Positions 1 through 47,582 of a DNA stretch of 47,582 nt are shown piece by piece. The translations under genes and the position numbers were made by a program. Origin of the DNA: a virus. Numbering within the stretch: position 1 is the stretch's first letter; every line of letters starts with the position of its first letter. A model generated the notes under the pieces. That model saw only the letters and a program-made list of their open reading frames with translations. It did not search any database and had not been told where the DNA came from. The stretch lies in the IMG/VR virus record IMGVR_UViG_3300048591_001401, positions 1 through 47,582 of that record. The stretch is one strand, 5' to 3'.

Positions 1-1
1 A

Positions 2-91
2 GATTGATGAGATTTATGAGATTGATGAGATTGATGAGATTGATGAGATTGATGAGATTGATGAGATTGAGGGGAATGGGGGGATTGAGGG
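2..91. repeat. 9-bp tandem repeat array, left end of window
   Basis: Ten contiguous 9-bp units occupy this stretch. Units 2-10 and 20-64 read GATTGATGA, 11-19 has one change, and 65-91 decay to G-rich variants such as GATTGAGGG. The same unit repeats at the other end of the window (47527-47580), so both ends seem to lie in one array. It separates the gene at 101-574 from the gene at 47077-47481 when the ends are joined. It is non-coding here. The same unit family is translated inside the tape measure gene at 43738-43791. Confidence 0.95.
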
Positions 92-100
92 GGGGGGGTG

Positions 101-574
101 TTAGTAGCCGGGGGTGTCGAAGTTGAAGTTGATTGACCAGCCGTTCCATCCGCCCAACTGGTATTCGGGGTCGGTGTGGATGGAAGAGAGGTTTAGGTAT
201 TCGAGGTGTTCGTTACCGGAGAGCTTTGCATGGCGCAACCAGTTTTTGACGGCGGTTACCACGTCTTGTATTTTTTGGTAATGTTCGAGTTCTTCGGTTG
301 CGGTGAAGTTGCCGGGGTCGGTTTTTTCGAGGACGAAAAGCCAGACGATGTTGTTTTCGGCGAAGTTGTCTTCGTTGACAGTTTCGGGGTCGGCACTGGG
401 GATGGTGGCCGCGAGCCAGATGCCGGGATTGTCGGCAAGGCGGCGGACGAGGTGTTTTTCGTTGGCGACGAGGACAAAGCCGGCTATAGTTGATTGGAAG
501 TTTTCGAGGAGTTGGACGTTGACTTCTTGGAGGAGTTGGGAGAGGAGGGTGTTGAAATAGGTAATTTTTATCAT
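101..574 (-). CDS. Hypothetical tail-completion or connector protein
   Basis: This 157-residue protein has no family I recognise. It starts at an ATG after an A-rich leader and ends with an aromatic and glycine-rich tail (GGWNGWSINFNF). Read on the minus strand it follows three genes that begin with the portal, and after the ends are joined it precedes a 134-residue gene and the tape measure. That position between portal and tape measure is where siphoviruses encode head-completion, neck and tail-terminator proteins. A role in head-tail joining is inferred from position only. It has no signal peptide or membrane segment. Confidence 0.75.
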   Translation of the reverse strand: MIKITYFNTLLSQLLQEVNVQLLENFQSTIAGFVLVANEKHLVRRLADNPGIWLAATIPSADPETVNEDNFAENNIVWLFVLEKTDPGNFTATEELEHYQKIQDVVTAVKNWLRHAKLSGNEHLEYLNLSSIHTDPEYQLGGWNGWSINFNFDTPGY

Positions 575-589
575 TGTTTCTTTTTTTTG

Positions 590-616
590 TTGGACAGATT
601 GGACTAGTTGGACGGG
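590..616. repeat. 9-bp TTGGAC repeat, three units
   Basis: Three contiguous units TTGGACAGA, TTGGACTAG and TTGGACGGG. The second unit supplies the stop codon of the gene at 604-1545 and the third encodes its last residues (PSN), so the array crosses from intergenic DNA into the reading frame. Confidence 0.9.
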
Positions 617-1545
617 TAGAGGGATTTTAGGTTGTCGGATTGTTTTTTCCAGTAAAGGAGGGCGGTTAGGATGTCGATGTAGTTGGTGCGGTCGACATGG
701 GCGGGAGAGCCGAAGAGTTTGCTTTCGGCGATCATGAAAAGAAGGCCAATGAGGCCAAGGTCGTTTTCATCGAGGGATTCGTTTTCATCATCATCGGTAT
801 ATTTTTTTGTTGTGAAAAGCGTTTCGAAACAAATGATTTTGTTGCCGATTTGGACATCGCCGGATTTGATGTATTTGTCGGCATTGAAAAACCAGAGCCA
901 GATTGCGGATTTTTTCCACGAAGGCACATCGGCCAAAAGTGCGGCATAGTGCTGTGTGAGGTTTGGGTTGAATGGTTGGCGGTGGTTTCCGTCGAAATCG
1001 GGGGAAAGTTTGAGCTGTTCGATGTTGTTGTGAAGGGGGCGGTATAGGGTTGCGACAAAGGCGTCGAGGTCGGCAGGGGATTTTGAAATGCCATAAGCCT
1101 CGAATTTGTCCCAGGCGTGGCGGTATTCGCCAAAAGTGATGTCGAGCATTGCAGTTGCGGGTCCGTGAAAATCAATGCCATGAGAATGCAGCACGGGGAA
1201 TCGGTTTTCGATTTCGGTGTAATCGAGCAAAACGAAAGAGCCGTCGGGGGTTGTTTCGGTGCGGAAAAGCCAATTGAGGGTTTCGGTGAGCTGCCAGATG
1301 TTGGCGTATTTGTCTTCGAGTTGCTGCTGGCTAAGATTTTTGTCTTTCCAGGAGTGAAGTCGGGTGCGCTTGATTCCGAGGAAAAAATAAAGCACCCGGA
1401 GGAGGAACTCGTTTTGGTCGAAAATGCCGTTGACCACGTTTTGCCAGTTTTTGATGATGAACTCGAATTGGGGGTTTGACAATTCGGACCAGGTGGAAGG
1501 GTATTGGGCGGTGTGGTTGTTTTCGGCGATTTCGATGGTTGTCAT
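604..1545 (-). CDS. Hypothetical virion protein, connector region
   Basis: This gives 313 residues from the ATG at 1545, which is preceded on the minus strand by an A-rich leader (AAAAACAAAAAAATG). A longer reading frame runs up to 1974, but its extra N-terminus is out-of-frame sequence of the next gene plus a TTGGAC repeat, so the short start is chosen. The protein is rich in Trp, Phe and Leu, with an acidic stretch near residues 255-265 (DDDENESLDEND). I do not recognise a family. It lies between the gene at 1595-2584 and the neck candidate at 101-574, so it probably belongs to the head-tail connector or tail-assembly set. Function is inferred from position. Confidence 0.8.
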   Translation of the reverse strand: MTTIEIAENNHTAQYPSTWSELSNPQFEFIIKNWQNVVNGIFDQNEFLLRVLYFFLGIKRTRLHSWKDKNLSQQQLEDKYANIWQLTETLNWLFRTETTPDGSFVLLDYTEIENRFPVLHSHGIDFHGPATAMLDITFGEYRHAWDKFEAYGISKSPADLDAFVATLYRPLHNNIEQLKLSPDFDGNHRQPFNPNLTQHYAALLADVPSWKKSAIWLWFFNADKYIKSGDVQIGNKIICFETLFTTKKYTDDDENESLDENDLGLIGLLFMIAESKLFGSPAHVDRTNYIDILTALLYWKKQSDNLKSLYPSN

Positions 1546-1560
1546 TTTTTTGTTTTTGAG

Positions 1561-1596
1561 TTGGACAAGTTGGACGATTTGGACTATTGGGCGGTT
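1561..1596. repeat. 9-bp TTGGAC repeat, four units
   Basis: Units TTGGACAAG, TTGGACGAT, TTGGACTAT and a degenerate TGGGCGGTT fill the gap between two minus-strand virion genes. The array lies just upstream of the A-rich leader of the gene at 604-1545 and touches the stop codon of the gene at 1595-2584. Confidence 0.9.
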
Positions 1597-2584
1597 AGAG
1601 GGAGATGAATTTGTCGGTTGGGTCCATGGTTGGGAGCATGTTGGTGATGGATTGGTCGGATTCGTCGGTATTGATTGTGGACCAGTATTTTTTGAGTTCG
1701 TTGAGCAAGTTGAGGCCATCGGTGTGGAGGGATTTTGCAACGGCATTGACGATGTCGAGCGTGGCGGGGTAGCTTGCTTTTGCGGTGTGGCGTTCGGAGA
1801 TGAAATTTTGGACAACGCCCTCGGGAATGAGTGAAAGCGAAAAACGTTTGACGGCGATTGCCATAGTGAGCAATGGGATAGGGGTGCAGATTGTTTCGAT
1901 AAGTTCCTGGACATCTTCAAAGATTTCTTCGCCAGAAGCGATAAGTTCTTTGAGTTCTGTGAATTTTTCGGCACCGATTATGGGTTTGATGAATTTGCGC
2001 TCCACTTCGCGCATGATGGGTGCGATGCGGAGAAAGAAAACCGGGGAGCTGTCGATGGAGAACAGGTCGTTGAACGCCTCGTAGGTGGGGATGAACAGGG
2101 CGAGTGTTTTTTTGCGGGCGGTGGAATCTTTCCATTCTTCGAGGTCGGCGGCGTTGGCGTTCAGGAATTTGACAAGCCTATCGAACGCCTTTTGGTAATT
2201 GCGGAGGGCGGCGGCATCGTCGCGGTCGTACATCCACTCCCACGCCATTTTTTCGGATTCGGGGTCGATTTTCATTTTGCGGCCAGAATCTTCGTGGCTG
2301 ATGTCGTTTCCCTGGTAGTGCCAGAGGGTTGCGAGGAAGGAGATAGGGAGCTGGATGTGTTGGACAAGTTGGTCGTTCAGGGCGGGGTCGGTGGCGGCCA
2401 AGTAGTCGGCGCTGAGATAGTGGTTTTCGGCACGTTGGAAGATTTCTTTCCCGATAAGTTCCTGCAGGTCTTCGGAAGCGAGCATGATTTTGACGCTGAT
2501 TTTGTCGAAATCGTTGGATTTGTAGTAAGAACCGGTGAGGGTGCGGAGTTCGGTGTTGCCGTTGTTTGCTTTATTGAAAATCAT
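1595..2584 (-). CDS. Hypothetical head-tail connector-type protein
   Basis: A 329-residue protein directly downstream of the portal gene in the same operon. The sequence is largely alpha-helical in character, with many charged residues and no signal peptide or membrane segment. Bacteroidetes prophages commonly carry a protein of about this size beside the portal, but I cannot name the family with confidence. The ATG at 2584 has an A-rich leader and a TTGGAC repeat 20 bp upstream. A structural or connector role is inferred from the neighbours. Its frame is continuous and uses codons like those of the portal. Confidence 0.75.
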   Translation of the reverse strand: MIFNKANNGNTELRTLTGSYYKSNDFDKISVKIMLASEDLQELIGKEIFQRAENHYLSADYLAATDPALNDQLVQHIQLPISFLATLWHYQGNDISHEDSGRKMKIDPESEKMAWEWMYDRDDAAALRNYQKAFDRLVKFLNANAADLEEWKDSTARKKTLALFIPTYEAFNDLFSIDSSPVFFLRIAPIMREVERKFIKPIIGAEKFTELKELIASGEEIFEDVQELIETICTPIPLLTMAIAVKRFSLSLIPEGVVQNFISERHTAKASYPATLDIVNAVAKSLHTDGLNLLNELKKYWSTINTDESDQSITNMLPTMDPTDKFISL

Positions 2585-2604
2585 TTTTTGCTTTTTTTGA
2601 CGAT

Positions 2605-2622
2605 TTGGACTTTTGGGACGGT
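2605..2622. repeat. 9-bp TTGGAC repeat, two units
   Basis: Two units, TTGGACTTT and the degenerate TGGGACGGT, fill the short gap between the portal gene and the next gene and abut the portal stop codon at 2622-2624. Confidence 0.8.
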
Positions 2623-4043
2623 TAGACGTTGGAGGTGGTGCGGTCCTGGGGGGAGACGTTTTCTTCTTTGAGGACGATTTTGTGGTAGAAGCCGAGCCGT
2701 TTGTTTTTTGCTGGCCACATGGCGGCGATGCACTGGTTGATGGCTTCGAGGATGACAGTTTCGGGGATAGTTGTATCGGAAGCCAGGTAGAGCTTGAGTG
2801 CGTAGAGCATTTCGGAGCCAGAGGCAGATTTTCCGCCCATCATCATGTTACTGAGGGCAGGATGGAGACCGATGCCAGAAGTTGTGGCTTCGGCGGCTTT
2901 GTCGGAAATGCGGATTTGTGCTTCGATGAAATCGCTGATTTTTTGGTCGATGGGCTCGATTTTCCACGAAGCCATGACGCCAGCCTCTTCGTCCCAGAAA
3001 TCGACAGTTTCAATGAATTTTCCTGTGTTCTTTTTCCCGGCCAGCACAGAAGAAATTTTGCGGAAAGTTTCGCGTTTGACTTCCTCCAATTTTTCATCGA
3101 TACCGGATTCGCTCATGCTCGGGAAACGTTTTTCGAGCTTGTCGCGTTTTTCGGCCCAATACCCGGCAGGGGAATGGATGTGGTTTGTGAGCACCAAGCC
3201 ATTGTCGGAAAGGTATTTGAGAATATCTGGCACGTCGGTAGAGCGGGCAATCCAGTTGCGGCTGCCCCAAAATCCGGGAATAGAATAGAAATTGTGTGCG
3301 AACGAATAGCTGTTGTGGTAGCTCATGCTGGCTTTGTGTTGGAAGGGGAAATATTTGTCCCACACGGGCCAGGTGCGAATGCCGGTGCGGCGGCAGTCGT
3401 GTTCGAAGTCGCCTGTGTAAAAGTATGGCACATCTTCGAGGCGGCGGGTGTCAGTCCAAGCCATTCGGGCATCGGTGCCTGGGCAAACTTCGAGGACGAA
3501 CTGCGGGGCTTCGCCCAGGCGCGCGCCACGGCGGAGGAAGCGTTTCACGAACACGCCCTTGAGGTATTTGTATTCGACGGTGGCCATGTCGATGAAACGG
3601 CGGTAGTTCCAGGAGTTGAGCCAGTCCCAGATTTCTTTGTCGTAGGTCCATTTGCGTGTGACTTCGCCATCTTCGAGGAGTTCGGTAAACAATTGTGGGC
3701 CTTGGCCGTGGAGCAAACCTATTTCGCGTTCGAGGATGCCGGGGGCGAGGTGGTTGTTTTCCATCATGTCGCGCACCACCACTGGCAGGCGGTTGTTTGC
3801 GCCGTAAGGCACTATTTGTTTTCCGCCCACGATGTCGGGGTCGGCTTCCCACTGGATGCCTTTGTCGGAGAGAACGATTGTGTCCCAGAGGTCGGAAGTG
3901 TTGTTGACGCCCATTGAGTAGGAGAAAACACCGACATCGGGGATATTCATGACGACAGAATCGCCTATTTGTTTTGTGACAGAAGCCCCCTCTGTCTTCG
4001 ACATCTCCCCCAAAAGGGGAGAACTTTCCTTACTTGATTTCAT
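2622..4043 (-). CDS. Portal protein
   Basis: This 473-residue protein fits phage portal proteins, the dodecameric ring at one capsid vertex through which DNA is packaged and to which the tail is attached. Seen here: the segment VPYGANNRLPVVVRDMM near residues 78-94, a central region rich in Tyr and Trp, and a C-terminal part with SGIGLHPALSNMMMGGKSAS and LYALKLYLA, all typical of Bacteroidetes phage portals. The first 31 residues look foreign: residues 7-21 (SSPLLGEMSKTEGAS) are encoded by a host-type dispersed repeat at 3981-4023. Met32 (MNIPDVGVF) may be the ancestral start. The annotated ATG at 4043 overlaps the preceding stop codon as ATGA. Confidence 0.85.
   Translation of the reverse strand: MKSSKESSPLLGEMSKTEGASVTKQIGDSVVMNIPDVGVFSYSMGVNNTSDLWDTIVLSDKGIQWEADPDIVGGKQIVPYGANNRLPVVVRDMMENNHLAPGILEREIGLLHGQGPQLFTELLEDGEVTRKWTYDKEIWDWLNSWNYRRFIDMATVEYKYLKGVFVKRFLRRGARLGEAPQFVLEVCPGTDARMAWTDTRRLEDVPYFYTGDFEHDCRRTGIRTWPVWDKYFPFQHKASMSYHNSYSFAHNFYSIPGFWGSRNWIARSTDVPDILKYLSDNGLVLTNHIHSPAGYWAEKRDKLEKRFPSMSESGIDEKLEEVKRETFRKISSVLAGKKNTGKFIETVDFWDEEAGVMASWKIEPIDQKISDFIEAQIRISDKAAEATTSGIGLHPALSNMMMGGKSASGSEMLYALKLYLASDTTIPETVILEAINQCIAAMWPAKNKRLGFYHKIVLKEENVSPQDRTTSNV
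3981..4023 (-). repeat. Host-type dispersed repeat inside portal N-terminus
   Basis: The minus strand here contains a CTCCCC / GGGGAG hairpin with an AAAAC-type loop, followed by GAGATGTCGAAGACAGAGG. From memory, this short dispersed sequence is common between genes of Bacteroidetes chromosomes and often appears as SPLLGEMSKTEGA in predicted proteins. It is in frame with the portal. A genome-wide search would confirm the family. Confidence 0.6.
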
Positions 4044-4312
4044 ATTAATTCGACTTTTTGACCGTTAAACAACATTACTAAAGGCTGGTAGAACTGGCGG
4101 GGTTCGCCTGTATCGAGGTTTGTGTATGCTTCCATGATTTCGCGGTTGCTGTTTTGCTCGGTGGTTGGGCGTGACCGCAACCGGGCGCGGGCGACATCGA
4201 CAATGCCGTCGGATTTTCCGGTAGTTTCGCTGAAGCTCATGAATGAGAACGAGAACTCGCGGCCTTGGGCGGATTCGTCGCGCATTTTTTCGATAGCTGT
4301 GTATAAGTTCAT
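4040..4312 (-). CDS. Hypothetical small protein upstream of portal
   Basis: This is a 90-residue protein from the ATG at 4312. The reading frame continues upstream to 4684, but that part translates a 7-bp repeat and the next gene out of frame, so it is excluded. The stop codon overlaps the portal ATG (ATGA), which suggests translational coupling. The sequence has a basic middle (DVARARLRSRPT) and a C-terminal part (YQPLVMLFNGQKVELI) with no family I recognise. Its place just before the portal suggests an assembly-related role, but that is only context. Confidence 0.7.
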   Translation of the reverse strand: MNLYTAIEKMRDESAQGREFSFSFMSFSETTGKSDGIVDVARARLRSRPTTEQNSNREIMEAYTNLDTGEPRQFYQPLVMLFNGQKVELI

Positions 4313-4365
4313 ATAGCGAATATAGGGGGCGGGGAGTGGAGGGGAAAGGACAAAGGGGAATTGGG

Positions 4366-4421
4366 AAGTAAAAAGTAAAAAGTAAAAAGTAAAAAGTAAA
4401 AAGTGGAAAGTGGAAAGTGGA
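4366..4421. repeat. 7-bp tandem repeat array
   Basis: Five contiguous AAGTAAA units (4366-4400) are followed by three AAGTGGA units (4401-4421). The array is intergenic. Its 7-bp period would break a reading frame, unlike the 9-bp repeats of this genome. Confidence 0.95.
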
Positions 4422-4424
4422 AAG

Positions 4425-4445
4425 TTGGACGGTGGGGACTGTTGG
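4425..4445. repeat. Direct repeat flanking accessory block (copy 1)
   Basis: These 21 bases, two degenerate TTGGAC-type units, recur identically at 6579-6599 in the same orientation. The two copies bracket the KilA-N / RHH accessory genes between the portal operon and the XRE-like gene. Confidence 0.85.
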
Positions 4446-4463
4446 ACGATTTGGGGGAGAAAG

Positions 4464-4490
4464 AAAGCAGCCCGGGGTGTGGGCTGCTTT
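4464..4490 (-). terminator. Intrinsic terminator after gene 4494-4724
   Basis: A perfect 10-bp inverted repeat (AAAGCAGCCC / GGGCTGCTTT) with a 7-nt loop lies 4 bp after the stop codon at 4494. It is followed on the minus strand by a T-rich run (TTTCTTTCT). Confidence 0.8.
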
Positions 4491-4493
4491 GGG

Positions 4494-4724
4494 TTACTGT
4501 TTTGAAAGCGACATTGCGATGAATTGTTTTTCGGAGATTCGGCCTTCGGCGGCGAACTGGTGGGCGGCGTAGGCGTTCCATGGTATTTTGCTGCCCGATG
4601 GCATGACGATGTGGGTTGGCTGGATGCCCGTGTTTTGTTGGAGTTCGAAAACGAGCATGATCGCGTGTTCTGTTGTTTCGGCATCTACTTGGTAGATGAG
4701 CTGGTAGGTGGATTTTTTTTTCAT
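4494..4724 (-). CDS. Hypothetical 76-residue protein
   Basis: The start at 4724 (MKKKSTYQLIYQVDAETTEH) is chosen because its ATG overlaps the stop codon of the preceding gene (ATGA) and because the A-rich MKKK start is typical. An upstream ATG at 4787 lies inside that preceding gene. The protein has no membrane segment or recognisable domain. It is the last gene of a three-gene set (5232-4494) that ends at the terminator 4464-4490. Confidence 0.65.
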   Translation of the reverse strand: MKKKSTYQLIYQVDAETTEHAIMLVFELQQNTGIQPTHIVMPSGSKIPWNAYAAHQFAAEGRISEKQFIAMSLSKQ

Positions 4725-4981
4725 GGCTTTTGGAAATTTTTCAGGTATTCGCGGATAAATGATAGCTCCATGATTGAAGTTTTGCAAGCATCGTCGTTGC
4801 CATCGAGCAAATTTGTTGCAATGAGGCTGATGGTGTCTGATATTTTTTCGCGGAGATGCTTGATTAGATGATTGTCGTGTTCCTGGAAATCTTTTAAAAG
4901 CTCGATTAATTTTGGGGTAAGAATAACCCCTTCGATTTCGATGTGGTTTTTTACGGAATTTTCGTTTAATTTTGTTGTCAT
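4721..4981 (-). CDS. Hypothetical 86-residue helical protein
   Basis: The start is the ATG at 4981 (MTTKLNENSVKNHIEIEG); the reading frame extends further upstream only through a hairpin. The sequence is predicted by eye to be mainly helical, with heptad-like Leu and Ile spacing around residues 20-55 (LTPKLIELLKDFQEHDNHLIKHL). It has no known domain. Its stop overlaps the next ATG. A strong hairpin at 5000-5036 lies immediately upstream, so expression may be uncoupled from the KilA-N gene. Confidence 0.65.
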   Translation of the reverse strand: MTTKLNENSVKNHIEIEGVILTPKLIELLKDFQEHDNHLIKHLREKISDTISLIATNLLDGNDDACKTSIMELSFIREYLKNFQKP

Positions 4982-4999
4982 AATTCGTTTGGATTTAAT

Positions 5000-5036
5000 C
5001 CCCCGGGATAAAGGTGTTTCGAGCACCTCCCGGGGG
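5000..5036. terminator. Two-part hairpin, probable terminator
   Basis: The outer stem CCCCCGGGA / TCCCGGGGG encloses an inner stem AGGTG / CACCT. A T run follows on the plus strand, but genes on both sides are on the minus strand, where it lies between the stop at 5047 and the ATG at 4981. Outer stem, inner stem and junctions closely resemble the hairpin at 28507-28545. Confidence 0.65.
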
Positions 5037-5046
5037 GTTTTTTGTT

Positions 5047-5232
5047 TTATTTGCTCTCGAAATTTATACATCCGAAGTTTTCGCCTACTTCGCATAAAGG
5101 AATTTTAGTTTTAGTTAAATCATCAAAAACCGTCTGGTTTTTTTTTATTAATTCTTTGTTACCAAACATTACACAGCTTCCAATATGGCTTTCTTCGTCG
5201 TGGATAAACCACACACACTCTTTACATTTCAT
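5047..5232 (-). CDS. Small cysteine-containing protein
   Basis: A 61-residue protein with five cysteines, two of them as CKEC at residues 3-6 and others at positions 20, 47 and 55. The spacing could support metal binding, but it does not match a zinc ribbon I can name. Its ATG overlaps the stop of the KilA-N gene (ATGA), so both are probably expressed from the switch at 5790-5900. Function unknown. Confidence 0.65.
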   Translation of the reverse strand: MKCKECVWFIHDEESHIGSCVMFGNKELIKKNQTVFDDLTKTKIPLCEVGENFGCINFESK

Positions 5233-5789
5233 TTTTGCTCCTCCTGTTTAGGTTGATTAAATAAATCCCAAGTCTCTTTAAATTTAGTGCGGGTAAGGTT
5301 GGCCCTTTCAGATTTCTCGCCTTTAAGTTCATCTTCAAGTTGAAGATACTCTTCGAAATCATCACCACTTTTGTCGTTCTTTTCCTTTAACTCAAGAATT
5401 CTTTTCTGAAGTTCAACAGTTCTTTCAATCGATTTCACCTGTGACTGAGCAAAACCAAATAGCATTTGCTCAATGGTCATAAAAATCCATAGCTCAAATT
5501 CAGGATTTAACCATGCAGCAAATTTTAAGGCTAAAATGCGGTGCATCCATGTGCCTGATTTTTGTTTTCCAGACACTAAATCTTCCCTGTTTTTAACTCC
5601 TAAAAAGTCGGAATTCCGACTATTTAGACAAGCAAAAATGAAATTTTCAGTGCTTTCATTTTCCAAAAAGTGAGTTACTTTTTTTCCAAAAACATTTGCC
5701 ATTTGTGTGGCGTTAACCATCACATTTCTTTCTTTCATGAAGGGTTCAAAATCAATTTTAAAGCCTTCGTAATCTTTTTTGAAAATCAT
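5229..5789 (-). CDS. KilA-N domain protein (antirepressor type)
   Basis: This 186-residue protein carries a KilA-N domain in its first 110 residues: VMVNATQMANVFGK near residue 23, then KSGTWMHRILALKFAAWLNPEFELWI around residues 77-102. The KilA-N fold binds DNA and is found in phage antirepressors and poxvirus proteins. The C-terminal 75 residues are highly charged and likely coiled coil. It is transcribed divergently from a ribbon-helix-helix gene across an AT-rich region with a palindrome at its centre, so a regulatory switch is the natural reading. It is not possible to say whether it acts on the phage's own repressor or on a competing phage. Confidence 0.85.
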   Translation of the reverse strand: MIFKKDYEGFKIDFEPFMKERNVMVNATQMANVFGKKVTHFLENESTENFIFACLNSRNSDFLGVKNREDLVSGKQKSGTWMHRILALKFAAWLNPEFELWIFMTIEQMLFGFAQSQVKSIERTVELQKRILELKEKNDKSGDDFEEYLQLEDELKGEKSERANLTRTKFKETWDLFNQPKQEEQK

Positions 5790-5815
5790 TTAAATAAATT
5801 TTAAAATTAATGATA

Positions 5816-5823
5816 CAAATATA
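5816..5823 (-). promoter_or_regulatory. Bacteroidetes -7 box for KilA-N gene
   Basis: The minus strand reads TATATTTG, matching the TAnnTTTG consensus of Bacteroidetes promoters, 27 bp before the KilA-N ATG. It touches the left arm of the palindrome at 5823-5849. Confidence 0.6.
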
Positions 5824-5849
5824 TAACATTATACGATATATAATGTTAT
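5823..5849. promoter_or_regulatory. Candidate operator of the RHH / KilA-N switch
   Basis: A perfect 11-bp inverted repeat (ATAACATTATA / TATAATGTTAT) with a 5-bp spacer lies in the 111-bp gap between divergent genes. Dimeric ribbon-helix-helix repressors bind such symmetric sites, so the RHH protein at 5901-6050 is the obvious candidate ligand. Confidence 0.65.
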
Positions 5850-5876
5850 TATATTTAAAATAATTTAAAAGTATAT

Positions 5877-5884
5877 TATATTTG
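5877..5884 (+). promoter_or_regulatory. Bacteroidetes -7 box for RHH gene
   Basis: The plus strand reads TATATTTG, again TAnnTTTG, 17 bp before the ATG at 5901. The implied leader is very short, about 10 nt. Confidence 0.6.
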
Positions 5885-5900
5885 TTCAAAATTTATTTAT

Positions 5901-6050
5901 ATGACAAAAACGGCAAGAGGTATTACAATCGATGATGATTTATGGGAATCTGCAAAAATACAGGCAGAAAAAGAGAATCGAACTTTAAGTAACTTTATTG
6001 AAACAATTCTCAGAAAATATCTGGAGGAGCAAAAAGAAAAGCCCGGTTAG
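5901..6050 (+). CDS. Ribbon-helix-helix repressor-like protein, 49 residues
   Basis: This short plus-strand gene encodes a protein starting MTKTARGITIDDDLWESAKI and continuing with a helix containing RTLSNFIETILRKYLEE. A short basic strand, then two helices with the (R/T)-(T)-LS-F pattern, is the standard Arc/CopG ribbon-helix-helix layout. Such proteins are dimeric DNA-binding repressors. It is divergent from the KilA-N gene, has its own TAnnTTTG box, and its 3' end is embedded in a terminator. It probably represses itself and the KilA-N operon through the palindrome at 5823-5849. Length (49 residues) is normal for a single-domain RHH protein. Confidence 0.8.
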   Translation: MTKTARGITIDDDLWESAKIQAEKENRTLSNFIETILRKYLEEQKEKPG

Positions 6051-6063
6051 TAGCCGGGCTTTT
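6037..6063 (+). terminator. Bidirectional terminator after RHH gene
   Basis: AAAAGCCCGG pairs with CCGGGCTTTT around a 7-nt loop that includes the stop codon of the RHH gene. The T run follows on the plus strand, and the A run on the other side also supplies T residues for minus-strand transcripts. Confidence 0.85.
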
Positions 6064-6070
6064 TGTTGGG

Positions 6071-6094
6071 ATAAACGCGGAATTCCGCGTTTAT
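6071..6094. other. 24-bp perfect palindrome between convergent genes
   Basis: This is an uninterrupted palindrome of 12-bp arms (ATAAACGCGGAA and its complement, centred on GAATTC), one base before the stop codon of the gene at 6096-6404. It has no spacer and no following T run on the minus strand, so it is as likely a protein-binding site as a hairpin. Confidence 0.7.
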
Positions 6095-6095
6095 A

Positions 6096-6404
6096 CTAAT
6101 TCGCTAATTGTGCAGCTATTGCGATTGCTGCGATGATTGAAGCCACAAGATAGATGATGGCAATTATCTTGATTGTGTTTACCCCTGAGGCTATCCGGGA
6201 AAGGTATTCCCTAGACAGGGCTTTGTGCAGGGTTTCGACCATGCCGAATTGCTGGTTGAACTTTGTGAAAAATTCATCGTCGGATAAAGCTTCGTTTGCC
6301 CGTATGAACTCGGTAATTGTTTTTTTGTAATCGTCGACATCTTTGTTGTAAAAAAATGTGCGATAGTCGGCAATGGCTTTGCCAAGTACTTCTCCTCTTT
6401 TCAT
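6096..6404 (-). CDS. Small protein with C-terminal membrane anchor
   Basis: A 102-residue protein with a charged, helical N-terminal 75 residues and a hydrophobic C-terminus (IKIIAIIYLVASIIAAIAIAA, residues about 78-98) ending in QLAN. This looks like a tail-anchored membrane protein with its bulk in the cytoplasm. It pairs with the 41-residue membrane protein just upstream (12-bp gap). Phage accessory membrane proteins of this kind sometimes act in superinfection exclusion, but nothing in the sequence proves that here. It converges on the RHH gene. Confidence 0.7.
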   Translation of the reverse strand: MKRGEVLGKAIADYRTFFYNKDVDDYKKTITEFIRANEALSDDEFFTKFNQQFGMVETLHKALSREYLSRIASGVNTIKIIAIIYLVASIIAAIAIAAQLAN

Positions 6405-6416
6405 AATAATTGATTT

Positions 6417-6542
6417 TTACGGTTTAATAATTACAATGTTAAACAAAATTTCGATTAACCGAATCATCAAACCGATGGCGACCAGGAAAAAGGCAATGTA
6501 CCAGCCGTATTTGTAGTATTTATGAAAATTGGAATATGGCAT
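6417..6542 (-). CDS. 41-residue membrane protein
   Basis: The ATG at 6542 (MPYSNFHKYYKYGWYIAFFL) is preferred; the longer frame to 6629 only translates a G-rich repeat. After an aromatic, basic N-terminus the rest is one or two hydrophobic segments (GWYIAFFLVAIGLM and LIEILFNIVII). It is likely an inner-membrane microprotein transcribed with the tail-anchored protein downstream. Function unknown. Confidence 0.6.
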   Translation of the reverse strand: MPYSNFHKYYKYGWYIAFFLVAIGLMIRLIEILFNIVIIKP

Positions 6543-6578
6543 GGTGGAAGTTACGAAAAAATTGGGAGATAATATGGG

Positions 6579-6599
6579 TTGGACGGTGGGGACTGTTGG
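6579..6599. repeat. Direct repeat flanking accessory block (copy 2)
   Basis: Identical to 4425-4445 over 21 bases and in the same orientation. Further degenerate G-rich 9-bp units continue to about 6618. Confidence 0.85.
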
Positions 6600-6626
6600 G
6601 ACGGATGGGGTGGGTGGAAATGAAGG

Positions 6627-6649
6627 CACCGTGCGGGGGTGGCACGGTG
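6627..6649 (-). terminator. Hairpin after XRE-like gene
   Basis: CACCGTGC pairs with GCACGGTG around a 7-nt loop, 7 bp after the stop at 6656. The T run lies on the plus strand, so its efficiency on the minus strand is uncertain. Confidence 0.6.
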
Positions 6650-6655
6650 GTTTTT

Positions 6656-6844
6656 TTATGGCTTTATTTCGAGTTTCAAGTATTTCAGTACTTTTTCGAT
6701 ATCGTCAATGGGCATGGGGCGGATGCCTTTGAGGAAGTTGAAAAAGTTTTGATAGTCGATGGAGTTGTCGATGGCGCATTTGCGCTTGGAGATTTTCAGT
6801 TCTTTGAGGCGGTCGGCAATTGCGGTGCGGATCATTTTGTTCAT
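6656..6844 (-). CDS. Small XRE-like HTH protein
   Basis: This 62-residue protein reads IADRLKELKISKRKCAIDNSIDYQNFFNFLKGIRPMPIDDIEKVLKYL in outline (residues 9-57), a compact five-helix arrangement like Cro/C1-type helix-turn-helix proteins, with the recognition-helix region around SIDYQNFFNFLKG. Its ATG overlaps the recombinase stop codon (ATGA), so it is translated with the recombinase. It might control recombinase expression or direction of recombination, as excisionase-like partners do, but that is inference. Confidence 0.65.
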   Translation of the reverse strand: MNKMIRTAIADRLKELKISKRKCAIDNSIDYQNFFNFLKGIRPMPIDDIEKVLKYLKLEIKP

Positions 6845-7800
6845 TTTTTGTCCTCCCCAAAATTAGTGTTTTTCTTGAAAAACGGATGGGCGGCCAGTTC
6901 GTTGGCGTTCTCCTGCTTGTCGATGCGGATGTACCGGAAAAACGAGGATTCGGTGCGGTGGCCTGTGCATAGCATGATTTTGGCGACTGGCACCCCTGCG
7001 AGGTACATGTTGGTGGCGAAGCTGCGGCGGGCTGTGTGCGAAGATACGAGGCTGTGCTTGGGCAGTTTTTTCTTGACAACCTTGAATCCTTCGGTGCGTT
7101 CGACGAGTACCGGGTCGCTGATTTTGGCGCGGCGGCAAATCGTTTTCACGATTTTGTTGAAATTCTGTTGGCTGGAGTTGTATTTTGGGAATTCGCCGTT
7201 GTTGCGTTTCAAAACATCGAGGATCATCCAATGCACCGGCACGATCACTTTTTCGCCCGTTTTTTTTGTTTTGAGAGAAAATGTGCCGTTGAGCATGTTC
7301 TCGGTGCCCAGCTTGGCGTAGTCGCTATACCTCAATCCGGTGCAGCACCCGATGATGAACCTGTCGCGGACCAGGGCAGCATCTTTTTTGAGCTTGAGGG
7401 CGTTGATGGTTTCGATTTCGGCGGTGGTAAGGTAGATTGCCACGGATTCCTCGGTTTTTAGTTTGTATTCGTGAAAGGCCATTTCGGTTTTGTGGCCATC
7501 ACGGGCGGCGGCGTTCAAGGCGGTTTTCAACTGTGCGGCATAGCTGCGCATTGTGGAGTTGCGGAAGTTGTGTTTGTTTTTGAGGTGGAAAACAAAATCT
7601 TCGAACAGGTTGAACGTGAAGCTGTCGGTCATGAGCACTGTTTCGCGGAGTTCCTGGAACTCTTTGATTTTTTCGGCCAACGCCCAGAACTTGCGTTTGT
7701 ATTCGCGGGGGCGGCGGCTGCGGTTGGCGTATTGGGTGATGTACTTAGCGAGTTCTACTGGCTGTGGGCTTTTTTGCCCAAAAAAGTTTAACTTTGGCAT
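6841..7800 (-). CDS. Tyrosine recombinase
   Basis: A 319-residue tyrosine recombinase, the family of integrases and XerC/D-type enzymes that cut and rejoin DNA through a covalent 3'-phosphotyrosine. The catalytic set is visible: Arg157 in TGLRYSD, probable Lys180, His255 and Arg258 in SSHTARRSF, His281 in TGHRTESS, and nucleophile Tyr290 in FFRYI. The N-terminal 120 residues form the SAM-like arm (FEDFVFHLKNKHNFRNSTMRSYAAQLKTALNAA). It is distinct from the plus-strand integrase at 29519-30676 and lies in the accessory block between terminase and portal. It could be a second integration system, a dimer resolvase, an invertase, or a relic of another element. Confidence 0.9.
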   Translation of the reverse strand: MPKLNFFGQKSPQPVELAKYITQYANRSRRPREYKRKFWALAEKIKEFQELRETVLMTDSFTFNLFEDFVFHLKNKHNFRNSTMRSYAAQLKTALNAAARDGHKTEMAFHEYKLKTEESVAIYLTTAEIETINALKLKKDAALVRDRFIIGCCTGLRYSDYAKLGTENMLNGTFSLKTKKTGEKVIVPVHWMILDVLKRNNGEFPKYNSSQQNFNKIVKTICRRAKISDPVLVERTEGFKVVKKKLPKHSLVSSHTARRSFATNMYLAGVPVAKIMLCTGHRTESSFFRYIRIDKQENANELAAHPFFKKNTNFGEDKK

Positions 7801-7833
7801 GTTTTATTTTGTTATTGTTAGACAAATTAAACT

Positions 7834-7866
7834 GCCCCGGCTATAGTGTTGCTGCACTGCCGGGGC
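7834..7866. terminator. Terminator hairpin upstream of recombinase
   Basis: GCCCCGGC pairs with GCCGGGGC, with an inner AGTG / CACT stem. A run of nine T follows on the plus strand. For the minus strand it lies between the frameshifted small gene and the recombinase ATG. Confidence 0.7.
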
Positions 7867-7873
7867 TTTTTTT

Positions 7874-8060
7874 TTAGTTTTCGAGCACCCATTTCAGGGT
7901 TTGTTTTTTTGATACGTAGGAAATCATTGCATCGCTATAAGTCCACTCGGGGTGGTAGCTGCTGTTGCGGCTCGGTTGCTTTGGTTGCATCCGTCTTTTT
8001 AACTTCCATTGTGGGCAGATTTTGCCCCTTTGCCTTTTCGGCATTAGCTTTTGATGTCAT
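7874..8060 (-). pseudogene. Frameshifted small gene (or +1 programmed frameshift)
   Basis: An ATG at 8060 opens a frame starting MTSKANAEKAKGQNLPTMEV that stops after 41 codons at 7935. One frame over, the DNA continues with clearly gene-like sequence, EWTYSDAMISYVSKKQTLKW then VLEN and a stop at 7874, directly before a terminator hairpin. Removing one C from the CCCC run (7949-7952) fuses the two into a 61-residue protein reading QQQLPPEWTYSDAM across the join. This may be a base error, a disabled gene, or +1 slippage on CCC followed by CGA. A separate ATG at 7990 could alternatively start the second part alone (38 residues). No family recognised. Confidence 0.6.
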
Positions 8061-8560
8061 AATTTAAAAATTTTATGTTAAACATTGCCGAAACCCTTGA
8101 TTTCTCTAACGTTTCGATGATTAAAAATACAAAAAAAAATGATTCAAAACAAATTTTAAAACACCTATATGTTTGTTGTTCAGCCTGTTAAGTGCATTTA
8201 TTTCACAAAAAGCGAAAAACAAACGAACCAATGCCTTAAAAAATATTTTTTAGCAAAAACCGTAAACGGGGCGATTTATTTTCATTATAGGTCAATATTT
8301 AGCCCTGTTATTAAAAATAATTCTAAATAACGTGCTAACAATCAACAAACAAACCTTTTTGAAATTCTTTCAAAAACGGTTGTGAGATAGTTAACTCCGA
8401 ACCCGCTCCCTCCTGTGGTTGCAGTTGCAAACCCATTGCTCGCGCGGATATATGATAAGTGCCTGATTGGCTGTGCCAAAATCCAACCAATACCGTGAAC
8501 GGGTGTGCAGCACTCGTTCACACCATATTTTCTTAATCAAGGATAACTTTTGAAAATTGC
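8061..8560. other. AT-rich gene-poor region between TerL and recombinase
   Basis: No convincing gene was seen in these 500 bases. The left part (to about 8390) is AT-rich and contains a 16-bp palindrome of A and T at 8237-8252. The right part holds an 11-bp hairpin at 8495-8521. It probably contains the promoter of the recombinase block and the end of the packaging operon. Confidence 0.6.
8495..8521 (-). terminator. Hairpin downstream of TerL
   Basis: An 11-bp stem with one G-T pair (GTGAACGGGTG / CACTCGTTCAC) and a 5-nt loop lies 40 bp after the TerL stop. There is no clear T run, so it may stabilise the transcript end or terminate weakly. Confidence 0.45.
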
Positions 8561-10261
8561 TTAAGTTGTTGATACATCTCCGGAGCTTTGGCGGCGGTGC
8601 CCCTTGGATAGCTTCAACCACTCTTTTCGGCACATCAGATATTTGAATGCGTCAGAGAAGTTGGTGGACAGAGATGGTAGTTTGTGGACTGGAAGTTTTT
8701 CGCTTTTCTTTTCCTTCTCGATAAGCTTCCTACCACGGCGGTTGGATATTTTGGTGGGGGCAAGTTCAAGCGATGACTTGAGGCAGCGGCAATTGAACTG
8801 GTCGATGTTGACTTTCGGTAACAGGGGATTGACTTCGGATAGCAGGTCAATCATAAAGTTATATTCTGTGTTTGAGTGGATGTTCCCCTGCCCTATTGAA
8901 CGCAGGATTACTTTCCAACCTGTGCGTCTGCCATCGGCATTCTTCTCGATTGCTTTCTTGAGTTTTGTGGCAACGTCTTGTCCTGTCTTTTGGTAGTTAT
9001 TGCCAGCACGGTCATAGTAGAGGTTGATGGTCTTCTGTTCGTGCGGTTCAAAGTACTCAAGGAAATCATCAGCCAGCTCGCGTATAGAGTTAGGTGGTAT
9101 AGAATAGAACTCCTTCAGTATGTTATATTCACGCTTTCGCTTGCCATCCTGTGCAATAAGCATGGAGTTCATGTTGCCAAAATCGACGCCCATGTCGATA
9201 GCTTTTGATTTGTCAAGTTTTGACAAAATGCGGCAATCTTCCTGGTCGCGAATGCCAAAGGCTTCGCTCCAGTACGAATCTGCCCCATCCTGGTAGAAGT
9301 GCCGTGCATCGAGCTGTGAATAGAACCGGTTGCCTGCCATCAATGAAGGTTTCAAAGAAAGGATTGCCTGAAGCACATCATCCAGTCCGGTTTCAAATTC
9401 ATCAGAAAAATAATCGACACCCAAAATATCGGCATTGATGAACGAGCTGGCAACCCAGAAAAAAACAGATTTGCGCCTCACTTTTTTCCAACGTGCTTCC
9501 CAGCGGTCGAGCTTGCGCTTTGCGTTGGCGAGTTCCTTCCGGTCTTTCGAATCCTGGGCAAGCACAAATTCTTTTTTCACATCGTTGAAAACCATTGCCA
9601 CTTTCAAAATGGTAACAATAGCCTTTGGGTCCATTCGTTTGCGGTGCTTCAAAATCCAATCGTATTCGCCAATCAGGTTGGGGTTTGGCATGTCGGTAGT
9701 AAATGTCTGGGAGCGGTAAAATGGCGAATCGCCATAGCGCACCTTGTACCCGCGCACGGCTTTTGTCAGTTTCGCGATTTTGTCTTCACGGAAGAATTTC
9801 ACTTCATCGCCCAAAATTGCCACATACGAACGACCGGCTGCGCTCGATGGCCTATCGAGCGAAATCAGCGTTAAGTTGAACCCGTTGAAAAAAGGGATTG
9901 TGTGCTTGTAGTCGGAAATTATATTATAGGGTTTTTCCCAGTGGTCAAATGGAGGTTTTTCAATTCGGTAGTGTATTTCTTCTTCCCAGCCTAAAAAGCG
10001 AAGCCCTTCCTGAAGTGTTGGCAAAACGTTTTTTTGCAGGTTGGTGTAAGTATCGGCGACCAGAGCAACCGGCGCGCCCGGCAAATCGTAAACCATTTCC
10101 TGCAACCTTTCGGCTTGAAATGCCGTGGTTTTTGTTGATCCACGCCCCCCTATGAAATAGAGGTTCTGGAACATGCACAAACCACTTATCTGCGCCAACC
10201 AGTTCATATAGCGCACTTCCACATCTGGCCTGTCGAGGCTAATCTTCGTCGGTTTGGTCAT
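8561..10261 (-). CDS. terL: Terminase large subunit
   Basis: This 566-residue protein is the packaging motor: an N-terminal ATPase pumps DNA through the portal and a C-terminal RNase H-like nuclease cuts it. Seen here: Walker A GGRGSTKTT (residues 38-46), Walker B VAILGDE (147-153), and the nuclease acidic residues Asp360 in MGVDFGNMN, Asp417 in YYDRAGNN and Asp537 in NFSDAFKYLM. Length is normal for the family. The start at 10261 (MTKPTKISLDRP) overlaps the previous gene by 23 bp; an upstream in-frame ATG at 10291 overlaps it by 53 bp and is less likely. It is the last gene of the head and packaging operon. Confidence 0.95.
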   Translation of the reverse strand: MTKPTKISLDRPDVEVRYMNWLAQISGLCMFQNLYFIGGRGSTKTTAFQAERLQEMVYDLPGAPVALVADTYTNLQKNVLPTLQEGLRFLGWEEEIHYRIEKPPFDHWEKPYNIISDYKHTIPFFNGFNLTLISLDRPSSAAGRSYVAILGDEVKFFREDKIAKLTKAVRGYKVRYGDSPFYRSQTFTTDMPNPNLIGEYDWILKHRKRMDPKAIVTILKVAMVFNDVKKEFVLAQDSKDRKELANAKRKLDRWEARWKKVRRKSVFFWVASSFINADILGVDYFSDEFETGLDDVLQAILSLKPSLMAGNRFYSQLDARHFYQDGADSYWSEAFGIRDQEDCRILSKLDKSKAIDMGVDFGNMNSMLIAQDGKRKREYNILKEFYSIPPNSIRELADDFLEYFEPHEQKTINLYYDRAGNNYQKTGQDVATKLKKAIEKNADGRRTGWKVILRSIGQGNIHSNTEYNFMIDLLSEVNPLLPKVNIDQFNCRCLKSSLELAPTKISNRRGRKLIEKEKKSEKLPVHKLPSLSTNFSDAFKYLMCRKEWLKLSKGHRRQSSGDVSTT

Positions 10262-10862
10262 TGAGCATCTCGATAAAATCAACTTCTTCAATCATAGCCT
10301 CCTGTTTCCAACGCTTTTTGTTCATTTCGTTTTCGGGCAGGGCGTCAATTTCGCGTGCCAAATCGTTGCGGTCGATGTCGGGCAACTTGGCTTGTTTTGG
10401 GTTGAGCGTGTAAATTTTGATGGGCTTTTTGTACAATTCTTCAGGAATGTGAATTGGGTCGGGCAAATCCAACTGCCGTGCCTTGTAAGCCTTCATTTTC
10501 AAATCGCCGTAAATTTCAAGGTCCTTGGGCGATTGCGCCACGGCCATGCACAGTTGCGCGGCTTGCTCCAGGTCTTCGGCAATCAAATTGCGGGCTGCTT
10601 GTTTTTCGACAATTTCATCGGAATAGAACAGGTTGATTGATTCTTCGAACATCTGCTTTGCGCGGTACAAGCTGATTTCGAAAGGTGGTTTGCGAAAGAA
10701 CGCGATGGTTTTGTGCATCCCGTATTTCCGGCGCATGTTGTTCATTTGCACCAATATTTGCAGGTATTCAATTTCATCAGCCGATAGGTTGCTTTCGCTG
10801 CCTTGCTCAATGTAGTTTGAAATGTCGTGGTAACGGCTGATATCGAACTTATTGCTTGCCAT
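10239..10862 (-). CDS. Hypothetical packaging-operon protein, small-terminase candidate
   Basis: A 207-residue, soluble, helical and highly charged protein directly upstream of TerL. Its N-terminus (residues 1-50) is helical and it contains long charged helices at 80-125, followed by a Pro-rich linker (LPDPIHIPEELYKKPIKIYTL). It overlaps TerL and the next upstream gene. Immediate adjacency to TerL is the usual place for the small terminase, which recognises phage DNA as a ring, but the gene at 10849-11190 has the more convincing DNA-binding segment. The two may together do that job. Confidence 0.7.
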   Translation of the reverse strand: MASNKFDISRYHDISNYIEQGSESNLSADEIEYLQILVQMNNMRRKYGMHKTIAFFRKPPFEISLYRAKQMFEESINLFYSDEIVEKQAARNLIAEDLEQAAQLCMAVAQSPKDLEIYGDLKMKAYKARQLDLPDPIHIPEELYKKPIKIYTLNPKQAKLPDIDRNDLAREIDALPENEMNKKRWKQEAMIEEVDFIEMLNDQTDED

Positions 10863-11190
10863 AGATGATTTCTTCTTTCAGTTGCTGAAAATTCAATTGG
10901 TAACGCTTTTTGTCGATGCGCTGCGCCTGAGTTGCGTTGCCGTCTTTTGCGGCGCGAATGGTCGCAATTGCTTCGTCGGCTTCGCCCTGCAAAATGCCTT
11001 TTTCAATGTGGTAGCGGATACGGCTTTCTTCCCTGTCTATTTCATCAGTGAAAACTGCTGCTGGCACATCAAAATACATGGCCATTTTGGCATGTGAATA
11101 ACCAATGGCTGCAAGGTCTTCCAAGTCCGATACTTTTTCGGCGTCAAACCAGGCGGGGAAATCGCTCAACAATTCGGGTGTTGTGTTCAT
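10849..11190 (-). CDS. Probable small terminase subunit (HTH protein)
   Basis: This 113-residue protein has a helix-turn-helix-like segment DLEDLAAIGYSHAKMAMYFDVP (residues about 23-44), similar in pattern to the N-terminal DNA-binding domain of phage small terminases, followed by a long helix with FTDEIDREESRIRYHIEKG and a C-terminal basic and Gln-rich helix. It lies two genes before TerL and overlaps its neighbours (4 bp with the PLD-like gene, 14 bp with the next). DNA recognition for packaging is the most likely role. Confidence 0.65.
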   Translation of the reverse strand: MNTTPELLSDFPAWFDAEKVSDLEDLAAIGYSHAKMAMYFDVPAAVFTDEIDREESRIRYHIEKGILQGEADEAIATIRAAKDGNATQAQRIDKKRYQLNFQQLKEEIIYGKQ

Positions 11191-11834
11191 GTTTCAACCA
11201 ATTCTTTTGTTCCTTTCAATAATTCGCGCGAGAGCTTGAACCAATTTTCAGTGAATTCATACAAGCCTTTGTCGTTGTCAATTTCATATTGCTCAACTTT
11301 CGAATTGTACGAAAAATTCCCGCTGCCCGAAATGGCGAAGTATTGCCCGCAATAGCTTTTCGTGGCAATTATTTTTGCGTGCGATTTGATGAAAAACAAA
11401 TCGATTTTCGGGTTGGCAACAAACATGTCGCGCGTCAACTGTTCTTTTTCGCGGTGTGCTTTGTTCCTGAGGTTCGAAATCAATATAGTGGCAGAGCCAA
11501 TCAGTTCCTTCTTGATCATTTTGTCAATCAAAATGGCAGCTTCGTGGTTGATTGAATACACGGCAATCAGCACATGTTCGAGCTTATATTTTTTGGCAAC
11601 GTGGTACAAAAAATGCACGGCATTGAAAGCGCGGAAAGTAACTACGTGCAAATGTTCGCCCGGCACGGGCAAGCCAATTTCTTCAACCCGGTTGATTACT
11701 ATGTAATTTTTTTCGAGGATTGATTTGTAGATGCCATCTTCGAGGTCTTCAACGCCCGAATCGTCAGATTTCTTTTCAGAAATAATTGGCTCGCTGTCCT
11801 TAATCAACTTTTTTATGTCGAAAAACTTGTTCAT
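11187..11834 (-). CDS. PLD-superfamily-like protein A
   Basis: A 215-residue protein with one phospholipase-D-type half-site near its C-terminus: His152-x-Lys154 in KSHAKIIA, then G-S-G-N at residues 170-173 in AISGSGNFSYNSKVEQYEI. PLD-fold enzymes include phosphodiesterases and nucleases. They need two such half-sites, so single-motif members work as dimers. The Asp usual five residues after the Lys is replaced here (Lys159). The next gene upstream encodes a clear paralogue, with shared pieces such as FF(D/E)I near the start and YSIN in the middle. ATGA overlaps link it to both neighbours. Role in a packaging operon is unknown; DNA end processing or attack on host or rival DNA are possibilities. 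Confidence 0.7.
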   Translation of the reverse strand: MNKFFDIKKLIKDSEPIISEKKSDDSGVEDLEDGIYKSILEKNYIVINRVEEIGLPVPGEHLHVVTFRAFNAVHFLYHVAKKYKLEHVLIAVYSINHEAAILIDKMIKKELIGSATILISNLRNKAHREKEQLTRDMFVANPKIDLFFIKSHAKIIATKSYCGQYFAISGSGNFSYNSKVEQYEIDNDKGLYEFTENWFKLSRELLKGTKELVET

Positions 11835-12412
11835 TTCGCCGTTTTGAATTCATATATGCGTTTCGATTTCAAAAAAATATATTGCTCTTCTGCCGTGTTT
11901 TCCGAAAAATTTCCCGAGCCTTCAATCACATAGTGGTCGGCGCCAACCCGGGCAGCGATAATCTTCTGGTGGGTCCAGGCATATTCAACTTCAAAATTCT
12001 CCAGCTCCTTCGCCATAATTTCTATTTGGTCTTTCACTTTCGGCATCCGGTATTTGATGCTGTCGGCAATGTAGAGGCAAATGTTGCCTATTTCGTTTTT
12101 CGCAATCCTCCTCGAAAGGCTGTCGAGTATCCTGGCGTTGATTGAATAGGTTTTGATCAGCAAATCATCAATCCGCCCTGCATATTTCAACAGGTACACA
12201 ATGAAAGTGAAAGCGTTGAAACTGTTGGTTGTTTCAAGGAAAAACACTTCGTTGTCGGCTGGCAAATCGCCTATCAAACTTTTCAACGATGCAATTTTGC
12301 GTTCGTGCATTTCGTCGAATTTTGCGCTCAATATCTTCGCGTTTCCAACCATCGCGCCCGGATCTTCCACAACAGCCCCCAACCGTTCGCGGATTTCGAA
12401 AAACTTCGCCAT
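11831..12412 (-). CDS. PLD-superfamily-like protein B
   Basis: This 193-residue paralogue of the downstream protein carries His148-x-Lys150 in WTHQKIIAARVG and G-S-G-N at 165-168 in VIEGSGNFSENTAEEQYIF. Like its partner it has only one half-site and lacks the usual Asp (Arg155 in its place). The pair may form a heterodimer with one complete active centre. Its ATG overlaps by one base with the stop of the gene at 12412-13194, and its stop overlaps the next ATG, so A and B should be made in similar amounts. I know of similar single-motif proteins beside terminase genes in Bacteroidetes prophages but not of a tested function. Confidence 0.7.
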   Translation of the reverse strand: MAKFFEIRERLGAVVEDPGAMVGNAKILSAKFDEMHERKIASLKSLIGDLPADNEVFFLETTNSFNAFTFIVYLLKYAGRIDDLLIKTYSINARILDSLSRRIAKNEIGNICLYIADSIKYRMPKVKDQIEIMAKELENFEVEYAWTHQKIIAARVGADHYVIEGSGNFSENTAEEQYIFLKSKRIYEFKTAK

Positions 12413-13194
12413 TATTTTCCCAGCAATCGTTTGATTTCGGCCAGCTCGCTTTCCACTTCAAACAGCCGTTTTTCCCTGGCAGCTTTCAGGTGCGGTTTTG
12501 TGCCTTTTTCAATTTCGCTTTTGATGCGCCAAATGCGGTGCGGCAAGGTGTATTCGTGCAGCTTCACGAGTTCCACAACGTCCATGCCCCGCAATTTCTC
12601 GAAACGCTTGTAATGCCCGAAAACCGGGTGCAGCCCCAAAACTGCGCCGTGCTGCTTGTAATGCTCCATTTCATCGTATATCAAGCGGTTTTCTTTGTAA
12701 TCCTTCACAATTTCGTGGGCAATGGCGGCGCACTCTTCCAACGAATTGCAATCGAAAAGCTTTTTGTGGTTGGCGGTGTATCGCTCCCAGCAGCTGATTT
12801 TGTCGGCGGCTAATGCCTTGAGCTGCGGTGGGCAGTCGGGGCGGGAAAGGAATGGCCAATCTTCGCGGAATGCACGGGGCTTTCGGGGTTCCCTAATTTC
12901 TGCCGTAATTTTTCGGTCGACCGTTCTGTGACGGGCTGGTTCAATTGTCTTTTTTCCATGGTATTTTGTTTTGATGTTTTCAAATTTCGAAATACTGATT
13001 TCGAGAAGCACACACACGCTTTCATGCAATTCCCGTTCATACGCTTTCGGGTCGGCGTTCAATGCCGAAACTAGCCGGGCGTTGTGTCCGGGCATCGAAG
13101 CATATAGCCCGATGCCTGTGGCTACATTTGCCCCGCTGCGGATCCAGGTAACCAGCTTCACCCTGTCGGCTTTTGTTATTTTTCGAACAGGCAT
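12412..13194 (-). CDS. Hypothetical protein in head operon
   Basis: A 260-residue protein, basic at the N-terminus (MPVRKITKADRVKLVTWIRSG) and with a strongly helical C-terminal part ending in a probable coiled coil (about residues 225-258, rich in Glu, Lys and Leu). A middle segment with KKLFDCNSLEE and ENRLIYDEMEHYKQHG contains no motif I can name. It overlaps the start of the glycosyltransferase-like gene region by 19 bp at its own 5' end. Its place among head genes suggests a virion or assembly role, not proven. Confidence 0.65.
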   Translation of the reverse strand: MPVRKITKADRVKLVTWIRSGANVATGIGLYASMPGHNARLVSALNADPKAYERELHESVCVLLEISISKFENIKTKYHGKKTIEPARHRTVDRKITAEIREPRKPRAFREDWPFLSRPDCPPQLKALAADKISCWERYTANHKKLFDCNSLEECAAIAHEIVKDYKENRLIYDEMEHYKQHGAVLGLHPVFGHYKRFEKLRGMDVVELVKLHEYTLPHRIWRIKSEIEKGTKPHLKAAREKRLFEVESELAEIKRLLGK

Positions 13195-14054
13195 TTTTCA
13201 GGCAACAATCCGTTCATGAATTTCGAGAAAGCAGCATTCCACCCGCTTTGCGAGTTGGCAATGAATTTTTTGCCTGGCAACAAGCGCAGCACCAAATCCA
13301 TGTCTGGGTTCTGGCGGTATATGCCTATTTTGATGTTCGAATACATCAGCGACGTACGCGCGGCATCGTCAACCAACTGCGGGGCGTAACCAGGGAAAAA
13401 ATAATTAAAATACATGCTCGAAATCAAATAGGCTTCTTCCGTTAGGTTCAATTCTTCAATCAATGTTTTGAGCTTTTGTTTTTCGAACACAAAAGGCAGG
13501 TGTATCGAAAAATCGAGCGTTGGCATGTCGTTGCCTTTCAAATATTCGTAGGTCCGCTTTTTGTTTTGCTGGTACAAATCGGAGCCAAAGTTTTGCCCTT
13601 GCAACTGCCCTGTGTATTTCAATATTTCGAAATCGGCCATCATGCACGGCGACACCAAATATTGGTCGTCGTTGGCCCAAATAAATTTCTCGCTCACCAA
13701 ATTGCTTTCTATGGCCAGCAGCATTTTGTTGGCGATATCGATTGGCGGGTTTTTCCCTATCCGCTCGCATTCTATCACTTCCACGAGCTCGTTCATCCAT
13801 GGCTCACTGTCGCCAATCACTACCATATTGAAATTTTCCTTGAAATATTTTGCATAGCTGCGCAAGGCGAGCTGGAGCTCGTTGCCCTGTGCAAATTCTT
13901 TCACGTATGGGATGCACACCGTTACCGGCTTTTCGCCAATTGTTGCCATTGGCGCATTTTCAAGTTCGCTTTCCAAGCGCAACCGGGCAACTTGCTCGGT
14001 TTTGTAGGCTGCCAAAATTTCGGCTTTTGTGTTTTTTTCGCTGATTTCAATCAT
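13176..14054 (-). CDS. Glycosyltransferase-like protein
   Basis: This 292-residue protein starts with a helical 35-residue leader and then a beta-alpha domain: VTVCIPYVKEF (residues 45-55), MVVIGDSEPWM (77-87) and an acidic motif FIWANDDQYLVSP (124-136) with Asn128-Asp129-Asp130. The first strands plus an NDD or DxD motif resemble GT-A fold transferases, in particular the Stealth-type capsule enzymes where a similar D-D segment binds the sugar nucleotide and metal. It may modify a virion protein or a host surface sugar. No signal peptide, so it acts in the cytoplasm. Being inside the head operon is unusual. The assignment rests on motif pattern only. Confidence 0.55.
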   Translation of the reverse strand: MIEISEKNTKAEILAAYKTEQVARLRLESELENAPMATIGEKPVTVCIPYVKEFAQGNELQLALRSYAKYFKENFNMVVIGDSEPWMNELVEVIECERIGKNPPIDIANKMLLAIESNLVSEKFIWANDDQYLVSPCMMADFEILKYTGQLQGQNFGSDLYQQNKKRTYEYLKGNDMPTLDFSIHLPFVFEKQKLKTLIEELNLTEEAYLISSMYFNYFFPGYAPQLVDDAARTSLMYSNIKIGIYRQNPDMDLVLRLLPGKKFIANSQSGWNAAFSKFMNGLLPEKCLFEK

Positions 14055-14142
14055 GATTACTGCTTTTATTATTTGTTTCCGGAAAGTTCAAAAAATTGCA
14101 ATTGCAAATAAAGGACAGTAGTTTGCGGTACTTGCCACAAAA

Positions 14143-14170
14143 AAGGCTTGCCAAAATATTGGCAAGCCTT
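14143..14170 (-). terminator. Strong intrinsic terminator after virion gene 14193-14741
   Basis: A perfect 12-bp stem (AAGGCTTGCCAA / TTGGCAAGCCTT) with a 4-nt loop, followed on the minus strand by seven T. It lies 23 bp after the stop codon and should separate capsid genes from the genes downstream, or reduce their expression. Confidence 0.9.
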
Positions 14171-14192
14171 AAAACAAAATGAAAGAACAAAA

Positions 14193-14741
14193 TTATACAC
14201 CGCCCTGTCCACCTGAATCGGTGTCGAGCCTTGGTTTTTCGCCAAGATAAACCATTGATTTTGGTCCACGCATCAACGAAGCCAATTTCACGGTGCTTTT
14301 CAAGCCCTCCTTGTCGTCCTGTTCTTCAACAGTGAACTGGAGCGGTTCTTCAATGGTCCCGTGCAACTTCACGCTCGTGAACCCACGGCGGAACGAAAGT
14401 GCTCCCAGGTTCTCGTTGATGTTGTTTTCTTTCCACTCTTCGAATGCGATTTCATCGCCGGGATGTTCGAATTCGAGGTTGTTGATCCACCCCTTTGCAT
14501 CGGGGTCGCCTTCGCCCGTGTCATATCGTTTGATAGTTGACGGGGTAGCGTAAACTGCTATCGCGCTTTTGCCTGCTTTGAACGTGAGGTTTTGCCCGGC
14601 TGCGCTTTTCACGCCGTTTTCGTCCCGTGTCGGGAAATTCAAAACATCATCGGTTCTGAACAGGATGATGTTTGGGTCCTTTCCTTGCGGGCGGCCTGGG
14701 TTGGCGCCTGTTTTTGGTACACTTACTGCTGTATATGCCAT
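14193..14741 (-). CDS. Virion protein next to capsid (decoration or major tail candidate)
   Basis: The start at 14741 (MAYTAVSVPKTGANPGRPQG) is chosen over an upstream ATG at 14786 because of its A-rich leader and phage-like N-terminus. The 182-residue protein is beta-rich in character (LSFRRGFTSVKLHGTIEEPLQFTVEE) and ends in SGGQGGV, echoing the GGGGGV end of the capsid protein encoded just upstream. A gene between terminators right after the capsid is expected to be highly expressed, fitting a capsid decoration protein or the major tail protein. Sequence alone does not decide between them. Confidence 0.7.
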   Translation of the reverse strand: MAYTAVSVPKTGANPGRPQGKDPNIILFRTDDVLNFPTRDENGVKSAAGQNLTFKAGKSAIAVYATPSTIKRYDTGEGDPDAKGWINNLEFEHPGDEIAFEEWKENNINENLGALSFRRGFTSVKLHGTIEEPLQFTVEEQDDKEGLKSTVKLASLMRGPKSMVYLGEKPRLDTDSGGQGGV

Positions 14742-14771
14742 GATTTTAATTTTTTTTGTGAGTGAATAATT

Positions 14772-14795
14772 GGCCAATCCTGTCAAGGATTGGCC
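14772..14795 (-). terminator. Hairpin after major capsid gene
   Basis: A 9-bp perfect stem (GGCCAATCC / GGATTGGCC) with a 6-nt loop lies 14 bp after the capsid stop codon. No long T run follows, so it may be a weak terminator or an RNA-stabilising hairpin. Confidence 0.6.
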
Positions 14796-14808
14796 TTATA
14801 AATTTTTT

Positions 14809-16254
14809 CTACACACCGCCACCGCCGCCAGATCCGGCTTCGGGCAAATAGTAGAATACAGCTTCAGCAATGGCAAACCCAACGCCCATGCGGAACTCGC
14901 CCAGGCAATGGATGTCGTAGTCGTATTTGCGCAAAATCAGTTTTGTTGCGCCGGGCTCGTTTGTGTGCCTCAAACCGATGAAGTTGTCGGGGGGAGTTGT
15001 GAACAGCGCACCAGTGTCGGTCATGTTGTACATTGGCACTAAGCGGTTACGGCTGTAATCGATCACATCTCCACCATATTTCGGGTCGTCGGCTTTGTCG
15101 GAACCTGTGCCGAACAAAGCTTTGTATTTGCGTTTGTACATGCGGTACAAGGTTGGGTCGATGTGCACTGGCATATCTTTCCTCTTGTATTTTTTGTCGA
15201 TGGCATCAACGAAATCGTTGATTTTTTCAACTATATTTTCAGACGTGATGTCGCCCAAATCGATGAAGTTCATTTTTGAACCTGCGCCCAAATCTTTTTG
15301 CTTTTTCAGGATGGTCATGAACCCGTCGATAGATTTGCGTGGATCTTGCCCTGCATCTCCTTCGGTAACCGTGCTCCAATCCAATTCTTCGAATTCCCCG
15401 TTGGCGATAATATCGTCCAAATCTTCCCATGCTTTTGGCACAATCAGTTTGTCGATGATATACACCGTTACCGGGTGCTGATCCAAATCTTTTGATTCGT
15501 CGTACATCGAGAAAATCCAATCTTCAACATCGGCAGGCGTAATCAACACGTTGATTTTGAAACGGCGCAACGGGATTTCGAGCGGTGTGAAAGTTGTGTC
15601 GCCAAGCGGCGTGAATTTCGGCACAAATTGCTGCACCACCGAAGTGATGAGCGAACGGGTGGCTTTCCATGATTTGATCGCGCGTTTCCAGGTCAAGTGC
15701 TGGGCGGTTTCGAACCCTTGGAAAATCTGGCCGATCATGTCCAACTTCACATAGTTAATCAAGTCGCCAAACTCGCTGATTACAGAATCAACATCGATGG
15801 TTTCTCCGGCGGCCAGCACACGTGCATCGCCTGCCAAATAGGATGCGGCCATTTTGTTGTGCGCCAGGTTGCGGTTGATGTTGAATTTCAATTTCCTTTT
15901 TCCGCCTTCCGATACGAATTCGGCGGCTGGTTCAACTTCCGGTGTGTCGGATAGTTTTTTCACTTTCCCTTTCAGGTCGTTGTTTTCGGCGGCCAACGTT
16001 TCTAACGTTTTCTTTTGGCCATCAACAACGCTTTCAAGGTTTTTGAATTTCTCTTCGAGGCGGGCGCGCAAAGGATCTTCCCCTGTGGCTTCATGCTTTG
16101 CAAGGTCGGCCTCGAACTTTTCGACAAACTGCTCGCCGTATTCTTCGGTAAGCTGTTTTTTCTGGTCTTCAGAAAGATATGATTTGCCTTCCTTAACGGA
16201 AAACTTATCAATTTTCAGAAAACTCAAAACAAAGTTCTTTGCAACTTCAAACAT
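14809..16254 (-). CDS. Major capsid protein candidate with N-terminal scaffold-like region
   Basis: A 481-residue protein directly downstream of the prohead protease, in the place of the HK97-fold major capsid protein. Residues 1-110 are charged and include a coiled coil (EEKFKNLESVVDGQKKTLETLAAENNDL in outline, 67-94), like the delta domain that acts as internal scaffold and is removed by the protease. The remainder is mixed alpha and beta, with residues such as YDYDIHCLGEFRMGVGFAIA near the C-terminus and a flexible SGGGGGV end. Identification rests on order, size and architecture. Confidence 0.8.
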   Translation of the reverse strand: MFEVAKNFVLSFLKIDKFSVKEGKSYLSEDQKKQLTEEYGEQFVEKFEADLAKHEATGEDPLRARLEEKFKNLESVVDGQKKTLETLAAENNDLKGKVKKLSDTPEVEPAAEFVSEGGKRKLKFNINRNLAHNKMAASYLAGDARVLAAGETIDVDSVISEFGDLINYVKLDMIGQIFQGFETAQHLTWKRAIKSWKATRSLITSVVQQFVPKFTPLGDTTFTPLEIPLRRFKINVLITPADVEDWIFSMYDESKDLDQHPVTVYIIDKLIVPKAWEDLDDIIANGEFEELDWSTVTEGDAGQDPRKSIDGFMTILKKQKDLGAGSKMNFIDLGDITSENIVEKINDFVDAIDKKYKRKDMPVHIDPTLYRMYKRKYKALFGTGSDKADDPKYGGDVIDYSRNRLVPMYNMTDTGALFTTPPDNFIGLRHTNEPGATKLILRKYDYDIHCLGEFRMGVGFAIAEAVFYYLPEAGSGGGGGV

Positions 16255-16266
16255 TGTAATTAATTA

Positions 16267-17229
16267 TTAAGATGAAACATATTTGTCCACAAAGGCTGAT
16301 TTTGCAAGGGCGCGGCTCAGTTGTATCGCTACATCCAAACTTCCTACCTCGTCAATCAAACCCACCTCTTTGGCGTTAAGTGAATTATTTTTGTCGTTCC
16401 GGGCGAAAAACATCCGCCCGTTCAAAATCCCTGGGATTTCGAGTTTCAATTTTGCGCCCCTGTTTTGTTTCACTGCATTTTGGAATGCAATGGCCAGCGG
16501 CGACAGCTCCTCCTGTTGGATTTCTTCATATTTCCCTTCCAAAGCAAGTTGGAACGGTTTGTTTTTGTAGTCCGATTCTGGGGCGTAAATGGTGTGGCGC
16601 ACGTAACCCTCTTTTTCGTAATAGGGTATCACGTCCCAAAAACCCATCATCACCCCGATGCTGCCAAACTCGGCGCTCACGTCGTTGTTTGCCACAATGC
16701 GGGTACATGCCGATGCTGCCCAGTAGGCGGCACTGGCGGCAAGGTCGCAACTGGCAATTACAGGTTTGCCGTGTTGGGTGCGTATTTTCATGATGGATTG
16801 GACGATTGGCGCAACAGCGTCAACAGCTCCACCGCCCGAATCAATATCGAGCACCACCGCCGAAATATTTGGGTGCGAACCGGCTTCGAGTGCAATGCCG
16901 GCAATTTCTTCGGTGCCATAAGTGCATTCGGTGCCATATTTCAACATGGTACCTTTCAGCGGGATGATGGCTGTTGAACCGCGCGGGGCTTTGTCGAAAG
17001 AATTTGCGGCAAAAATTTCGCCCGATTTGGAAATGGCGCAAAAGGGAAATGGTTCCCTGGTTTTGTTCAAATCGGTAGTTTGGTCACTTCCCGACCAATC
17101 GCGGTTCATCAACTGCTGAACCGTTGCGCCCTGCGCCATGGCGAAATCAGGTTTCATCGCCCAGATCCCACGGTAAATTTGCGAGGTAAGCAAAAATTGC
17201 CACTGTTTTTGTAATACAGTATCTTTCAT
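16267..17229 (-). CDS. S49-family prohead protease
   Basis: This 320-residue serine protease belongs to the SppA/S49 group used by many phages to trim capsid scaffold. Seen here: VVLDIDSGGGAVDA (residues 125-138), the nucleophile Ser166 in CDLAASAAYWAAS, the following EFGSIGVMMGFWDV segment (187-200), and a candidate general-base Lys at 222 or 224 in SDYKNKPF. The family uses a Ser-Lys dyad. It sits just before the capsid gene with a 12-bp gap, as expected for a protease whose substrate is the capsid N-terminus. No signal peptide, so it acts inside the prohead in the cytoplasm. Confidence 0.9.
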   Translation of the reverse strand: MKDTVLQKQWQFLLTSQIYRGIWAMKPDFAMAQGATVQQLMNRDWSGSDQTTDLNKTREPFPFCAISKSGEIFAANSFDKAPRGSTAIIPLKGTMLKYGTECTYGTEEIAGIALEAGSHPNISAVVLDIDSGGGAVDAVAPIVQSIMKIRTQHGKPVIASCDLAASAAYWAASACTRIVANNDVSAEFGSIGVMMGFWDVIPYYEKEGYVRHTIYAPESDYKNKPFQLALEGKYEEIQQEELSPLAIAFQNAVKQNRGAKLKLEIPGILNGRMFFARNDKNNSLNAKEVGLIDEVGSLDVAIQLSRALAKSAFVDKYVSS

Positions 17230-17268
17230 ACTTTCAATATTACCACAGTAACAGGAGCGAACAAAGGA

Positions 17269-17703
17269 CTATAGTATCAAGCGGTTTGGCTCTGTGTTTT
17301 CGAGCGTTGCGATTAAAGTGCGTTTTGTTGAAGTATTTGAAATAGTTTCAATATACACGGTTGGTGCGGTACCTGCGCCACCGATAATTTTTTTCAATCC
17401 GCTGCGATAATTGATAAGCAAAAGTGCTTTCCGTCCGGAAAAGCTGAAAGTGTCGGAAGGGCTGCTTTCATCGTGGCCTGGAATTGTAGCATTCAGTTTT
17501 GTTGAATAGGCTGTGCCTGCATTTGTTTTTTTTGTGGTTTCTTGAATTTCTATGCTGCCGATGGATGTGTTGATTGTTTTCCATTGGCTTGAAATATTGA
17601 CTTCGCAATAAGAATCGCCTATTTTTTGGAACGAAACGACATCGGAAAGAAAAACATATGATAGTTGGATGGGGCGGTCTGTTGATTTCAATTTTGTTTC
17701 CAT
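17269..17703 (-). CDS. Hypothetical virion protein, head operon
   Basis: A 144-residue protein, Ser and Thr rich and probably beta-structured (SIGSIEIQETTKKTNAGTAY, then TFSFSGRKALLLINYRSGLK). It lies between the first gene of the head operon and the protease. No domain is recognised. It could be a minor head or head-tail protein. Confidence 0.7.
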   Translation of the reverse strand: METKLKSTDRPIQLSYVFLSDVVSFQKIGDSYCEVNISSQWKTINTSIGSIEIQETTKKTNAGTAYSTKLNATIPGHDESSPSDTFSFSGRKALLLINYRSGLKKIIGGAGTAPTVYIETISNTSTKRTLIATLENTEPNRLIL

Positions 17704-17759
17704 TCTCTGTAATTGTTATGGGCAGAATGCCCGGTTTTTTACAATTTTTCTGTAATTTT

Positions 17760-18302
17760 TCAATAAGTTTCTGATTTTTCGAGGGTTAGCAATCTTTTGA
17801 ACTGCAATTCCTCTTTTTTCCGCTTATTTCGGTAGTCAATTTTCTTGATCATGTCGAAATTGATTGAGTTGTTGCGAACGTTCAGACCGCGCAAAATGCT
17901 GTTCACAATTATCCGCTGCTCCATCTTCTCGTCTTCGTACCCAATCCTGAACCGTTCTTTCACCCAGCACCTGAATTCATACTCAATGGCATCGGAAATT
18001 TTTGTTTGCGCCCATCCCGGGATGAAAACAAAACGGTTTTGCAACCAGTACCCTATTTCAGTTCTCGGCGTTGGCAAAATAAATGTAACCGGGTGGTCCA
18101 TCATAGGACGGTTGCTCTGAAAATCTCCTGCCATGATGTGCGAGAATATCAGGCGGCCAATATCCTGCCGCCTGGATAGGATGATGTGCCTCGATTTTTC
18201 GGGCGTCGAAAATATGAACCGGAGGAAGGCTTCGTGAACTGGGTGCATGTCTATCGTGATGCGGGGTTTTGTTTCGAGGTCGATTTTTGGCGTCGCTTTC
18301 AT
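17760..18302 (-). CDS. First gene of head operon, hypothetical
   Basis: The start at 18302 (MKATPKIDLETKPRITIDMH) gives 180 residues; an ATG 27 bp upstream is possible but has a less typical leader. The protein is basic, with a helical N-terminal half (HEAFLRFIFSTPEKSRHIILSRRQDIGRLIFSHIM in outline) and a charged C-terminus (YRNKRKKEELQFKRLL). It might be DNA- or RNA-binding. It heads the long minus-strand operon, just downstream of the repeat array at 18461-18730, so an early assembly or regulatory role is possible. Confidence 0.7.
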   Translation of the reverse strand: MKATPKIDLETKPRITIDMHPVHEAFLRFIFSTPEKSRHIILSRRQDIGRLIFSHIMAGDFQSNRPMMDHPVTFILPTPRTEIGYWLQNRFVFIPGWAQTKISDAIEYEFRCWVKERFRIGYEDEKMEQRIIVNSILRGLNVRNNSINFDMIKKIDYRNKRKKEELQFKRLLTLEKSETY

Positions 18303-18460
18303 ATAGGCTATTTTGATAGCCCAGCACAACAGTGGCGAAGATAGTTTTTTTCAGCAATATTTATGTTTTTTGGTTGTTGTTTTTTGTGTTGAAAATATTA
18401 TTGTTAAGTAAGCACCAAAAAAACCATACCCCTGTTTTTTGAGCAAAAAACGGCAAAAAG

Positions 18461-18730
18461 TTGTAATTTGTTGTTTTTGCCCCTTGTAACATCAATAAAA
18501 TCAATGAATTACAAATTACAAACCAATTTTTGCCAAGTTTGTAATTTACTGATTATCAGCCATTACAAAACAGCATTAAGTTTGTAATTTCTGTAATTTG
18601 GAGTAATAGCAGACTATGTAGTATTTTTCTTTTCCCCGAAATTACAAATTCAATTTAAGTTTGTAATTTTTTTGTAATCTCTTAACTCCCTGATTTCTCG
18701 AATAATAAACATTAAATTACAAATTACAAA
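18461..18730. repeat. Iteron-like array of TTGTAATTT motifs
   Basis: About a dozen copies of TTGTAATTT or its complement AAATTACAA lie in 270 gene-free bases. Plus-oriented copies: 18461-18469, 18539-18547, 18582-18590, 18592-18599 (TGTAATTT), 18661-18669 and 18671-18678; complement copies: 18507-18514, 18513-18521, 18562-18568 (ATTACAA), 18639-18647, 18714-18722 and 18721-18729. Three plus copies share a longer AAGTTTGTAATTT context, and two complement pairs overlap by one or two bases. Such density and two orientations point to a protein-binding region: a replication origin, an operator field or a late-promoter control region. Confidence 0.85.
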
Positions 18731-18848
18731 CAAATTTTATAAATTGGGGTTAAAGGGGGAGGGGCAAAGGGTCGAAAACGAACTAAGTTTTTAGTTATAT
18801 TCTTTTTTTGCGGTTTTTGGCACTGGTTTGAGGCTAGGGTGCGGGCAT

Positions 18849-18873
18849 AAAAAAACCCGCTACGATGTGCGGG
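18849..18873 (-). terminator. Intrinsic terminator closing the early region
   Basis: CCCGC (18856-18860) pairs with GCGGG (18869-18873) around an 8-nt loop, and seven T follow on the minus strand. It lies 32 bp after the stop of the RHH gene at 18905 and separates early genes from the repeat array. Confidence 0.8.
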
Positions 18874-18904
18874 CAGCATGGTGGATTGAAATGTTATTCG
18901 CCAC

Positions 18905-19087
18905 TCAAAATGGCAGCTTCTCCCTGGTTCTTTTTTCCTTGATTTCCTTCCAGTCCCTGCCGATTTTCTCCTTGATTGCCTGCCTGATGAACTGCGAAAC
19001 ATTCACGTCGTACTGCTTCAATTTCGCCAAACTTTCTGCTTGTGTTTGCGAAATCATAATTACCTGTCTTTCTGTGAATTGTTTCAT
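18905..19087 (-). CDS. RHH-like DNA-binding protein ending in KLPF
   Basis: A 60-residue protein whose middle (QTQAESLAKLKQYDVNVSQF then IRQAIKEKIGRDW) fits the helix-turn-helix part of a ribbon-helix-helix protein, with VSQFIRQAI resembling the second helix start. It is the last gene before the terminator and the TTGTAATTT array, so the array could be its binding site. Its last residues REKLPF resemble the C-terminal LPF of the SSB-like and primase proteins nearby. Function otherwise unknown. Confidence 0.65.
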   Translation of the reverse strand: MKQFTERQVIMISQTQAESLAKLKQYDVNVSQFIRQAIKEKIGRDWKEIKEKRTREKLPF

Positions 19088-19120
19088 TTTATTGCAAAAA
19101 AATGTGTATATATAACTACG

Positions 19121-19405
19121 TTACCGCCAATTGCAAGAAATGTAATAGCGTGTAACAGTGTATTTGCCATATTCAAATCCGTATGAATCTACGGCCTTTC
19201 CAATTAGTTTTCCGTATCTGATTTTAAATTCAGATGTATACGGAAAACTACCAACTGCGGCAACTACCGCATCAAGTGGTCCAACTATTTTATAAAATTC
19301 GTCTTGTGAAACTTCCCGAAACCCATCTAAAGCAACAGGCGGTAACACAGGCTCAACCGCAATAGCGGGTTCTGTTTGTAAGTCAAATAAAGTGCCTTGT
19401 TTCAT
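19121..19405 (-). CDS. Hypothetical 94-residue protein
   Basis: The start at 19405 (MKQGTLFDLQTEPAIAVEPV) is chosen; the longer frame to 19438 has a less likely leader. The N-terminus contains QGTLFDL, similar to short Q-x-x-L-F or QLSLF-type clamp-binding peptides in DNA replication proteins, then a Pro-rich linker, then a folded part (DEFYKIVGPLDAVVAAVGSF) and an aromatic C-terminus (YTVTRYYISCNWR). Binding to the replication clamp is a speculative reading of that peptide. No family is recognised. Confidence 0.6.
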   Translation of the reverse strand: MKQGTLFDLQTEPAIAVEPVLPPVALDGFREVSQDEFYKIVGPLDAVVAAVGSFPYTSEFKIRYGKLIGKAVDSYGFEYGKYTVTRYYISCNWR

Positions 19406-19460
19406 AATTCGTTGTATTTTGATTGTTAAGTGTTTCAAATTCCGCTACATGCGGTTAGCC

Positions 19461-19571
19461 TCAAACGTTAGAAAAACATAGCCGCGCAAGAAAGAAAACA
19501 GCAATTAATGAACTGAAAAGCGCGGCAACGTTTTCTAACACTGTACATAAAACAAAACTGGTATCGTTCAT
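19461..19571 (-). CDS. Possible 36-residue membrane microprotein
   Basis: A short frame starting MNDTSFVLCTVLENVAALFS continues SLIAVFFLARLCFSNV, which is mostly one hydrophobic segment. The same DNA forms a long imperfect inverted repeat (GTTAGAAAA 19467-19475 with TTTTCTAAC 19531-19539, and GCCGCGC 19481-19487 with GCGCGGC 19520-19526). Either the structure or the microprotein, or both, may be what is conserved. Confidence 0.4.
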   Translation of the reverse strand: MNDTSFVLCTVLENVAALFSSLIAVFFLARLCFSNV

Positions 19572-19633
19572 TGTTGTAAGTTTCTGCAAGTCATTTTAAA
19601 TTTTTTGCTTGGCCAATACCTGGCCTTTGGATT

Positions 19634-20602
19634 TTACTCGCATAACCCATAAAAACTCATACAACTCGTGCCATATTCTTCCTCAAATAAATCTCCGGTT
19701 GCATTTTTGTTTTCAATATACTTTGTAACGTCTGTTATTGTTGGGTACTTTTTATTTGTCATAAATCGCTTTGGAATTTTATCAGGCGGGAATAATGTAG
19801 AGCCTGTTTCTTTTTCAAATTCAGCAATCTCTTTTATTCGCTCTGGAAAGAAAGTATTTATACTGCGAATATCAACCTGATTGCTCATAATACAGGGAAA
19901 ACAACCTACCCTTTTCATTCCAAAACTATAAAGCGGGTTTGGTTTAAATCCGTTAGCTAATGAATAGTCTATAACTTCCTGTCCAGTCCAATCAAATACA
20001 GGGCGCAAAATATCATCAGCGTATTTCTTGCAAAATGCAAATACTTCTTTCTTCCGGTAAGTATGGAATTTTTCGTCTTTAAATCCTTTCGATAACCGTT
20101 CTTTTGCCTTTGCAAGTTTTTTGGTCTGTACTAATGTTAAAAATGGTCTTTTCCCCAATTCCTCAATTACAATTTCATTTGAAGTGTATGGCTGAAAGTA
20201 AAATTTAAAATAGGTGCATTGTTTGCTCATTTTTGAACGTGAAAAACTTTCGTCACCTCTTATTCCTTGAATTACTAAAATATCTTCATGTACTTCATCC
20301 AAAATATAATCAATCATTGGAATAGTTTTAAGCTGCTCTGTGCAAAATCTGGCTTTCGTGGAAGGGAACCGGCCTTTCTTTTTAACCATATCCAAAAAGC
20401 CGTCATACTTTTTACTGGTTAGCGTTATAATATCTAAATTCATTCTTTCATTAGTATCCTGAATGTATTTGTATGTTAACTCGCTTTCCCATTTGGTATC
20501 ACAAAAAACAGTCAAGAACTCTTTTGATAAATTACTCTTAACCCAAAGTAATGAAGCCATTGAATCTTTTCCACCGGAAAACTGTACTATTAATTTTGTC
20601 AT
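19634..20602 (-). CDS. PAPS-reductase-family (PP-loop) protein
   Basis: A 322-residue protein of the phosphoadenosine phosphosulfate reductase / PP-loop ATPase family. Seen here: the PP-loop SGGKDSMASL (residues 9-18), FCDTKWESELTY (33-44), the RFCTEQLK segment near residue 86, RPVFDWTGQEVIDY near 200, and two Cys groups, GCFPC around 234-238 and the C-terminal SCMSFYGLCE. The family activates substrates by adenylation and includes CysH, DndC (sulfur in the DNA backbone) and tRNA-modifying enzymes. Phages often carry members of unknown substrate. No dnd partner genes are seen, so DNA sulfur modification is not supported. The four Cys suggest metal or iron-sulfur binding. Confidence 0.85.
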   Translation of the reverse strand: MTKLIVQFSGGKDSMASLLWVKSNLSKEFLTVFCDTKWESELTYKYIQDTNERMNLDIITLTSKKYDGFLDMVKKKGRFPSTKARFCTEQLKTIPMIDYILDEVHEDILVIQGIRGDESFSRSKMSKQCTYFKFYFQPYTSNEIVIEELGKRPFLTLVQTKKLAKAKERLSKGFKDEKFHTYRKKEVFAFCKKYADDILRPVFDWTGQEVIDYSLANGFKPNPLYSFGMKRVGCFPCIMSNQVDIRSINTFFPERIKEIAEFEKETGSTLFPPDKIPKRFMTNKKYPTITDVTKYIENKNATGDLFEEEYGTSCMSFYGLCE

Positions 20603-20634
20603 TTAAAATCCCTCCCTAAAAAATTTAAAATAAG

Positions 20635-20706
20635 TTACTGTTGTGTTTCAATGTAAGTGGCTGCGTTAATGCCGTTTCGTTTCATGTACCTAACGTTAGC
20701 AATCAT
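20635..20706 (-). CDS. Possible 23-residue coupled microprotein
   Basis: An ATG overlapping the stop codon of the preceding gene (ATGA at 20703-20706) opens a frame MIANVRYMKRNGINAATYIE ending TQQ. It fills most of the gap before the PAPS-family gene. Too short to judge by composition; the exact overlap is the only argument for translation. Confidence 0.35.
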   Translation of the reverse strand: MIANVRYMKRNGINAATYIETQQ

Positions 20707-21080
20707 TTTGCCCAAGCGAAACCGCAGTCGTAACATCTGTATTGATGCTTTATCAAATTTTCGTGCGTATTGCCGCTTTCGCAATTTGGGCAAAACGGCA
20801 CTTCGCTAATCGGTGGTATATAGTGTTTGGGTTTATCGGCAACCTCCTTTTCGTAAAGGGCATTAAGCATAAAACCCGCTTCGTTATTGCTAACAACGTG
20901 TTTATGTAAGCCGTTGTTTTTCGTGCAAACGGTCTGCCTACGCTCGATTTCTGCGTTAATGATAGTTTCAAACTCTTTTGTAAGTTTCTTACTTACTTTT
21001 TTCAAATCTGCATCGTCGGAAATTAACCAATGTGTGCAAGTTTCGAAAATTGCTGTTTTTACAAGTTCTTTTAAGTCCAT
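20703..21080 (-). CDS. Hypothetical protein with C-terminal zinc ribbon
   Basis: This 125-residue protein has a helical N-terminal 90 residues and a C-terminal zinc-ribbon pattern: FCPNC at residues 96-100 and CYDCGFAW at 116-123, i.e. two CxxC pairs 16 residues apart. Early phage proteins with such ribbons bind nucleic acid or the transcription machinery. The N-terminal part has no recognisable fold. It lies in the early operon between two unknowns. Confidence 0.65.
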   Translation of the reverse strand: MDLKELVKTAIFETCTHWLISDDADLKKVSKKLTKEFETIINAEIERRQTVCTKNNGLHKHVVSNNEAGFMLNALYEKEVADKPKHYIPPISEVPFCPNCESGNTHENLIKHQYRCYDCGFAWAK

Positions 21081-21160
21081 CGCTCAGTATTTAATTGTTT
21101 TTTACTCGTTTCAAATTCTCTGCAAACTTGGAGGAACGGCCTCCACAAACACGCGGCCCG

Positions 21161-21460
21161 TTATAACTCATTAAAGGCTGTCGCAAGTTTGCGATTCTCG
21201 TCCTCTAATTTTTTTCGTAATTTCTTACCGTGTTCCGATGCTTCATCGGCAGAGGCATATTTAAAATCATCACCATCTTTTTCTCCTGGAATGACGAACT
21301 TACCAATTGCTGGACGATAATATTCCTCTCCTGTTTCAAAGTTTATCATTAACCTTGCTGATTCTTTTCCACTTGAAAGAACTAATAAATTGCGGTCAAA
21401 TTCTGTTTTACATTTTGCGTACTTTTTAGCAGTCGCTTTGTTTTGACAAATTACATACAT
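21161..21460 (-). CDS. Hypothetical early protein, 99 residues
   Basis: A soluble protein with beta-type pieces at the N-terminus (YVICQNKATAKKYAKCKTEF, LLVLSSGKESARLMINFETG) and a charged C-terminal helix (DEASEHGKKLRKKLEDENRK). No family recognised. The gap downstream contains a GGAGG / CCTCC hairpin (21131-21145). Confidence 0.6.
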   Translation of the reverse strand: MYVICQNKATAKKYAKCKTEFDRNLLVLSSGKESARLMINFETGEEYYRPAIGKFVIPGEKDGDDFKYASADEASEHGKKLRKKLEDENRKLATAFNEL

Positions 21461-21495
21461 AGTTTTAAATTTAATTGTTAATAATATATTTGTTT

Positions 21496-21665
21496 AAGAA
21501 TTAACGAGTTATAACAGCAGCTATATTCCACTCCGCTCCGCTCCGCAGCACATAGCTGCCTACCGTTACCCGATCATTCCGCGTGAGGGATAGCAGTGGA
21601 AAGCCCACAATGCAATGAGGACTTGCAACGGATAGCCCGACCCAAAGGGGCACGCCCAAATGTTT
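21496..21665. ncRNA. Structured intergenic element, possible RNA or dispersed repeat
   Basis: This gene-free stretch contains an 8-bp stem (GCAGCTAT 21517-21524 with ATAGCTGC 21552-21559) whose loop carries TCCGC repeated three times, followed by two similar small hairpins built on GTGGAAAGCCCAC and CGGATAGCCCG (about 21596-21638). I recall near-identical GGAAAGCCC...GGATAGCCCGACCC segments between genes of many Bacteroidetes genomes, perhaps the flavo-1 RNA motif. An Rfam search on both strands would settle it. Confidence 0.5.
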
Positions 21666-21677
21666 TCATTAATGATA

Positions 21678-22049
21678 TCAAAAAGGCAAATCCCCATCCA
21701 GTTCTTCTGCACTCACTTCACCAAGCTCCACATTGTTTGGTGCCGGTTCCTGGAAGCCCCAGAGTACCATGTTGCCCAAAATTGGCATGGCATGTTTTTG
21801 TTCATCACTCATTTTTTCCATTGCTTCCTTTGGCAGGCTTTGCTTAACAAGATGCGTATCCTTGCGGTCGCCAATTTTTTCTTTTAGCTCGAAGCCAATC
21901 AGGTCGAGATACACACCTTTTTCGCCTTTCACAAGGTTGTTGGCTGCTATCGGGATTACTACACATTCTATGTCGCCAGATTTTCCCTTCATTGTGCGCA
22001 CTGCGCTTTGTAATTGTCGCAAATTGATTTTTGCTGAAATGTTTCCCAT
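21678..22049 (-). CDS. Single-stranded DNA-binding-like protein
   Basis: This 123-residue protein has a beta-rich body (DIECVVIPIAANNLVKGEKG, VYLDLIGFELKEKI) and an acidic, flexible C-terminus ending ELDGDLPF. An acidic tail closing in (D)LPF is the protein-docking tip of bacterial SSB proteins, which recruits replication and repair factors. Size and place, directly downstream of the primase/helicase, fit a phage SSB. The N-terminal fold is not clearly a standard OB fold by eye, so the assignment is moderate. Confidence 0.6.
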   Translation of the reverse strand: MGNISAKINLRQLQSAVRTMKGKSGDIECVVIPIAANNLVKGEKGVYLDLIGFELKEKIGDRKDTHLVKQSLPKEAMEKMSDEQKHAMPILGNMVLWGFQEPAPNNVELGEVSAEELDGDLPF

Positions 22050-22080
22050 TTGTTTTAATTTTTAAGTGAATTTATTTTTT

Positions 22081-25074
22081 TCAAAACGGCAACTTCCCCT
22101 CTTCTTCTTCGCTCAAAACATCCTCGGCATCGGGTATGTCCTCCGGTGGCGTTGTTGATATATAGAAGCATTCGGTTGTTTTGCCTTCAATTGTTTTCAA
22201 TATGCGGCGGTCTTCCTCGGCATTGCGCCCGGTGCAGAGTTTTGCGGGGTTAAGCTCGTAGCCGTAATATTCGCACCAGGCCGCCAGGCTGTGCTTGAAT
22301 TGCGGTGCCTTGAATTTGCGCCCCTGCAAATCGGTGAGCGTGGCTTTGAATGCCTCGAATGCCGTTTCCCTCTTGATTATCACGTTGAAATAGCCTTTGT
22401 CGTCGGGGCTGATTTCGGGGCGTGGTTCTGGCGGAACACAGAAATATATGTTTGCCCACTTGAAGAATTCCTCGTCTTTCGACACGCCACGGACCATCAG
22501 GCGGCGCAACTGCCGTTTTTCTAAGTTGGCCATTGGCGGCTGTATCTTGAAAAACCGCATCTGCAACTGTATGCAGTAGGCCATGAAATTGTAGAACTTG
22601 TTCCATTCTTCTTCCGTGAACTCGTCGAACAGCATCTTCCCGAATTTCGACAACGGCGACCGGCTTTCGCGGTAATCGTTGTATTTTGTTTTTTCGTGGT
22701 AGTAGTCGCTCACTGCGGCGTTGAGTATCCTTGCTATTGTTGAATTGTCGGTGTTTTGTAGTTCAAAATTCGATGAAATAATCATTTTCCCCGATTCATC
22801 GTAATCAAGGATTTGTTTCGAAATGTGCTTTGAATTTACCTCGCGCTTTCCGGTTACCTGTGTGTAGAAAAAATTGAATTCGGCAAATTCGTACAAATCA
22901 TCTACCTCGATGAAATTGTGAAACTTGGTGTAACCGTCGTAGATGAATTCTGTTTTTTCGGTAATATCTTTGCGGCGGCCACCAATATAAAACGATGGGC
23001 GTGTTTTGCTCATGCCCATCGTGAGCAGCGATTTACCCGATCGACCGCTCGACTGGCCAATGTCAGAAATTTTCATATCCTGAAGGAAACAAAGCCACGG
23101 TTTGCCGGGGTTCTTGTATTGCGCCGTCATGTAACCCAGCACAAACATAAGGTTCACAAGCAGCAGGTCCTGTTCTTTTTTCTCTTCCGGTGTGAGTGCA
23201 ATTTTATCTTCCAATTCCTTCCTCCAATATATGTGCGCCAAATCTTTCAGGAAGCGCACCCAAATGAAATCTTCATCGTTGATTGTTATTTCGTAGCGGT
23301 CGAGTTCCGGGAAGTTGGCCAGCTCCACATTGATGTTTTCGCGTTGGTGGGTGGTGGTTGCATTTTTCAGTTTCGTGAGCAATTCGGCATAGGCTGCGGT
23401 GGGTTCAATCTCTATGGGCGGTTTGGCTTCCTTGCGGATGTTCAAATCAATGCAGTGCGAAATTTCGGTGTCGTTTATTTCGAGTTTGCCCAGGATAAAG
23501 TTTGGCACATCATCATGTTTCACGCGCTCAATGGCTTCGGGCGTGATTTTCAGGCTGCCATTTTTGAAATGCAGCCACTCGATGCCCTTTTTGTGGTTGC
23601 GGAATTCGAGGTCGATTTCCTTGAGTTCCTGCAAATTGTTTTCGCTGATTTGGTTGGAGGAGTTGATTTTGTTCAGGATGGCCACCTCGTCCATGAGGTT
23701 CTTGCTGCGTATCCAGTTTTTCGTGAAGCGTTTGATTATTTTCTTGATTTGCTCAGGGTTGATCAGTTCAACCACTTTGCCATCGATTTTGGCGTAGCAA
23801 TACCCTGCTTTGCGGTGATATTTGCTGTCGGTAACATAGAAGCCGTTCGATTCAAGGAAATAGTAATAGTTCTCAAGGTTCAGGTTATAGTTGATTTTCT
23901 TTTCGCCTTTGACTTTTTCTATTGATTTGCTCCAGAAGCGCATAGGGAAAGCGCGGCGTTTCAACACGCCAAACTGGTGGATGGTTTCGTCTAAGTCGTC
24001 GCCGGCAATATTGATGAAATCCTTCACGTCCTTGCAAGGGTTGCCGCGCCAGTCTTTCTTCAGCTTCAACCAGTCGGGCAGTTGGATTGTGCATAGGTTC
24101 ATGTGTTTGTGCGCGAACTCCATGGCGTTGCGTTTGCCCGTATCGTCAAGGTCCATTAATTGAAAATGGTTTTCGCACATGTCATCCAACTCCGAAAAAT
24201 CATCCTTGCCGATTTTTGCCGATTCGCTGTTGAGCCAATACACGTGGTGGCCAAGGCTGGCAACATTCAGCGCATCGCTTTCGCCAGAGCAACGTATTAA
24301 GTCAACAATTTTTGGCTGTTTGTGGTCGCTTCCGTTATATTCATATTCTCCGGTTTCTTCGTTCACAAATTCATTGTCGACAGCCTGCAGCACATCGAGG
24401 CCAAAAATGTAGTTGGTGGGTTTTTTGCCTGCATAGCTGAACCTGTATTTTTTGTCGGGTTCGTGGGGCTTGTATATTTTTTTGAATTTCCCGCAATCCA
24501 TCACAAACATGGGGTAATGCTCGGTGGCCGTGAAAATATGCACAATGTCGCGGTTATATTTTTTCGAGTAGCTGCAAAGCTCGTATTTCTCCAAGGCTTT
24601 GAAATGGTATTTTTCAAGCAGCTCGGCCGTAACATAGCGGCCAATGGCCTGCAGGTCGGTTTCTGTTGGCACCGGCTTGTACGAAAAATTGTAGTCGCCT
24701 TTTTTGTCGGTGGCGGTAACTTCGCGCCAACTGTATTCGGCCGCATACACGGGGCGGTTGAACCCGCTGCCCTCTATTTCGTGCCTCACTATCACTTCCT
24801 CGATGAACCTGAGTGCATCAATATACATCAGCCCTTCGCGATACATCACATAGCTGATGCTGTTCAAGCTGTTCACTTCCATTTGGTTGCCAAAATCGGT
24901 AATGCGCCACTGCCCTTTGAAAAAGCTTACATGTGCGCTGGGGGTTTTTTCTTCGCCCCGCTCCTTGAACATGTGCTTGCGGTCGTTGAAATCGACGTTT
25001 GGAAAATAGTGTTTGAAAACGTCAAAACCGCCGTTGGTGGCATCGAGAATTTTGTCAGATTCGATATATTTCAT
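22081..25074 (-). CDS. Primase / SF3-type helicase fusion
   Basis: A 997-residue replication protein. The N-terminal part contains a zinc-less CHC2-like region (KTPSAHVSFFKGQWRITDFG, residues 43-62) and a Toprim-like core: Glu265 in CSGESDALNVASLG and Asp308-x-Asp310 in LMDLDDTGKR. The C-terminal part is a P-loop NTPase: Walker A GQSSGRSGKS (673-682) and acidic IEVDD (722-726), followed by ISSNFELQ. This order, Toprim primase then D5/SF3-type helicase, is common in phages and primes and unwinds DNA at the replication fork. It ends EEEEGKLPF, an SSB-like acidic tip. Length is normal for such fusions. Confidence 0.9.
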   Translation of the reverse strand: MKYIESDKILDATNGGFDVFKHYFPNVDFNDRKHMFKERGEEKTPSAHVSFFKGQWRITDFGNQMEVNSLNSISYVMYREGLMYIDALRFIEEVIVRHEIEGSGFNRPVYAAEYSWREVTATDKKGDYNFSYKPVPTETDLQAIGRYVTAELLEKYHFKALEKYELCSYSKKYNRDIVHIFTATEHYPMFVMDCGKFKKIYKPHEPDKKYRFSYAGKKPTNYIFGLDVLQAVDNEFVNEETGEYEYNGSDHKQPKIVDLIRCSGESDALNVASLGHHVYWLNSESAKIGKDDFSELDDMCENHFQLMDLDDTGKRNAMEFAHKHMNLCTIQLPDWLKLKKDWRGNPCKDVKDFINIAGDDLDETIHQFGVLKRRAFPMRFWSKSIEKVKGEKKINYNLNLENYYYFLESNGFYVTDSKYHRKAGYCYAKIDGKVVELINPEQIKKIIKRFTKNWIRSKNLMDEVAILNKINSSNQISENNLQELKEIDLEFRNHKKGIEWLHFKNGSLKITPEAIERVKHDDVPNFILGKLEINDTEISHCIDLNIRKEAKPPIEIEPTAAYAELLTKLKNATTTHQRENINVELANFPELDRYEITINDEDFIWVRFLKDLAHIYWRKELEDKIALTPEEKKEQDLLLVNLMFVLGYMTAQYKNPGKPWLCFLQDMKISDIGQSSGRSGKSLLTMGMSKTRPSFYIGGRRKDITEKTEFIYDGYTKFHNFIEVDDLYEFAEFNFFYTQVTGKREVNSKHISKQILDYDESGKMIISSNFELQNTDNSTIARILNAAVSDYYHEKTKYNDYRESRSPLSKFGKMLFDEFTEEEWNKFYNFMAYCIQLQMRFFKIQPPMANLEKRQLRRLMVRGVSKDEEFFKWANIYFCVPPEPRPEISPDDKGYFNVIIKRETAFEAFKATLTDLQGRKFKAPQFKHSLAAWCEYYGYELNPAKLCTGRNAEEDRRILKTIEGKTTECFYISTTPPEDIPDAEDVLSEEEEGKLPF

Positions 25075-25080
25075 AGAAGG

Positions 25081-25407
25081 TTATAGTTTTTTCAGGAGAA
25101 GGAAATGTACTTTCTGGGTTTCAACAATCTCGGGGTAACGCTTCAGCAACACATTCTTCAGCTTTGGAGCTTCAATTCCGTAGGCGAACAGGCTGAAAGC
25201 TTTCATGGCTTCAACATCATCAATGCCAAATACCCAAACGTCATGCAATTCGGCAGTGAAAGAGCTGTCGTGCCTTGGGTCTTTCAACTCGAAAACCGGT
25301 TTCGCATAATCAGGGTCAAGCTGCTTAACCGTTGGTGCTGCAACCGATGGCGGTTGAGCGATAATGAAAAAGTCATGCTCCGGACGGCTGTGGGTAATTT
25401 TTTTCAT
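25081..25407 (-). CDS. Hypothetical early protein, 108 residues
   Basis: A soluble protein containing SFTAELHDVWVFGIDDVEAM and a basic C-terminus (KVHFLLLKKL). No family recognised. Its ATG overlaps the stop of the ASCH gene (ATGA) and it lies 6 bp before the primase/helicase ATG, so it is co-translated with replication genes. Confidence 0.65.
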   Translation of the reverse strand: MKKITHSRPEHDFFIIAQPPSVAAPTVKQLDPDYAKPVFELKDPRHDSSFTAELHDVWVFGIDDVEAMKAFSLFAYGIEAPKLKNVLLKRYPEIVETQKVHFLLLKKL

Positions 25408-26129
25408 TGGTTTGTTGTTTTGTCATCCTGAGCGTAGTCGAAGGATGGTTTCCCGGTTGTTGAAATCACTTTGTATTTTACCACCCACACCCAGGGGTTG
25501 GCGTCCCAACTTTCACCGCCATTGATTGAGCACCACAGCGAATTGAAGCTCCAAAAAGGAGGAATTCCTTCATTGAATATTTGTTTTGGTTTTGTGTAAT
25601 CGAAATACAACTGACCTTGAGTTTTAAGTTGCATTGAGCTTGCAAGCAATGGAATTATTCCCTCGGCAATGGCATCCTCCTCCGAAATATCCTGCACCCT
25701 TTCCACTTTTACTTCAGTAATTTCTAACCAAATACGGGCTGCTGCTTTAGGCATGTGGATGGATGGTTTCCACTTTACTTCCTTCGACAAATCGGCGTCA
25801 TGCCATTGGCACGATAATTTTCCGTGTGGCACATCGCCCGGTTGCCATGACCAATGAAAATCATCGGCAAAAAAGCTATAACATATTTCGGGCTCGAAAA
25901 CGCCCATCGTTTTGGCAAACTTTTCGCGCACCCAAAGCAAATCGCCGGGCTGGCCGTAAGGACAGGAAACATTTCTATCAACCTTTTGAATTCTTTTGTT
26001 GATGTTGACATCTGTTAGTTCTGAATGTGTCCAATGTTGATGTTTGCAAATTCTCCTGGTCTGCGTTTTCCGCCCTTCCAAAATGGCTTGCACCATTGGG
26101 GTGCTGAATAATATTGGATGCTCTTTCAT
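25404..26129 (-). CDS. ASCH/PUA-like domain phage protein
   Basis: This 241-residue protein begins ILFSTPMVQAILEGRKTQTRR (residues 6-26), continues with GDLLWVREKFAKT (62-74) and has ARIWLEITEVKVERVQDISEEDAIAEGI (about 130-158): the standard pattern of ASCH/PUA-like phage proteins, a beta-barrel that binds RNA or modified nucleic acid. A Trp-rich segment (SLWCSINGGESWDANPWVWVVKYKV) ends the domain. The last 15 residues (KPSFDYAQDDKTTNQ) are encoded by a host-type dispersed repeat at 25424-25447, so the native protein probably ended near VKYKVIS. Biochemical role of the phage family is unknown. Confidence 0.8.
   Translation of the reverse strand: MKEHPILFSTPMVQAILEGRKTQTRRICKHQHWTHSELTDVNINKRIQKVDRNVSCPYGQPGDLLWVREKFAKTMGVFEPEICYSFFADDFHWSWQPGDVPHGKLSCQWHDADLSKEVKWKPSIHMPKAAARIWLEITEVKVERVQDISEEDAIAEGIIPLLASSMQLKTQGQLYFDYTKPKQIFNEGIPPFWSFNSLWCSINGGESWDANPWVWVVKYKVISTTGKPSFDYAQDDKTTNQ
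25424..25447. repeat. Host-type dispersed repeat in ASCH gene 3' end
   Basis: CATCCT and AGGATG bound a 24-bp element containing TGAGCGTAGTCGA. I recall this as one of the most frequent short intergenic sequences of Bacteroidetes chromosomes; translated it gives SFDYAQDD, seen here at the end of the ASCH protein. Confidence 0.65.
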
Positions 26130-26150
26130 AATTATTTTGATTTACTTAGT

Positions 26151-26450
26151 TTAATTCTCAACTCTTTCTTCAACCCCTGCCAGCAGCTCGCGCAATTCAT
26201 CAAACCACTTGATGCAGTTGGCGGGTATCATCATTTTGATTTCCGATTCTTTTCGGTGCAGATAGCGGAGCAGTTGGTCGGCACTGTGGATGGTGGTTAA
26301 GTGATAGAGCATTGTGTCGGGACCATTTGACAGTGATGGCGGCAAATAGCCTTCGCCGTGGGCTTGCAGGTTCTTGCGCTGCCTGGCAACTTTTCGCAGG
26401 AAGCGTTTTCCGGTTTTCAGGTAATCAAGCTGGTTCATAACCATTTCCAT
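26151..26450 (-). CDS. Hypothetical basic protein, 99 residues
   Basis: The ATG at 26450 (MEMVMNQLDYLKTGKRFLRK) is preferred because it overlaps the preceding gene by only 16 bp; the frame also allows a start at 26513 (120 residues). The protein is basic and helical at first (RFLRKVARQRKNLQAHGEGY), then contains LYHLTTIHSADQLLRYLHRKE and a final acidic helix. No family recognised. It lies in the early operon before the ASCH gene. Confidence 0.6.
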   Translation of the reverse strand: MEMVMNQLDYLKTGKRFLRKVARQRKNLQAHGEGYLPPSLSNGPDTMLYHLTTIHSADQLLRYLHRKESEIKMMIPANCIKWFDELRELLAGVEERVEN

Positions 26451-26926
26451 TTTAAGTTTCTGAATTTCAAGCTCCCGTCTTTTTTTCGGCCAACAATCCG
26501 CTTCTTTTCGCAATAGAATTCAATTTCGTTGCTGATGATTTGGAAGTGCCGCGAATTTTCAAGCATCTGGGCGGCGAAGCCCGAATTGATTTTCCTGAAA
26601 TTCAGGATCACTAGAGTATCGACGGTATAGATGTTGTCCAAATGATATACCTCGATTTCCCTTGCACCTTTGTCGATGGTAACCAGGTAGCCGATTTCAT
26701 TTGGCTGGGCGGAAATTGTGCCTGATACGAAAATCGCCAATGCCGACAGGAACGATTTCAGCCCTGTTTTTTCAATGGAGGCATGTTTGCAGCGGCCATA
26801 TTCGAGGTGGTAACATGCGCCCCAATCTCCAACTGTGCAAGTTTCGCAGGGTTTTGTTCGCTTTGCGAGCATGGTGTCGAACCAAGTTTTCCGTGGTCGG
26901 GCAGTAGGCCTATTTGTTTTGTTCAT
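26435..26926 (-). CDS. Hypothetical protein with Cys cluster and membrane segment
   Basis: The start at 26926 (MNKTNRPTARPRKTWFDTML) is chosen for its A-rich leader and its ATGA overlap with the microgene upstream. The 163-residue protein has five Cys in residues 27-46 (CETCTVGDWGACYHLEYGRC), possibly a metal site, then a hydrophobic stretch (LKSFLSALAIFVSGTISAQ, about 56-74) that looks like an internal signal peptide or anchor, then a beta-rich domain (IGYLVTIDKGAREIEVYHLD). The mixture of cytoplasmic Cys site and later export signal is odd. Met19 could be an alternative start. No family recognised. Confidence 0.55.
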   Translation of the reverse strand: MNKTNRPTARPRKTWFDTMLAKRTKPCETCTVGDWGACYHLEYGRCKHASIEKTGLKSFLSALAIFVSGTISAQPNEIGYLVTIDKGAREIEVYHLDNIYTVDTLVILNFRKINSGFAAQMLENSRHFQIISNEIEFYCEKKRIVGRKKDGSLKFRNLKWKWL

Positions 26927-27069
26927 TTTGTTTTTATTGGTGTTACAATGAATTCCGGATGTTTTTCGGCGTTTTCGCCTATCAGTATTTCGCTTTTGTT
27001 TTCGGCAAAATGCTCCCTGGCAAATTGCAGGAATTGAGCGATAAGTTCGTCGGTTGGCAGCTTTTTCAT
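26923..27069 (-). CDS. 48-residue early microprotein
   Basis: This small gene encodes MKKLPTDELIAQFLQFAREH continuing FAENKSEILIGENAEKHPEF and IVTPIKTK. Composition and codon pattern look like real coding sequence. Its ATG overlaps the DUF4406 stop and its stop overlaps the next ATG (ATGA on both sides), so it is tightly embedded in the operon. The protein is acidic and helical. Function unknown. Confidence 0.65.
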   Translation of the reverse strand: MKKLPTDELIAQFLQFAREHFAENKSEILIGENAEKHPEFIVTPIKTK

Positions 27070-27410
27070 ATTTCAACCCCCATCAATGCGGCGATCATGC
27101 TGATGTCGCCTTGTTCTTCCCAGTACATGTCCATGTTCAGGCTTGCGGCCAGTGTTATCTCTTTTCTCGCGCCAAAGCTCTCGCGCCAGTCGCGCTGGAT
27201 ATATATAGCCTTGCACTTGCGCAATTCGTTCAAGCATATGTGCATTGCCTCTTTCCATTCGGTATCGGGCGCAATGCCGAGGTGCATGGGGTTCACAATA
27301 TCGTCTTCGTTGAACCCTGCAACCATGAGCTGCATTTTTGTGAGGGCGAATTTCACGTAGGCTTCGTCGTGGGGCAAGCCTGTGTATTTTCCGGCGATAT
27401 AGATTTTCAT
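27066..27410 (-). CDS. DUF4406-like protein
   Basis: A 114-residue protein starting MKIYIAGKYTGLPHDEAYVK, with IVNPMHLGIAPDTEWKEAMH and LRKCKAIYIQRDWRESFGAR, then KEITLAASLNM. The IYIAGKYTG start, the NP segment and the D-W-x-x-S-x-G-A-x-x-E motif match DUF4406, a relative of nucleoside 2-deoxyribosyltransferases. Phages probably use it on nucleotides, but no substrate is established. It begins an early operon that starts after the terminator at 27445-27464. Confidence 0.8.
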   Translation of the reverse strand: MKIYIAGKYTGLPHDEAYVKFALTKMQLMVAGFNEDDIVNPMHLGIAPDTEWKEAMHICLNELRKCKAIYIQRDWRESFGARKEITLAASLNMDMYWEEQGDISMIAALMGVEI

Positions 27411-27444
27411 AATTATTTGATTTTGAATGTTTTGTTTTTAAAAA

Positions 27445-27464
27445 CCCCCGCCCGCTGGCGGGGG
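27445..27464 (-). terminator. Intrinsic terminator before DUF4406 operon
   Basis: An 8-bp perfect stem (CCCCCGCC / GGCGGGGG) with a 4-nt loop, followed on the minus strand by five T. It would stop transcripts arriving from the LuxR-type gene. Confidence 0.8.
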
Positions 27465-27664
27465 AGTTGCTGTACTGGACTTTGGTTATTTTGAAAAAAC
27501 AATTTTCAATTTCGTGTTAAAATTTTGCGCGACAAAAGACAGGAAAAGCAAGCCGGGGCGAACCGAGAAATCAATCATATCCAAATTAAAAACCTAAACC
27601 AAAAAACCCCGGCTGCTTGTCACATCCCATCCCGCTTGAGGCGGGAAAATTTCTTTTTGAAAAA

Positions 27665-27694
27665 GGGGCGGCCACAAAACCGCCTTGCCGCCCC
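27665..27694 (-). terminator. Intrinsic terminator in structured region
   Basis: GGGGCGG pairs with CCGCCCC around a 16-nt loop; five T follow on the minus strand. It would define the 3' end of a possible small RNA. Confidence 0.7.
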
Positions 27695-27717
27695 TGCACA
27701 AATTGTTAAAAACGTGA

Positions 27718-27750
27718 GAACGCCGCGAAATTGGCAGCCTCGCGTAGGCT
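27718..27750. repeat. 33-bp hairpin element, copy 1
   Basis: GAACGCCGCGAAATT is followed by a 5-bp hairpin AGCCT / AGGCT with loop CGCGT. It matches 31629-31661 at 30 of 33 positions, in the same orientation. Confidence 0.8.
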
Positions 27751-27842
27751 GTATGAGTGCCGGTCTATTCCCGGCTGTCATCCAAGGGCCTCGATAACGG
27801 GTGTTACTCCGTAGCGTGTGCCTTTTTCCCATTCATCAAAAG

Positions 27843-27905
27843 AAAGCGGGGGACAAACCCGTAAAAAAAACTGGACGCTTTTGTGATATTTACGGCCCCC
27901 GCTTT
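27843..27905 (-). terminator. Long two-part stem after LuxR-type gene
   Basis: AAAGCGGGGG (27843-27852) pairs with CCCCCGCTTT (27896-27905), and inside it CCGTAAA (27859-27865) pairs with TTTACGG (27889-27895) with no gap on one side. On the minus strand a T-rich stretch follows, so it probably terminates the LuxR-type gene that stops at 27928. Confidence 0.7.
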
Positions 27906-27927
27906 TTGATAAAAATGGGTCATGTTT

Positions 27928-28491
27928 TCAAATACCTATTTCGGCGGCCCTGGCTGTGAGCGCCGCTATGTTTTTCACTTCTAATTTTTGGCGGAGTTTT
28001 GTTACCCTGCTTTTCAAGCCCGGTTCGCTCACATAGAGCGAGGCGGCGGTTTGGCGGAAATTGTCGCCACGTTTCAAGGCTGCAAGGGTTTGCACATCGA
28101 AGCTGTTCAGTCCCGATGCACGTCCGCACAATTTGCCACGGAACTGGCAAATTTGGTCGTCGCAGGCGTAGTTGAAACTGTCGGCAGTGAATTTGCCGTC
28201 GATGAAATCGGGGGTTGAATCGAGTGCGCCGATAACGCAATGGTACCACATATCGAATGCCGACGAAAAGGCTGTGATGCCTTGTTTGCGCAAAATTTCT
28301 TTGCTTGGCTCATCCTTCAGGAACTGGTTTGCAATCATATTTCTCAACTTAATCGGTGCATCGTTGAACTTCATTCTCATGCCGTCCTGCATGATCCATT
28401 TTTCGTCGGCATACCAAAAGGCTTCAACGCCATCGAAAATCCCTGCGGGCATGGTGCTACTCTGGTTTGTTTGTCGTAATTTTGTTTCCAT
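27928..28491 (-). CDS. LuxR-type (GerE) transcription regulator
   Basis: This 187-residue protein ends with a LuxR/GerE helix-turn-helix (residues about 125-187): LNSFDVQTLAALKRGDNFRQ, TAASLYVSEPGLKSRVTKLR and QKLEVKNIAALTARAAEIGI. The N-terminal 105 residues contain an aromatic region (FWYADEKWIMQDGMRMKFND) and no receiver aspartate pattern. Cys110, Cys115 and Cys122 form a small cluster before the HTH, perhaps a metal or redox site. It is the first minus-strand gene after the lysogeny switch, so it probably controls early or late genes of the lytic path. Some Bacteroidetes prophages carry similar proteins, with no tested role known to me. Confidence 0.8.
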   Translation of the reverse strand: METKLRQTNQSSTMPAGIFDGVEAFWYADEKWIMQDGMRMKFNDAPIKLRNMIANQFLKDEPSKEILRKQGITAFSSAFDMWYHCVIGALDSTPDFIDGKFTADSFNYACDDQICQFRGKLCGRASGLNSFDVQTLAALKRGDNFRQTAASLYVSEPGLKSRVTKLRQKLEVKNIAALTARAAEIGI

Positions 28492-28506
28492 AATCGATAA
28501 GATTTT

Positions 28507-28545
28507 AAGCCCGGGGAGGTGTTAGCGCACCTTTGATCCGGGCTT
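28507..28545 (+). terminator. Two-part hairpin between LuxR-type and RHH genes
   Basis: AAGCCCGG pairs with CCGGGCTT, enclosing AGGTG / CACCT. Six T follow on the plus strand and an A run precedes it, so it can act on both strands. Its layout matches the hairpin at 5000-5036. Confidence 0.75.
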
Positions 28546-28556
28546 TTTTATTTATA

Positions 28557-28742
28557 TTAAGATTTTAAATCCCTTTGCAACTTTTCTTGAAGCGCAAGCT
28601 TGAAATAGCTTGATTCGCTCATATTCATTTCCCTCGAAATCCTTTTGATTAGTTTCCTCATTTCTGATGGTATTGCAGCATTTACCCTGTCGTCGTTTCG
28701 CTGCATCAGAAAATTCATACTATTTGATGTTGTTGTGTTCAT
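28557..28742 (-). CDS. Arc/RHH-like regulator of the lysogeny switch
   Basis: A 61-residue protein reading DDRVNAAIPSEMRKLIKRIS (residues 17-36) and REMNMSESSYFKLALQEKLQ (37-56). The short strand VNAAIPSEM, then two helices with S-E-S-S-Y-F, fits a ribbon-helix-helix protein. It is divergent from the HTH gene at 28837 with two perfect palindromes between them, the layout of a cI/cro-type decision circuit. A terminator follows its stop codon. Confidence 0.7.
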   Translation of the reverse strand: MNTTTSNSMNFLMQRNDDRVNAAIPSEMRKLIKRISREMNMSESSYFKLALQEKLQRDLKS

Positions 28743-28777
28743 ATTATTTACTTATTTTTCTACGACAATATTAAGAA

Positions 28778-28828
28778 ATAAGAATTGAATATTCAATAGT
28801 AAGAACAATAAAATTCTTATATAAGAAT
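28778..28828. promoter_or_regulatory. Operator region between divergent regulators
   Basis: Two perfect palindromes lie in the 94-bp gap: ATTGAATATTCAAT at 28784-28797 and ATTCTTATATAAGAAT at 28813-28828. A further half-site ATAAGAATT is at 28778-28786. The second palindrome is 8 bp before the plus-strand ATG, so its occupation would block that gene. Confidence 0.7.
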
Positions 28829-28836
28829 AATTTAGA

Positions 28837-29214
28837 ATGAATCTAAACGAGGAGGATATCCGCAGGGCCTTAAAAAAGTATCAACAGGAAAATAATAAAA
28901 CTGGTGTGCAAATGACTGAATTGCTTGGCATGTCAAGCACTTCGATGTATAGCCAATACAAAAACGGGGAAACAAAAGAATTGAAAGCTGCGGCCCTTGT
29001 GCGGTTTATTTTGAATACAAAAATTGATTTGGAAAAATTCTTGAACAAGAATTTCAAGGTTGAAGAAGAAGAATTACTTGCGGTTTCTGAAGCGAAAATT
29101 AAATATTTCGAATGCCCGGAGTGCATCAAAAAGCAAAAGGAGATCGACGACTACCGGCAGAAATACATTGAGTGCTTAGAGGAACTGGCTTGCAGGCAGA
29201 AAAAAACTTCATGA
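28837..29214 (+). CDS. Phage repressor-like HTH protein
   Basis: A 125-residue plus-strand protein. Residues 1-60 (EEDIRRALKKYQQENNKTGV, QMTELLGMSSTSMYSQYKNG) look like a helix-turn-helix with recognition helix near SSTSMYSQYKNG. A C-terminal helix contains CPECIKKQKEIDDYRQKYIE and LEELACRQ, with a CxxC pair and coiled-coil character suited to oligomerisation. It faces an RHH gene across palindromic operators, and the integrase lies downstream on the same strand, so it is the best candidate for the lysogeny repressor. Confidence 0.7.
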   Translation: MNLNEEDIRRALKKYQQENNKTGVQMTELLGMSSTSMYSQYKNGETKELKAAALVRFILNTKIDLEKFLNKNFKVEEEELLAVSEAKIKYFECPECIKKQKEIDDYRQKYIECLEELACRQKKTS

Positions 29215-29300
29215 GGGTAGCCCACAACGCGGCTTGGGACAAGAATCCGAAACCGAGCAGTCCTTTCACGCGGACGGGCAACCCGTTTTTGGATTTGTGA
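29211..29300 (+). CDS. Possible 29-residue coupled microprotein
   Basis: An ATG overlapping the repressor stop codon (ATGA) opens MRVAHNAAWDKNPKPSSPFT followed by RTGNPFLDL. The sequence looks more like coding than random DNA. Function unknown. Confidence 0.45.
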   Translation: MRVAHNAAWDKNPKPSSPFTRTGNPFLDL

Positions 29301-29518
29301 GCGTTGAAAATTCATTCAAATTTTGGTTTTCAAAAATGGCTAATATGTTGGGAAATAGTGAGATATGTGGGGTGTTGGGTACTCCCGCCCCGGGTACGGA
29401 ACAAAATTACACACCGCCGGAAGCCTGCACAAACAGGGGTTTTCGGCGGTTTTGTTTGGGGAAAGTGGGGCAAAAATTCATTCAAATTTCAGGTTTCATT
29501 CAAATTTCATTCTGAAAA
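29301..29518 (+). other. Gene-free region upstream of integrase, candidate attP
   Basis: No gene is supported. The stretch holds three direct repeats of TTCATTCAAATTT, at 29311-29323, 29477-29489 and 29495-29507, the last two 18 bp apart and just before the integrase ATG. GGGTAC occurs twice around 29379-29399. Arm-type integrase sites and a core site next to the integrase gene would look like this, but no host junction is available to prove it. Confidence 0.5.
29414..29449 (+). terminator. Terminator after repressor gene
   Basis: CCGCCG pairs with CGGCGG, enclosing CCTG / CAGG with a 6-nt loop; TTTTGTTT follows on the plus strand. It separates the repressor transcript from the integrase. 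Confidence 0.7.
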
Positions 29519-30676
29519 ATGGCGGAGGCGAAGGTGTTCATCAATAGCAATTCGGTCAAAAAAAATGGCGAGGCGGCGGTGTACTTGGTGGTGCACCTTG
29601 GGTACAAATCGCTGAAATTCCACACGGGCGTGAGCTGTGCGCCGGATGATTTCAACGAAAAAACGCTGCGCATCAGGGGCAAATCGCAGAAAGTGAAGGA
29701 CGATAACCTGATTATCGAGAAATCGCTGGCTTTGATGAACGAGATTTTTGTGAGGTACCGGCTGCAGCACATCCAGCTCACACCGGAAGCTTTGAAAAAC
29801 GAATGGAAAAACCCTGCCAGGCGCATCGATTTCTACGCTTTTTTTGACGAGGCGGTGCTGGAGCGGAAAAAAGAGATAAGGAAGCAGACCTGGAAAAACC
29901 ACCACTCGGAGATCAACAAACTGAAATTGTACAGGCCGAAATTGGCGTTTGCCGATATTTCAGCCGATTTTTTGGACGGCTATAAGCGTTGGTTGAAAAC
30001 GGAGCGGAAAAACGACATCAACTCTATTTTCACCTCGATGAAGGTGTTGAAGACGTATATCAACATTGCGCTGAAAAAAGGGATCATCACGGAAAACCCT
30101 TTCAACAATGTGCGGACAAAGCAAACGACACCGGAGATGGTTTTCCTTTCGCCGGAGGAATTGAAGCGGATGTGGGAGCTGTACCGGGAAGCCAAGATTG
30201 AGCCTGGGAAAATGACGGTGCTGCGGCATTTCCTGTTCATGTGCTTCACGGGGTGCAGGATTTCGGATTTCAGGGCGTTGGAAAGGTTCAACGTGAACGG
30301 GAAATTGCTGATATATTACCCGATGAAAACGCGGGGAGTGAAAAAAACGCCAGTGAAAGTTCCGCTCACAAAGTATGCGCTGCAATTAATTTCAGATGAA
30401 AACAGCGGGGATGATAGGCTATTCCACCCGATCACGGAGCAGAAAATGAACGTGGCAATCAAGAAAATTGCGGCATTGGCGGATGTTTTCAAGCCGTTGA
30501 CAAACCACAGCGCACGGCACACCTTTGCAACTACATGGCTGGCAACGATGCACGATCTGGCGGCGTTGCAAAAATTGCTGGGTCATTCGAAAATTACTGA
30601 CACGATGAAATATGTGCATGTGACGGATGAGATGCTGATTGAGCAGATGGGGAGGTTTGAGGGGAAATTGTTTTGA
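29519..30676 (+). CDS. int: Phage integrase (tyrosine recombinase)
   Basis: This 385-residue integrase catalyses site-specific integration and excision of phage DNA. Domains: an N-terminal arm-binding region with VFINSNSVKKNGEAAVYLVV (residues 6-25), a SAM-like core-binding domain around 100-195, and a catalytic domain with Arg247 in TGCRISDF, probable Lys270, His330 and Arg333 in NHSARHTF, His356 in LLGHSKI and Tyr365 in MKYVH. The layout is typical of Bacteroidetes phage and conjugative-element integrases. It is on the plus strand, opposite to the lytic genes, next to the repressor. Start is the ATG at 29519, 11 bp after the last TTCATTCAAATTT repeat. Confidence 0.95.
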   Translation: MAEAKVFINSNSVKKNGEAAVYLVVHLGYKSLKFHTGVSCAPDDFNEKTLRIRGKSQKVKDDNLIIEKSLALMNEIFVRYRLQHIQLTPEALKNEWKNPARRIDFYAFFDEAVLERKKEIRKQTWKNHHSEINKLKLYRPKLAFADISADFLDGYKRWLKTERKNDINSIFTSMKVLKTYINIALKKGIITENPFNNVRTKQTTPEMVFLSPEELKRMWELYREAKIEPGKMTVLRHFLFMCFTGCRISDFRALERFNVNGKLLIYYPMKTRGVKKTPVKVPLTKYALQLISDENSGDDRLFHPITEQKMNVAIKKIAALADVFKPLTNHSARHTFATTWLATMHDLAALQKLLGHSKITDTMKYVHVTDEMLIEQMGRFEGKLF

Positions 30677-30688
30677 TCGGTTCAAATA

Positions 30689-30715
30689 TTGGACTTTTTG
30701 GACGGGGTGGACAGC
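30689..30715. repeat. 9-bp TTGGAC repeat after integrase
   Basis: Units TTGGACTTT, TTGGACGGG and degenerate GTGGACAGC, directly after the integrase stop codon. Confidence 0.8.
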
Positions 30716-30729
30716 TGCACCCATGAAAA

Positions 30730-30753
30730 AAGCCGCCCCCTGTGGGACGGCTT
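30730..30753. terminator. Bidirectional terminator between integrase and lysis genes
   Basis: AAGCCG pairs with CGGCTT, enclosing CCC / GGG. The A run on its left gives a T run to minus-strand transcripts arriving from the lysis operon; the integrase transcript from the other side can also end here. Confidence 0.7.
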
Positions 30754-30851
30754 CCGAATAACTAAATTAAACCAAACTTATGAAAAAACCTTACTTGGGT
30801 GCGAAGATTGCCAAAGTGAACTGACTTTGAAAGGACAGAATCCAACTTGCA

Positions 30852-31043
30852 TCAACCCGTTTCAAAATCTACACGGGTTGGCAGGGTTTTGCCCAGTAGG
30901 GTGTCGAGGGTGTCGAGCATGGCTTGGCGGCTGGAGTAGGTTTCGGACACCATGATCACTTGGCCGTTGCTGGCCACGAGGGTAAAATAGGGTTGCCCGT
31001 TGACGGCTTTTTTGACCACGAATTTGCGTTCTCTGCGTTTCAT
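30852..31043 (-). CDS. YegP-like (DUF1508) protein
   Basis: A 63-residue protein, KKAVNGQPYFTLVASNGQVI then MVSETYSSRQAMLDTLDTLL, matching one copy of the YegP/DUF1508 fold (a short beta-sheet plus helix with the N-G-Q-x-I-x-x-S-E-x-Y-x-S motif). The family is widespread and of unclear function. It is the last gene of the lysis operon. Confidence 0.8.
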   Translation of the reverse strand: MKRRERKFVVKKAVNGQPYFTLVASNGQVIMVSETYSSRQAMLDTLDTLLGKTLPTRVDFETG

Positions 31044-31061
31044 TGTTGTGGTATTTTGTTG

Positions 31062-31469
31062 TTAATCTTTCTTTTTGCGCGCCCATTGGGCAAACATGTC
31101 GGGCAAGTCCATTTTCATTGTGGGTGTGCCGTATCGGTCGGGCATCCAAATCCAGGCTTTTGTTGTGTCGGCATTGTAGAACACTGTATTGCCTTCATAT
31201 TGGTGTGTAGAGAAGGCATAGCCGAGGTATTTGCGGCGGTACACGAGCCGGGCATCCTGGTACTCGATGTACAATTGCCCCGACGATGTGCTGAAAACAT
31301 CGTAGTCGCGTATTTGTATCGACAGGGTGCCTGCTTTGGCCGTGTTGCCCGGTTTTTCCCAATGCAACTTGACCACGGGTATGGAATCGAATTTCATTGC
31401 CAGCGGAACTGATTGCGCCCCAACAAGACTGGCAGCCAAAAGGAGCGCGAAAAAAATGATTGTCTTCAT
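31062..31469 (-). CDS. Secreted protein of the lysis region
   Basis: The start at 31469 (MKTIIFFALLLAASLVGAQS) gives 135 residues with a clear Sec signal peptide cleaved near VGA-QS. The longer frame to 31577 runs through a GC-rich hairpin and is excluded. The mature part is beta-rich with many Tyr and Trp (QLYIEYQDARLVYRRKYLGY, KAWIWMPDRYG) and ends in RKKKD. It is exported to the periplasm or beyond. It is either part of lysis or a lysogenic-conversion gene altering the host envelope; the sequence does not decide. Confidence 0.7.
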   Translation of the reverse strand: MKTIIFFALLLAASLVGAQSVPLAMKFDSIPVVKLHWEKPGNTAKAGTLSIQIRDYDVFSTSSGQLYIEYQDARLVYRRKYLGYAFSTHQYEGNTVFYNADTTKAWIWMPDRYGTPTMKMDLPDMFAQWARKKKD

Positions 31470-31496
31470 ATCGATAGTTTTTAAGTGTGCGCGTGT

Positions 31497-31521
31497 GCGG
31501 GGCGCAAACCCTGCGCCCCGC
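31497..31521 (-). other. GC-rich hairpin in leader of secreted protein gene
   Basis: A perfect 9-bp stem (GCGGGGCGC / GCGCCCCGC) with a 7-nt loop lies 28 bp before the ATG at 31469. No T run follows, so it may protect or attenuate the transcript. Confidence 0.6.
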
Positions 31522-31628
31522 GTTACAAACCCATTAAATTCAAAACAGCCTTGATTTTTATGTTTTTGAAAGGACAAAAAACTTTTTTTTTGGACTGGTT
31601 AGTAAATAATGTTTTCAGAAATTAAAAA

Positions 31629-31661
31629 GAACGCCGCGAAATTTGCGGCCTCGCGTAGGCC
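31629..31661. repeat. 33-bp hairpin element, copy 2
   Basis: GAACGCCGCGAAATT followed by hairpin GGCCT / AGGCC with loop CGCGT; it lies 10 bp after the stop of the spanin-like gene. It matches 27718-27750 except for three bases, two of which form a compensatory pair. Confidence 0.8.
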
Positions 31662-31671
31662 TTTTGGGTGC

Positions 31672-32262
31672 TTATTTCTTTTTGAAAAAATTGCGTATGC
31701 GGTAGAAAAACCCCATCGGGCCAAGCACTATTGCGGCAATGGCCAGCAGTTGGGCTATCACTATCCAGAATGTGATTTTGTAGATTTTTGGTATGTATTT
31801 TTTTGGTTGGAGGGTTATTGTGGCTTCGGTGGTGGTGGTGCGGATGGCATTGTATATTGTCAAGGAATCGGCGAAAGTTAGCGTGTCGATATAATTGTAT
31901 AGGATTGAGCTGTCGGTGAGGTAGGCGGCGATTTCGAAAACCGATTTGTGCATAGAGGCATCTACCCCGATTATGCCGATTTGCTTGTGAATGGGTTTCA
32001 TATAAGCCTGATTGTTGACAATCCGGACGGTGTCGGTAATGCGCAGGGTGTCGGTGCGGCCGGGGATGGGCACACGGATTATTTTGTCGATGTACACGGG
32101 TTTTTCCACATAGATGGTTGTGTCGTGGAGTTCGGTGACTGTGGCAGTTGTGGCGCAGATTTTAGCGAACTTGTCGCAGTTGCTTTCGATTTTTTTGACT
32201 GTCAGGCAGGAATTGAACCACAATAGGCACAATAGGGCACATAGGGAGAAGAGGTTTTTCAT
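31672..32262 (-). CDS. Probable unimolecular spanin (lipoprotein with C-terminal anchor)
   Basis: A 196-residue protein with an N-terminal lipoprotein signal (MKNLFSLCALLCLLWFNSCL, lipid site Cys19), a long extracellular middle with beta-type and charged stretches (YVEKPVYIDKIIRVPIPGRT), and a C-terminal transmembrane segment (FWIVIAQLLAIAAIVLGPMG, about 164-183) followed by basic RIRNFFKKK. Outer-membrane lipid at one end and inner-membrane anchor at the other is the defining layout of a u-spanin, which fuses the two membranes in the last step of lysis. It follows holin-like and amidase genes with ATGA overlap. A host-envelope lipoprotein is the alternative. Confidence 0.75.
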   Translation of the reverse strand: MKNLFSLCALLCLLWFNSCLTVKKIESNCDKFAKICATTATVTELHDTTIYVEKPVYIDKIIRVPIPGRTDTLRITDTVRIVNNQAYMKPIHKQIGIIGVDASMHKSVFEIAAYLTDSSILYNYIDTLTFADSLTIYNAIRTTTTEATITLQPKKYIPKIYKITFWIVIAQLLAIAAIVLGPMGFFYRIRNFFKKK

Positions 32263-32498
32263 GATTCTGAAAATTGTGGCGATTGTTTATTTTTTACTGT
32301 GCTGAACCATTCGGGGAGGGTAAGGCCGGCCAGACCAAAGGCGAGGCCAACTACTGCCCAAATAACTATTTCATTTACGTTGGGTTGGTCGATTGCGCGT
32401 GAAAGCATCCACAGGCACCAGAAAAACCCGACACGCTTGGAGGAGATACTCCCAGCTTTGTCTTCGATTAGCGTTGCTGTCCATTTTAGAAATTTCAT
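32259..32498 (-). CDS. Small membrane protein of the lysis cassette
   Basis: The start at 32498 (MKFLKWTATLIEDKAGSISS) gives 79 residues. Two hydrophobic segments are visible: KRVGFFWCLWMLSRAI and EIVIWAVVGLAFGLAGLTLP. Its ATG overlaps the amidase stop and its stop overlaps the spanin-like ATG. It may be a second holin, antiholin or lysis helper. Confidence 0.65.
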   Translation of the reverse strand: MKFLKWTATLIEDKAGSISSKRVGFFWCLWMLSRAIDQPNVNEIVIWAVVGLAFGLAGLTLPEWFSTVKNKQSPQFSES

Positions 32499-32905
32499 AG
32501 CCGGAGTTTTTCGTGGACGTTGAATGATGGGCAGGCTTTGTTGGCGTAGTCGTTGTGGCCTGACAGTTTGATGATGGTGGGGTAACGCTCCTTGAGGTAG
32601 CCGATCAGCATTTGCACGCTCTCGAATTGGGCGGGCGTGAAGTTGTTTTCCGCCCTTCCTGTTTCGCTGATGCCGCCGACCATGCAGATGCCGATTGTGC
32701 CTGAATTGTGGCCTTGGCAATGTGCGCCGATCTGGTCGATGGGGCGGCCATTTTCTTGTGCGCCATTGCGGCGGATGATGAAGTGGTAGCCCACATCGCG
32801 CCAGCGGTTTTGTTGGACATGGATTTTCCGGATCCAGTCGGCGCCGATGTCCATTGATGGCTTTGTGGCGGAGCAGTGGACAATGATTTCGTTAATTGGT
32901 CTCAT
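32495..32905 (-). CDS. N-acetylmuramoyl-L-alanine amidase (endolysin)
   Basis: The start at 32905 (MRPINEIIVHCSATKPSMDI) is chosen over longer frames that translate a TTGGAC repeat and the holin gene out of frame. The 136-residue enzyme is a single Amidase_2/PGRP domain: zinc ligands His10 in VHCSAT, His117 in SGHNDYANK and Cys125 in ACPSF, with YHFIIRRNG (40-48) and GTIGICMVGG (69-78). It cuts the amide bond between muramic acid and the stem peptide. No signal peptide, so it needs a holin to reach the wall. ATGA overlap with the next gene. Confidence 0.9.
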   Translation of the reverse strand: MRPINEIIVHCSATKPSMDIGADWIRKIHVQQNRWRDVGYHFIIRRNGAQENGRPIDQIGAHCQGHNSGTIGICMVGGISETGRAENNFTPAQFESVQMLIGYLKERYPTIIKLSGHNDYANKACPSFNVHEKLRL

Positions 32906-32917
32906 GTTTTGAATTTT

Positions 32918-32935
32918 TTGGACTTGTTGGACGGG
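32918..32935. repeat. 9-bp TTGGAC repeat, two units
   Basis: TTGGACTTG and TTGGACGGG lie between the holin stop at 32944 and the amidase ATG at 32905. Confidence 0.8.
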
Positions 32936-32943
32936 TGTGTTTC

Positions 32944-33390
32944 TCATTGTGGGTTTTCGTTCATGTCTATCCCGGTTTTTTCTTTCACTTCGGTGCGCAT
33001 ATATTTTTGCAGGGCCTTGAAAATCGGGTGGTCGGTGATCACCGCGGCATTTTCGATGATGCTCCACACTTCGAAGCCTGTGATGAACAGGGCGACGATT
33101 CGGGCTATTGTGATTCCCGAAATGCCCATCTCCTGATCGATGGAGTGCATGAGGTTGACGATGATGAAGGCGAAAAGGATTTTGTAGGCCGTGCGCCAGA
33201 GCTTCTTGCTCTGGATGGGCTGGTGTTTCACGATGGCGGCCCACACGCCCGAAACAAGGTCGATGACGATTGCCGAAAGCATGACAATTGACATGCCTTT
33301 GACTGGGGCAAAGTACCCGGCAACAGTGGCGGCGAAACCCGTTGCAATGTTGCCGGTGTAGAGCGAGAGAAAGTTGAGAGTGCGTTCCAT
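32944..33390 (-). CDS. Holin-family membrane protein
   Basis: The ATG at 33390 (MERTLNFLSLYTGNIATGFA) gives 148 residues; a TTG two codons upstream is less likely. Four hydrophobic stretches can be seen, e.g. IVMLSAIVIDLVSGVWAAIV (about 35-54), YKILFAFIIVNLMH (about 70-83) and ITIARIVALFITGFEVWSII. The IDLVSG...KKLWRTAYKI pattern matches phage holins of the family 4 type found in Bacteroidetes and Firmicutes. Holins time lysis by opening the inner membrane to the amidase. The C-terminus is cytoplasmic and charged. Confidence 0.8.
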   Translation of the reverse strand: MERTLNFLSLYTGNIATGFAATVAGYFAPVKGMSIVMLSAIVIDLVSGVWAAIVKHQPIQSKKLWRTAYKILFAFIIVNLMHSIDQEMGISGITIARIVALFITGFEVWSIIENAAVITDHPIFKALQKYMRTEVKEKTGIDMNENPQ

Positions 33391-33415
33391 CTTCAAAAAG
33401 CGTTTTTTGTTTTTT

Positions 33416-33556
33416 TTATTTTTTTTGGGTTTGTTCCTCGGCCTGTTTCATGATTTTTGTGATTATTGTTGAAACTTCGGCGTAGGGGCGAGATACCAAA
33501 ATTTGCAGGATTCCGTTAATTTCGGCTTCGGTCAATGTGAAGGTATATTCTTTCAT
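33416..33556 (-). CDS. 46-residue protein before holin
   Basis: This small gene encodes MKEYTFTLTEAEINGILQIL, then VSRPYAEVSTIITKIMKQAE and EQTQKK. It looks like genuine coding sequence: a beta strand then two amphipathic helices. Similar short proteins with a F-T-L-T-x-x-E-x-N-x-I-L pattern are frequent beside Bacteroidetes phage lysis genes. It lies between the tail fibre gene and the holin. Function unknown. Confidence 0.7.
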   Translation of the reverse strand: MKEYTFTLTEAEINGILQILVSRPYAEVSTIITKIMKQAEEQTQKK

Positions 33557-33564
33557 AATTGAAA

Positions 33565-34908
33565 CTAAGTTAATGTTACTGTTTTCCTGACACCGCCGGT
33601 TGTGAAAAATAGCGATGTTCCATCGTATTCAAAAGCACCGTTTTCAGGTGTTGTCATGTTTGTGCCCGCAGTGAGTTTCAGCGGAGCAGTGCCCGCGGTG
33701 GCAGTCCCGGCTTTTATGTGTAGGGATGCAGAAGGTGCTGATTGCCCGATGCCTACTTTCCCTTTCAGCAATGTTGCGGTGATTGAATTATTCCCCAATA
33801 CAACTTGATTGCTGGCCGATGCGCTGACATTGTAGCCAATTACAACTGTATTTGAATAACTTCCTGAACCAACATTTGCCAACCTGCCTATTGCAACGTT
33901 TTGGGTGCCAGTGGTGAGTGCTTGCAAAGCATTTCCGCCGATTGCAACATTTTCGCTCCCTGTGGCATTCAAAAGGGCATTTGTGCCAACCCCAACATTG
34001 AAATTGCCGGAAATATTTGAAGAAATTGCTTGGTAGCCAACAGCTACATTGTCGCCGCCTCCGCGTGCGAGCAAAAGAGTGTTGAACCCTACAGACACAT
34101 TTGAGCCTCCGGTGGTAATTGAATATTGTGATTTGTAACCAATACCGACATTATATGTGCCTGTTGAAATGCCATTCGCAGCATAGCCTGCCTGCCTCCC
34201 AACAAACACACATCCATTTCCGTTGACATACGCCCCGGCTTCTGTGCCAATCAGAACTGTTTCATTTGCCGTAGACAGGTTTTTGCCAGCCGTGCGACCT
34301 ACTGCCGTATTGCTGCTGCCTGACGCATTGTACAGTGCTTCATTCCCAATGGCCGTATTGTTATCGAACGAAATGCCGGTGTAGGCGACATAGGCACCTA
34401 TGGCTGTGTTTCCGCTGCCAGTTTGCAAATTGCTCAAACAATGGTCTCCGAGGCCCACATTTTGCGAGCCAGACGAAAGCGAATATAACGACTTATACCC
34501 GAAAGCACCGTTGTAGTTGTTTTCATTTCCGGTGAGCGCACCGGCCAATGCAGCATAGCCAAAAGCGGTATTGCCAAGGCTTTGGTTGAGCTGCAGGCCG
34601 GCCTGCCAGCCAAACAATGTATTCCGGATGCCTGAACTGATAGAGGCTCCGGCTTGCCAACCAAATGAAGTATTGTCGGCACCCGTATTTTCCGGTGGAA
34701 TATGTGAAAATGCCACAGAATCAGTTCCATTGCTCCACAAAATTGGTTTGCTCGCCCCTGCACCAACGGAGATGTTTCCTATCACTGCCACGTTGTTGCC
34801 CGAAAATGAAATAGGGGTATTGGCAATGTCAAACGCCTCGTTCCTGAGCGCATTGATTTCTTGGGCTATCCTTGTGCACAGCAATTCAAGTTGGCTAGTC
34901 AGGCTCAT
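33565..34908 (-). CDS. Tail fibre with YadA-like head repeats
   Basis: This 447-residue protein has a short helical N-terminus (LTSQLELLCTRIAQEINALR) and then about 20 imperfect repeats of the G-N-x-A-x-G type, e.g. GNTAIGAYVAY and GSENVAIGGNALQALTTGTQ, as in the left-handed beta roll of trimeric adhesin heads. The C-terminus (VGIGQSAPSASLHIKAGTAT and GAFEYDGTSLFFTTGGVRKT) is a typical end of Bacteroidetes phage tail proteins. Probably the trimeric receptor-binding fibre. Its N-terminus resembles that of the next protein (MSL-x-T-x-L), suggesting both dock to the same tail site. Confidence 0.8.
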   Translation of the reverse strand: MSLTSQLELLCTRIAQEINALRNEAFDIANTPISFSGNNVAVIGNISVGAGASKPILWSNGTDSVAFSHIPPENTGADNTSFGWQAGASISSGIRNTLFGWQAGLQLNQSLGNTAFGYAALAGALTGNENNYNGAFGYKSLYSLSSGSQNVGLGDHCLSNLQTGSGNTAIGAYVAYTGISFDNNTAIGNEALYNASGSSNTAVGRTAGKNLSTANETVLIGTEAGAYVNGNGCVFVGRQAGYAANGISTGTYNVGIGYKSQYSITTGGSNVSVGFNTLLLARGGGDNVAVGYQAISSNISGNFNVGVGTNALLNATGSENVAIGGNALQALTTGTQNVAIGRLANVGSGSYSNTVVIGYNVSASASNQVVLGNNSITATLLKGKVGIGQSAPSASLHIKAGTATAGTAPLKLTAGTNMTTPENGAFEYDGTSLFFTTGGVRKTVTLT

Positions 34909-35594
34909 ACCAACCCGGATTCAAAAGTTACAACAAAATTTGTTGTTGGGTCGCCAATTTCTGTGCGGCCATACACGTTCAAGTTGGTCTGTGCCTGTGC
35001 TTGCTGTGGTCCTGTGAGTGTCTGCGCTGCATCGAACCGGAGGCGGTTCCCAAGAGCGGTGTTCACTGTTGCCGAGAAGTTGGCGTCGTCGCCGAGGGCG
35101 GCCGCAAGCTCATTGAGCGTGTCCAACGCTGTGGGGGCAGAATCAATGACGGAGGCAATGAGCGCATTCACGGCGGTGGAGAAGTCGCTGATTGTGCTGG
35201 CGGGTTGCGTGCCTGTGTGGTTTGCGCGGCTCAGCAATGTGGCATCGGCAGCATTCGCAGTCGCGCCCGTGGCAATACCGTTCAGCTTCGTTTTGTCAGC
35301 GGCCGACATCAGCCCTGCCAGCGCGATGGTGGCTGACGATATTGTTACGTCATTTCCTGTGCTGGAAGTGATGATGAGCGTTGTGGCGTTGTTCGTCCCA
35401 AGCCCCAGGTCGGTTTCGCCCTGTGCCGCGCCGATGCTCGCAACAAGCTCGTTTATGGCAGCAACAAGGCTGCTTTTTGCCGTTGTGGTAAGCGCGGAAA
35501 GGTCGGCGGCATTTCCGTTCATCATCGTGCGCAATGATTTGCACTCTGTGGCTATTCGTGTAGCCAAGTCTTGAAGATTTGTCTGTAAGCTCAT
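34905..35594 (-). CDS. Tail fibre protein with phage fibre repeat
   Basis: A 229-residue, Ala and Thr rich protein. It begins MSLQTNLQDLATRIATECKS, contains SSLVAAINELVASIGAAQGE, and has the fibre motif SRANHTGTQPASTISDFSTA found in many phage fibres, followed by NALGNRLRFDAAQTLTGPQQ. Such segments form trimeric coiled coils and beta structures. Its stop overlaps the ATG of the next fibre gene (ATGA). Probably part of the fibre shaft. Confidence 0.8.
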   Translation of the reverse strand: MSLQTNLQDLATRIATECKSLRTMMNGNAADLSALTTTAKSSLVAAINELVASIGAAQGETDLGLGTNNATTLIITSSTGNDVTISSATIALAGLMSAADKTKLNGIATGATANAADATLLSRANHTGTQPASTISDFSTAVNALIASVIDSAPTALDTLNELAAALGDDANFSATVNTALGNRLRFDAAQTLTGPQQAQAQTNLNVYGRTEIGDPTTNFVVTFESGLV

Positions 35595-35917
35595 ATCAAA
35601 TTATTTTCAAAAATTAATTTTAATGTCGGCATTTCATCATCAGCTTTTTTATCGAGTTCGGGTTTCAGGGTTCCCGGAACGATGGCCTTGGTGGCATCTT
35701 CGCCTTGCGCAACCTCTGCAAGCGAGGCCAAGCGTATCAACCCGCGCACATTCTCTGATGCGTCAGGCATGTTTTGCAAGTTCCCAATTTCGCCCGGTAA
35801 ACCGCGCGGGCCTTGCGGGCCGGTTTGCGCTGTGCCTATGAAAATGGTAGGTGCCACATCCAGTTTCAACTTCACAGGTTCGGCAATGGCAAGTGCTATT
35901 TTGATATTCCCAGACAT
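35591..35917 (-). CDS. Tail protein with short collagen-like segment
   Basis: A 108-residue protein with GPQGPRGLPGEIG at residues 33-45, four G-x-y triplets that can form a collagen-like triple helix. After it comes MPDASENVRGLIRLASLAEV, a motif common in trimeric fibre proteins, and a C-terminus with KLIFENNLI. It is co-translated with the fibre gene downstream. Likely a trimeric connector between tail tip and fibres. Confidence 0.75.
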   Translation of the reverse strand: MSGNIKIALAIAEPVKLKLDVAPTIFIGTAQTGPQGPRGLPGEIGNLQNMPDASENVRGLIRLASLAEVAQGEDATKAIVPGTLKPELDKKADDEMPTLKLIFENNLI

Positions 35918-35920
35918 ATG

Positions 35921-36256
35921 TTACCTGATAAGTTGTGGGATCACAACAAAAATGCCGCGGCCTATCGTTATTGTTTCGTTGGCATTGCTGATTTCGAGTT
36001 CCCATCTGAATGTACCTGATTTCCCGTGTGTGTCAACTGGCAAAAGCGGCACGTTAATTATTTGCGCTTCAATTGCCAATGAATTTTCATCCGTACTTTT
36101 TTTCAATATAGCAGTTCTCATAGAATTGGATACTTGAAATTTTACGGTTGGATAGAGCGACATGTCAATCATGTCGGGTACCGTGAAAACCACATCGGCC
36201 GTGTCGGCTTCTTGTCGTGTTATGCTAATTTCGCGATCGATGATGTAAGTAGCCAT
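35921..36256 (-). CDS. Tail-tip protein, beta-rich
   Basis: The start at 36256 (MATYIIDREISITRQEADTA) gives 111 residues; the longer frame to 36388 is out-of-frame sequence of the neighbour. The protein is beta-rich (DVVFTVPDMIDMSLYPTVKF, RWELEISNANETITIGRGIF) and resembles the N-terminal attachment domain of phage upper-baseplate proteins. Four bases separate it from the collagen-like gene. Role inferred from content and place. Confidence 0.7.
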   Translation of the reverse strand: MATYIIDREISITRQEADTADVVFTVPDMIDMSLYPTVKFQVSNSMRTAILKKSTDENSLAIEAQIINVPLLPVDTHGKSGTFRWELEISNANETITIGRGIFVVIPQLIR

Positions 36257-36309
36257 TTTTTTTTGTGAAGATAGCCATGTGGCGTTTTTTTGGAAAGGAC
36301 AGAAAAAGA

Positions 36310-37089
36310 TCAGCGGAACAAAATATCTGTCGCCCCCAGTGCGGGGTCGGCAACACCATCGCCCCCGGCTTCGGTGAAGCCGATGCAAATGCCGCTTGTG
36401 CGTGCAGCCATTGCAAGCTCAACCCACCCTGTGTCGCGGTAGCCTGTGCCTGTGAGGCTTATCTCGACCTCTTGTGTTTTCCCCAATTGGATGAAATTTG
36501 CCGCCGTGGTGGTATAGCTCGTGTAATACTTGGCCCTGAGCACAGGTGTATTGACCGATGCGGAAGTAACCTGCTGGTTGGCACGGAAACGCACTTGGGT
36601 ATAGCCTTCGAGGTCGAGCATGAAGATGGAGCGCGAACTGTTGCCTGCCAGCCTTTCGGCCTGCGTGGCGTTAGTGAGCGTCCAGTTGGCAGAAGCATCG
36701 CCATGCACAGTGAACGACTTGATGGATTGATAGGTGCGGAAAACGTTGAACCCCGCGCCCTCGATGAAACGCACCGTGTCGCCGGGGCTGAGAACTTCTT
36801 TCCAGATAGTGAAACTTGTGCCATTGGCGTTGAGCCGGATGGTTACCAGCCTGTCGTCGGTATCGGCATTGAAAATGGAGATGAAATCAATGAGCCTCTG
36901 TTTGCCGCTGGCAGGGGCGGGGGCAATGTTCACGGGAGTTGTGCCGTTGGTTTCAACGGCAGTCCTCCCTGCATCGAATGAGCTGGAGCTGCGGTCGCGC
37001 CAGCTCACAACACATTGGAGCTGGTTTGTTGCGGGGGCGGCGCCAAGCACCACCTGCAGATTGTCGGTTTGTTCGCTAAGTACTATCAT
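36310..37089 (-). CDS. Tail protein, 259 residues
   Basis: The start at 37089 (MIVLSEQTDNLQVVLGAAPA) is set by the ATGA overlap with the large tail gene; the frame to 37590 beyond it is a shadow. The protein is beta-rich with two apparent parts: QLQCVVSWRDRSSSSFDAGR to about residue 120, then a jelly-roll-like part with QVRFRANQQVTSASVNTPVL and an end VELAMAARTSGICIGFTEAG. It could be a carbohydrate-binding or tail-tip protein. No catalytic motif is seen. Confidence 0.7.
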   Translation of the reverse strand: MIVLSEQTDNLQVVLGAAPATNQLQCVVSWRDRSSSSFDAGRTAVETNGTTPVNIAPAPASGKQRLIDFISIFNADTDDRLVTIRLNANGTSFTIWKEVLSPGDTVRFIEGAGFNVFRTYQSIKSFTVHGDASANWTLTNATQAERLAGNSSRSIFMLDLEGYTQVRFRANQQVTSASVNTPVLRAKYYTSYTTTAANFIQLGKTQEVEISLTGTGYRDTGWVELAMAARTSGICIGFTEAGGDGVADPALGATDILFR

Positions 37090-40000
37090 ATCATTCCTTC
37101 TATCAATATTTGTTGTTGTGAAACTGTTTGTTGCAATTGTGCCACAGGCGATTGGCGTTGCTCGATCGGTGCGGTGAGGTAGCTCAACCCGCTCGATTCC
37201 TCGATCCAAGTGCCCTTGTAGAAAGTTCTGACGTCGAAAGCATACTCTGCTGCAATGGTGGCTTTGAGTTCGATGTCGATGTCGAGGTGGTTCAGGTTCA
37301 TGTGTACCGTGAAATCGCCAATGTTCGGGTGCGATGGCGGGGCGATGTGTTCCCACATCACGATGTTCGAGCCTGCGGGGCTGCCCGGGAAACTGTCGGC
37401 AGTGATGCGCACCTCGCCCACATCGGCTGCCTGCATTGTGCCGCCCGAATCGATGCCCAGCCACCAATGCACTTCCACGACGCCCGAAAAAAGCAGCTGC
37501 CCGTTGCCTCCTGCGTAGAGCAAGAGTTGGTTGAAAACAGCATCGGTATCGTGCGCAGGCCCTCCATGCCTGAACCCACCGCCTTGCCAAAATGCCGGTT
37601 CGGGGATTTGGGGCGGGAAAATTGTGAGTACCTGGTCGGGCCCTATTTCGGCATAGTCGGTTGAATCGGGGTGGATCGTTACGGGCGGGTGCAGCATTTC
37701 GGAAAGCGGGGTTTCTCCGCCGCCGTAGGCTTCATTATCATCGTAATAGCACATCGCCTCGGTTGTGAGGGCAGCCCAAGCAGCGTTTGAAATCGGGGTA
37801 TATACACCTCCGTCTATTCCGGTAATCCAATCGCCGTTTCGGTATTTGGTTTCGTTGAGGTTGTCTGCAAGCCAAACTTGTGTGCCTATTTTTACGCATT
37901 TATATATTTTACCGTCGTTACCAATATAGTTATCTACATAAGTGCCATTGGGAAGCAGCAATTCTTCTTCAGTAGCAGGGCGGACAAATCTGGCAGCAGA
38001 TCCTCCATTTTTTTGTATATCTATATTTGTGGTAATAACCTGATCGCCCTCTATATTGATAGAATAAGGGGTATCATCAGATGAATACATAGCTGAAAAT
38101 TCCAACAAACCGATGAAATCCCCATAAATTACATCTCTTATTCCGGTCCCTTTCGCGCTAAAATTAAACTCGTTTGTTCCTTCATTTGGTGCTAGCCAAT
38201 GTATTATGCCTTCTTCTTTTAATTTTTTCCCAGCGTTCGGATATATATATATGCCATCTGATTCTTGCACTGTATCCATCATACTGAACAATGTACGCCA
38301 ATTTGCAATTGATGGATATTCCCAAATATCTGAACTTGTTAATTTTCTAACATCAGTAATCGCCCACCAATTATACAAGGCCCCATATTCAACAGGTTTC
38401 CCTGTTACCAAATTCCCAATGTTGATATTGCCAAGCTTGTGCGTATGGCTCGTTTCCGTCAAAGTATTTTCCGTGGTGCTGTCGATTGTTGATGGAAGAC
38501 CAAGGTCAACAGCTTGGTTTGTCGTGAAATCCATGCCGAGGCCTGCCACTATATCGGCACCGCCGCCGCCCGTTGGTATTGTGGGTTTGTTGCGGATGAA
38601 ATCAGGGGCTTCCGTGTCGGATTGGTCCCAATCGGACTGGACTTGTTGAGCGGGCACAGTTGGTTTGTTGGGTATGAAATTTGGGCTTTCGGGGTCGGTT
38701 TCGCCCCAATCTGACTGCTGTTTTGTGAGGGCCACTGTTTTTGTTTTGCCGTCGGCGGAAGCCACCACGTCGATGCCCCGACCGACGATCATGGCAGTGT
38801 CGCCATTTTCGATACTGAATTGGTTGACATGGATGATGGCGGCAGTGTTTTCGGCGGGGAGTTCGGCAGGCGTGGACTGTGCGCCCATCACATCGGCAAC
38901 CATGTCGAGCGAGGTTGCAGCAGTTTCGATATAGGCAAAGCCTGACTGGCCGGGCATATAGAACCGATAGGCGACTGCGCCTTCGACGGGGCCCCATGAA
39001 ACAATGAAATCGCCAAGTGCCATATTTTCAAAAGGGGGCGTGTTTTCGAAAATGTCGAACGCGGGGTTGGGCACAGGGAGGGTTTCGCCGTTTTCGTTGA
39101 TTGCAGAGAGTTGGAAAAATGCACCTTGAGGTACCGATTGCAGCACGGTGCCAGAGCCGGGGATTTGCACGACGATGTTTGACGGCTCGGCCAGGTAACC
39201 AACGATTTCAGGCTCGTCGGACAAGGTCCATTCATATTCTTCTCCGCTGCCACCACCGGTTATTTTTTGCCAAGCGCGGTTTTTGAGGGCGTAGAATTCA
39301 TCGGTTTCGAAATTGCCGGGGATGCTGAGTTCTTGTTTGTCGGTGATTTCGAGGAGTTGTTTTGTGTTTTCGGCAATGGTAACCGGGGGGTGGGTTTTGC
39401 CGATCGTGCTGACGATGATGGCTTTTTCGGAGTTGGTATAGGCATCGTCGGTGCGCACAACAATTGTATCAATGTGGAGGCGGCCTTGCTGGGGCATCCA
39501 GGCATCGAGGGCGTCGAGTTCGGCGGGTGCAGCTGCATAGGCATCGGCAAGGGTTGTGTATTGGGCGCTGCCCATTACCGAAATAATCTTCCGGGAAGCA
39601 TTGCCAATTTCGTTGGTGGCGAAAATATGGTATAGTACGTAATTTCCCGTAGAAGCCTGCACGATCGCGCCGCCCGTGTTGAAGCAGATACGGGATGCAC
39701 CGCGGTAGATTGCATAGCCCGAATTGTGCACATAGCGGGGGAGGAAACCTTGTTGGTAGAGGATGGGGAGGCTGTCGGAGCTGGAGGGGATGGCGAGTTC
39801 AATGTCGTCGTGGAGCATGGTGCCGCCAACGACCGAGAACTTGGCGTGTGCATTGTCGCTGCCATCGCCGCCAAAGGATGTACCTGTAATTACAAGCCCG
39901 CTTTTTCGCCTGGCGTGGAATGCTTCGTGGAGGTAGAGGTGCATTTGTGGCTGCCACTCGCTGCCGTGGCGGTCGTCGCCGAAGTGGATGGGCTGGTGGA

Positions 40001-40442
40001 GGGTGGCGTCGTAGTAGAGGTTGGCCACTTCGGTTTTGTAGAGGTATATTTCGGTGAGCTGCTCGGCGGTGGGGTTGTGGACGACGCTGAGCACGTGCTT
40101 GAGTTTTTCGTCATCGTAGGAATAGAAAAAAATATAGCGGCCTTCGGCAATCGATCCGCTGAGGTCAATCGATTCGGGCTGGCTGCGTTTGTGAAAAGAA
40201 AGTTTGTGGCGGTATTGGTAGAAGCCGAAGGTAACCTGGAGCGGGGCGATAGAGAAGGTTTTTGTGCCGTTGTCCCAGGCAATCACGGTATCGGTGCCGC
40301 CTGCATATTCGAAGCCGCTCCAGCGCAGCACCACCGGGTCGCGCCAAAGGCTGTCGATCAGGTCTTTCAACTTTTGGTTGTTCCAGCCCTCGCGGGGCGT
40401 GTTGGCCAGCAGGCGTATGAGTTTTGTTTTGCCGTATTCCAT
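37086..40442 (-). CDS. Large tail / host-recognition protein with FISUMP segments
   Basis: A 1118-residue tail protein. Seen in order: an N-terminal virion part (to about residue 400), a fibronectin-like part (EYEWTLSDEPEIVGYLAEPS, near 400), two copies of a Q-S-D-W-x-x-x-D-x-E-x-P-x-F-I-x-N-K-P-T repeat (about 585-630), then FISUMP-type sequence in reversed order: the C-terminal half first (VEYGALYNWWAITDVRKL, about 680, with GKKLKEEG and FSAKGTGIRD) and the N-terminal half after it (DGKIYKCVKIGTQVWLADNL, about 850). The coding DNA at about 37840-38450 is much richer in A and T than the rest, suggesting a transferred segment. FISUMP parts may bind host surface. Stop overlaps the next ATG. 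Confidence 0.75.
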   Translation of the reverse strand: MEYGKTKLIRLLANTPREGWNNQKLKDLIDSLWRDPVVLRWSGFEYAGGTDTVIAWDNGTKTFSIAPLQVTFGFYQYRHKLSFHKRSQPESIDLSGSIAEGRYIFFYSYDDEKLKHVLSVVHNPTAEQLTEIYLYKTEVANLYYDATLHQPIHFGDDRHGSEWQPQMHLYLHEAFHARRKSGLVITGTSFGGDGSDNAHAKFSVVGGTMLHDDIELAIPSSSDSLPILYQQGFLPRYVHNSGYAIYRGASRICFNTGGAIVQASTGNYVLYHIFATNEIGNASRKIISVMGSAQYTTLADAYAAAPAELDALDAWMPQQGRLHIDTIVVRTDDAYTNSEKAIIVSTIGKTHPPVTIAENTKQLLEITDKQELSIPGNFETDEFYALKNRAWQKITGGGSGEEYEWTLSDEPEIVGYLAEPSNIVVQIPGSGTVLQSVPQGAFFQLSAINENGETLPVPNPAFDIFENTPPFENMALGDFIVSWGPVEGAVAYRFYMPGQSGFAYIETAATSLDMVADVMGAQSTPAELPAENTAAIIHVNQFSIENGDTAMIVGRGIDVVASADGKTKTVALTKQQSDWGETDPESPNFIPNKPTVPAQQVQSDWDQSDTEAPDFIRNKPTIPTGGGGADIVAGLGMDFTTNQAVDLGLPSTIDSTTENTLTETSHTHKLGNINIGNLVTGKPVEYGALYNWWAITDVRKLTSSDIWEYPSIANWRTLFSMMDTVQESDGIYIYPNAGKKLKEEGIIHWLAPNEGTNEFNFSAKGTGIRDVIYGDFIGLLEFSAMYSSDDTPYSINIEGDQVITTNIDIQKNGGSAARFVRPATEEELLLPNGTYVDNYIGNDGKIYKCVKIGTQVWLADNLNETKYRNGDWITGIDGGVYTPISNAAWAALTTEAMCYYDDNEAYGGGETPLSEMLHPPVTIHPDSTDYAEIGPDQVLTIFPPQIPEPAFWQGGGFRHGGPAHDTDAVFNQLLLYAGGNGQLLFSGVVEVHWWLGIDSGGTMQAADVGEVRITADSFPGSPAGSNIVMWEHIAPPSHPNIGDFTVHMNLNHLDIDIELKATIAAEYAFDVRTFYKGTWIEESSGLSYLTAPIEQRQSPVAQLQQTVSQQQILIEGMI

Positions 40443-40446
40443 GTCA

Positions 40447-40474
40447 GTTCAAAGTTCAGAGTTCAAAGTTGGGT
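40447..40474. repeat. 7-bp repeat, four units
   Basis: GTTCAAA, GTTCAGA, GTTCAAA and GTTGGGT fill the gap between two tail genes and touch the stop codon at 40475. Confidence 0.9.
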
Positions 40475-42277
40475 TCATACCTTATATCCCTTGATTTTTG
40501 TGGTGCCAATGGAGTCCAGTCCGAAAGTGGTTTCCATTTCTTCGATCACGAACTCGCCTTTTTCGGTGTTGAACTTGCTGAAAATATTGTCGGCCACAAA
40601 GGACAGCGCGTTGAGCGGGAAGTTGAATTCAGCCTCTACGGGCAGGCGTGTTTTCCAGAATCGCGCCCAGTTTTTCCAACGCGTTTCGAAAAGGCCTGCG
40701 GGGCCTTCCCACGAAAAGCGCGGGATGGTCAGCCCCGAAGAGAAAATGCGCAGCGAGAAATCGGAATAAGCGCGGCGCATAGTGGCGAGGTTCCCGCGTT
40801 GGTTGGCCTGCAACTGAAAAGCACCGAGGATGCCCGTCATTCCGCGCAGAGTTGAAACCGATGTTTTGATTTCCTCCTCTTCGTCGGCAGCACCATATAT
40901 ATATGGCTGCGGCCCCGAGCTCACAAACTTCCATCCGATTGTGTCGATTTGTTCTTCCTGTCGGTTGATGTTTTCCTGCTCAATTACGACCCATGTGTAT
41001 TCATATATGCCGTTTTGGTCGAGCACAAGGCGGAGTTCGCCAAATTCAGGCTCGGCAATATCGTTCAGCAACAACAAGGTATTTACAGGTTCTTTGAAAT
41101 CGGCCCAGCGTTCGGAGAGGTCTTCGAAGCCAGAGCCGAACAGCTTGTCGTCCTTGTCGTATTCGGGTTTGAATTTCAGCCTCACGTTTTTTTGTTCCCC
41201 TGGGCTGAAATCGCCCACGATATATTTTGCGATGTCGATTGACGGGCTTGTGAGGATAGAATTGCGGTCGATGATATCGACGGTGCTGTCGGTCTTGAAA
41301 AAAAAGATATAGTTGAGCGAATTTTGGATGCCCAGCAGGAAATCTTTCATGGAAACACGGGGCAGCAAGTCGGCATAGTTGAACGGCTTGAGCTGCCAGC
41401 TCACATTTGTGATCTTGCCTACTTCCAACGCCGAGTACTCGTTGGTTTCGGGGTCCCAAGTATATATGTATTCGGGGTACACCGCCAACACCATGTCGAT
41501 GATGTTGAAATTGTTGAAGATCATTGCATTTTTTGTGAAGTTGGCGAACAACATGCCGGGGATGAGCATGTCGTTTCGTTTGACAAACCACTTGTTCATG
41601 CGGAGCGATTCTTTGATGACATATTTCAAATGGAGGAAGGGGGTAACCACCGCTCCCTCTTTGATGGGCCATAGAGGTGCGCTCACTTGGGGGTTGACGG
41701 CGTAGAAATAATTTTTCCAATGCGCGTTTTGCAGTACGCTGCGGGTTTCTTCGCGGGTCACCCATTTGTTGTTTTCGTCGCGAACGGTGGTTTCGGTAGT
41801 TTCCTCGCGGCCGATTCCGTCCCAAAACCCGGGGTTGAAGATCCACTGGAACCCGTAATCGTCGGTATCGTCGTCATAAGCAGGCTTATGCTCCATGTTT
41901 TGGGTTTCGGGCCATGGCATGTCGGGCAGTTTCTTCTCGCGCTGCACCTTGCCGAAGTTCCCCAGTTCGCTGCGGAGCCATCCGCTGTATGTGTCTTTGT
42001 TGGCCGATTGGATGATGACGGTGCCAAGTGCCAACAGCACACCGCTGAACCTGATTTCGAAGCCGGGGAACTCGCGTGAAGTGGCGTTTGAGTATTTCTC
42101 GAACCGCTCGGGGTTGCCAAACTCGGCGCGGGTGTTGTCGTTCACGGGAATCGATATACCCAGGGCGATGTCGCCGGGCATGGAATCCATGAAACAAGCG
42201 GGGTTTGTGCGCGTGATGCGCACCGAAGCCGATTCGTCGAGCAGCAGGGGGCGGTTGTTGAGTTTGAATTCGAGCAT
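40475..42277 (-). CDS. Tail tip / tail-associated structural protein
   Basis: The start at 42277 (MLEFKLNNRPLLLDESASVR) gives 600 residues; an ATG at 42301 is in the repeat. The first 110 residues are beta-rich (SVRITRTNPACFMDSMPGDI, FEIRFSGVLLALGTVIIQSA), the middle has long Trp- and Tyr-rich segments (DYGFQWIFNPGFWDGIGREE), and residues about 290-400 (LLPRVSMKDFLLGIQNSLNY, FFFKTDSTVDIIDRNSILTS) resemble the base domain of phage tail-hub proteins. Order tape measure, distal-tail, then this protein fits a Tal-type hub. Confidence 0.75.
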   Translation of the reverse strand: MLEFKLNNRPLLLDESASVRITRTNPACFMDSMPGDIALGISIPVNDNTRAEFGNPERFEKYSNATSREFPGFEIRFSGVLLALGTVIIQSANKDTYSGWLRSELGNFGKVQREKKLPDMPWPETQNMEHKPAYDDDTDDYGFQWIFNPGFWDGIGREETTETTVRDENNKWVTREETRSVLQNAHWKNYFYAVNPQVSAPLWPIKEGAVVTPFLHLKYVIKESLRMNKWFVKRNDMLIPGMLFANFTKNAMIFNNFNIIDMVLAVYPEYIYTWDPETNEYSALEVGKITNVSWQLKPFNYADLLPRVSMKDFLLGIQNSLNYIFFFKTDSTVDIIDRNSILTSPSIDIAKYIVGDFSPGEQKNVRLKFKPEYDKDDKLFGSGFEDLSERWADFKEPVNTLLLLNDIAEPEFGELRLVLDQNGIYEYTWVVIEQENINRQEEQIDTIGWKFVSSGPQPYIYGAADEEEEIKTSVSTLRGMTGILGAFQLQANQRGNLATMRRAYSDFSLRIFSSGLTIPRFSWEGPAGLFETRWKNWARFWKTRLPVEAEFNFPLNALSFVADNIFSKFNTEKGEFVIEEMETTFGLDSIGTTKIKGYKV

Positions 42278-42281
42278 AACG

Positions 42282-42316
42282 GTTCCGAGTTTAGGGTTCA
42301 AAGTTTAAAGTGGAAT
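42282..42316. repeat. 7-bp repeat, five units
   Basis: GTTCCGA, GTTTAGG, GTTCAAA, GTTTAAA and GTGGAAT lie between two tail genes. The third unit equals the unit at 40447-40453. Confidence 0.9.
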
Positions 42317-42370
42317 GTGCAAGCATGGCGCTATTTTTTTTTCTTGGTACTTTTTCTCTCAATACTATTG

Positions 42371-43564
42371 TTAGTAGGCTTCTTCAAGTTCTATGTCAAC
42401 CGATTGGAGGTCGTTCATTGAATCGGTGAGCGCGAGTTCGGTGCTTGTGATGATTACGGGGACAAGCGAGTAATCAGTGATGTGCGTTGAATTGTTGGAA
42501 GGAGGGATGGCGAGCCAGGCATTTTGTGTGTCGAGCAAAATATCGAGGGCTTCCATTTCGGCCTTGGTTTTGAAGCCGCTGTTGATGTTCCATTTCCGGG
42601 TGCGCGATTTTGAGCTCACGAAGCGGGTGCGGTTTTTTGACCCCATGCCAGAGATGAAGTTTTTGTTTGCGATATTGCGCTGCCCAGATGGTGCATATTT
42701 CACTGCGCCATTGAGCCAAATAGTTTCTGCACCGCCACCGATACCGTTATCGACAAACAGGTAGTAATTGTTTTCGTAGTATTTGTGGTCGAGTATGAAA
42801 GTGCGTTTTTCGACGCTGGGCGAGCTATCAATCCACACTTCGTAATATAGCAGTTTTGCGGAGCCGATGACAGGGTAGAATTGAAGTCCGCGCGGTTGGA
42901 CGCTGAATTCGAACATGACATTGTACCACATAGTTCCCTCTCCGGAATAATCAACAGTGCTGCCATCAGAATAGTATGCTTTGGCTTTCAATGAGAACGG
43001 GAATGTTGTGGTGGGGGGTTTCCACCACAATTTCACAGGCGTGTTTGGGCCTATGTGTTGAACGACCGGCATATAATTGAGCCATTTGCCGCCTTGCGAA
43101 TAGTGGGAAAACCAAGATTCTCCGGCATCGTTGAGCCTGGCGAGCATCAGGCTGTCGAGTTTGCCTTTCACTACAAAAATAGTTCCCCAAGCAGATTGGA
43201 AAGATTCTTGCAAGTCGCCATTGCTATCGATGTAGCGTTCGCCTGCGAAAAGCTGCACATCGTATGCGAGATTTTCGTAACCGTGCCAGCGGCCTTCGTA
43301 TTCTGATGGAATAGGCCATTTCATGTCGAAATTATGGTGCTGGTCCACATAGCCCGAAATATTGAATTCGGCAACACCTGCAGCATCGGGCGCAATGGCG
43401 TCGATGAAAGGCGAGCCGAACAGCAGATTGTCGGCGCTGACGATTTTGAGCAGGATCTTGTAATCGGTAGCGTTGGCGGGTGCGCCGCTTGTGGTGGCTT
43501 TCACGCGGATGTCGTTACCGGAGAGGTGTGTGGAGTTGTTGGCTATTTCGGAGATAGTGATCAT
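42371..43564 (-). CDS. Distal-tail-like protein
   Basis: This 397-residue, beta-rich protein directly follows the tape measure, the usual place of the distal tail protein. Typical pieces: DIRVKATTSGAPANATDYKI, VDQHHNFDMKWPIPSEYEGR, ENLAYDVQLFAGERYIDSNG, and a C-terminal part with KTKAEMEALDILLDTQNAWL similar to a region of Bacteroidetes phage tail proteins. It ends in acidic SVDIELEEAY. Structural role inferred from order and size. Confidence 0.75.
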   Translation of the reverse strand: MITISEIANNSTHLSGNDIRVKATTSGAPANATDYKILLKIVSADNLLFGSPFIDAIAPDAAGVAEFNISGYVDQHHNFDMKWPIPSEYEGRWHGYENLAYDVQLFAGERYIDSNGDLQESFQSAWGTIFVVKGKLDSLMLARLNDAGESWFSHYSQGGKWLNYMPVVQHIGPNTPVKLWWKPPTTTFPFSLKAKAYYSDGSTVDYSGEGTMWYNVMFEFSVQPRGLQFYPVIGSAKLLYYEVWIDSSPSVEKRTFILDHKYYENNYYLFVDNGIGGGAETIWLNGAVKYAPSGQRNIANKNFISGMGSKNRTRFVSSKSRTRKWNINSGFKTKAEMEALDILLDTQNAWLAIPPSNNSTHITDYSLVPVIITSTELALTDSMNDLQSVDIELEEAY

Positions 43565-43575
43565 AGTTTATTTTT

Positions 43576-43593
43576 TTGGACGATTTGGACTAT
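43576..43593. repeat. 9-bp TTGGAC repeat before distal tail gene
   Basis: TTGGACGAT and TTGGACTAT lie between the distal-tail ATG (43564) and the tape measure stop (43599). Confidence 0.8.
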
Positions 43594-43598
43594 TGGTT

Positions 43599-46500
43599 TC
43601 ATAAGCCGCGGGTGTTTTGAATGTCGGTATAGTTGCGGTCGGCTTTGCGGATGTCTTCTATGGAGGCGAAAACTTTGAGGTTTTTGAGTTCGCGCATGGC
43701 GGCGGTGTTTTGGCGGATGAGTTCGGCGAGATCGGGGGATTGAAGGGATTGGGAAGATTGATGGGATTGAGGGGATTGGGGGGGTTGGGAAGTGAAGCCG
43801 CCGGAGGAATAGCTTTGGGCGGGGATTGCCTGGACTATTTGTCGCAGATCCAGCCGGGCAAGGGAACCGTTTCGGCGGGCAATTTCGAAAATATCCAGAA
43901 TGGGTTTTATTTGCGGGTTTTGGGTGCCTTCTTTTGGGAGGACGTATTCGCTTTTGTGGAGCTGCACCAATTCGGCTTCCTCGTATTTGCCACCTGGGGC
44001 TGTGTATCCTGCAAAGCCTCCTGTGGCCATTGATTTCACGTTTTTTCGCTGTGCGTTGGCAACGCCCAACTGCAGGATGCCTGTTGCGCCAAGCAACACT
44101 GCCGAAATTGTGCCGCCAATGGGGCCTAACTGCGCATAACCTTGCATGATTGCCGCTGCTGTGCTGGCAATGATTTGGGCGGCTGTAACTGCAAAATTGA
44201 GGTCGGCGTATTTTTTGCGGATTTCTTTTTTCTTCTCCTCATTGTCGCCAGCTTTTTCGAGCTCCATGTCCATGAGGGTAGCGACAAGGTTACCTGCCAT
44301 GTAGCTTATTTCGGCTACTTGTTCGGCTTTTTGCTGTTTGATTTTCAGGCGGTCGTCTTCGGCTTCGCGTGTAATGCGGGTAAGGTTGTCCTGGTATTCC
44401 TGTTCGCCGATTTTCCCGGCCTGCCACATGGCTTCGTTCATTGCCAGTTTTCCATCAACGGTTTCCTGGTATTGTGCGAGGGCGTAGTCGAGGGCGGGGT
44501 CGGATTGTTCGGTTTCGTCGGTTTGCAGGTTGGTTGCTATACTGACATCGGACAGGGCAGCTTGTTTTTCGATGGCGGCAATGAATGCTTCGAAAGCTCC
44601 TTCGCCCTGTTTTGCGAAGTATTTGCGGACGGCTTCGGATTGGGCTTCGGCATCGGCAGCGAGGAGGGCGGCGAGGTCGGGGGAATCTGTTGGAGTTGTT
44701 GGACTGGTTGGGGTGGTGGCTGGGGCGTCGGTATTTTGGACGATGGGGACGGTGGGGTCTTTTTCGATGATGCCTGTGAGGTATTGTTTTTTGGCGTTGA
44801 GTTCTTTTTCTTTTTCGAGCATGTTGCCGAGCTGTGAATTTACGTTACGGACAGCAAAAGCGGCTGCGTTGCCGCCGCTTGCTATGCCGTTCCAGAGTTT
44901 TTGCCAAACAGTTGGGTCGGTATTTTCGCCAGATTGAATGTCGATAAGTTCTTTGTCGATTTCGACGAGTTTTTCTTTTGCGGCTTGGACACGTGCTTGT
45001 TTGAGGAGGGCTTTTGTATAGTTTTCGGTAGCGGTGGTGGCTTCCTGTGTATTTATTTTTTCGAGGGTAAGGTTTCCGAAGTATTTGGGCGAAATTCGGT
45101 TGAGTTCGGCTAGGGCGGCTTTCCGCTCGTCGAGGGAACGTTTTTCGTTTTTGGCTGCTTGGAGGAGGAGTTCGACATTTGTTTTTTGTTCGGCTATGTT
45201 TTTTGCGGCTTCGGTTTCGACATCGTTCAACAATTTTTTTGCGGCGGTAGCTTGGTTGACATGTTTTGAATATTGCCAAATAGCTGCGCCCACGGCGATG
45301 ATGACGGCCAGAGCTGCGCCGATTGGGTTTGCTTTGACTGCTACGTTCCAGGCGCGTTGGGCGATGGTGGCGATTTTGATTTGCCCGGTGAGCAAAGCTT
45401 TGACTGTGATATAGGCACGTTCGGCAGCGAGGCCGAGTTTTGAGGTCATCAGTGCGAGGCGTTTTTCGGCAGTATTGAGTTTGAGGGCGATTGTGTAGGC
45501 GGCAATTGCGGCTGCCGAACTGATGATGATGGGGTAATACTGTTTTGTGATGCGGATTATCTGCACCATTGCCTTGATGAAATAGGTGAGGGCATTGGTG
45601 CTGACAAGTATGGCAGGAGAAAGGTTTTCGCCCAGCTCGCGGGTAATCAAAGAAATATTTTTTCGTGCTTTTTCAAGTTGAGCCTGGCGGGTGTTGTTTT
45701 TGATATTGAATTCTTCGGTGAGCGAAGTGCCTTTTTCGAATTCGATGTTGGCAAGGGCTTGCTGTTCGCGGAGCGTGTCGGTGCTTTTTGCAAGCCTCAA
45801 CAGCACGTTTGTTCCCCTGGTTCCGTCGACACCTAGTGAATCGAGTTTGCGAATCATCTCAGCCATTCCATCGTTGTTGCCATTCAGCCCTTCGAGTAAT
45901 CGAACTAAAGCTTCGTTTGCATCGGTTTCCAACAAAGTTGTGAAATCGGCGACAGACATGTTGGCGACAGAAGCGAAAGTAGCGGTGTCCTTGAACATAT
46001 TTGGAATAACCTGTGCAAAAGTAGTTGCTGAAATTTCGCTTGTTTGGGCGAGTTGGTCGAGGGTGGAAGCAAGCCCCAATACCTGTGGGGCAGAAATACC
46101 GGCAGCGGGGGCAAGCCCAGCCATGCGCGATGTGAATTCAACCAAGTATCCCTCGTTGGCAGTAGAGGCAGCACCAAGTGCGTTGATTGTAGAGCCCACT
46201 TTTAGCAATGCCTGTTCGGTGCCAAATTGCTCTTCAAGGTTAAATATTTGGGTAAGCTTGCCCAATTTTCGGACAGTTTCTTCGATGTCGCCGCCGAGGT
46301 CTTCGTTGAGTGCCACGTTAATTTTATCGGCAGCGCGGACAAAGCCTTCGATATCTTCAACGTTATCCTTTCCAAGTTTCCCGGCGATACGTGCAAGTCC
46401 CAGCAAGTCTTCCTGGGCGGTTCGTGTGTCAATTTTTTGCAGCTCTTTGTCGAGGCCAATCACTTCGTCGCGGGTGAGCCCTGTTGTTTTTTGGACATCG

Positions 46501-47069
46501 GCGACTTTGTCGTCGAATTCGGCAAAAAGGTTTGCGGCTTTTTTGAGGCCAAAAATCATACCTGTGAGGGATGCCGCCCAGACAGTGAGCATGGAGAAAT
46601 AGCGGTTGAATCCATCGGCCATTTTGCCGATAGAAAAATGGGTTGTTTTTGCGCCAGTACTGACTTTTTTGATTTGTGCTTCGACTTTGTCGAGTTCGAG
46701 GCGGTATTGTTTCCATTGGGCAGTACCGGGGGTTGAAGAATCCATGAGCCTTTTGAGGCGTGTTTGTTCGGAGCGGAGCTGGCGCATGGTCAGGCCTGTG
46801 ATGCCGATTTCTTGGCGGAGTTCGGTCATGCGGGCTTCGTTGGATTTGATGGCTTTGTTGTTGGCGGCCATTTCGGCGGTAACCTTTTTGAACTCGGCGG
46901 TTTCCTGTTTTCCGGCACGGATCAGTTTTTCTTTTTCGGCACGGAGCTCTTTGTTTCGGTTAGTAAGGTCGCGGGTTGACTTTTCGAGGTCGCCCAGTTC
47001 CTTTTTTCCTTTGTCGCCATTGACAATGATATTGAGTTGTAGATCTTCGTCGCGTAGTTTGTTTGCCAT
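43599..47069 (-). CDS. Tail tape measure protein
   Basis: This 1156-residue protein sets tail length and is threaded through the tail tube. Seen here: an N-terminal coiled coil (KKELGDLEKSTRDLTNRNKE, to about residue 140), a TP901-type core with FDDKVADVQKTTGLTRDEVI (185-204) and hydrophobic helices such as LTVWAASLTGMIFGLKKAA and PIIISSAAAIAAYTIAL, plus AALAVIIAVGAAIWQYSKH near 580. Two repeat arrays are translated within it: a TTGGAC array (44690-44753) giving a Thr/Pro-rich linker near residue 780, and a GATTG array (43738-43791) giving a QSP/QSS-type segment near residue 1100. By the usual 0.15 nm per residue the tail would be about 170 nm. Confidence 0.9.
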   Translation of the reverse strand: MANKLRDEDLQLNIIVNGDKGKKELGDLEKSTRDLTNRNKELRAEKEKLIRAGKQETAEFKKVTAEMAANNKAIKSNEARMTELRQEIGITGLTMRQLRSEQTRLKRLMDSSTPGTAQWKQYRLELDKVEAQIKKVSTGAKTTHFSIGKMADGFNRYFSMLTVWAASLTGMIFGLKKAANLFAEFDDKVADVQKTTGLTRDEVIGLDKELQKIDTRTAQEDLLGLARIAGKLGKDNVEDIEGFVRAADKINVALNEDLGGDIEETVRKLGKLTQIFNLEEQFGTEQALLKVGSTINALGAASTANEGYLVEFTSRMAGLAPAAGISAPQVLGLASTLDQLAQTSEISATTFAQVIPNMFKDTATFASVANMSVADFTTLLETDANEALVRLLEGLNGNNDGMAEMIRKLDSLGVDGTRGTNVLLRLAKSTDTLREQQALANIEFEKGTSLTEEFNIKNNTRQAQLEKARKNISLITRELGENLSPAILVSTNALTYFIKAMVQIIRITKQYYPIIISSAAAIAAYTIALKLNTAEKRLALMTSKLGLAAERAYITVKALLTGQIKIATIAQRAWNVAVKANPIGAALAVIIAVGAAIWQYSKHVNQATAAKKLLNDVETEAAKNIAEQKTNVELLLQAAKNEKRSLDERKAALAELNRISPKYFGNLTLEKINTQEATTATENYTKALLKQARVQAAKEKLVEIDKELIDIQSGENTDPTVWQKLWNGIASGGNAAAFAVRNVNSQLGNMLEKEKELNAKKQYLTGIIEKDPTVPIVQNTDAPATTPTSPTTPTDSPDLAALLAADAEAQSEAVRKYFAKQGEGAFEAFIAAIEKQAALSDVSIATNLQTDETEQSDPALDYALAQYQETVDGKLAMNEAMWQAGKIGEQEYQDNLTRITREAEDDRLKIKQQKAEQVAEISYMAGNLVATLMDMELEKAGDNEEKKKEIRKKYADLNFAVTAAQIIASTAAAIMQGYAQLGPIGGTISAVLLGATGILQLGVANAQRKNVKSMATGGFAGYTAPGGKYEEAELVQLHKSEYVLPKEGTQNPQIKPILDIFEIARRNGSLARLDLRQIVQAIPAQSYSSGGFTSQPPQSPQSHQSSQSLQSPDLAELIRQNTAAMRELKNLKVFASIEDIRKADRNYTDIQNTRGL
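43738..43791 (-). repeat. 9-bp repeat translated in tape measure C-terminus
   Basis: Six contiguous units: GATTGAAGG, GATTGGGAA, GATTGATGG, GATTGAGGG, GATTGGGGG and GGTTGGGAA. On the coding strand each unit gives three codons, producing PPQSPQSHQSSQSLQSP. The unit family is the same as in the non-coding array at both ends of the window. Confidence 0.95.
44690..44753 (-). repeat. 9-bp TTGGAC repeat translated in tape measure linker
   Basis: Units TTGGAGTTG, TTGGACTGG and TTGGGGTGG, then after a spacer TTGGACGAT and GGGGACGGT. The coding strand yields a flexible linker, TDAPATTPTSPTTPTDSPD. The family is the same as the intergenic TTGGAC arrays. Confidence 0.85.
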
Positions 47070-47076
47070 TGCTCAA

Positions 47077-47481
47077 TTAATTGTTATCAAATTGTTTTTT
47101 GATGTTTTCGGCCACTTCTTCGGTAAGGCCATACATGAGCCGGTAGGCTATTGTGTAGTAATGGCCGAAAACGAAGCGGTTGTATATTGGAAATGCCGTG
47201 ATGCGGCGGCGTTGGCGGAATTGTGAGAATTTGGTTTCGGGGTTAATGGTACGGTTTTTTGGCTTGATGTCGAGTATGCGCCCGTAGGCAGTGATTTTGG
47301 TTTTGAATTTGCCATCGAGCGTGTCGCCGGATTCAACGGAATAGGGGCGGTCGGTCATGAGGCGGTTGCTATGGAAATGCAGGAGCTTGGCGATTGCTTT
47401 CCCCTGGTTGTCGTGCAGCTCTTTTCCTTCCTGCTGAAGGATTTGCTTGACGAATTGTTTTCGGACGAGTGCTAATTCCAT
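47077..47481 (-). CDS. Tail-assembly protein before tape measure
   Basis: The start at 47481 (MELALVRKQFVKQILQQEGK) is chosen; the frame to 47514 extends into repeat DNA. The 134-residue protein is basic and soluble, with KTKITAYGRILDIKPKNRTI and a conserved-looking end (FVFGHYYTIAYRLMYGLTEE then VAENIKKQFDNN). It lies 7 bp before the tape measure ATG and, once the ends are joined, follows the gene at 101-574. Candidate roles are tail chaperone, tail terminator or neck protein. Confidence 0.7.
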   Translation of the reverse strand: MELALVRKQFVKQILQQEGKELHDNQGKAIAKLLHFHSNRLMTDRPYSVESGDTLDGKFKTKITAYGRILDIKPKNRTINPETKFSQFRQRRRITAFPIYNRFVFGHYYTIAYRLMYGLTEEVAENIKKQFDNN

Positions 47482-47526
47482 GGTGGGAAGATAGGGAGGG
47501 GGGATTGATGGCAAAAGGACAAAGGG

Positions 47527-47580
47527 GATTGGGGGGATTGAAAAGATTGATGAGATTGATGAGATTGATGAGATTGAGGG
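47527..47580. repeat. 9-bp tandem repeat array, right end of window
   Basis: Six contiguous units: GATTGGGGG, GATTGAAAA, three GATTGATGA and GATTGAGGG. An isolated GATTGATGG is at 47503-47511. It continues the array at 2-91 if the ends are joined. Confidence 0.95.
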
Positions 47581-47582
47581 GA

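Follow-up and report, generated by a model that had tools for sequence, protein, structure and literature searches.

The window analyzed here, a 47,582-bp IMG/VR virus record, comes from a temperate Bacteroidota phage with relatives in Prolixibacteraceae, Marinifilum, Flavobacterium, Bacteroides, and Polaribacter; no DNA relatives of it were found in the phage collection. Because a 9-bp tandem repeat, AGATTGATG, is present at both record ends (1-70 and 47536-47577), the contig probably closes on itself within a repeat. The genes around the repeat array studied here all point leftward. Read in that direction, the order is a primase-helicase (25074-22081), small genes, a PAPS reductase, an RHH protein (19087-18905), a hairpin (18874-18855), the array (18729-18461), a 189-aa protein gene (18329-17760), and the head genes. 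The features are as follows:

6841-7800, minus strand: tyrosine recombinase
16267-17229: S49 head protease
17760-18329, minus strand: gene for a 189-aa basic protein, the flank of the array in relatives' loci; used as a synteny marker and rejected as a ligand
18461-18729, no strand: iteron array of 13 near-copies of TTGTAATTT in both orientations, proposed as a replication origin from repeat counts and from arrays at the homologous position in relatives
18506-18521, minus strand: overlapping iteron pair with a 7-bp offset, GAATTACAAATTACAA, whose first letter differs from AAATTACAAATTACAA
18714-18729, minus strand: overlapping iteron pair with a 7-bp offset, exactly AAATTACAAATTACAA, at the array end facing the primase
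18855-18874, minus strand: leftward terminator-like hairpin and T-run ending the early operon just ahead of the array
18905-19087, minus strand: small RHH/CcdA-like protein, phrog_25647 by family match; not conserved with the arrays
22081-25074, minus strand: 997-aa primase-helicase of type A, the proposed initiator and predicted array binder
22141-22539, minus strand: part coding for the C-terminal domain, a predicted winged helix (AlphaFold2, pLDDT 89.2, pTM 0.83)
22192-22194, minus strand: codon for residue 961 (Thr here), located in the wing and changing together with the base that follows TGTAA in the array
29519-30676, plus strand: tyrosine recombinase

A single phage thus carries two different tyrosine recombinase genes (6841-7800 and 29519-30676). 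The PAPS reductase-like gene (phrog_424; 19634-20602, minus strand) lies between the primase and the array and is missing from the first relatives fetched, except for a near-identical contig. A gene for a 108-aa protein of no known family (25081-25407, minus strand) immediately precedes the primase in both of the primase types described below.

The preliminary description had reported a dense array of about a dozen motif copies in both orientations. Counting every TTGTAA core plus CTGTAATTT at 18591 on both strands, we find 13 sites in a stretch that is 74% AT. The array contains no long open reading frame and follows the hairpin at 18855-18874, in agreement with its description as a gene-free region after the early terminator. 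All eight exact copies of TTGTAATTT in the window lie within 18461-18729; with one mismatch allowed, the window holds 51 copies compared with 30 expected, and 11 of the 51 are inside the array. Markov resamples of the array's own 270 bp contained on average 0.05 copies of TTGTAATTT and never more than 2, compared with the 8 observed. In an unbiased scan for clustered 8-mers, the array reached a -log10 P of 19.8, and the best of 40 window shuffles reached 9.8. The motif is not equally dense in other AT-rich gaps: each of the 33 further 270-bp windows that reach 68% AT or more contains 0 or 1 TGTAATT, and the array claim stands. The single TGTAATT copies at 17708-17714 and 17750-17756 are present, as are three copies with the common context AAGTTTGTAATTT (18535, 18578, and 18657). 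An overlapping pair had been said to occur twice; this is exact for the pair at 18714-18729, while the pair at 18506-18521 has another first letter. The locus shares clustered, short, near-identical intergenic repeats with iteron origins of the P4/SaPI kind, and its proposed role as a field for cooperative protein binding is supported at the level of sequence. GC skew, which had been suggested as a check, gave no signal and does not change over at the array (56 loci, p = 0.18).

Using the 189-aa gene as a query, we retrieved 29 loci, most of which have an array in the intergenic region ahead of that gene. The repeat differs by lineage (TTGTAATT, TTGTAACC, GCGAAGTAAGC, or GGTTGTAAG), and a comparison of all upstream genes showed that the motif tracks the primase-helicase. 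Two mutually exclusive primase types occur at these loci. Phages with type A, the type of the window, have TGTAAT or TGTAAC arrays; type B primases have a DnaG zinc finger and a Toprim domain and, in the 189-aa-gene set, are always accompanied by the GAAGTAAG motif. The window and L024 have 189-aa proteins that are 80% identical, whereas the L024 primase is unrelated and DnaG-type, and its repeats are GAAGTAAGC. Conversely, the primases of the window and L035 are 80% identical, their 189-aa proteins are distant, and both phages have TTGTAATT; L038 and L040, near-identical in the 189-aa protein, differ in both primase and array. Read from these sequences, the three pairs amount to natural exchanges in which primase and late gene have been uncoupled. 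The check for loss of the array in relatives keeping the flanking genes was informative: those with the downstream gene but another primase lack TTGTAATTT, yet a different array occupies that position. Arrays seemed to be absent from L040 and L033 because they sit just past the 900-bp cutoff. Two short opposite-strand genes, HicAB toxin-antitoxin-like by eye only, lie between the array and the 189-aa gene of L040 (8739-10001).

We fetched 187 further loci via alignments of both primase types. About 80% of them have an array with a -log10 P of at least 10, compared with 0.5% of local Markov shuffles; the other ~20% have no strong array at that threshold. An intergenic array lies downstream of the primase in 84 of 108 type A and 59 of 80 type B loci, and type B arrays often lie no more than ~130 bp from the primase stop. 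Of 64 type A arrays, 62.5% have a sense-strand terminator-like site in the preceding 400 bp, compared with 3.8% for random stretches and 1.6% after the array. Usually there is one strong TTACA-type array per locus, although second arrays may be missed because the loci are partial contigs. Some type A phages (e.g., L096, L098, L100, and L229) have other cores, GTTAAAGA and GTCACAAA. In L027, an array of six AAAAGTTCC copies (6779-6985) lies right behind another replication gene (665 aa, DUF5906). Type B arrays right behind the gene are very varied, as in L147 (9932-10136), L144 (3513-3686), L145 (7555-7784), and L158 (7512-7767), with repeats ACTACCAA, ACCTACAC, ATGTAGCC, and TGCACACA; these four are ready material for a second residue-base analysis. 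An FtsK_gamma winged-helix domain is inserted in some DnaG-type phage primases (L024, 2784-6398). As the type B reader this domain was rejected, being present in L009 and absent from L131 though the motif is common to both.

The primase-helicase gene of the window lies ~3.4 kb from the array. Type A primases have no family of their own in PHROG, Pfam, or NCBIfam; distant members match the DUF5906 helicase family, and the Walker A motif GRSGKS is invariant. For a primase domain in the same protein, the signs are a weak Toprim match in L111 and the annotation of the homologue in Polaribacter phage Leef_1 as DNA primase/TOPRIM. The full-length AlphaFold model was too poor (pLDDT 46.5) and was replaced by a model of the C-terminal domain, built with AlphaFold2 from 83 sequences, which predicts a confident winged helix composed of a strand, three helices, and a two-stranded wing. 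Foldseek matches of this domain are weak. A C-terminal winged-helix DNA-binding domain, as in initiators at iteron origins of the P4/SaPI kind, is present here by prediction only. Residue 961 falls in the first wing strand of the predicted domain.

We then compared primase residues with array letters across 67 related, nonredundant type A phages, scorable only for arrays with a TTACA core. Residue 961 is K or R in all 46 phages with TGTAAC arrays and T, S, Y, Q, or H in all 21 with TGTAAT arrays. On a tree built without residues beyond 850, and hence without the C terminus, all 11 independent switches agree (sign test, p = 0.001). Among 887 columns, column 961 is the sole separator of the two groups, the next best having an overlap of 0.32. 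Since column 961 had been chosen on a discovery set of 21 close relatives, in which columns 686 and 961 both separated the groups, we count the phages outside that set separately: 38 and 10 are concordant, none is discordant, and one is mixed (L087 is a mixed case). Column 686 failed in the larger set (overlap, 0.32). L231 was excluded from the count, since its one TTACA-type array sits upstream of a primase that is partial and 28% identical. Two cultured phages that came to light later also fit: Bacteroides phage BT-TP2 has K at 961 and TGTAAC over TGTAAT by 5 to 1, and Leef_1 has L at 961 and TGTAAT over TGTAAC by 13 to 0. Their arrays are at about 4907-5501 (BT-TP2, PQ571279) and about 29000-29520 (Leef_1, MT732473). 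In the few cases available, finer letters also differ, with K accompanying GG or AG; R, often TG; T, S, or Q, AA; Y, CA; and H, TA, and these letters too may be coded by residue 961. A contact that sets Lys or Arg against G-C, and smaller or neutral residues against A-T, would be chemically plausible.

The layout of the sites is conserved while their letters change. In the window subfamily, the array end near the primase follows the pattern + 7 + 42-51 - 11 - 19-21 +, the window's own spacings being 7, about 45, 11, and about 19. This pattern occurs in TGTAAT phages (the window, L059, L064, and L230) and in TGTAAC phages (L065 and L066, and L063 and L067 without the first site). Because TGTAAT and TGTAAC phages interleave on the primase tree, the letter changed several times across the whole array. 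We consider it somewhat more probable than the contrary that one wing residue of the initiator is a specificity switch in a large family of Bacteroidota phages, in which exchanging Lys/Arg and Thr/Ser/Tyr/Gln/His swaps the array base with the spacing kept. If so, these phages would form swappable origin-compatibility groups.

An array whose base has switched 11 times in step with a single residue of the primase-helicase is most simply explained by that protein binding it, and the sequence comparisons strongly support such binding. By analogy, the array is most likely an origin, since P4 alpha, SaPI Rep, and Cch2 bind iterons downstream of their own genes to start replication. We therefore regard it as very likely that the array is the iteron field of the phage replication origin, bound by the 997-aa primase-helicase through its C-terminal winged helix and working in a P4-alpha-like manner. 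In the proposed mechanism, the winged-helix domain would bind the TTGTAATTT repeats, with wing residue 961 reading the base that follows TGTAA: TTGTAAT(T) for the Thr of the window, TTGTAAC for the Lys or Arg of relatives. Once loaded as a helicase on the AT-rich array, the protein would open the DNA and prime replication in the way that alpha of phage P4 acts at ori/crr. Replication initiation at the array is the most likely of the functions considered, judging from these analogous systems.

The preliminary description treated a replication origin and control of the head operon as equally possible; comparison supports the origin well and leaves head control as a possible second function. A field of operators or late promoters that activates the head operon, with the primase-helicase or some other phage protein as its ligand and replication starting elsewhere, would suit the array's usual place, after the early terminator and ahead of the late genes, and there are 9-of-12 promoter-like matches, though at background frequency. 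Yet the array letters track the replication protein and not the late gene, many type B arrays lie right behind the primase stop, and the L040 array is set apart from the late gene by other genes, all of which makes this reading improbable. Because of the usual position of the array, a role in head-operon or late-transcription control may exist as a second function. We give similarly little credence to copy-control or incompatibility iterons, which would bind the primase-helicase at a place other than the start site. P4 does have iterons at both ori1 and crr, ~5 kb apart; here, however, one strong TTACA-type array per locus is usual, a count to be read with the partial nature of the loci in mind.

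Both neighboring genes adjoin the array and had been named as candidate ligands, and RHH proteins often bind repeated short sites. The RHH gene is present only in the window phage and a near-identical contig, however, and many relatives without it bear arrays. The basic 189-aa protein (delimited as 17760-18302 in the preliminary description) remains 80-97% identical while the motif changes, and at 80% identity the change is complete. An operator for either protein is accordingly very improbable. We judge the same of an attP whose arm-type sites would bind an integrase: short repeats, both direct and inverted, are arrayed at such sites too, and one of the phage's two tyrosine recombinases has an arm-binding domain, but the integrase genes (6841-7800 and 29519-30676) lie ~11 kb off on either side, away from the array, and it is the primase with which the motif co-varies, residue by residue.

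To our knowledge, few replication origins have been described in Bacteroidota phages, and our literature search turned up no paper dealing with iteron origins there. The replication origin proposed here offers a route to finding others from sequence, together with a named candidate reader protein and a residue-to-base rule that can be tested by gel shift. For phages that coinfect a cell, the rule predicts which would be able to replicate the other's origin and which would not. Arrays that repeatedly change all their letters while keeping their layout are also a good system for studying the coevolution of an initiator with its many sites.

Several known systems resemble this locus in part. Close relatives among geminiviruses differ in residues of their initiator, Rep, and in step with these in the letters of their iterons (PMC12548392), but Rep is an unrelated rolling-circle initiator of plant viruses with few iterons of 5 to 6 nt, compared with 8 to 15 sites here. 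The pri-rep-ori of Gram-negative PICIs pairs a primase-replication protein with a cognate iteron origin, as shown by plasmid maintenance (PMC6092414); there, two iteron sets flank an AT-rich stretch, whereas in the window it is the array that is AT-rich. SaPI Rep and SCCmec Cch2 are self-loading initiator helicases whose C-terminal domain recognizes iterons directly downstream of the helicase gene (PMC7581432). In the window a C-terminal domain is likewise proposed to recognize iterons downstream of its gene, although helicase families and hosts differ. Among the window's relatives, as at iteron origins of the P4/SaPI kind, the repeats are evolutionarily linked to the phage's own primase-helicase.

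In P4 the initiator is one protein, alpha, whose C-terminal winged helix binds short repeats lying in either orientation (PMC4234260). In the P4 record, alpha is followed by talpha and by crr with 8-bp repeats in both orientations, and our 8-mer cluster scan, run on P4 as a positive control, recovered the annotated 8-bp repeats at ori and crr. The window has the same order of gene, terminator, and array, and the ++--+ spacing of P4 crr (9, 43, 18, and 14) resembles its own (7, 45, 11, and 19). The repeats themselves differ (GGTGAACA in P4, TTGTAATT in the window), and P4 is a satellite, whereas the arrays of the window's kind are in full-size Bacteroidota phages. No homology to the P4 alpha C terminus was detectable (hhalign probability, 0.2%), and this comparison of the origin-binding domains gives no support to membership in the P4 alpha family by descent. 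The best reading, by analogy, is that the system of the window works like P4 alpha/crr, a likeness of working without descent implied.
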